From: a virus
DNA length: 24,420 nt
Virus record (IMG/VR): IMGVR_UViG_3300050821_014528
Coordinates: 1-24,420 of that record
Reading direction: 5' to 3' (one strand)
Each line of letters begins with the position of its first letter. Within the stretch, counting starts at the first letter, position 1. Positions 1 to 24,420 of the stretch are shown here, in pieces. The notes under the pieces were generated by a model. That model saw only the letters and a program-made list of their open reading frames with translations. It searched no databases and had not been told where the DNA came from. The position numbers were made by a program, and so were the translations under genes.

Positions 1-1
1 C

Positions 2-1249
2 GGGGTGTGCTCAGACTTGGCGGCCGATCACATCCGCAGGAACCCTTTGGAGGACCCCATCGCCTTCGCGGGCGCCATGCAGTCGATCTGGAACTCGGTC
101 GACAATCGCTTAGGGGAAATGGTCTACGACGCCTTGTTCTGGAACCGCACGTTCAAGGATGTCAATCACATGATGGTGCGGGCGGTCGGGTGGAATTTAG
201 GCACCATTCGGGAATTGGGCGGTGCGCCCGTCGACGTCATCAAAGTGCTCGACTACATGGCACGCGGGGCGCCTGCGGAACTCCTCGATGCGCCGGGCGG
301 TGCCGGCCAGGGACCGCCACCGTTAGGTAAAACGAGCCAGGCGCGCATGGACTACGAGGCGCAGAAATCGACACTGCAGCGCATCGCGGAGAAGGTCGGC
401 CACAAGATTCCCTACACCTTGGCGCTCATCGGCACGACCATGCTGTTGGGCGCCATCCTCCAGTACCTCTTCACCGGCAAGAAGCCGGAGGAGTTGAAGG
501 ACTATTTCTTCCCGTGGACCGGGCGCATGACGAAGTACGGCACCAAAGAGCGGGTGTCGTTGCCGTCTTACATGAAGGATATCTACGAGTACGGCACCCA
601 GCCCGGCACGACCTTGATGAACAAGGCGAACCCGATCTTCGGCATCATCCACGCGATCTATGCCAATGAGGATTTCTATGGCGATGCGGTGCGTTTCCCC
701 GAAGACCCGCTCTGGAAGCAGATCATCCAGGGCGCGAAGTACGCGGCGCGCGAGGTACTGCCCTTCTCGATTCAGGGGACGAAGCAATTTATCGATGCGG
801 GCACGAAAGATCCGCGCGGCAAGTTGCTCGCGACCTTGCCCTACTTTGGCATCACGCCGGCCCCCGCGCGCGTCACGAGTCCTGAACAGATGGAACGCTA
901 TCAACTGCGGGAGAAGGAGAAATCCTACATCCGCGGCCTCATGCGGCGCTTGAAACAGGCCCGCGAGCAGGGGAATCAACCGCAGGTCGAGACGCTCGAA
1001 CAGGAGTTGCAGGAGCGCAAGTTCCAGGAGCGGGCGATCGAGCAGCACATCCGCGAGGACAAGGTGCGAGCGCAGGAGGCGGCCGAAGCGGCAGCGGAGA
1101 AGATCTCGTCCTTGATTCACGGCCAGGGGCGCGAGGCGGCCGCTCAGGCGCTCGAGGGCGCGGGGCTCCCCGCCTTTGCGGCGCTGTGGCGGTCGCTCCC
1201 GGAGAGCCCCCGGCCGCGCGTCGCGCAGTCGTTGAGCGGCTTCGCGTGA
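2..1249 (+). CDS. Large phage virion-type protein, C-terminal part (5' partial)
   Basis: The frame is open to the left edge, so this is the 3' part (about 415 codons) of a larger gene; the GTG at position 5 is probably not the true start. About 135-158 residues from the edge is one hydrophobic segment (IPYTLALIGTTMLLGAILQY), a likely membrane or amphipathic helix. The last ~110 residues are charged and coiled-coil-like (LRRLKQAREQ-type heptads) and end in an Ala-rich tail. The layout and position just before the lysis genes fit the end of a large internal virion or 'large polyvalent' protein that may enter the cell with the DNA. That role is inferred from context; no catalytic motif is visible in this part. 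It shares GTGA with the next gene. Confidence 0.75.
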   Translation, partial: GVCSDLAADHIRRNPLEDPIAFAGAMQSIWNSVDNRLGEMVYDALFWNRTFKDVNHMMVRAVGWNLGTIRELGGAPVDVIKVLDYMARGAPAELLDAPGGAGQGPPPLGKTSQARMDYEAQKSTLQRIAEKVGHKIPYTLALIGTTMLLGAILQYLFTGKKPEELKDYFFPWTGRMTKYGTKERVSLPSYMKDIYEYGTQPGTTLMNKANPIFGIIHAIYANEDFYGDAVRFPEDPLWKQIIQGAKYAAREVLPFSIQGTKQFIDAGTKDPRGKLLATLPYFGITPAPARVTSPEQMERYQLREKEKSYIRGLMRRLKQAREQGNQPQVETLEQELQERKFQERAIEQHIREDKVRAQEAAEAAAEKISSLIHGQGREAAAQALEGAGLPAFAALWRSLPESPRPRVAQSLSGFA

Positions 1250-1641
1250 GACTCGTGGACAAAGAGCCCGATCACGAATCGACGCAGGCGTTCTTGCAGC
1301 GGCGCGCGCCCGGGCTCGCGTGGATACCGAAGGTCATCCGCGACAATTTGAGTCCGGGAGCCCTCTGGAGCGCGATTGGCGCGTTGGTGATCGCCATCGG
1401 CTATGTGCTCTCTGCGCAGCACAACATCAGCGTGGCCAAGGAGACGGCCGATGCCGCACAGAAATCCGTGGTCGACCTGCAGCAGAAATTGGGGGTGCTG
1501 AATGAGATCAACACGAACTTGGCGGTCATGAAGAGCGAGGTCGACGGCATCGCGACCGAGGTCAACCGGCAGCGCGAGTGGCGGGAAAAAATTGAGGATC
1601 AAGCCGAACGGCTCCCGCCCCACGCCAAGAGGCGACCGTGA
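1246..1641 (+). CDS. Single-membrane-span coiled-coil protein (lysis/spanin-like candidate)
   Basis: 131 aa. The start is the GTG at 1246, which overlaps the previous stop (GTGA); a longer open frame from 1186 would only overlap the upstream gene. Residues ~38-57 (GALWSAIGALVIAIGYVLSA) form one strong transmembrane helix after a basic 37-residue N-terminus. Residues 60-125 are a long charged helix with heptad character. One membrane anchor plus a long coiled coil is the layout of inner-membrane spanins and of XhlA-type phage lysis accessories, and the lysozyme and holin candidates follow within 1.3 kb. No family signature was recognised, so the lysis role is inference. Confidence 0.7.
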   Translation: MRLVDKEPDHESTQAFLQRRAPGLAWIPKVIRDNLSPGALWSAIGALVIAIGYVLSAQHNISVAKETADAAQKSVVDLQQKLGVLNEINTNLAVMKSEVDGIATEVNRQREWREKIEDQAERLPPHAKRRP

Positions 1642-1907
1642 CCGAGCCCGAGACGCCCAAGCCGGCGAGCAAGCAGGACGTGGATGACGCCAAGAGGGTC
1701 ATCATCAAGAAATTGGACAAGCTCGAACTGAAAATGGAGGGCGCCCGCGAGCAGCAGTCGTACGAACACGGCTCGCTGCACTCGCTCATGACCGCCATCT
1801 TGGCCGCCGTCAACTGGCTGAAAGCGGGCTGGCGGCACTTCAGTATCCTGCCGAAGCCCCCTGAGAACACTAAAAAGCCGCCCGCGAAACCCAAGGAGGA
1901 CGAGTGA
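1638..1907 (+). CDS. Small coiled-coil phage protein
   Basis: 89 aa, starting at a GTG that overlaps the upstream stop (GTGA). The N-terminal half is a highly charged helix (KRVIIKKLDKLELKMEGARE) followed by a weakly hydrophobic stretch (LMTAILAAVNWLKAGW), and the tail is rich in Pro and Lys. Helix, short amphipathic segment and basic tail resemble small phage lysis or membrane-associated accessories, but I do not recognise the family. Translation is probably coupled to the upstream membrane protein. A strong AAGGAGGA at 1893-1900 near its 3' end serves the next start. Confidence 0.65.
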   Translation: MTEPETPKPASKQDVDDAKRVIIKKLDKLELKMEGAREQQSYEHGSLHSLMTAILAAVNWLKAGWRHFSILPKPPENTKKPPAKPKEDE

Positions 1908-1958
1908 TGTGGGCTAGCAGACAGACGACCGCGGTGACGCTCTGGCAAGGTGCGCGCC

Positions 1959-2135
1959 ATGACGGCCTCCTTCAAAACCTTGCTGCTGCAAAATGCGCGC
2001 ACGGAATTAGCCGGCCTGCAAGCGCTCTTGGACGAGTGCCAGACCGCTCCCGTGCGAGACTTCCATGAGCACGACCCTGCCGCATCTGGAAGCGGAACTG
2101 AGCGCGGAAGAAGGGCAGCGCTTCCTGATCTATGA
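1959..2135 (+). CDS. Small hypothetical ORF between coiled-coil gene and lysozyme
   Basis: About 58 aa from ATG 1959 (GTG 1950 also possible) with AAGGTG upstream. The N-terminal 35 residues look like a real helix (TLLLQNARTELAGLQALLDE); the last ~23 overlap the lysozyme gene and look like shadow sequence. A competing reading is 1907-2068 (53 aa) in another frame. That one has a near-perfect Shine-Dalgarno (AAGGAGGA, 6-nt spacer), a TGATG junction with the previous gene and an ATGA junction with lysozyme, but a less protein-like sequence. The region is coding in one of the two frames, or in both joined by a frameshift. Confidence 0.4.
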   Translation: MTASFKTLLLQNARTELAGLQALLDECQTAPVRDFHEHDPAASGSGTERGRRAALPDL

Positions 2136-2568
2136 CGATGCCACCGGCAAACCCTTCAAGAAAGGCGATACGCTGAAGGGAAACCTGTCGGTCGGTATCG
2201 GGCTTAACCTGATGATCCCGTTCGATCCGGTCGAACTCCGATTCCTAGAGGACTTCCGCATTACCAAGATGCAGATGCGGCTACAGGCCTATGCTTGGTA
2301 TGCGGCCTTGGACGCCGTGCGTCAGGTGGCGGTGGCCGACATCGCCTACAACATTGGCGTGGAGGGGCTTCTCCACTGGCCGCATTTCTTGGCAGCGATG
2401 GCCAAAAAAGACTATCCTTCGGCCGTTGCCGAAATCCGAAGTGATACGCTGTGGGTCTCTCAAGTCAAGCAGACTCGCGCCGGGCGCCTCGAGGCCATGC
2501 TACTCAGCGGCGAGTGGCCGAGTGATATTCCCCTGGCCACCGTCACCCTAGGAGCACTCCCCGTATGA
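2065..2568 (+). CDS. T4-type lysozyme / endolysin (GH24 muramidase)
   Basis: 167 aa, close to T4 lysozyme in length. It should hydrolyse the MurNAc-GlcNAc bond of peptidoglycan at the end of infection. Aligned by eye with T4 E: EEGQRFLIYDD gives catalytic Glu16 and Asp25, and LSVGIGLNL corresponds to YTIGIGHLL, but the third active-site residue (Thr26 in T4) is Ser42 here. The C-terminal half keeps the family pattern DAVRQVAVADIAYNIG ... TRAGRLEAMLLSGEW. There is no N-terminal signal or SAR helix, so export should depend on the holin. The insertion GKPFKKGDTLKGN between Asp25 and Ser42 is longer than in T4. The start overlaps the upstream small ORF and the end shares ATGA with the holin candidate. 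Confidence 0.93.
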   Translation: MSTTLPHLEAELSAEEGQRFLIYDDATGKPFKKGDTLKGNLSVGIGLNLMIPFDPVELRFLEDFRITKMQMRLQAYAWYAALDAVRQVAVADIAYNIGVEGLLHWPHFLAAMAKKDYPSAVAEIRSDTLWVSQVKQTRAGRLEAMLLSGEWPSDIPLATVTLGALPV

Positions 2569-2945
2569 GCACGCCCGATCCTGTCCCTGTCGCTGCTGCT
2601 GCCATTCCGTGGTACCAGTCTCGCGTCCAGATCGCTCAGGTCGTCTCGCTGGTATCGGCGGCTATCGCCATGTTCCCGAAGGTGGGGACTGCGTTGGGGC
2701 TCACCAACTTGGTTGCCATCCAGACCGCCGTCGAGACGATCTTTGGCACAGTCGCCTTGATTGCCCCGCTGGTGGGCTCCATCTGGCGGGCCCGCTCGAC
2801 CCTCCAGCCCTTGACCCTCACCAAAGCCGCCGCCGCAGTGCACCCCGCGACCATTGCGGTAGCCGCCGCTCAAGTCGCCAACGGAGTCCCTCATGCGTCA
2901 CCTGTTACGTCTAGCCACAGTCCTAACGATAAGCCTGCTGCTTGA
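2565..2945 (+). CDS. Holin candidate (two membrane segments)
   Basis: 126 aa, starting at the ATGA overlap with lysozyme. After a short Pro/Ala N-terminus comes the phrase PWYQSRVQIAQVVSLVSAAI, which resembles the WYxSRTIWG start of many phage holins. Two hydrophobic segments follow at ~20-37 and ~47-70, and then a polar Ala-rich tail. Two helices, small size and linkage to the endolysin all fit a class II-like holin that forms inner-membrane lesions and times lysis. The 3' end overlaps the lipoprotein gene by 53 bases in another frame, as spanin genes often do. Confidence 0.75.
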   Translation: MSTPDPVPVAAAAIPWYQSRVQIAQVVSLVSAAIAMFPKVGTALGLTNLVAIQTAVETIFGTVALIAPLVGSIWRARSTLQPLTLTKAAAAVHPATIAVAAAQVANGVPHASPVTSSHSPNDKPAA

Positions 2946-3315
2946 GGCGTGTGCGACCGCGCCCGCAGCCCCGGGAGCGCCGCCCACGACCCTGCAGACC
3001 TTCGATGCGCTCTACGCGAGTGCGGTCTCCGCCGATGACTTGGTCGTCAAGTCCGCGACGGTGGCGCTCTCTTCGGGGTGGATCAGTGCCGCCCAGGCCA
3101 AGAAAGTCCTCTCGATCACCGATGCGGTGAAAGCCGCCTTGGATGCCGCCAATGGTGCCGCCCAGCTCGGCAACCTAGGCGTCGCCAATGGCAACCTCGC
3201 GCAGGCGATGGGCCCGATCGTGATCTTGTCCGCGTGCCTGACCATCAAACCCCTGACGGTGAGTACCTTCGACGCCTGTGCGGCGAAGCTCGCGCCCCCG
3301 GCGGTGCAATCATGA
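2893..3315 (+). CDS. Lipoprotein, outer-membrane spanin (Rz1-like) candidate
   Basis: 140 aa. ATG 2893 is preceded by GGAG with a 6-nt spacer and lies inside the 3' end of the holin gene. The N-terminus is a lipoprotein signal: MRHLLRLATVLTISLLLEAC, with Cys20 as lipidation site. Glu at -2 is unusual for a lipobox. The mature protein starts with an Ala/Pro-rich linker (ATAPAAPGAPPTT) and is then helical. Position and lipoprotein signal suggest the outer-membrane partner of a spanin pair, with the 1246-1641 protein a possible inner-membrane partner. It is longer than typical Rz1, so it could be another lysis-cassette lipoprotein. Confidence 0.75.
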   Translation: MRHLLRLATVLTISLLLEACATAPAAPGAPPTTLQTFDALYASAVSADDLVVKSATVALSSGWISAAQAKKVLSITDAVKAALDAANGAAQLGNLGVANGNLAQAMGPIVILSACLTIKPLTVSTFDACAAKLAPPAVQS

Positions 3316-3518
3316 CCGCCGCGATGATCTTGGAGATCTTGACCGGGCTCTTAGGCGCCGCACCGCAGTTGCTCGCCTTGTTCAACCAAGCGACCAGCGG
3401 CAAAGCGGTGGCGGCGTCCGATGTCTCAGCAATTTTGAGCCAATATGGGGTTGACCGAGCGGTCCTCTCTGCCCTCATCGCCCAGCGGGAAGCCGCCGCG
3501 CCGCCTAGCGCCGCTTGA
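3312..3518 (+). CDS. Small hydrophobic-helix phage protein
   Basis: 68 aa from ATG 3312, which overlaps the lipoprotein stop (ATGA); the frame is open far upstream but that part is shadow. The N-terminus is a helix with hydrophobic character (MILEILTGLLGAAPQLLALF), followed by a small Ala/Ser-rich domain (ASDVSAILSQYGVDRAVLSA). It sits last in the lysis cluster. Function is unknown; a holin modulator or virion accessory are guesses from context only. Confidence 0.65.
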   Translation: MTAAMILEILTGLLGAAPQLLALFNQATSGKAVAASDVSAILSQYGVDRAVLSALIAQREAAAPPSAA

Positions 3519-3807
3519 CGGCCTTTGGGGTCCAGGCGAAGCCGCGGTCGCGCGCACCGTCAGTGGGCCACGCGAACTCGTCCCACAGGGCATCCAGAGC
3601 CTCGGCGGCGTGGTTGCAGGCCTGCACGTAGGCGAGTCGCCACGACTCCAAATTCTTGAGTGCCCTGGCTCCTGAGACGCCGCGGCGGTAGTGGCGCGTG
3701 ATCTGCTGCCGGGCGATCAACGACTCGGCCATGGCCATCCGCAGACGCAAACCGGGCTTGGTTTGATTGAGTCCGTCCGCGAAACGGTGAAGATCCGCAT
3801 CTAGCAT
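3505..3807 (-). CDS. Lone antisense-strand hypothetical protein
   Basis: 100 aa from ATG 3807; a TTG at 3843 would add 12 residues. Neither start has a clear Shine-Dalgarno. It fills the only non-coding interval on the + strand between 3518 and 3864, and its 3' end overlaps the preceding + gene by 14 bases. The sequence is protein-like and helical (ALKNLESWRLAYVQACNHAA, then EALDALWDEFAW). It runs against the late operon, a pattern typical of independently expressed 'moron' genes. No function recognised. Confidence 0.6.
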   Translation of the reverse strand: MLDADLHRFADGLNQTKPGLRLRMAMAESLIARQQITRHYRRGVSGARALKNLESWRLAYVQACNHAAEALDALWDEFAWPTDGARDRGFAWTPKAVKRR

Positions 3808-3863
3808 GCGGGTAAGCGTAAGGGCTATCCTAGCCGTCCGCAACTCAACGGCGAGATGGCCCG

Positions 3864-4130
3864 ATGACCTTCCAAGAAACCATGGAGTGGCAAAGAACCC
3901 AGTCTCTGAAGATCAGCCGGCTGGCCAGATTGGGCGATAAACTCGCTGGGCGCCTCATCGCCGCCTACCGGGATCTCTACGACGATCAATTGAATCCCTT
4001 CAAACAGCAGGAATGGATGAAGGTCTGCGATGACTACTGCCGGCGCGACCTGACCCTCGTCACGCGCGTGCTGTTACAAGACAAATTTGGCCACAAATTG
4101 CCCTTTCAGTTGCGGAGGCTCGATTCATGA
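3864..4130 (+). CDS. Hypothetical phage protein
   Basis: 88 aa from ATG 3864, with only a weak GGCGAG upstream. The protein is charged and helical, with aromatic and cysteine residues in the middle (EWMKVCDDYCRRDLTLVTRV). It ends in the ATGA overlap that starts the VRR-NUC nuclease, so the two are translationally coupled and may act together. No family recognised. Confidence 0.7.
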   Translation: MTFQETMEWQRTQSLKISRLARLGDKLAGRLIAAYRDLYDDQLNPFKQQEWMKVCDDYCRRDLTLVTRVLLQDKFGHKLPFQLRRLDS

Positions 4131-4711
4131 CGTATCGATACACCGAAGAGGAACTCGCCGACATCCGCAAAAGACAGGATGCGAACCTGGCGAACTTTCA
4201 GAGGAATAGCGGCCGCGGCCTGCCCGAGAAGACCGTGCGGGAGATGGAAAAGGTCGACGGCGTGAAGCGTGACGAGCATGGCGCGCCCGTGCCGAAAAGG
4301 GTGAAATCAAAGGCGGTCAAAGCGCCAGTACCGATTGAGGAGGAGGAATGCGTGAATTTGATCGAATGGGCCAAAGTGATGCATTGGCGCAATCGGCCGA
4401 TCGCCGAAGTGCTGATCCACGTACCCAATGGTGCCTACTTAGGAGCCAATGCCAAGACTCGCGCCATCACCATGGGTAAATTGATTGCAATGGGCGTGCA
4501 GCCAGGTGTGTTCGATTACCTCATTCCCGTACCTACGCCTACTAGGCCTGGTCTGTGGCTCGAAATGAAGCGCACCCGAGGGGGTACGGTGTCCGAAGAT
4601 CAGAAAGCTTTCAAACGTCGTATGCTTGCGTTGGGCTGGCGGTGTGAGGTGGCGAAGGGCTGGGTCGAGGCCTCGCGCATCATCGAGGAGCACTTGTCAT
4701 TCGTCTCGTGA
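4127..4711 (+). CDS. VRR-NUC domain nuclease
   Basis: 194 aa. Residues ~70-192 match the VRR-NUC (PD-(D/E)XK) fold: a Glu-rich entry helix (EEEECVNLIEW), PNGA at 100-103, the signature GVQPGVFDY with catalytic Asp130, then LWLEMKR with Glu146 and Lys148, and Gln159 in VSEDQ. The family includes Holliday-junction or flap nucleases and many stand-alone phage versions. The N-terminal 65 residues are a charged, basic extension. It lies immediately before the terminase genes, so a role in trimming branched DNA before packaging is a reasonable inference, as is recombination or host DNA breakdown. ATGA with the upstream gene and TGATG with the downstream gene. Confidence 0.88.
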   Translation: MTYRYTEEELADIRKRQDANLANFQRNSGRGLPEKTVREMEKVDGVKRDEHGAPVPKRVKSKAVKAPVPIEEEECVNLIEWAKVMHWRNRPIAEVLIHVPNGAYLGANAKTRAITMGKLIAMGVQPGVFDYLIPVPTPTRPGLWLEMKRTRGGTVSEDQKAFKRRMLALGWRCEVAKGWVEASRIIEEHLSFVS

Positions 4712-4968
4712 TGGACTTGATCTTCGTGGAAGTCGTGAACTTCCGTCTGCCGCAGGGGGAATTCCGCCGCTGCTGCATCGAGGTGAGCCAAGAAGAGGTG
4801 CTGCGCCAGGCGATGGTGTGCGTCGGCTTGGAACTGATCGACTACGGCTCTTTCATTGCCCAGCCGCTATTATCGACGGAGCCGATGGTCAAGGAGGCGT
4901 GGATTGGCGTCACCGCCTACAGTCGCGCCTACCGCGAGCGCGCCGAGCGTGCGACCGCCTCCCGCTGA
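4711..4968 (+). CDS. Hypothetical phage protein
   Basis: 85 aa from ATG 4711 (TGATG with the nuclease stop); GTG 4708 is the alternative. The start is beta-like (MDLIFVEVVNFRLP), followed by FRRCCIEVSQEEVLRQAMVC. It ends in a TGATG junction with the small terminase. The tight linkage on both sides makes it a real gene, but I see no motif that gives a function. Confidence 0.68.
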   Translation: MDLIFVEVVNFRLPQGEFRRCCIEVSQEEVLRQAMVCVGLELIDYGSFIAQPLLSTEPMVKEAWIGVTAYSRAYRERAERATASR

Positions 4969-5738
4969 TGGCGCGTCGTAAGGCACAACTCAAGGGCATT
5001 AAAAAACGCAAGAGCGGCTATCCCGTCACGGAGCGCGACAAACTCTTTTGCGAGCGCTGGCTCATTCACTTCGATGCCGCCCGCGCGCACCGGGAAGCGG
5101 GCTTCAGCGCAAGTACCAATGGCACCGAAGGGCTCAACAAGTTAGAGAAATTCGCCGAGTACCTGCGTCCGATCCAGCAGGCCAAGGCGAAGTTGGTCGC
5201 TGAACGCCTGATGATCGACTCCGACAGTGTGCTCGACAAGATGAAGGCGCAAGTCTTCTACGACCCGTCGGAGTTCTACGAACGGACGAGTGAGCCGTTG
5301 ACGACGTTCGTCAAGGTGCCGCGGCGCAAGCAGATGGTCGAGCAGACGATGACCTGGGACGGGCAGCCGGTGTATGGCGAGCGCCTGAAGCCCTACTCCG
5401 ATCTGACCCCCGCACAGCAAGCCGTGGTCGAGATCACGAGTACGGACGGGGATCGGATTCATTACCGGCTGCCGACCATTGCCGAGCGCCACCAATACCT
5501 GACGAGCCTGGGCCGGCAGTTCGGCCAGTTTGCCGAGCGCCTCATCATCGAGCGCCACAAGCACCAGCACGTGCATGCGCATTTGACCTTCGAGGGGGTG
5601 CCGACGCAGAAGCTGAATGCGATCACGCGCCAGCTCCTGCCCTTGGTCGGTTTGGAATTCGCGCAGTCGTTGGGCTATACGGCCGAGGACATCGATGCGG
5701 CAGCGCGAGACGAGGGCGTTCTCGTACCCGCCCATTGA
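4968..5738 (+). CDS. Terminase small subunit
   Basis: 256 aa from ATG 4968 (TGATG); an in-frame start at 4626 would add a shadow extension over two other genes and is rejected. After a basic N-terminus (MARRKAQLKGIKKRKSGYPV), residues 20-50 form the DNA-binding helix-turn-helix of small terminases (TERDKLFCERWLIHFDAARAHREAGF), as in Terminase_2-type proteins that recognise the packaging site. The middle contains YDPSEFYE, often seen in these proteins, and the C-terminus is helical with a His-rich segment (RHKHQHVHAHLTF) that may contact the motor. The large subunit lies 0.65 kb downstream, separated by two small genes. Confidence 0.87.
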   Translation: MARRKAQLKGIKKRKSGYPVTERDKLFCERWLIHFDAARAHREAGFSASTNGTEGLNKLEKFAEYLRPIQQAKAKLVAERLMIDSDSVLDKMKAQVFYDPSEFYERTSEPLTTFVKVPRRKQMVEQTMTWDGQPVYGERLKPYSDLTPAQQAVVEITSTDGDRIHYRLPTIAERHQYLTSLGRQFGQFAERLIIERHKHQHVHAHLTFEGVPTQKLNAITRQLLPLVGLEFAQSLGYTAEDIDAAARDEGVLVPAH

Positions 5739-5796
5739 CACTGTAGCAATCAGTGACATCCTTTGAGGCCCCGCCAGCCGCCTGAAGGATCCCGCC

Positions 5797-6078
5797 ATGC
5801 CGCCATCCGAGACCACCTATCACAGTGAAATAAACCAGCCGGCGCATCGGCCCGGCATGGAAAGCGTCGTCAACCGGGGAGGCGATGCGCGCGATCAAAG
5901 CGGTAACCGCGAAGGGCCGCGGCGCACCGTGGGAGCCGGGACGCAGAGCGCGTTCGGGCCGGCGAGTGCGTCGGACCCGGCACCGAAGGCCGCGCCGGCG
6001 GCGCCTGAGTCCAGCAGCGGCCCTGCCGAACCCGACGACATGGTCATGAAGATCGTCGACAAGATGCAGACTGGCTGA
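5797..6078 (+). CDS. Low-complexity disordered protein
   Basis: 93 aa from ATG 5797, preceded by AAGGAT with a 7-nt spacer. It is predicted disordered: rich in Pro, Ala, Ser and Gly (PKAAPAAPESSSGPAEPDD), with a short C-terminal helix (MVMKIVDKMQTG). It lies between the terminase genes. Acidic/Pro-rich disorder plus a terminal helix resembles small scaffold or packaging accessories, but no specific role can be assigned. Confidence 0.6.
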   Translation: MPPSETTYHSEINQPAHRPGMESVVNRGGDARDQSGNREGPRRTVGAGTQSAFGPASASDPAPKAAPAAPESSSGPAEPDDMVMKIVDKMQTG

Positions 6079-6084
6079 CGGCGC

Positions 6085-6348
6085 GTGTTAGACACCCCGC
6101 TCGATGCCGAGGCGCAAATCAAACTCGCCCTCATGCGGGCCATCGATGCGGACCTGCGGCGCCGCTATCGGACCTTGGCGGAAGCGGCCGAGGCGATCGG
6201 TACCGATGCGCCGATGAGCCTCGCCTGGCCGTGTCTTTCGCGCCTGCGCCATGGCCATCACAGGTACTTTTCCATCCCATGGCTCTTGCGCCTGGCGAGC
6301 GCCGCGCACGTGCACATCCGCTTCAAGATCGACCCTGTGAATCGCTAG
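6085..6348 (+). CDS. Small XRE/HTH_37-like DNA-binding protein
   Basis: 87 aa from GTG 6085, with no strong Shine-Dalgarno. The core reads as a helix-turn-helix of the HigA2-like (HTH_37) kind: RTLAEAAEAIG for the first helices, PCLSRLRHGH for the recognition helix, and FSIPWLLRLASAAHVHIRF for the closing helix and strand. Such proteins are antitoxins or repressors; no toxin-like partner adjoins it here. Its place between the two terminase genes allows a role as packaging DNA-binding factor or late regulator. The HTH class is reasonably clear; the role is inference. Confidence 0.72.
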   Translation: MLDTPLDAEAQIKLALMRAIDADLRRRYRTLAEAAEAIGTDAPMSLAWPCLSRLRHGHHRYFSIPWLLRLASAAHVHIRFKIDPVNR

Positions 6349-6384
6349 AATTATTCCCCCTAGACCAGGCGGTTGAGGCCTGAG

Positions 6385-9039
6385 ATGTATGAATTGCTCT
6401 CCGGGGATTCGCTCCCGCCGCGTGCGGAACTGACCCCGCTCCACGCCCGCACCTACCTGACCGAGATCGCGGCCGAGGAGATGCGTCGCAACCTGCGCAT
6501 CTATTGCCGGCGCAGTTGGCCGCAGTTGCAGCCGCAAGCGCTGCAATGGAATTGGCACCTGGATGCCATTTGCCTCCCGGGCGAAACGCTCATCACGACA
6601 GAAACGGGTCCGCTTCCCATCGGCTACATGGTCGAGTCCGGGTGGACCGGCAATGTCCTTAGTTATTGTCATGATCGTGGCCGAACGCAGTGGAAACCGA
6701 TCAAAACCCACATGCGGAGCGCGCCACAGCCGCTACTCAAAATCCACTTCGCTGATCGTGCGCCGCTGGAAATCACCGGCAATCATCCCGTCTTCGTTGA
6801 GGGCAAAGGCTATGTCCGCGCGGATTTACTCAAGAGTGGTCAGACCGTGCTTGCTGTGCGAAGAATGCGGCGTGACTTTCGTTCAAATCGGCTCGCACAC
6901 GAGGAGATTCTGCAGTCTGAAGTGCTTCGGACTGCACAAGATCAAGCCAGAAACCGTCACGTGTCCGACATGCGGAGGACGAAAGGCTTGGGGCGGTTCG
7001 ACGTGTCGAAGTTGCTGTTCCAAGCGAAGCCTGCGCGGCAAAGAAGTGCCGTGTGCCGAATGCAGCAAAGGCGTTTATATGACGCCCGGCAAGTGGGCCT
7101 GCTCGCCGCGGACCTACGGGGTCTTTTGCGGTCCTCTCTGCCAGAGCAAGTTCTTGAGCGGTCCGAAGAATCGGGCCTATATCGACGGGTCGAGCACCCT
7201 TCTTTATTCGGTCGAATTTCGACGGATGCGAGCGCAGGTAAAAGCGCGCGAGCAGGGACGCTGTTTCCTCTGCCTCATGATGCGGCGACGCATGGACGTG
7301 CACCACATCGATCGAGACCGCAGCAACAATGCCATCGCGAATCTAGTGTTTCTGTGCCGGCCCTGTCATCGGCGCCAGCACTGGCACAGCATCAAGAAGA
7401 TGGCGCGATTGGCCGCTGCGTTATCACTTCGATTGAGCACTCGCTACGGGTATGCGATGCCCTCTACAACCTCGAAGTTGCAGACAATCACAATTACTTT
7501 GCCGCTGGAATTCTAGTCCACAACTGCGATCACCTGGCCTACGTCACCATGGGAGAGATCCGCTTCCTGATGATCTCCATCGGTCCGCGCACCACAAAGA
7601 CGATGGTGTGCTCGGTGCAGTGGCCGACCTGGCATTGGCTGCACGTGCCAGGCGAACAGTTCCTGACCGCGAGCGTCGATGACCAGCTCGCCCGCGACTC
7701 CTCCATTCTCTCCCGCCGCTTGATCGAATCGCCCTGGTACCAGACGCAGTATCCGGGCCAGATCGAGCTCTTCGACGATGAGAACACCGCCGGCATGTAT
7801 AGGAACCGCAAGGGCGGCTACCGGATGATTGCGAGCGTACAAGGCCGTGTGACCGGCGTCGGCGGGACGATTCAACTCGCGGACGACCTGGTCGACGCCA
7901 AGAAAGTGCAAAGCGACGCCGTGCGGCACTCCACCTTGGCGTGGCACGACAATGCCTGGCGCTCGCGCGTCAATAACCCCGATCACGTCAAGAAGGTGTA
8001 CGTCGGGCAGCGCACGCACGAGGCCGACCCCTACGGCCACGTCTTGAGCCAGGAAGGTGATCGGTGGGTCCATTTGGTATTGCCTACGGAGTTCAACCCG
8101 CTCAAGCGCTGCGTGACTTACCTCAACAAGGGCGAAGGCGTCGCTCCAGGCGCCAAGCCGATATTCCAAGACCCGCGGCAGACGGAGCGGGAGATTCTGG
8201 ACCCCAAGCGCATGTCGGCGAAGACCGTCAACGCCGAGAAGCGGATTGTCTCCGAAGCCGCTTGGCAGGCGCAGTACAACCAGGACCCGATTGGCATGGG
8301 GGGCCTGATCCTTAAGCGTCACTGGTGGCGGCCGTGGGTGCAGCCCGAATGGCGCGCGAACGCCCGTGCCGAGCGGCCCATGCCGCGCTTCGACAAGATC
8401 TTGCAGATTTGGGACACCGCGCTCGGAGAAGAGGAACAGGACGATTTCTCAGCCTGCACCACCTGGGGCACGTTCACCTACACGGAACAGTACGTCGACA
8501 AGAAACTGCATCGCCCACCCGACTGGCCGAAGGACAAAGAGCGGCCGGTGCAAGGCGAGACGCGCGTCTGCGCCATGCTCTTGGATGCCGTCAAGGAACG
8601 CTATGCCTATCCCGACCTACGGCAGAAGGCGATCGACCTCTACAAGGACTTTGATCCGCACGAGATCTTGATCGAAAAGAAAGTGAGCGGCTTCGGCTTA
8701 GTGCAGGAACTGCGCAGGAAGCGATTACCAATCAAGGCCGTGAAACTCACCGGATCCTCGGGCCGGGGCGGCGGGGAGGGAGATTTAGTTGCTCGTGCGC
8801 ATGCGGCGTCGCTGATGCTCGAAAAAGGTTGTGTGTGGTACCCGGTCCGTCCCTTTGCCTATGCCGTGATCGACGAGTGTTCGGGGTTTCCCAATGCCGA
8901 TCACGACGACTACGTCTCGACCGTGGTCATCGCCTTGATGTATCTCAGACGCTATCATGACCTGCAACTGCCAGATGACGAGAAAGATGAGATCAGCCCG
9001 TGGGCGTGGAAGCGCCGGCCGCAGAAACGCTATGCGTGA
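6385..9039 (+). CDS. Terminase large subunit, intein-containing precursor
   Basis: 884 codons from ATG 6385, with GAGG upstream; TTG 6373 is an alternative. Residues 1-62 and 381-884 are the terminase exteins and residues 63-380 the intein. After splicing the protein would be 566 aa, a normal size. ATPase: WNWHLDAI/CDHLAYVTMGEI leads into a deviant Walker A, IGPRTTKT (residues 399-406; Lys405), and Walker B at TIQLADD (Asp500-Asp501). Nuclease: QIWDTA (Asp677), ILIEKK (Glu764) and the DHDDYVS cluster (Asp839-842) fit the RuvC-like fold. It cuts and pumps phage DNA into the prohead. The 3' end overlaps a minus-strand ORF by 10 bases. No stop interrupts the frame across the intein. Confidence 0.95.
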   Translation: MYELLSGDSLPPRAELTPLHARTYLTEIAAEEMRRNLRIYCRRSWPQLQPQALQWNWHLDAICLPGETLITTETGPLPIGYMVESGWTGNVLSYCHDRGRTQWKPIKTHMRSAPQPLLKIHFADRAPLEITGNHPVFVEGKGYVRADLLKSGQTVLAVRRMRRDFRSNRLAHEEILQSEVLRTAQDQARNRHVSDMRRTKGLGRFDVSKLLFQAKPARQRSAVCRMQQRRLYDARQVGLLAADLRGLLRSSLPEQVLERSEESGLYRRVEHPSLFGRISTDASAGKSARAGTLFPLPHDAATHGRAPHRSRPQQQCHRESSVSVPALSSAPALAQHQEDGAIGRCVITSIEHSLRVCDALYNLEVADNHNYFAAGILVHNCDHLAYVTMGEIRFLMISIGPRTTKTMVCSVQWPTWHWLHVPGEQFLTASVDDQLARDSSILSRRLIESPWYQTQYPGQIELFDDENTAGMYRNRKGGYRMIASVQGRVTGVGGTIQLADDLVDAKKVQSDAVRHSTLAWHDNAWRSRVNNPDHVKKVYVGQRTHEADPYGHVLSQEGDRWVHLVLPTEFNPLKRCVTYLNKGEGVAPGAKPIFQDPRQTEREILDPKRMSAKTVNAEKRIVSEAAWQAQYNQDPIGMGGLILKRHWWRPWVQPEWRANARAERPMPRFDKILQIWDTALGEEEQDDFSACTTWGTFTYTEQYVDKKLHRPPDWPKDKERPVQGETRVCAMLLDAVKERYAYPDLRQKAIDLYKDFDPHEILIEKKVSGFGLVQELRRKRLPIKAVKLTGSSGRGGGEGDLVARAHAASLMLEKGCVWYPVRPFAYAVIDECSGFPNADHDDYVSTVVIALMYLRRYHDLQLPDDEKDEISPWAWKRRPQKRYA
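6571..7524 (+). other. Intein inserted before the terminase Walker A loop
   Basis: 318 codons in frame with terminase. Block A starts at Cys (CLPGETLITTETGPLPIGYM). Block B holds ITGNHPVF with its histidine at intein position 72. Blocks F and G are LYNLEVADNHNYFAAGILVHN, giving the penultimate His and final Asn, and the +1 extein residue is Cys (7525-7527). All residues expected for class 1 cis-splicing are present. Between block B (ends about 6850) and the C-terminal splicing part (resumes about 7420) this frame encodes ~190 Arg-rich residues with no family resemblance, because the endonuclease there is written in the +1 frame. Splicing probably still works, with that segment as a passenger loop. 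Confidence 0.92.
6812..7516 (+). CDS. Zinc-finger HNH homing endonuclease nested out of frame in the intein
   Basis: 234 aa in the +1 frame relative to terminase and intein. ATG 6812 is chosen because GAGGG lies 8 nt upstream; the frame is open back to 6563 but that part is shadow. Residues 13-110 carry repeated Cys pairs (CEEC at 16-19, CSLKC, CPTC at 51-54, CRSCC, CAEC at 81-84, CGPLC) suggesting several zinc sites. Residues ~133-190 are the HNH domain: GRCFLC, then VHHID (His164-His165), Asn173/Asn177, and FLCRPCHRRQH (Cys182, Cys185, His186, His190). Catalytic and zinc residues look intact. It would cut an intein-less terminase gene to promote homing. The TAG stop (7514-7516) is 8 bases before the intein end. 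Confidence 0.85.
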   Translation: MSARIYSRVVRPCLLCEECGVTFVQIGSHTRRFCSLKCFGLHKIKPETVTCPTCGGRKAWGGSTCRSCCSKRSLRGKEVPCAECSKGVYMTPGKWACSPRTYGVFCGPLCQSKFLSGPKNRAYIDGSSTLLYSVEFRRMRAQVKAREQGRCFLCLMMRRRMDVHHIDRDRSNNAIANLVFLCRPCHRRQHWHSIKKMARLAAALSLRLSTRYGYAMPSTTSKLQTITITLPLEF

Positions 9040-9236
9040 CTTGCGAGCAGGCGAAAGCGGCGGACCGCCCGGCGTCGCGGCATGGGTCGGCGCAGGCCGC
9101 ACAGGCCCATCCAGAAGCGCGCTTCGGCGTGCAGCACCTCGTCCGCAATCGACTCGACCGTGTCGGAGGCGCTCAAGCGCCCCAAGGCCTCGTCGTTGTG
9201 ACGCAGTTCGATCAAATAGGTGGGAACCGTCTTCAT
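9030..9236 (-). CDS. Lone antisense-strand small basic protein
   Basis: 68 aa from ATG 9236. The start of the protein is ordinary (MKTVPTYLIELRHNDEALGR), with a helical middle and a very basic C-terminus (RRPMPRRRAVRRFRLL). No Shine-Dalgarno is visible. Instead a TATACT -10-like hexamer (complement of 9245-9250) sits where transcription would begin about at the ATG, so a leaderless message is possible. It overlaps the terminase stop by 10 bases tail-to-tail. No family recognised. Confidence 0.5.
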   Translation of the reverse strand: MKTVPTYLIELRHNDEALGRLSASDTVESIADEVLHAEARFWMGLCGLRRPMPRRRAVRRFRLLASHA

Positions 9237-9338
9237 GGCACTGCAGTATAGCCCATGAGGCAATGACTGACATTCTTGGGGTGCGCTAGCGTACTCAAAC
9301 TTTATCCTGTCACGCGCTTCCTGTAGGGTATCCGCCCC

Positions 9339-9878
9339 ATGTCCGACCATCGAATCACGGAATTGGAGCACCGCCTGCGCCGTCTGGAGGAGCGCGTGGC
9401 CGAGGTTGCCGATGGCCTCGATAGCCTGATCGTCGAATTGAACGGCGACTTGGTCGAGGACGAAGAGGACGACACCGATTCACCCCCCGCCGCCCCGACG
9501 CTGTCGGGCACCTTTACCCTTGTAGGAGATTCCATGAACGCCATTCTCGTTGCCACCTTACCCGGGACCCGCCAAGACAATACCGCCTTGCCGCCGACCG
9601 CCATCGCCTCGATCACCTACCAGAAGACCTCGCTCACGGGTTCTCCGCCCGCGCCCGGGCCCCTGCAGAGCCTGCAGACCAACAAGGCCTCAGGGACGCC
9701 CGCGCAGCTCCAGCCCGCCGACTTGACCTTCACGGACGCCGCAGCCGCCCCTGGCGATGACTACACCTGCTTTGTGACCGATACGCTGGGGCACATCGGC
9801 AAGGCGTCCAACGACCAGGTGGCCCCGGCGAGCGCCTCGCCGCCCGGCGCGCCCACCCTGACGGCGACCTTTGCCTGA
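9339..9878 (+). CDS. Coiled-coil plus Ig-like domain protein
   Basis: 179 aa from ATG 9339, with AGGGT upstream. Residues 1-35 form a clean coiled coil (RITELEHRLRRLEERVAEVA), and residues 36-50 are an acidic linker (EDEEDDTDSPP). Residues ~51-165 look like an immunoglobulin-type beta-sandwich (PTLSGTFTLVGD ... DYTCFVTDTLGHIGKASN). The final residues PGAPTLTATFA repeat the domain entry PAAPTLSGTF, as though a second copy were cut short. Such proteins decorate virions or bind surfaces; trimerisation by the coiled coil is likely. It is the last gene before the intrinsic terminator, so it belongs to the late transcript or is its own unit. Confidence 0.7.
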   Translation: MSDHRITELEHRLRRLEERVAEVADGLDSLIVELNGDLVEDEEDDTDSPPAAPTLSGTFTLVGDSMNAILVATLPGTRQDNTALPPTAIASITYQKTSLTGSPPAPGPLQSLQTNKASGTPAQLQPADLTFTDAAAAPGDDYTCFVTDTLGHIGKASNDQVAPASASPPGAPTLTATFA

Positions 9879-9923
9879 ATAAGGGAGTAGACTAGCCGCT
9901 CGTCTGATTCGCTGTACGAACCT

Positions 9924-9953
9924 GCCGCCTCAACTCCCTGAGGCGGCTTTTTT
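9924..9953 (+). terminator. Intrinsic terminator of the rightward late operon
   Basis: A perfect 9-bp inverted repeat, GCCGCCTCA (9924-9932) and TGAGGCGGC (9939-9947), encloses a 6-base loop and is followed by six T (9948-9953). This is a strong rho-independent terminator on the + strand. On the minus strand no T-run follows, so it acts in one direction. It separates the converging transcripts; the T-run touches the Thg1-like stop codon. Confidence 0.92.
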
Positions 9954-10770
9954 ATTTCGCTGCGGCATCAGAAGGTGTCGAACCCTCGAAAATAACAGCC
10001 TCTCGATTCGTCACACTGGCGAAAGGCGGCATCTCGATAGGTTCGTATTGGCTGCGCTCCACCAATAGGCCAGGATTGGCGCGCGCCTCATGCTTCTCCG
10101 GTAGCCGCTCCAATTCCTCGGCGCTGAACGGCTTTGTGACTGTGCGACGCTGGACGTAGGTACCGCGTTTGAAGAAGGCTGGGTAGTCGTTCCAGTTGAC
10201 CCCTTTGGCGTGCAGCATGTCGTGCTTGTCGCGACCGTTCTTGCCGTGCAGTTCCTTGTGGCTGTAATACTCGCTCGCGGCCATCGTCAGACTGTTCTTC
10301 GTAGCGTCCCATTCGCGCCACAGAAAGACATTGGCGCCCTCGGTGCGGTTTGGTACCGACCATACCCGAGCGTCGAACGTGGGCAGCCTGTGCGCGTAAT
10401 CCGGCATCGCCACGACAATGTACCGATAGAAATTCAATGTAGCCATGGCGCCGAGCTGTGAGGCCATCTTGAGCACGCGGCCGTCAAACCATATCTGGCT
10501 CTTGGGGTCCGTCGAGTGCCATGCCAAGGTGATCTCATCGCTCTGCGTATAGCCCATGCATGCGTTGGTCTCTTTGACCAGGAACACCGTGGTATCGATC
10601 ATGGCTTCCGCCATCGTCGGGTCATATGGGCGCCGCATGCCCTTCGTGAACGAACTGAAGCAGCGGCCGTCAATGCGGGCAAAGACCGGCAACAAAGGCA
10701 TAAGCCGGCGCCCAGCCTCGGCGTTCTCGTAGACCTTCATTCGGTCGCCAAGTTCGTCAGTTTGGCTCAT
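9952..10770 (-). CDS. Thg1-like 3'-5' nucleotidyltransferase (tRNA-His guanylyltransferase family)
   Basis: 272 aa, about the length of Thg1. Family members add nucleotides 3'-to-5', either G-1 on tRNA-His or repair of truncated tRNA 5' ends (Thg1-like proteins). Visible motifs: FARIDGRCFSSFT (metal-binding Asp34 region), RPYDPTMAEAM, GYTQSDEITL with Asp78-Glu79, WREWDATKNS (Arg152, Asp155, Asn159), YYSHKELHGK, and FKRGTYVQRR. It is the last gene of the minus-strand array, coupled by ATGA to its upstream neighbour. No tRNA gene is visible in the window, so it probably acts on host tRNAs or on a tRNA elsewhere in the phage; repair of tRNAs damaged by host defences is a speculation. Confidence 0.9.
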   Translation of the reverse strand: MSQTDELGDRMKVYENAEAGRRLMPLLPVFARIDGRCFSSFTKGMRRPYDPTMAEAMIDTTVFLVKETNACMGYTQSDEITLAWHSTDPKSQIWFDGRVLKMASQLGAMATLNFYRYIVVAMPDYAHRLPTFDARVWSVPNRTEGANVFLWREWDATKNSLTMAASEYYSHKELHGKNGRDKHDMLHAKGVNWNDYPAFFKRGTYVQRRTVTKPFSAEELERLPEKHEARANPGLLVERSQYEPIEMPPFASVTNREAVIFEGSTPSDAAAK

Positions 10771-11063
10771 GACTCTGCTTTTCCGCTGTCCGTAGAACGT
10801 CGAGCCTTTTCCTCGGTCAACGCCTTGATGACCGCCGTCATTGCCTCCACATCCTGTGGCGTCAGCTTCGCGCGATAGGCGGCCATCTCCCTGTTGAGTC
10901 GCTCAATCTCGGCAGCGCCTTCCTCTAGTAGCCGAGTCGGACACAATTCATTGTGATACCGAATCTCCGGAGTCTTTGTATTGCAGTTGCAGCTCGCCAC
11001 GACGCCGAGACGCAGCCGAAGGGCGATATCCATAAGCGAGACCCTTTCGTCGTCGATCATCAT
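10767..11063 (-). CDS. Hypothetical helical protein
   Basis: 98 aa from ATG 11063 (AGAGGG upstream). The N-terminus includes a small Cys pair (VVASCNCNTKTPEIRYHNELC), and residues 45-90 are a long helix (EEGAAEIERLNREMAAYRAK, then AVIKALTEEKARR), probably a coiled coil. ATGA junctions on both sides tie it to the Thg1-like gene and to the Cys-rich gene upstream. Its direct coupling to Thg1 makes a partner role possible but unproven. Confidence 0.72.
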   Translation of the reverse strand: MMIDDERVSLMDIALRLRLGVVASCNCNTKTPEIRYHNELCPTRLLEEGAAEIERLNREMAAYRAKLTPQDVEAMTAVIKALTEEKARRSTDSGKAES

Positions 11064-11245
11064 GTGTGCTTTCCCTCTCCGCTGCACTCGAAGCTTGTGG
11101 GACTAGAGACATTGCTGAAATAGACTTGCGGCGCTGATCGCAGGAAAGGGCACATTCCCTTCGCCGGATCGTACAGCCAGCAGTCGAGACAGCCGCCCTC
11201 GGCATGGATTGAAAAGCAATCTTCATCGAGATCGGTGCAGGTCAT
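11060..11245 (-). CDS. Small cysteine-rich protein
   Basis: 61 aa with ATGA overlaps at both ends. Six Cys residues and one His (MTCTDLDEDCFSIHAEGGCL, DCWLYDPAKGMCPF, FECSGEG) suggest a small zinc-binding fold. Acidic overall. No family recognised. Confidence 0.65.
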   Translation of the reverse strand: MTCTDLDEDCFSIHAEGGCLDCWLYDPAKGMCPFLRSAPQVYFSNVSSPTSFECSGEGKHT

Positions 11246-11508
11246 GGCTTCGCCTCTCCATCGGTAACAAAGCCGGGACGCAGCGCCAGCACTGCGCGGG
11301 TGCGGTCCTCTCGGCGGATATCAGTCTCTTGTTCTTTCCGCGCATCACTGCCGGGTGACCCTTCGGGCTTGGCGCGGAAGGCCGGAAATTCCGCCATGTA
11401 CTCGGTGAGCAGCTCGCGCATCTCCTCGATCACATCGATGTCCGACTTCGGCCCGCGCAGATCGGCCAGTACGGCTTTCAACTCGGCGTCCGTCCTAGAT
11501 CTACGCAC
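11242..11508 (-). CDS. Hypothetical phage protein
   Basis: 88 aa; the end is coupled to the Cys-rich gene by ATGA and the start overlaps the upstream gene by 8 bases. The first 50 residues are helical (DAELKAVLADLRGPKSDIDV, EEMRELLTEYMAEFPAFRA); the rest is charged and probably disordered (RKEQETDIRREDRTRAVLAL). No motif gives a function. Confidence 0.65.
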   Translation of the reverse strand: MRRSRTDAELKAVLADLRGPKSDIDVIEEMRELLTEYMAEFPAFRAKPEGSPGSDARKEQETDIRREDRTRAVLALRPGFVTDGEAKP

Positions 11509-11770
11509 CGGGCTTCCCTTCTGTGTCGGGAGTGGCCAGAATGTCGGCTAGGCCGCAATCGCATTTGATCGTACATTGCGGATAGTGATGATGTGCCCCA
11601 TATTTACGTAGCGCGGCCTCTAACTTCCTACATCGCTCATCGAGTGCCAGATAGTCCTCGCACCATTCGTCCCAACCTTTGCGGAGCGCTCTGATTTCGA
11701 TATCGAGATTATGCGGGCCTTCGTGGAGCAAGCGCCCCACTTGGAAAATTCCTTCTGGTAAATTGCTCAC
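11501..11770 (-). CDS. Hypothetical protein with C-terminal Cys/His cluster
   Basis: 89 aa from GTG 11770, which overlaps the upstream stop (GTGA). The middle is a helical charged segment (IRALRKGWDEWCEDYLALDE, CRKLEAALRKYG). The tail has GAHHHYPQCTIKCDCGLAD, a His/Cys cluster that could bind zinc. That His-rich/CxxxCxC arrangement recalls other short phage early proteins, but I cannot name the family. Confidence 0.65.
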   Translation of the reverse strand: MSNLPEGIFQVGRLLHEGPHNLDIEIRALRKGWDEWCEDYLALDERCRKLEAALRKYGAHHHYPQCTIKCDCGLADILATPDTEGKPGA

Positions 11771-11934
11771 GGTTTAGCCTCTGTTTCAAAAGGAGCCCGT
11801 AAGGCGGGCCAATCCCCGGCGCTAATTTTCTCCGGCCGCCGCCGCAGTTTTCGCGGACGTTTGGGGCGACTGCCCGACGCTACCCGCTCGAAGGTCATAT
11901 GCCAGACCCAGATTGCGGCTCTGTACGCGCTCAC
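11767..11934 (-). CDS. Short basic hypothetical protein
   Basis: 55 aa from GTG 11934, with AGAGGG upstream (9-nt spacer); ATG 11898 would give 43 aa. The C-terminal half is strongly basic (SGSRPKRPRKLRRRPEK) and then reads ISAGDWPALRAP. The GTGA junction with the next gene and the good ribosome-binding site support translation. It fills the only gap between its neighbours. Nucleic-acid binding is possible from charge alone. Confidence 0.5.
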   Translation of the reverse strand: MSAYRAAIWVWHMTFERVASGSRPKRPRKLRRRPEKISAGDWPALRAPFETEAKP

Positions 11935-11955
11935 TTCGGTTGTCCCTCTGGTTTA

Positions 11956-12192
11956 TCAGCGAACGGTGTAGGTACGTGCCAACGTGGACAGCGAGTCCAA
12001 GATCGTCTTGACGACGTACTGGGGTTGTTTCGAGTCGTGCGCCACCAGCACCACAATGGCTTTCTGGTTGAGCCCGCTGGCTGCTAAGGCTCGCGCGGCC
12101 TTCCCGATATCCACGATGGCCTGAGCCAGCACCTTCGTCTCCACGGGCTTTTCGGAGTCTTGCTCAACCTTGAGCGGTTTTGGTTTTGTCAT
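11956..12192 (-). CDS. Hypothetical phage protein
   Basis: 78 aa with a basic start (MTKPKPLKVEQDSEKPVETK), then an alpha/beta stretch (AQAIVDIGKAARALAASG, QKAIVVLVAHDSKQPQYVVK). The segment VVLVAHDSKQP sits where a small compact domain would have its central strand. ATGA with the upstream gene; 21 bases before the next downstream start. Function unknown. Confidence 0.65.
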   Translation of the reverse strand: MTKPKPLKVEQDSEKPVETKVLAQAIVDIGKAARALAASGLNQKAIVVLVAHDSKQPQYVVKTILDSLSTLARTYTVR

Positions 12193-12440
12193 TTCGGATC
12201 TCCTTGTGGATTGCCATGTAAGCGTGCCAATTCAGCGTCGACCGCTTCGCTCGCCTCACGATGCGCGACTTCAGCGCGATGCAGTTCCTCGTTCGCTTTC
12301 TTCAATTGATACGCCGCCTCGCTCAGGCGGATATCGAGCCTTCGCAGATCGGTGATCAATGCAGGCGGCTTAGGTTCTTCGCATCGCGCCGACAGCGTGT
12401 GTTTGCCGCCCTTGTAGGCACCGCAATAGCAGATGCTCAC
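12189..12440 (-). CDS. Hypothetical coiled-coil protein with N-terminal Cys motif
   Basis: 83 aa from GTG 12440, chosen because it makes a GTGA junction with the upstream stop; the longer frame from 12494 overlaps that gene. It starts VSICYCGAYKGGKHTLSARC, a Cys/His cluster, then a long helix (LITDLRRLDIRLSEAAYQLK, ANEELHRAEVAHREASEAVD), a probable coiled coil. Function unknown. Confidence 0.62.
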   Translation of the reverse strand: MSICYCGAYKGGKHTLSARCEEPKPPALITDLRRLDIRLSEAAYQLKKANEELHRAEVAHREASEAVDAELARLHGNPQGDPK

Positions 12441-12622
12441 GGCTCCACTCCGGTTTTGGGAGTATTGCGGTTTGCGCCGGCCCCTTCTCGCCACATCTCG
12501 CGGGCAAACTTGTACATGCGTTTACGATCGATCGTTGCGACGGGCAGGTAAAGTGTGCCGCCCCAATATTCCCAGGCTTCGCGCACTGCGGCGTCAGAGA
12601 TTCCTCGTTTGCGCCTAATCAC
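12437..12622 (-). CDS. Small basic hypothetical protein
   Basis: 61 aa from GTG 12622, which overlaps the upstream stop. The sequence is basic and aromatic (VIRRKRGISDAAVREAWEYW, TIDRKRMYKFAREMWREGAG). An HTH-like pattern (GISDAAVREAWEYWGG) is possible but too short to be sure. GTGA junctions on both sides. Confidence 0.62.
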   Translation of the reverse strand: MIRRKRGISDAAVREAWEYWGGTLYLPVATIDRKRMYKFAREMWREGAGANRNTPKTGVEP

Positions 12623-12828
12623 GGCTCACCTGTGGGTTTGGCAGTTAAGTATTTGAGGCGGCAAGTATCTAGGTGAGGCATCCCCTCAGGTGCCTCGCAC
12701 GTGCAAAGCGCTCGTAAAGTTTCGCGAAGATTTTGCCACGCCAGGTTGCATACGCGGCAGCGCTCGTCCATCACGTGCGGTTGGAACGCCTCAACCATCG
12801 CTTGGGCAGCTTCTGCAAGCGATTTCAT
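12619..12828 (-). CDS. Small cysteine-rich protein
   Basis: 69 aa from ATG 12828. After a helix (MKSLAEAAQAMVEAFQPHVM) come CRVCNLAW, LCTCEAP and HLDTCRL: five Cys plus His spaced as two possible zinc half-sites. ATGA upstream, GTGA downstream. Another member of the set of short Cys-rich early proteins in this array; no family named. Confidence 0.63.
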   Translation of the reverse strand: MKSLAEAAQAMVEAFQPHVMDERCRVCNLAWQNLRETLRALCTCEAPEGMPHLDTCRLKYLTAKPTGEP

Positions 12829-13022
12829 TGCTGTTGACTTTTCTCGGTTTCGGCATCGATATCAGGATGGACTTCGGTCAGCACAACACGCCCCACACGC
12901 TGCCCCCTGCTTTTGGCATTATCTAAGAACCAGGGACCAGGTTTCTTGATCAATTGCATATTGGGTTCACCGTTCTTGCCGAATAGCGCCCAAAACGGGC
13001 CATGCTTGTCGCCAATGCTCAT
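12825..13022 (-). CDS. Hypothetical phage protein
   Basis: 65 aa, ATGA on both sides. The N-terminus is aromatic and Gly-rich (MSIGDKHGPFWALFGKNGEP), the middle GPWFLDNAKSRGQRVGRVVL, and the tail acidic (DIDAETEKSQQQ). The compact beta-like character suggests a small folded domain. Function unknown. Confidence 0.62.
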   Translation of the reverse strand: MSIGDKHGPFWALFGKNGEPNMQLIKKPGPWFLDNAKSRGQRVGRVVLTEVHPDIDAETEKSQQQ

Positions 13023-13489
13023 TTCGGCTCCGCGGCGGATGTATCCGAGAAGCCTGCGAGCGTGATCAAGGTCCGCGCGTCTTGGTACTGGCGGTCTGCG
13101 TATCCCTGATATTCGAGTGCGCGCTTCATGACCTTCTCGGCGCAGTCGGCCAGATACTTGCGAAACTCCAACGCCACAGCCTTGGGCAACTGTCGGAGCA
13201 CTTCTTCGCAGGCTCGCGTATCGATTTGATAACTGCCCATGCCGTTGGCTTCGCGCGGCTCAATGTCGAAAGACCAAGAGAGATTCATGCCGCTCTCTGG
13301 ATCGGTGCCCTTGAACCACCCGCTCGTGGCGATATCCAAGCGATGAGTGCCACCCGACTTAAACGAGGTAGCAAGATGCCACGGCGGATCGTCATCGATC
13401 TGGGCATATTTGCCGATTGACAATTCCGTGATGCCAGCGGCCTTGTAATGCTTGGCGTTCAAGAGCGCTTCCCTGAGTGCGTTTTTCAT
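13019..13489 (-). CDS. Hypothetical phage protein
   Basis: 156 aa, one of the longer unknowns of the array. The central part is beta-rich with paired aromatic and charged residues (GGTHRLDIATSGWFKGTDPE, LSWSFDIEPREANGMGSYQI). The C-terminal ~55 residues are helical (LRQLPKAVALEFRKYLADCA, EYQGYADRQYQDARTLITLA). ATGA at both ends. No motif assigns a function. Confidence 0.7.
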   Translation of the reverse strand: MKNALREALLNAKHYKAAGITELSIGKYAQIDDDPPWHLATSFKSGGTHRLDIATSGWFKGTDPESGMNLSWSFDIEPREANGMGSYQIDTRACEEVLRQLPKAVALEFRKYLADCAEKVMKRALEYQGYADRQYQDARTLITLAGFSDTSAAEPK

Positions 13490-13758
13490 TCTTGTTGTCC
13501 TTCGGATGGATCAGCAGCCGTTATGAATTCACCATTGCTCAAATCGATTCCGTAGCAGCCCTCGATTTCCGGCAACCCGTGCGCCAAGGCTGCCCGGTGA
13601 GCGGCTTCCTCAGGCTGCATGAACATGGGCACCGTCGCTGGCACGCCCGGCCCAGGAGGCGCGGGATTCGTCATACCCATGAGCGGCATCGACTGGCAGT
13701 GCTTGACGAAGTCGATTTCCTCCTGAGTGGCAAATACACCCAGGCGCTTAATATCCAT
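13486..13758 (-). CDS. Hypothetical phage protein
   Basis: 90 aa from ATG 13758, with AGGGGGA upstream. The start is helical (MDIKRLGVFATQEEIDFVKH), the middle is Pro-rich and flexible (NPAPPGPGVPATVPMFMQPE), then EEAAHRAALAHGLPE. The clean ribosome-binding site after a 24-base gap marks an independent initiation point in the array. Function unknown. Confidence 0.66.
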   Translation of the reverse strand: MDIKRLGVFATQEEIDFVKHCQSMPLMGMTNPAPPGPGVPATVPMFMQPEEAAHRAALAHGLPEIEGCYGIDLSNGEFITAADPSEGQQE

Positions 13759-13782
13759 GCGGTCCCCCTGAAGTAAGGGCTG

Positions 13783-14223
13783 TCATTTCCGAAACTCGAC
13801 TACTTTCGGCCCTGTATCCGGCGGCGGCAATAAGCCTGCGGCATTCGCGGCATCGATCACTCGCCGGCCGTCGGCTAAGACCATGTGCGGCAGGAACGCC
13901 GTGTCGAAGCTTAAGACCCCGCACTCAATGGCAGTCGTCTGTCCCTTCACCCAATCCCGCAGGATCGAATAGACGGCGCGCTTGGCATGCTCCAAAGCAT
14001 CGTTTCGCTTCCAGCCGCTTTTTGTCACCAACGCCTGCGCGTAGCCATTCCAACTCGCTTCGAGCTGCACTTGTCGGTCGCGCCACTTGAACACGACGAT
14101 GGCGACTTGCCGGTCGTTATCGGTCATCGTCCCGAAGGACTGGCAACCGAAGGCGGCGAGAGTCTTGGTGATCTCGCGCATAGCGTTGGTGCCCGGATTG
14201 ACCTTTTCGTAGGGGATGCCCAT
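13783..14223 (-). CDS. Conserved-looking phage protein of unknown function
   Basis: 146 aa, TGATG with the methyltransferase gene upstream. N-terminal beta-rich domain (DNDRQVAIVVFKWRDRQVQL, EASWNGYAQALVTKSGWKRN), then a helix (ALEHAKRAVYSILRDWVKGQ) and a tail with FDTAFLPHMVLADGRRV and PPPDTGPKVVEF. The overall layout, a small domain followed by 'FLPHM-L-DGR-V', is one I associate with hypothetical proteins common in phage early regions, often near replication genes. Function not known. Confidence 0.72.
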   Translation of the reverse strand: MGIPYEKVNPGTNAMREITKTLAAFGCQSFGTMTDNDRQVAIVVFKWRDRQVQLEASWNGYAQALVTKSGWKRNDALEHAKRAVYSILRDWVKGQTTAIECGVLSFDTAFLPHMVLADGRRVIDAANAAGLLPPPDTGPKVVEFRK

Positions 14224-14915
14224 CAGCGGTGCTCCGGGTGTGAAGTAGAGGGAAAGTATGTGCGGGCGATGTGCCGCGCGAGAGGTGCCGGGATCTTGGC
14301 GATTGTCGCCTGCGCGAGCTTTCGTTTCGCGCTTCCAGAGCTGTGCTGACGCATCAGTGATTGATTATTGCCTTTACCGAACCACCCGCCGCCGCACTTT
14401 CTGCCATGAAAATTGGTAGCGCCATTTGATCGATGCGTGACGCCTGCCTTCATGACCTGACGACCAATAACTATGGGCATCAACGCCGGCACGTCACCCC
14501 ATAGGTAGAAACTCCCAAAGTTCCAGCGAGCTCGCCCGACCCATTTCTCGGCGCCGCGGACGTTCTCGACCACCATCGGAATATGCCGCCCGGCCGCCTC
14601 AGATGCCTCACGCTGGATGCGGAAGCACGCCTCAAAAAGGGAGTTGTCCGGAGGTGGCGCAGCCTTGGCGGCCTTCCAGGGCATCGCACGCCACGAGTAA
14701 GCCTGACAGGGTGGCGATGCCACGATCAGTGCAGCATCCCTAAACTGGGCGCCATGGAGCGTCAGCACGTCTTGGATGACGAGCTGCGCGGGATAGCGAT
14801 GCTCGCCGTAGACGTGTTGCTCAATGTCGAATCCAACCACGTAGTACCCCTCTGCCAAAAGTCCTTCCGTCCATCCGCCTAACCCGCAGAATAGATCAAT
14901 CGCTAGTGGCTGCAT
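14223..14915 (-). CDS. C5-cytosine DNA methyltransferase (orphan)
   Basis: 230 aa, short for the family. It would transfer methyl from S-adenosylmethionine to cytosine C5. Motif I is AIDLFCGLGGWTEGL (Asp7-Gly14), motif II around VVGFDIEQH, and motif IV ASPPCQAYS with nucleophile Cys70 in PCQ. Motif VI is MVVENVRG with ENV at 117-119, motif VIII-like residues lie at GRARWNFGSF, and the motif X helix is near PAPLARHIARTYFP. The target-recognition region is brief. No restriction endonuclease adjoins it, so it probably protects phage DNA from host cleavage. It overlaps the small upstream gene by 20 bases and shares TGATG downstream. Confidence 0.92.
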   Translation of the reverse strand: MQPLAIDLFCGLGGWTEGLLAEGYYVVGFDIEQHVYGEHRYPAQLVIQDVLTLHGAQFRDAALIVASPPCQAYSWRAMPWKAAKAAPPPDNSLFEACFRIQREASEAAGRHIPMVVENVRGAEKWVGRARWNFGSFYLWGDVPALMPIVIGRQVMKAGVTHRSNGATNFHGRKCGGGWFGKGNNQSLMRQHSSGSAKRKLAQATIAKIPAPLARHIARTYFPSTSHPEHR

Positions 14916-15066
14916 TTCTCGCCTGGCGCCACAATCTCATTTCGTCCGCCACCGCCCACAACTGCCCGTTCGGCGCGTACAGCATCGGCGTGTCCAATTC
15001 GTCTTTGCGCTTGAGCAGTTCTTCCATCTCGGTCGGGTCGGTTACCGCTATCCATTTGTCTTCCAT
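14896..15066 (-). CDS. Small hypothetical protein upstream of the methyltransferase
   Basis: 56 aa from ATG 15066, preceded by AGGGGA with a suitable spacer. The sequence is protein-like: MEDKWIAVTDPTEMEELLKR, then ELDTPMLYAPNGQLWAVADE and a basic end. It overlaps the methyltransferase start by 20 bases. The longer frame from 15211 covers the same DNA but reads as shadow. It follows the largest gap in the array and may start a sub-operon with the methyltransferase. Function unknown. Confidence 0.6.
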   Translation of the reverse strand: MEDKWIAVTDPTEMEELLKRKDELDTPMLYAPNGQLWAVADEMRLWRQARNAATSD

Positions 15067-15106
15067 CGAAATCCCCTAGAAATATAGAGGATTCCGATAC
15101 TATGCG

Positions 15107-15137
15107 CTCACTCCCTGCGAAAACCGCAGAGGGTGAG
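15107..15137. repeat. Intergenic imperfect inverted repeat
   Basis: In the 151-base gap 15067-15217, CTCACTCCCTGCG (15107-15119) faces CGCAGAGGGTGAG (15125-15137) across a 5-base loop. Eleven of 13 positions are Watson-Crick and one more can wobble on the + strand. No T-run follows on either strand, so it is not a standard terminator. It lies about 40 bases upstream of the small gene before the methyltransferase and could be an operator or a leader hairpin. The rest of the gap shows nothing I can assign. Confidence 0.5.
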
Positions 15138-15217
15138 CATGGCCGCGCAAGCCCTTGAGCGAGCGGCGAAGATTCCCAAACTTTCGGCGATTCAATGCTC
15201 ATCTGCGTCACTCTAAG

Positions 15218-15457
15218 TCAGATCGACCCAGAACAATCGGCCTTGACGCCCATCGTCAGGCGCCCATTCACTGCAGCCATGTACGAGGTATCACCACATT
15301 TGTAGAAGAGCAGTAGGTCGCTAGGCTTACCGTTTTCGGTGCCGCCTTGCAATTCGTGTGATCTGGCGCAGTGCGGGCAAGTGATCTTATCCCCACGTTT
15401 CACCTGCGGTTGTCCAGCAAGGGTCGCGTTGCTGAAACCGACGTAAGGCGTACTCAT
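15218..15457 (-). CDS. Small zinc-ribbon-like protein
   Basis: 79 aa from ATG 15457 (ATGA with the membrane protein). Residues ~20-70 resemble a zinc ribbon: ITCPHCARSHELQ with CxxC, then FYKCGD and ADCSG as possible second half. Beta-rich otherwise (DLLLFYKCGDTSYMAAVNGR). Stand-alone ribbons of this size are frequent in phages; function unknown. Confidence 0.66.
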   Translation of the reverse strand: MSTPYVGFSNATLAGQPQVKRGDKITCPHCARSHELQGGTENGKPSDLLLFYKCGDTSYMAAVNGRLTMGVKADCSGSI

Positions 15458-15657
15458 GGTTTTCCTCCCCGGTCAATTGATTCAATGATCTTGAAAATTA
15501 ATCCGGCGAAAATGGCGAAGGGTAGGTACACCCAAAATAGAAACATCTGTAGATCGTCAGCCCCGGACTTGATGAGCAAGTAGTGAAGGAGGTAATACCA
15601 AATCGGCATCACCACAAAAAATGAAATCAGGCCGGCAATTATCTTTAGTGCTTTCAC
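15454..15657 (-). CDS. Small inner-membrane protein, two transmembrane helices
   Basis: 67 aa. TM1 lies at about 5-28 (KIIAGLISFFVVMPIWYYLL) and TM2 at about 36-58 (LQMFLFWVYLPFAIFAGLIF), with a short acidic loop (GADD) and a charged tail. It is encoded in a noticeably AT-richer stretch than its surroundings. ATGA on both sides. Far from the lysis genes, so superinfection exclusion or membrane modification is as likely as a second holin; nothing decides. Confidence 0.68.
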   Translation of the reverse strand: MKALKIIAGLISFFVVMPIWYYLLHYLLIKSGADDLQMFLFWVYLPFAIFAGLIFKIIESIDRGGKP

Positions 15658-15974
15658 TTCGCTCCCCGGTCAGACTCGAATGCGGCCTCGGCAACTGCGA
15701 TGGCACGCTGGTGCAGGGCTTCAGCCTCTTCCCAAGTCGCACACCGTTCCTGCCAGCCATCTTCGGGTCCGCCGAATATCATCGTCTCGAATATTTGCGG
15801 CGGACCTGCGCGACTGAATCTGTGGAGACCCAGGAACACCGTGGACACGCTGACGTGCGCGATATCGGTCTCGGCGACGATGAGCGAATCTCCCGCTGCT
15901 TCAAACCAGCTAGCCCATGTCATCAGGTCAGCCGGCACAGCCTTGTGACCCTCCAGAATGTACTTGTCGTTCAT
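15654..15974 (-). CDS. Conserved-looking phage protein of unknown function
   Basis: 106 aa, ATGA on both sides. The layout is one I recognise among phage early hypotheticals: KYILEGHKAVPADLMTWASW, then ETDIAHVSVSTVFLGLHRF, PPQIFETMIFGG and CATWEEAEALHQRAI. The repeated VSTVFLGL / FETMIFGG strands with a final helix suggest a small alpha-beta fold. The role of the family is unknown to me. Confidence 0.75.
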   Translation of the reverse strand: MNDKYILEGHKAVPADLMTWASWFEAAGDSLIVAETDIAHVSVSTVFLGLHRFSRAGPPQIFETMIFGGPEDGWQERCATWEEAEALHQRAIAVAEAAFESDRGAK

Positions 15975-16264
15975 TCGACACCCTCGATTTTCTGAGTAAA
16001 GTGTTTGGCCAAGTCGATGGCGGCCAGTGCCACTTCTCGCATAGCGGCGATAGCGCTTTCGCTCTCAGGCGATCGGTCGAGGCTAGGTTTGAAAACCTGA
16101 ATCATTCCATTGAATGCTTGGGCGTATTTCTTGTTGACCTCGGCTGCCTCTTGCACCAATTGACGCATTGCCGATAAATCAGCGGCCGCAAGCGCTTCTT
16201 CAGCCTGCTGATTCCACTTGTCGGTGAGATCCTTGGAGCGCTGCTCAATTTTGTTATCGTTCAC
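15971..16264 (-). CDS. Helical hypothetical protein
   Basis: 97 aa from GTG 16264, chosen for the strong AAAGGAGA just upstream; the longer frame to 16309 overlaps the previous gene. Almost entirely helical (DLTDKWNQQAEEALAAADLS, RQLVQEAAEVNKKYAQAFNG, AAMREVALAAIDLAKHF). The pattern is somewhat like phasin or tail-assembly coiled coils, without enough to name it. Confidence 0.65.
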   Translation of the reverse strand: MNDNKIEQRSKDLTDKWNQQAEEALAAADLSAMRQLVQEAAEVNKKYAQAFNGMIQVFKPSLDRSPESESAIAAMREVALAAIDLAKHFTQKIEGVE

Positions 16265-16266
16265 CC

Positions 16267-16620
16267 TTATTCTCCTTTCGTTTCCGCTTTCGCTTGTGTC
16301 GCAATCCAATCAACACAGTCGACATTTTTCTCGTGTCGACACATGTGTCCCATTTTCGACGATACACACCACCCTAGGTACTCAACTTTCGTTTCCGAAG
16401 TAGGGTGCTGCATCTCAAAGGCGACGGCCTCATTCCAAGGATTAATCCCAGGCGTCTTGATGAATCCGTTGTTCTTGATGTCTGCCCACGACCAAGACTC
16501 GGCGCCGTCAACGTGCAAGTGAAACTGGATTTCACCTTTGGGTAATTCTGGATGTTTGGTATCGCGCAGAATCTTCTGCACCGCGTCCGCAATATCACGC
16601 TTTTGTTGAAGGCTAAACAT
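16267..16620 (-). CDS. Hypothetical phage protein
   Basis: 117 aa, ending 2 bases before the next start and overlapping the upstream gene by 8. A helical N-terminus (QQKRDIADAVQKILRDTKHP) is followed by a beta-rich part (KGEIQFHLHVDGAESWSWAD) and a C-terminal Cys/His stretch (YLGWCVSSKMGHMCRHEKNV). Lower GC than the flanking genes. Function unknown. Confidence 0.67.
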   Translation of the reverse strand: MFSLQQKRDIADAVQKILRDTKHPELPKGEIQFHLHVDGAESWSWADIKNNGFIKTPGINPWNEAVAFEMQHPTSETKVEYLGWCVSSKMGHMCRHEKNVDCVDWIATQAKAETKGE

Positions 16621-16825
16621 TAGGTTTTCCTGTGTTTTGCGCAGGTGAGCGTCGCAGGAACTTACGCGCGGCGTGCCACCGCTGGAGCATGTAGCGAGTC
16701 GGCATCATCTTGGTCTCGGCGTACTCGAGCAACTCCGTCTTGGTGAGACTCGCGAGCCACCGAGCATACTCGCGCCTGCTTTCCTCCGACCACGGGTCAG
16801 GCGCTTCTTCGTAGACGATGGTCAT
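16613..16825 (-). CDS. Small helical hypothetical protein
   Basis: 70 aa, ATGA with the upstream gene. Helical and basic (SEESRREYARWLASLTKTEL, YMLQRWHAARKFLRRSPAQ). No motif recognised. Confidence 0.62.
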   Translation of the reverse strand: MTIVYEEAPDPWSEESRREYARWLASLTKTELLEYAETKMMPTRYMLQRWHAARKFLRRSPAQNTGKPNV

Positions 16826-17298
16826 GGCGGATCAAGCAGCAGCGGGTCCAAGGGCGCTGGCGGGTGAGCGCGCTCCCAGGCCTTCAAGGCCTCGATCAGG
16901 AGGGTGGCCGTTTCCTTCTCGGCCGCCGCCGCGGTCTCATAGGCCTCGGCCAGGATGCGCAGTTCATTGGCGCGGGCGGTACCGCGCACGGCTGGCGACC
17001 AAGGCCGCCGCATGCCTGTCATGACCCGTTGCGCCCGTTTCTGCCATTCATCGAGCGCCGGGCGCGCATCGGGAGCATGAGGCGAGTGGGCAAGGTCCAA
17101 GAGCAGGTCCTGCATCTCCCGGTATTTGTCTGTCCGCACGCGCTGGCTGTAGCGCTGTTCTTCCGGATCCCTCAAGTAAGGTTCCCAGCCGCCCTTGCCA
17201 TCCGGCCGGCCATCCCGAATACCTAGGTGCCACCGGCCGCCGTGCCAGAAGCCATCACCGTCCTTGGTGCCGTCCGGGAGTGCCTCAGGACAGGTCAT
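16822..17298 (-). CDS. Hypothetical phage protein
   Basis: 158 aa, ATGA at both ends. The N-terminal 45 residues are Gly/Trp/Asp-rich with repeated turns (GDGFWHGGRWHLGIRDGRPD), and the remaining 110 are helical (YREMQDLLLDLAHSPHAPD, ELRILAEAYETAAAAEKETA). A Pro-rich tail follows (PPAPLDPLLLDPP). Higher GC than the genes downstream, marking the right edge of the AT-richer patch. Function unknown. Confidence 0.68.
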   Translation of the reverse strand: MTCPEALPDGTKDGDGFWHGGRWHLGIRDGRPDGKGGWEPYLRDPEEQRYSQRVRTDKYREMQDLLLDLAHSPHAPDARPALDEWQKRAQRVMTGMRRPWSPAVRGTARANELRILAEAYETAAAAEKETATLLIEALKAWERAHPPAPLDPLLLDPP

Positions 17299-17957
17299 TT
17301 CTTTTTACTCGCGCCGCGCTTCTTCTTGGCCTCGCTCGCGCGAATCTGCCGGCCGATGACGCTCTCCGTGGCCTCTTGCTCCTCCTGGTTGACCTTGGCC
17401 AAGGTCGTCTCGTCCGCCTCGTCCTCGCCATTGGCACCGTCGAGGTTCGGGCCACCGCCCGAGAGCGGCAAGTCTTTTTGCTTCTCGTCCCGATCGGCCA
17501 AGGAACCGTTCAGAATCGATACCGTGCAGCGCTTGTTGAGCAAGGTGAGGGTCTGCAGGTGCACGTCAGGGACGCCTGAGATCATGCACTTCATGATGGG
17601 CTGGCCGCCGACGGGCGTGATGACAATGCTGCCAATGGTCGCGGGTTTGAGCACCAGCGGCTCGTCCGCATCTTCGATCTTGAGCGTCGCCTTCGCGCCC
17701 TCGAACTTGTCCGAGAGCGTGATCGGGTCGATGCCGGGAAAGCGCGGCTCCAGGACTTTGGAGCGCTCGTCGGTGAAGAAGGCCTCGAAGGCGTTCTGGT
17801 CCTGCAAGATCGTGCAGAACTCCTCCTCGGTCAAGATGATGCCGCTGACGGGCACGGAGATCGCCGGGACTTTCTCCTTCTTGCCGTGCATCTGCGTGCG
17901 GTTGACGATGGAGCCGCCGACGAGACCAGCGCGTTTGGTGATGCTAAGTCGTTGCAT
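17295..17957 (-). CDS. Hypothetical protein with acidic/basic tail, possible DNA-metabolism factor
   Basis: 220 aa from ATG 17957 (GGGGAT upstream). Residues 1-150 look like a beta-rich folded domain (AISVPVSGIILTEEEFCTIL, ATLKIEDADEPLVLKPATIG, HLQTLTLLNKRCTVSILNG). Residues ~155-205 are acidic and disordered (GANGEDEADETTLAKVNQEE), and the end is very basic (RASEAKKKRGASKKK). A beta-domain with acidic linker is reminiscent of phage single-strand-binding-like proteins, and exonuclease and zinc-finger genes lie nearby. That link is weak; treat as unknown. Confidence 0.7.
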   Translation of the reverse strand: MQRLSITKRAGLVGGSIVNRTQMHGKKEKVPAISVPVSGIILTEEEFCTILQDQNAFEAFFTDERSKVLEPRFPGIDPITLSDKFEGAKATLKIEDADEPLVLKPATIGSIVITPVGGQPIMKCMISGVPDVHLQTLTLLNKRCTVSILNGSLADRDEKQKDLPLSGGGPNLDGANGEDEADETTLAKVNQEEQEATESVIGRQIRASEAKKKRGASKKK

Positions 17958-17959
17958 GA

Positions 17960-18460
17960 TTATCCCCGTTGTCGTTGGTGGAGCATCTTCTTGACCAGTG
18001 GCCCGATGTGGGCATTCAAATAGCCGCGGCAGAGGCGCATGCGGTCTTTGTCGTAGTGCTGATACGGATGGCAGGTGCCGGCGAGATCGACGGTCGATTC
18101 CTTCTTCGGGAACTCAAAGCCTTCGCCGCCTTCGCGCATGGGATTGAACGGCACGCCCTTGTGGCAATAGAACTCTCCGCCATTGCCCAGCATCGATTGC
18201 AGGTGCTGCCAGCCGTCGCGGTCGGCGCGTTCCTTGGAATCGCCGCGAAAGGCGCAGTTATCGCACGGTCGCCTGAAGGCCAATTGTTCGCCGTCGATCG
18301 TGTAGGGCTCGTCCAGCGGCAGACGTTCCCAGACGCGGTGGCACTGCATGCAGAAGTCGAGACGGTCCTTGAGTCCCAACACGCAGGCGATACGGCCACT
18401 GCCGCAGGCGGGGCAGGCCTCGAGGTCGCGGGGGTCGGGCATGTAGTCCTCATCCGCCAT
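17960..18460 (-). CDS. Multi-zinc-finger hypothetical protein
   Basis: 166 aa from ATG 18460, with AAGGAG and a 7-nt spacer; the frame to 18514 overlaps the upstream gene more and lacks such a site. Residues 10-45 form a treble-clef-type finger (CPACGSGRIACV ... CMQCHRVWE). A second Cys/His set follows (PCDNCAFRGD, EFYCHKGVPFNP, GTCHPYQHY, RLCRGYL). The latter resembles iron- or zinc-cluster motifs of small early phage proteins. Function unknown; nucleic-acid contact is plausible. Confidence 0.72.
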   Translation of the reverse strand: MADEDYMPDPRDLEACPACGSGRIACVLGLKDRLDFCMQCHRVWERLPLDEPYTIDGEQLAFRRPCDNCAFRGDSKERADRDGWQHLQSMLGNGGEFYCHKGVPFNPMREGGEGFEFPKKESTVDLAGTCHPYQHYDKDRMRLCRGYLNAHIGPLVKKMLHQRQRG

Positions 18461-18791
18461 GGTGTTTCTCCTTGTCGAAGCGGTTGTCGTTACAGTAGGT
18501 ACAGGCACCTGCACGTAACGCCCACCAGGTACTCAATTCCGGCTTGTGGTCCCGGTACATGAGCTGGTGCGCGAGGACATCGCCCGCGCGTTCGAGCGCC
18601 TCGATTTTGCACTGCTGACAGTCGTGCTGGACCCAATTGGTGGCGGTCAGCCGGCCGTGGCCTTTCTCGCATTCAAAGAACAGAATCGTGCACTCACGCA
18701 TGCCGACCGGCAGTTGTTCCTTGGCGGCGTCGAAGGCCTGCAGCAGGGCGCCGATCACGGCGCGGCCAGCGGTGCCGATCTTGTCCGTCAT
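18450..18791 (-). CDS. Zinc-binding hypothetical protein
   Basis: 113 aa, ATGA with the upstream gene and an 11-base overlap with the downstream start. The helical N-terminus (AVIGALLQAFDAAKEQLPVG) precedes CEKGHGRLTATNWVQHDCQQC, a possible zinc finger, and a tail with GACTYCNDNRF. No family name. Confidence 0.67.
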   Translation of the reverse strand: MTDKIGTAGRAVIGALLQAFDAAKEQLPVGMRECTILFFECEKGHGRLTATNWVQHDCQQCKIEALERAGDVLAHQLMYRDHKPELSTWWALRAGACTYCNDNRFDKEKHHGG

Positions 18792-19087
18792 GGCGGCATC
18801 TTCGGGAACTGGGCGGGCATTGGCAGAAGCTCGTGCAGGTGGATGTTTTCCTCAACCGCCTTTTGCAAGCTGATGAGGGCGTGGTAGGCGAGGGTCACAT
18901 AGGTCTCCTCGCTCGTCATGCCCTGGATCCAGGCCTTCTCGAAGCAGGCGCAGACAATCGAACTCTCTCGGCTAGCCCGATTGATGATGCGGCGCATGCC
19001 GGCAACGGTGGTCGCTTCCTCGACTTCGGTCGGGGTCTCGGGCTCGCGGAGTCCGATTTGGATAGTGAAATACCGGTCTCGGGTCAT
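18788..19087 (-). CDS. Helical hypothetical protein
   Basis: 99 aa, ATGA at both ends. A short beta start (MTRDRYFTIQIGLREPETP), then helices (MRRIINRASRESSIVCACFE, TYVTLAYHALISLQKAVEEN). No catalytic motif seen. It sits between two zinc-binding proteins. Confidence 0.65.
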   Translation of the reverse strand: MTRDRYFTIQIGLREPETPTEVEEATTVAGMRRIINRASRESSIVCACFEKAWIQGMTSEETYVTLAYHALISLQKAVEENIHLHELLPMPAQFPKMPP

Positions 19088-19359
19088 GGGTAGCGCTCCG
19101 GCGGCCAGGAACTGCGGTCGAAGAGGTCATCAATCTCGGTCCAGCGATGCTCGGGACACAAGTCTTGGTCCGGGCCCGTCCGATGCGCGCAGCTCTGGCA
19201 CATCAGCAGATCGCAGGTCGAACCGTCAGGCAGTTTGAAGTCGCATTCCCGGAGTCTATCGGGCGCAGTGAAGCGTTCGCAGACCTTGCAGCGGCGGGCG
19301 CGCGGTTTGGCCATGCGCACGTGGATGACCGTGCCGTCGGGCATCTTGAGGAAGGTCAT
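19084..19359 (-). CDS. Cysteine-rich (RING/zinc-finger-like) protein
   Basis: 91 aa, ATGA at both ends. Residues ~22-70 hold CKVCERFTAPDRLRECDF, TCDLLMCQSCAHRTG and LCPEHRW: eight Cys and two His in paired spacing, compatible with two zinc ions. The N-terminus is a basic strand pair (GTVIHVRMAKPRARR). It is directly coupled to the downstream array and follows the exonuclease. Function unknown. Confidence 0.7.
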   Translation of the reverse strand: MTFLKMPDGTVIHVRMAKPRARRCKVCERFTAPDRLRECDFKLPDGSTCDLLMCQSCAHRTGPDQDLCPEHRWTEIDDLFDRSSWPPERYP

Positions 19360-19964
19360 GCGGGGACCTCGGAGCGTTCGGACGGGGGCTTGGCGACGGG
19401 GAGGACGCGACCCGATTCATGGTCGCGCAGGCGGCCGGCCAAGACGAGTTCAATGAGTTCGACCGTACTTTGGCAATCGTTCAGGCAATAATCGATCACC
19501 TGGCCGATTTTGCCTTGCTGCCAGAGGACCGGGGCCAGAGCGCCGCTGCCGGACTTGCCTGGCAGGAAGTTCGCCTTGCACAAAGAATCGAGGTTCGGAC
19601 CCCCCTTGAAGTACTCAGGCGACCCGCCGCGGGCCACACGTACCGCCCGTAGGAGGTCCCAGGAGCGGTGTTCGGGGAGGGTGACCCCTAGGCAGGCTTT
19701 GAGCAATTGGTCGTCAAAGGCGCGGTTGTTGAAGCCCACAAGGAGGGTTTCGGGGTCCTCGCTCAGTTCCTTGAACTCCCCGAAGTTATCCTCGAGGAAC
19801 ACCCGGTAGCCTTCGGTCCACACATAGGCGCAGATGACGGAGATGCCCATGCCCGCGTGGTCCCCCCAGTTTTGGGCGTATTGGATGCCCGGCACGGGGA
19901 TCTCCCCGATGCCTTTACCCAGAATCGCGTTCTTGGTCTCCACGTCGTAGACCACCAACTTCAT
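19356..19964 (-). CDS. DEDD-type 3'-5' exonuclease (RNase H-like, PolB/DnaQ-like)
   Basis: 202 aa. Exo I is VVYDVETKNAI with Asp7 and Glu9, Exo II is VGFNNRAFDDQLL with Asp84, and Exo III is DYCLNDCQSTVEL with Tyr159 and Asp163, giving the four DEDD acidic residues and a DEDDy-like YxxxD ending. The family removes nucleotides from 3' ends using two metal ions. Typical phage roles are proofreading or host-DNA processing; no polymerase is visible in the window. The last ~25 residues are a Pro-rich tail. ATGA on both sides. Confidence 0.88.
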   Translation of the reverse strand: MKLVVYDVETKNAILGKGIGEIPVPGIQYAQNWGDHAGMGISVICAYVWTEGYRVFLEDNFGEFKELSEDPETLLVGFNNRAFDDQLLKACLGVTLPEHRSWDLLRAVRVARGGSPEYFKGGPNLDSLCKANFLPGKSGSGALAPVLWQQGKIGQVIDYCLNDCQSTVELIELVLAGRLRDHESGRVLPVAKPPSERSEVPA

Positions 19965-20485
19965 GGTACCTGCTTGGCGCGAATCGCGGCGCTATAGGTC
20001 TGCCAGCCGGCCTGGTCCTTGGCCTTGAGGTACGGCCACGCATGGCCGAAGGTGATCATCGCATTTTGCATCCAGGTGACGCCCTCGCCGCGCGAGCCCC
20101 ACAGATTGGTGCATCCCAAGTCTGCCGCTAGGGTTGCTAGTGTCGCGCCGTGCGGCAGTTTGCCCTCCTGATACTCTTGGGCGAATATCCAGTCACGGTC
20201 GCTCGCTTGCTTGATCTCGGCGTCTTTTTCGGCCTGCCATTGCTCAAGCAAATCCAGCCGATGGGCCTCGATCAGTTCGAGTTGGTTCTCGTAGTACCAC
20301 GAGCTTCGGCCGCGGCCTTGGAGGAACAAGGTATATTCACGTTCGTTCTGCTCACTGGAGCCGCCGTACTGGTCCTTGTAGGAGCCGATCACGATGGCAT
20401 CGATATCGGCCGCGAAGTGCCACATCATTGACCCTAAGTCTTTGGCCACGTGCACGAGGTCGCCCCGCTGGAATTTCTGAGTCAT
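19961..20485 (-). CDS. Conserved-looking phage protein with N-terminal SH3-like region
   Basis: 174 aa, ATGA at both ends. N-terminal beta-rich segment QRGDLVHVAKDLGSMMWHFA then DAIVIGSYKDQYGGSSEQ and EREYTLFLQGRGRSSWYYEN, like a small barrel that binds a ligand or peptide. The helical linker (LDLLEQWQAEKDAEIKQASD) leads into a C-terminal domain (LAADLGCTNLWGSRGEGVTW, ITFGHAWPYLKAKDQAGW). I have the impression of a recurrent phage hypothetical but no function. Confidence 0.72.
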   Translation of the reverse strand: MTQKFQRGDLVHVAKDLGSMMWHFAADIDAIVIGSYKDQYGGSSEQNEREYTLFLQGRGRSSWYYENQLELIEAHRLDLLEQWQAEKDAEIKQASDRDWIFAQEYQEGKLPHGATLATLAADLGCTNLWGSRGEGVTWMQNAMITFGHAWPYLKAKDQAGWQTYSAAIRAKQVP

Positions 20486-20691
20486 GGGAGGCTCTGCAGC
20501 AAGGCGAGCTTTTCATCGAGCAGGGCGAGCAACGCGCAGCGGTCGCGGTGCGCAATCAGGTACTGCGCGTAGGCAGAATGGTAATCGCCTCCCAGGAAGA
20601 TGCCGTCGGCGACTCGCTGCCGAATTGCATCGAACTCTTCGGGCGTCAAGATCGGCGGCGGGAAAGGCCGAAAGGGAAATGAGTTATTCAT
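20482..20691 (-). CDS. Small hypothetical protein
   Basis: 69 aa from ATG 20691, just after GGGGAGG; the in-frame extension to 21000 is Arg/Ser-rich shadow of the upstream gene. Sequence PFRPFPPPILTPEEFDAIRQ then helices (YHSAYAQYLIAHRDRCALLA, LLDEKLALLQ). ATGA with the next gene downstream. Function unknown. Confidence 0.63.
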   Translation of the reverse strand: MNNSFPFRPFPPPILTPEEFDAIRQRVADGIFLGGDYHSAYAQYLIAHRDRCALLALLDEKLALLQSLP

Positions 20692-21028
20692 CGTCCTCCC
20701 CGGGTTCGCGTTCTTTGACCGGCGCCTCGAGCGGCAGCGGCGAGGCGTGGGCGTTACAGTCCTCTTTCGCCTGTTCCCACGTAAAGCGCCGATTGCCAAT
20801 GACCGAGTGCGGCAAGAGTTTGGCGGTGTAGCGCGCCCCCTCGCCCGTGCCTGACTGTTCGACACAGAAGCGGCCGCAGCCCGAGACGATCCGGGTAGCG
20901 GACTCCTTGCGCCAGTGCAGCGCTGCACGCCCATCGGGCTTGTTGCGCTGAATCTTCGCGCGCACTTTCGCCAAGCGAATCTCCGCCAGGTCATCGTCAT
21001 AGGCGCGCCGTCGGGCGCCCTCGCTCAT
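20684..21028 (-). CDS. Hypothetical phage protein
   Basis: 114 aa from ATG 21028, overlapping the DUF5131 stop (ATGA); ATG 21043 is an alternative. The N-terminus is helical and basic (DDLAEIRLAKVRAKIQRNKP), the middle beta-like (RIVSGCGRFCVEQSGTGEGA) with TAKLLPHSVIGNRRFTWEQA, and the tail acidic. It overlaps the downstream gene by 8 bases. Function unknown. Confidence 0.66.
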   Translation of the reverse strand: MSEGARRRAYDDDLAEIRLAKVRAKIQRNKPDGRAALHWRKESATRIVSGCGRFCVEQSGTGEGARYTAKLLPHSVIGNRRFTWEQAKEDCNAHASPLPLEAPVKEREPGEDDE

Positions 21029-21903
21029 CGGTCGATCGGCCATTCGCGCACCTGCAGGTCTTTCGGGAAGGACTCGAAGTCTTTGTAGTCGGCGGTATCG
21101 GCTTGGGAGAGCTGCTTCATGAAGAAGGGAATTTCCTGACGTTCGCATTCCTGTCGCAGCGCACGCGCCCAGTCAAGGTTCATGCTCCGCGCTCCGGCGC
21201 CGCTCTCGCCGCCGGCAATGACCCAGCAAAGTCCCTCGTTGTCTTCCCACTGACCCGTACCGCCGCAGTCGTAGCAGGGTTCAGCATCATCCTCGTAGTC
21301 TGGGTAGGTCGCTCCGATAGCGACGACCTCGCCAGTGCCGGCGCACTTTGGACAGAAGCCTGGCTGGAAGGCGGAAAGGTCGATGGAACCCAATAGCGGT
21401 TCGCAGGAGAGAAACCGAATCGCGGCCGGAACCCCGAGGAGTTTCGGGATATCGCGGTCCGCCTCGTGCTGCTCGCAGACCGAGATCCCGAGCCACACAT
21501 TCGGATAGCCCTCGCCCCAGTCGGGCGGCAGCATCTTGGTGGCATTGCCGATCCTTTTCGTCAAGACGAGCCAGTCGAGCGCCGGGGTCCTTCTGATCAG
21601 GTCCCAGAGCCGCTCGCGCTCGAAGTCCAAGAGCATATGGTTGTCGAACACATCCGACATCGAGTTGCAGAAGACGCGCGGTCGCGTGCCCTCCTTGACG
21701 GCCTTTGCATTCCACTTGAGCGGCTCCGCCCAGTGGTGCGCACCGAAGAAACGCCGGTCGGCGTGGACGCCCCAGAGGTTTGGGAATCCGGTGCGCTTCG
21801 CCCAGGTCTCGGCATAGCAATTGTCGCAGCCGGGCGATACTTTGGAACAGCCCCAGTGTGAATTGAAGGAAAAATCAGTCCACTCTATCGTCGTCTCAGC
21901 CAC
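21025..21903 (-). CDS. Phage Gp37/Gp68-family (DUF5131) protein with extra zinc-finger pair
   Basis: 292 aa from GTG 21903, with a strong GGAGG upstream; the frame extends to 22278 but that is shadow. Start TTIEWTDFSFNSHWGC SKV is the family signature, continuing SPGCDNCYAETWAKR with Cys19, Cys26 and Cys29, a cluster-like set. Further family parts: RVFCNSMSDVFDNH, DWLVLTKR, PNVWLGISVCEQ, IRFLSCEPLLG, WVIAGGESGAGAR. The family looks related to radical-SAM/TIM-barrel proteins, and its reaction is not established to my knowledge. Residues 184-215 add two DnaJ-type CxxCxGxG units (CPKCAGTG, CYDCGGTG). It is coupled to the HNH gene upstream. Confidence 0.88.
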   Translation of the reverse strand: MAETTIEWTDFSFNSHWGCSKVSPGCDNCYAETWAKRTGFPNLWGVHADRRFFGAHHWAEPLKWNAKAVKEGTRPRVFCNSMSDVFDNHMLLDFERERLWDLIRRTPALDWLVLTKRIGNATKMLPPDWGEGYPNVWLGISVCEQHEADRDIPKLLGVPAAIRFLSCEPLLGSIDLSAFQPGFCPKCAGTGEVVAIGATYPDYEDDAEPCYDCGGTGQWEDNEGLCWVIAGGESGAGARSMNLDWARALRQECERQEIPFFMKQLSQADTADYKDFESFPKDLQVREWPIDR

Positions 21904-22339
21904 GGCTCCTCCTTTTGGCCCTATAGGCGCGCCACCACGCTGCTGGCCGGCGCGCTGTGTCACGCTGTCGACGGCAGGCGACGCATTCCCGCGTTCCATT
22001 AGCCCGCAATCTTGTGTTGTCCGGGGTGAACGGATGACCGTGGACACACGCCGTTTGCTGCGCCTTTGGGCTATCCCTTTTCGCGTGGCAAGGTTTGCAG
22101 ACCGCCTCGACGTCCAGGTGGTGCTCAGCGGCGTATCCCTTGTAGTGGTCGTAGTCATGCGGCTTCCCATCGGACTCGTACCGATGGTCGCAATCGACGC
22201 AAGGCAGCGTGTTCGGATGCACCCGATAGCCACTACGAACCTCGACGTTGATGCGCTGACGCGCCTGCAATTTGTCACCGTCCCTCGCAGCCATCGGCGC
22301 CGGCCCCGCCTTCCCAGTGATTGGATTTACCCCAGCCAT
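21896..22339 (-). CDS. HNH endonuclease (recombination-endonuclease VII-like)
   Basis: 147 aa from ATG 22339 (TGATG); the extension to 22468 overlaps the upstream gene. CVDCDHRY (Cys47, Cys50), then HDYDHYKGYAAEHHLDVEAV with the HxxxH-type active site, then CKPCHAKRD (Cys81, Cys84, His85): a beta-beta-alpha-metal nuclease. A second motif near residues 98-125 (CVHGHPFTPDNTRLRANG then RECVACRRQR) is the small DNA-binding tail often seen in phage HNH proteins. Possible roles are DNA cleavage in packaging, recombination, or homing; it does not interrupt a recognisable gene. Confidence 0.85.
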   Translation of the reverse strand: MAGVNPITGKAGPAPMAARDGDKLQARQRINVEVRSGYRVHPNTLPCVDCDHRYESDGKPHDYDHYKGYAAEHHLDVEAVCKPCHAKRDSPKAQQTACVHGHPFTPDNTRLRANGTRECVACRRQRDTARRPAAWWRAYRAKRRSRG

Positions 22340-22527
22340 CAGATCGGCTCCGGCATGGGTGGCGTGCACGCGATCGCTTGGAGGCGGACATCGCCGCCCC
22401 AAGGGTCTGGGCTCAACCGATAGACGCGGAACTCGGTGGCCACGAAGACGTAGTTCTCGTACCGGCAAATGCCGACGATGCGGCCCGCCTCGAAGGGAAT
22501 GTGGCCTACGACGTCCTCAATCAACAT
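22339..22527 (-). CDS. Small hypothetical protein
   Basis: 62 aa from ATG 22527 (AAGG upstream); the frame is open to 22626 but overlaps another gene there. Beta-rich sequence with alternating hydrophobic residues: IPFEAGRIVGICRYENYVFV, TEFRVYRLSPDPWGGDVRLQ. It reads like a small beta-sheet module, propeller-blade-like, of unknown use. It ends TGATG with the HNH gene. Two DnaA-box-like 9-mers lie across its start. Confidence 0.62.
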   Translation of the reverse strand: MLIEDVVGHIPFEAGRIVGICRYENYVFVATEFRVYRLSPDPWGGDVRLQAIACTPPMPEPI

Positions 22528-22825
22528 GTGGACAACCTTGTTGATAACTTGTTGGCAAAATCGATGCAGGCTGCATCTCCTGCCCTTTCTCCCTCTTGGT
22601 ATGGATACTCGGGTCCCCTCCCGCATCGAGTGCGAGCTCCATTTCAGGACCGGGTCGCAAGTGGCGCAGCGTTGCCCGGGTTAACCGTTCTTTGAGGGTC
22701 AGGCCGGTTTCGGCCATCAGCTTTCGTGCCTCAGACGGGTGTCGAGGGACGCGCTTGCGGACTGCATTCAATTGGGAATTGAGGAAGTCAATAGACACAT
22801 TTTTGTGTATACTGCTGCCTGCCAT
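22517..22825 (-). CDS. Hypothetical protein, first gene after the operator hairpin
   Basis: 102 aa from ATG 22825; the frame is open further upstream (to 23116) but crosses the regulator genes as shadow. The N-terminal 60 residues are helical and basic (VSIDFLNSQLNAVRKRVPRH, SEARKLMAETGLTLKERLTR); the rest is flexible. GGTGGGG upstream is a possible but distant ribosome-binding site. It is the first gene after the 22881-22904 palindrome. Function unknown. Confidence 0.58.
   Translation of the reverse strand: MAGSSIHKNVSIDFLNSQLNAVRKRVPRHPSEARKLMAETGLTLKERLTRATLRHLRPGPEMELALDAGGDPSIHTKREKGQEMQPASILPTSYQQGCPHVD
22527..22547 (+). other. Pair of DnaA-box-like 9-mers
   Basis: TGTGGACAA (22527-22535) and TGTTGATAA (22539-22547) are each one mismatch from the E. 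coli DnaA box (TTATCCACA, reverse complement), in the same orientation, 3 bases apart. They lie across a gene junction. A chance match is possible; no AT-rich unwinding element was identified beside them. Confidence 0.25.
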
Positions 22826-22880
22826 GGCGGTGTCATCCCCACCCAATTGGCGGTCAAGAAGCCGATAACTTCGCGACACC

Positions 22881-22904
22881 AATGCCCCCGTCACAGGGGG
22901 CATT
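22881..22904. repeat. 24-bp palindrome, likely operator or 5' hairpin
   Basis: AATGCCCCC (22881-22889) and GGGGGCATT (22896-22904) are a perfect 9-bp inverted repeat with a 6-base centre. It fills most of the 116-base non-coding gap 22826-22941 between the regulators and the rest of the minus-strand array. There is no T-run after it on either strand. It sits at the expected start of a weak minus-strand promoter, so it could be a repressor site or a hairpin at the 5' end of the message. Confidence 0.65.
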
Positions 22905-22906
22905 GC

Positions 22907-22936
22907 TTTATACGCCCCTCGATTTGACTTATGCAA
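22907..22936 (-). promoter_or_regulatory. Possible leftward promoter for the main array
   Basis: Read on the minus strand: TTGCAT (complement of 22931-22936), an 18-base spacer, and TATAAA (complement of 22907-22912). The -10 matches 5 of 6 sigma-70 positions; the -35 is weak. Transcription would start near 22900, inside the palindrome. Confidence 0.35.
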
Positions 22937-22941
22937 GTGCT

Positions 22942-23136
22942 TCAAGGTCGCTCCGCGCAGATGCGCGAGACGCTGCCCTGCGAGATGCCGACCGAGGCCG
23001 CGATATCGATCTGCCGGCGGCGTTCCAAGAAGCGCAGGCGTTTGACGGTCGCGCGCATCTCCTTGGTGATCTTGGGATACGCCAGGGAACGCAAAGGCCT
23101 TCCGCAGTGCGGACAAATGCCCGTCTGGTCAAGCAT
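22942..23136 (-). CDS. Small zinc-finger plus helix-turn-helix regulator
   Basis: 64 aa from ATG 23136, overlapping the end of the repressor gene by 8 bases (ATGCTTGA). CPHC at residues 8-11 with a nearby Cys suggests a half zinc site. Residues 30-62 form a homeodomain-like HTH: VKRLRFLERRRQIDIAASVG, then ISQGSVSRICAERP as recognition helix. It is co-transcribed with the YdaS-like repressor. A second regulator of the same switch, in the position of CII or an activator, is a reasonable inference. Confidence 0.75.
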   Translation of the reverse strand: MLDQTGICPHCGRPLRSLAYPKITKEMRATVKRLRFLERRRQIDIAASVGISQGSVSRICAERP

Positions 23137-23329
23137 AAAGGGCCGGCAGGAGCCGCTCCCGGGCGACGCCGGAGTCCTTGGCCACCTGTTTGACCCGCTC
23201 CTTCGGTACCCCGCGGGTGCGCCAGTTCTGCACGCCCTGGACGCTGATCCCATAGCGGGCGGCCGCTTTGCTCAAACCGCCCAGGTTCTTGATGGCCAAA
23301 TTGGTGGCTGCGCGCTGTTCTTTGGTCAT
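23129..23329 (-). CDS. Cro/CI-type (YdaS-like) repressor
   Basis: 66 aa from ATG 23329. Fits the YdaS/XRE family: AIKNLGGLSKAAARYGISVQ, recognition helix GVQNWRTRGVPKERV, then the family ending AKDSGVARERLLPALY. It should bind DNA as a dimer and control the divergent promoters directly upstream. There is no Shine-Dalgarno. The likely -10 (complement of 23338-23343) places the transcript start within 0-3 bases of the ATG, so the mRNA is probably leaderless, as for lambda cI from PRM. Confidence 0.85.
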   Translation of the reverse strand: MTKEQRAATNLAIKNLGGLSKAAARYGISVQGVQNWRTRGVPKERVKQVAKDSGVARERLLPALYA

Positions 23330-23376
23330 AAGGTTGTCTTATATCAACTAGAATGAGTTGACACAAGTTAGTTGTC
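23328..23376. promoter_or_regulatory. Cluster of operator-like half-sites
   Basis: Three imperfect palindromes overlap the two promoters: ATAAG-N5-CTTAT (23328-23342), TCAACT-N6-AGTTGA (23344-23361) and GACA-N9-TGTC (23360-23376). A half-site close to AGTTGW or its complement recurs at 23332, 23344, 23356 and 23370, spaced 12-14 bases, about one helical turn. This is the expected target of the adjacent YdaS-like repressor. Confidence 0.5.
23338..23366 (-). promoter_or_regulatory. Leftward promoter of the repressor operon
   Basis: On the minus strand TTGTGT (complement of 23361-23366), a 17-base spacer, and TATAAG (complement of 23338-23343; 5 of 6 to consensus). The expected start near 23331 abuts the repressor ATG at 23329. 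Confidence 0.6.
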
Positions 23377-23387
23377 GGTTGCATAGT
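23358..23387 (+). promoter_or_regulatory. Rightward promoter of the divergent operon
   Basis: A perfect TTGACA (23358-23363) followed after 18 bases by CATAGT (23382-23387; 4 of 6). It overlaps the leftward promoter, so the two should exclude each other. Expected start is near 23394, giving a ~26-base leader with AAAGGCGG before ATG 23420. Confidence 0.6.
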
Positions 23388-23419
23388 CCCGTCCGTCCTA
23401 TACCAAGAAAGGCGGTTTC

Positions 23420-23602
23420 ATGGATGCGAAGACGAACCACGACCGGCTGCTGCGTGCGATCCGCTGCCTGCAGCAGATTCAGCGCACCAATGACCCGAAG
23501 TCGACAATTGCCAAGGCGGCGACTTCAAGTTTAAAGCCGCTCCTCAAAGAAATGGCGACCCTGCCGACCGAAGTCTTGACGCTCGCCGGGAATTCCCCAT
23601 GA
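23420..23602 (+). CDS. Small hypothetical protein, first gene of the rightward operon
   Basis: 60 aa from ATG 23420, preceded by AAAGGCGG. Helical and basic (HDRLLRAIRCLQQIQRTNDP, TSSLKPLLKEMATLPTEVLT). As the first gene under the divergent promoter it is expected to be expressed early; it could be a regulator or host-directed factor, but no motif shows it. ATGA with the next gene. Confidence 0.66.
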   Translation: MDAKTNHDRLLRAIRCLQQIQRTNDPKSTIAKAATSSLKPLLKEMATLPTEVLTLAGNSP

Positions 23603-23985
23603 GCGCGGTCGAATCGCTGGTGGAGTGGCCGCCGGATGAAGTCCGGGACTTGGAGGCGGAGATCAACCGCGCCTTTGTGGTCTTCGAACTGCAAGAGAGG
23701 AATGCCGATGCCTTGAAAGCCTGGCGCTGGCGCCAAGCGATGGCGGAGTTGGCTCCCGCCCTGCAAGGGGTCCTGATGAACGGGGTCTTGCACCTGCCGC
23801 CGCTCTACCCGGATGCGTGCTCGGAGGCCTGGCGCTCGTGCTTGGAGTTGTGGTTCGAGCGGCAGCGGGACCTCGCGCGGCGCTGGATGTTCAAGAATCG
23901 CTGCGCGAAGCGTGCCGTCGGCCTGCCCGTGCGTCCCTGGTCGCGCCAGCCGCTGCCCCTGATGTTCACCCGACAGGCGGAGTAA
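23599..23985 (+). CDS. Hypothetical phage protein
   Basis: 128 aa, ATGA with the upstream gene. Helical, with several Trp and Arg (ALKAWRWRQAMAELAPALQG, CSEAWRSCLELWFERQRDLA, RRWMFKNRCAKRAVG) and a Pro-rich end. No family recognised. Confidence 0.66.
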   Translation: MSAVESLVEWPPDEVRDLEAEINRAFVVFELQERNADALKAWRWRQAMAELAPALQGVLMNGVLHLPPLYPDACSEAWRSCLELWFERQRDLARRWMFKNRCAKRAVGLPVRPWSRQPLPLMFTRQAE

Positions 23986-23989
23986 TCCC

Positions 23990-24385
23990 ATGAACGAACC
24001 CACCGTCAAATTCACCCATTTCACCGATGCCGGGGACGAAGTCGAAGTCTCCCTGCCGGCCAAGTTCGAGGTGTACCTCACGTGTTTGTGCCTCACGTGT
24101 TTAGGCAAGGGCACGCACGTGAATCTGGCCATCGATGGGAATGGCCTCACGCGCGAGGACTTCGACGAGGACCCAGACTTCGCCGAAGCCTACCTGCGGG
24201 GCGATTACGACGTCACGTGCACCGAGTGCAAGGGGCAGCGCGTGGTCGCGGTGGTCGATCAGGAACGATTTACCGCGGAGATGCGCGTTCTGTGGGCGAA
24301 GCACTGTGCTGAGGAGGAGGAAGCGCGCCGCGACTGGGAGTCGGAGCGTTATCTAAGGATGGCCGAGTCGGGGGAGCGCGGGTGA
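23990..24385 (+). CDS. Conserved-looking phage protein with DnaJ-like zinc motif
   Basis: 131 aa, starting 4 bases after the previous stop. LTCLCLTCLGKGTHVNLAID followed by DFDEDPDFAEAYLRGDYDV and CTECKGQRVV gives two CxxCxGxx units flanking a conserved-looking acidic loop, a layout I know from small phage and plasmid hypotheticals. The C-terminus is helical and charged. The first Cys unit contains a 15-base tandem duplication (12 identical bases at 24076 and 24091). Function unknown; zinc binding is likely. Confidence 0.75.
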   Translation: MNEPTVKFTHFTDAGDEVEVSLPAKFEVYLTCLCLTCLGKGTHVNLAIDGNGLTREDFDEDPDFAEAYLRGDYDVTCTECKGQRVVAVVDQERFTAEMRVLWAKHCAEEEEARRDWESERYLRMAESGERG

Positions 24386-24420
24386 TCGTCGAGGCCGTCA
24401 TTTGGTACTGGACGCCGCTC
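24382..24420 (+). CDS. Start of a further rightward gene (3' partial)
   Basis: GTG 24382 overlaps the previous stop (GTGA) and opens a frame that runs off the window after 13 codons (VIVEAVIWYWTPL). Too short to identify. Confidence 0.45.
   Translation, partial: MIVEAVIWYWTPL

What the first reader, a model, noticed from the sequence alone, without database searches (positions are those of the whole stretch)
6571..7524. Intact HNH homing endonuclease nested in the +1 frame inside a splicing-competent intein
Seen: the terminase frame carries all intein splicing blocks (Cys1, GNHPVF, DNHNYF, final HN, +1 Cys) and is open throughout. The middle ~190 codons in that frame look like nothing. In the +1 frame the same DNA encodes a 234-aa protein with at least six Cys pairs and a complete HNH core, its own ATG (6812) and GAGGG. 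Known: intein endonucleases are normally in frame between blocks B and F. Inference: the endonuclease has become a separate overlapping gene, while the intein keeps splicing around a passenger loop. Both readings look intact, which argues against decay. The recognisable domains change frame sharply near 6850 (+1) and near 7420 (-1), so an ancestral in-frame fusion with two compensating shifts, or frameshifting translation, are alternatives.
Basis: partly seen in the sequence, partly recalled or inferred. Interest (0 to 1): 0.92.

Follow-up and report, generated by a model that had tools for sequence, protein, structure and literature searches.

The report
Terminase intein with overlapping hidden endonuclease
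A phage DNA-packaging gene carries a self-removing protein insert (an intein) whose DNA also encodes, one base out of step, a separate DNA-cutting enzyme, and the same two-in-one arrangement recurs in dozens of other phages, where evolution protects the cutting enzyme's sequence and keeps the insert's own frame free of stop codons.

Summary
The window's TerL gene (6385-9039) is open throughout and carries an intein at 6571-7524. Intein-less relatives give its exact boundaries (WHxDAI|C.HL). The +1 frame (6812-7516) encodes a zinc-ribbon HNH nuclease.

Related loci decide the interpretation. About 50 IMG/VR terminase loci, plus isolates Gordonia phage Clown and Synechococcus phage S-EIVl, have intein blocks in the TerL frame and the HNH nested in +1, never +2. 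They occupy at least three TerL insertion sites. Five other phages share the window's site; the closest HNH (L110) is 53% identical.

The HNH frame is under purifying selection (dN/dS mostly 0.07-0.35). The passenger read in the TerL frame is unconstrained (about 1), yet lacks the 2-27 stops expected by chance. AlphaFold gives a confident Hint fold around a disordered loop. Sequencing error, decay and fusion-plus-compensating-shifts are rejected. Separate internal initiation is best supported; frameshifting is not excluded.

Out-of-frame HNH insertions are known without an intein (ShiLan domain, PMC11855218). A 2025 preprint on actinophage inteins with "non-canonical architecture" could not be read and may pre-empt part of this. 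Splicing, cleavage and homing are inferred.

The parts
5034..5738 (+). small terminase subunit region (context)
   Evidence: Pfam Terminase_2 E=3.7e-7
6385..9039 (+). terL: N-extein, intein, C-extein in one open frame (ORF could also start at TTG 6373)
6385..6570 (+). TerL N-extein, ends ..WNWHLDAI
   Evidence: alignment to intein-less TerL homologues
6571..7524 (+). intein (318 aa)
   Evidence: TIGR01445/TIGR01443; empty-site homologues; Hint fold
6571..6864 (+). N-terminal splicing domain (residues 1-98), with Cys1 and TGNH (6775-6786)
   Evidence: pLDDT about 95; conserved columns
6877..7395 (+). passenger loop in the TerL frame (residues 103-275): disordered, unconstrained, but stop-free
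   Evidence: pLDDT mostly below 55; dN/dS 1.01 against L110; stop purging
7405..7524 (+). C-terminal splicing domain (residues 279-318), block F and HN
6799..6803 (+). GAGGG, candidate ribosome-binding site of the nested gene
   Evidence: anti-SD duplex -6.1 kcal/mol
6812..7516 (+). nested +1 gene: zinc-ribbon HNH endonuclease, 234 aa; ATG overlaps the intein GYV codons, stop overlaps the ILV codons of block G
   Evidence: purifying selection
6848..7276 (+). seven CxxC pairs (zinc ribbons) of the HNH protein, up to C151xxC154
7289..7381 (+). HNH core (residues 160-190, VHHID...N...NL..LC..CH...H)
   Evidence: PF01844; invariant columns
7525..9036 (+). TerL C-extein, begins Cys +1 (CDHLAYV)
   Evidence: phrog_38

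Best explanation
This is an intein in TerL whose homing endonuclease is encoded by an overlapping gene instead of being a domain of the intein. The ribosome reading terL translates straight through the intein; between the two halves of the Hint splicing domain it makes a disordered loop of about 180 residues with no sequence requirement except absence of stops. The intein then excises itself and joins the exteins next to the ATP-binding site, giving working TerL. A second ribosome starts inside the same mRNA, at ATG 6812 behind GAGGG near the end of the N-terminal splicing domain, reads +1, and makes a free zinc-ribbon HNH protein of 234 aa that ends inside block G. By analogy with known homing endonucleases it cuts intein-less terL genes, so that repair copies the intein in. 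Shown by sequence: both frames open, splicing residues intact, HNH under purifying selection in +1, stops purged from the TerL frame, recurrence in about 50 loci, sporadic presence. Inferred: splicing, internal initiation, cleavage and homing.
For: Splicing blocks and exact empty site. Same +1 architecture in Clown and S-EIVl, about 50 IMG/VR loci, 28 of 30 sampled outer proteins being TerL and 26-27 with intein N and C domains. HNH dN/dS about 0.07-0.3 against roughly 1 for the passenger in 96 pairs; window/L110 0.18 against 1.01. Zero stops against 2-27 expected in 33 loci; bimodal against free-standing relatives, which have 3-41. Hint fold pLDDT about 95 with a disordered loop, TM 0.91 to the Mtu RecA splicing domain. 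Ribosome-binding matches at candidate starts better than background. HNH frame closed just upstream by a stop in L023, L112, L115, L118. Nearest TerL relatives lack the intein while a more distant one has it.
Against: No experiment. The GAGGG-type sites lie in codons of a conserved intein motif and could arise without selection. Four of 32 loci lack ATG/GTG/TTG within 75 nt upstream of the first CxxC. No promoter-like site on the + strand of the intein. Homing rests on analogy and sporadic distribution.
Confidence: 0.8

Rival explanations
1. Programmed +1 frameshifting: a fraction of TerL ribosomes slip into the HNH frame after the N-terminal splicing domain, giving an extein/intein-N/HNH fusion rather than a separately initiated protein.
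For: In the window the +1 frame is open from 6461, so a shift anywhere before 6848 would work; four loci lack a nearby standard start; the shift is always +1.
Against: In-frame stops just upstream of the HNH in L023, L112, L115 and L118 leave little room for a shift; ribosome-binding matches at candidate starts; no shared slippery sequence was apparent by eye in the junctions listed.
Confidence: 0.12
2. Sequencing error, or an ancestral in-frame fusion with two compensating shifts in this one genome.
For: In-frame HNH inteins exist (L024 TerL, L141 radical SAM), and GC-rich DNA leaves long spurious frames.
Against: About 50 loci from many metagenomes and two isolate genomes share the +1 arrangement; five other phages share the window's own site; selection and stop purging.
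Confidence: 0.02
3. The HNH protein is not (or no longer) a homing enzyme but a packaging partner of TerL, made from inside its own gene; HNH proteins encoded next to terminase genes are known to take part in packaging in some phages (Kala et al. 2014, cited in PMC12613952).
For: Nearly all intein-associated cases found lie in TerL; strong conservation.
Against: TerL relatives 68-77% identical lack the element; at least three insertion sites; a related HNH sits in methylases; the search query itself favours this HNH family.
Confidence: 0.06

Closest known systems
ShiLan domain and Pacc40 insertion: out-of-frame HNH endonuclease in actinophage DNA methylases (Arsenault et al. 2025, PMC11855218)
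   Same: HNH with zinc fingers in another frame of an open host gene, host frame kept open, sporadic presence; the HNH is related in sequence (Clown HNH against the Mantra and ShiLan methylase HNH, E 3e-7 to 6e-5).
   Different: The authors found no splicing domain, so the insert stays in the protein; the host is a methylase, not TerL; ShiLan is +2 (StellaBean, L083 and L089 are +1). Here the insert is an intein with a complete Hint fold in an essential gene.
TerL inteins of mycobacteriophages (Kelley et al. 2016, PMC5050341)
   Same: Inteins in the ATPase domain of large terminases, several insertion sites.
   Different: Passages read there describe inteins and endonucleases found as one open reading frame; no out-of-frame HNH is mentioned.
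In-frame HNH inteins (phage CL131 dCTP deaminase, PMC6293099; here L024 and L141)
   Same: Hint domain with an HNH endonuclease between blocks B and F; CL131 excision was shown in E. coli.
   Different: Endonuclease is part of the intein polypeptide; here it is a +1 overlapping gene.
Group I introns carrying HNH homing genes
   Same: Mobile element with a separate HNH gene inside a host gene.
   Different: No Rfam match at 6000-8000, host frame open through the element, protein splicing motifs present.
Fractured genes with split inteins and free-standing endonucleases (from memory, not tested)
   Same: Endonuclease is a free protein encoded between the two halves of the splicing domain.
   Different: There the host gene is split; here one continuous frame runs through the overlapping endonuclease gene.
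Gosselin et al. 2025 preprint, actinobacteriophage inteins with 'non-canonical architecture' (bioRxiv 10.1101/2025.01.02.630785)
   Same: Its title, and its citation in PMC11855218 for overlapping reading frames in actinophages, suggest it may report related arrangements.
   Different: Not held in the library, so its content could not be compared.

Membership tests
Intein (class 1) | Cys/Ser 1, block B TxxH, block F, terminal (H)N and C/S/T at +1 | tested here: met
   Cys1, TGNH, block F, HN, Cys+1; above NCBIfam cut-offs; conserved in 21 homologues
Intein (class 1) | Hint fold | tested here: met
   AlphaFold pLDDT about 95; TM 0.91 to Mtu RecA splicing domain
Intein (class 1) | Absent from homologous genes at a precise site | tested here: met
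   Seven intein-less TerL
Intein (class 1) | Excision and extein ligation | not testable with these tools
   needs expression
HNH homing endonuclease | HNH/beta-beta-alpha metal core with zinc ribbons | tested here: met
   PF01844 and phrog_1271; invariant Cys, His and Asn; model 74 pLDDT, only weak Foldseek matches, all among the best being HNH nucleases or zinc proteins
HNH homing endonuclease | Cuts the empty allele of its own site | not testable with these tools
   sporadic distribution only
Canonical endonuclease-bearing intein | Endonuclease in the same frame as the splicing domain | tested here: not met
   HNH is +1 in the window and about 50 relatives
ShiLan-type out-of-frame HNH insertion | Out-of-frame HNH within an open host frame | tested here: met
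ShiLan-type out-of-frame HNH insertion | No self-splicing domain | tested here: not met
   complete splicing domain present
Group I intron | Catalytic intron RNA structure | tested here: not met
   no Rfam match at E<=1 in 6000-8000

The most novel reading that the evidence does not exclude
There is a widespread, old lineage of overprinted inteins in phage terminases: the homing endonuclease was uncoupled from the intein as a +1 overlapping gene, possibly once, and the composite then spread to at least three TerL sites, holding two genes in one stretch of DNA with only one frame selected for sequence and the other only for staying open.
Probability: 0.55. Interest if true: 0.85.

Novelty: new variant of a known kind. 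Interest (0 to 1): 0.76.

Why it matters
Inteins are usually described as carrying their endonuclease as a domain of the same protein, so endonuclease and splicing are made one to one and the endonuclease must tolerate fusion. Here the two functions are separate proteins from one stretch of DNA. That would allow separate dosing, free the HNH from the Hint fold, and make frameshifting losses in the endonuclease gene harmful to an essential gene, a possible reason why it resists decay. Surveys that read one frame would call these endonuclease-less inteins with odd linkers: Clown and S-EIVl TerL are annotated with no HNH gene. The ShiLan insertions may be splicing-less relatives. Splicing, internal initiation and homing are all testable with existing isolates.

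Tried and rejected
Sequencing error or compensating indels: rejected by homologues. Group I intron: no Rfam hit. Genome collections: the TerL query found nothing; the HNH query gave a Bacteroidetes MAG contig (L108) that encodes the same sequence as the L046 phage, and a free HNH in an archaeal MAG. Plasmids gave only weak HNH hits, not followed up. The phages collection gave no HNH hit at 1e-5 but at E<=1 revealed Clown and S-EIVl. Foldseek of the HNH model gave only weak matches (best E 0.015). HNH tree: the 25 nested TerL sequences need 3 changes of state, so one origin is compatible but not shown. Promoter scan: nothing on the + strand of the intein. L137 has an open overlapping frame without any recognisable gene and is treated as chance. 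Vibrio helicase and archaeal-virus terminase inteins among the hits have no HNH frame of this kind. Literature: ten searches found no paper on an intein with an out-of-frame endonuclease; the most relevant preprint is not held.

Full report
What is there. The window is a 24.4-kb viral record. Its large terminase gene runs from 6385 (ATG; the ORF could also start at TTG 6373) to 9039, downstream of a small-terminase gene. Inside it lies an intein from Cys 6571 to Asn 7524, followed by Cys +1. NCBIfam finds the N- and C-terminal splicing regions above cut-off, and the flanks are TerL. Terminase relatives without the intein (L002-L005, L007-L009) read W.WHxDA.|(C/A).HL across the site, so the borders are exact. 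In the +1 frame, ATG 6812 to TAG 7516 encodes 234 aa with seven CxxC pairs and an HNH core. The ATG sits inside the Gly-Tyr-Val codons of the N-splicing domain and the stop inside the Ile-Leu-Val codons of block G (sequence), so the gene spans the space between the two halves of the splicing domain and overlaps the edges of both.

It recurs. A loose protein search of isolate phages drew out Gordonia phage Clown gp5 and Synechococcus phage S-EIVl TerL. Both have intein blocks in the TerL frame, nonsense in the middle, and a zinc-ribbon HNH in +1; neither annotation lists an HNH gene there. An alignment of the three HNH proteins fetched 80 IMG/VR loci and a Clown query a few more. Fifty of the 84 loci classified have the HNH inside a long open frame, in every case as +1 and never +2. 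Of 30 sampled outer proteins (29 nested and one in-frame control, L024), 28 are TerL, 27 match intein_Nterm and 26 intein_Cterm; two, L083 and L089, are DNA methylases in which no intein was recognised, like the known ShiLan insertions. A second scan with the window's own group added L110, L111 and L112 at the same site as the window, and L115, L118, L119 and L120 at a third site. The sites are WH.DA(I/L)|C.HL before Walker A (window, L020/L021, L022, L110-L112), |C.IDDP in Walker B (Clown, S-EIVl and most others), and about two residues further on, |CDDP (L115, L118, L120; L119 reads |CVDDP).

Both frames matter, in different ways. With the HNH protein held fixed and its synonymous codons redrawn, 2 to 27 stops should appear in the TerL frame; none is seen in any of 33 loci. 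The distribution is bimodal: nested loci have 0 stops, free-standing relatives 3 to 41, and no locus has zero stops in the +2 frame. The purging shows that translation must pass through. The sequence of the passenger in the TerL frame is otherwise free: in 96 pairs the HNH frame has dN/dS mostly 0.07-0.30 and the TerL frame mostly 0.8-1.7. For window and L110 the values are 0.18 and 1.01. By contrast the N-splicing domain (0.12-0.67) and the extein (0.02-0.03 where measurable) are constrained in the TerL frame. In 22 HNH proteins 19 columns are invariant, the cysteines and HNH residues among them; in 21 inteins the invariant columns are Cys1, G13, T69, H72, N308, N318 and Cys+1, all in the splicing blocks. 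AlphaFold gives a Hint fold at pLDDT about 95 for residues 1-98 and 279-319, with a disordered loop between them, matching the Mtu RecA splicing domain with TM 0.91. This argues against decay, sequencing error and an in-frame fusion.

How it probably works. TerL ribosomes read through; the intein folds around the loop and splices. The HNH protein is made by separate initiation near the end of the N-splicing domain: candidate starts there have better ribosome-binding matches than controls (median -6.1 against -2.8 kcal/mol, p=2e-8; related loci are not independent, and the matching codons belong partly to a conserved intein motif). In L023, L112, L115 and L118 an in-frame stop just upstream closes the HNH frame. 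Four loci (L032, L046, L052, L101) lack a standard start codon within 75 nt, so frameshifting, an upstream start or rare starts remain open for them. The role is inferred to be homing: the window's nearest TerL relatives (68-77% identical) lack the element, while a more distant one (L110, 61%) has it.

Origin. On an HNH tree the nested TerL sequences cluster apart from free-standing ones (3 changes, shuffled mean 19; one origin compatible but not shown). On a splicing-domain tree the pre-Walker-A and CDDP groups form one set of nine (SH-aLRT 99) and the S-EIVl group another of 15 (99), which suggests that the composite moved between sites. Being always +1 is not because +1 is the easier overlap: in free-standing relatives that frame usually holds more stops than +2, which again favours common descent.

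Known or new. Out-of-frame HNH insertions in phage methylases are published, without splicing domains (PMC11855218); their HNH is related to Clown's. TerL inteins as such are well known (PMC5050341). No paper found in the held library describes an intein with an out-of-frame endonuclease. A 2025 preprint titled with 'non-canonical architecture' could not be read and may cover actinophage cases. I therefore rate this a new variant of a known kind rather than categorically new.

Limits. Everything is sequence inference. Many loci are near-duplicates, so about 30 distinct cases is a fairer count than 50. The search query was this HNH family, so the statement 'nearly always in TerL' is biased. The dN/dS figures use a single-frame method on overlapping genes; the contrast between frames, not the absolute values, carries the argument. 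Classifying loci as nested required an open outer frame, but the gap between 0 and the expected number of stops is too large to be produced by that choice.

Noticed in passing
window 9952-10770 (-): Thg1-like tRNA-His guanylyltransferase (PF04446 E=3.5e-25) in a phage record; uncommon in phages to my knowledge.
   Followed up: no
window 21025-22278 (-): DUF5131 protein (PF07505 E=3.6e-70).
   Followed up: no
L083:34-2262, L089:2524-4437: IMG/VR DNA cytosine methylases with a +1 HNH and no intein recognised: ShiLan-like insertions outside actinophage collections.
   Followed up: partly
L011, around 2000-3070: Same TerL family with a different intein inside Walker A (..SKP|C..HN|T..) that looks like an in-frame LAGLIDADG-type intein; L022 carries two inteins, at both kinds of site.
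   Followed up: no
L141:2651-5176, L024:3110-5659: In-frame HNH inteins in a radical-SAM-like protein and in a TerL: canonical counterparts for comparison.
   Followed up: partly
L032, L046, L052, L101, upstream of the first CxxC of the HNH: No ATG/GTG/TTG within 75 nt although the HNH is conserved: start or expression mode unexplained.
   Followed up: partly
L014 (MT771343) and L015 (KJ410740): Isolate genomes whose TerL annotation misses the nested HNH gene.
   Followed up: yes
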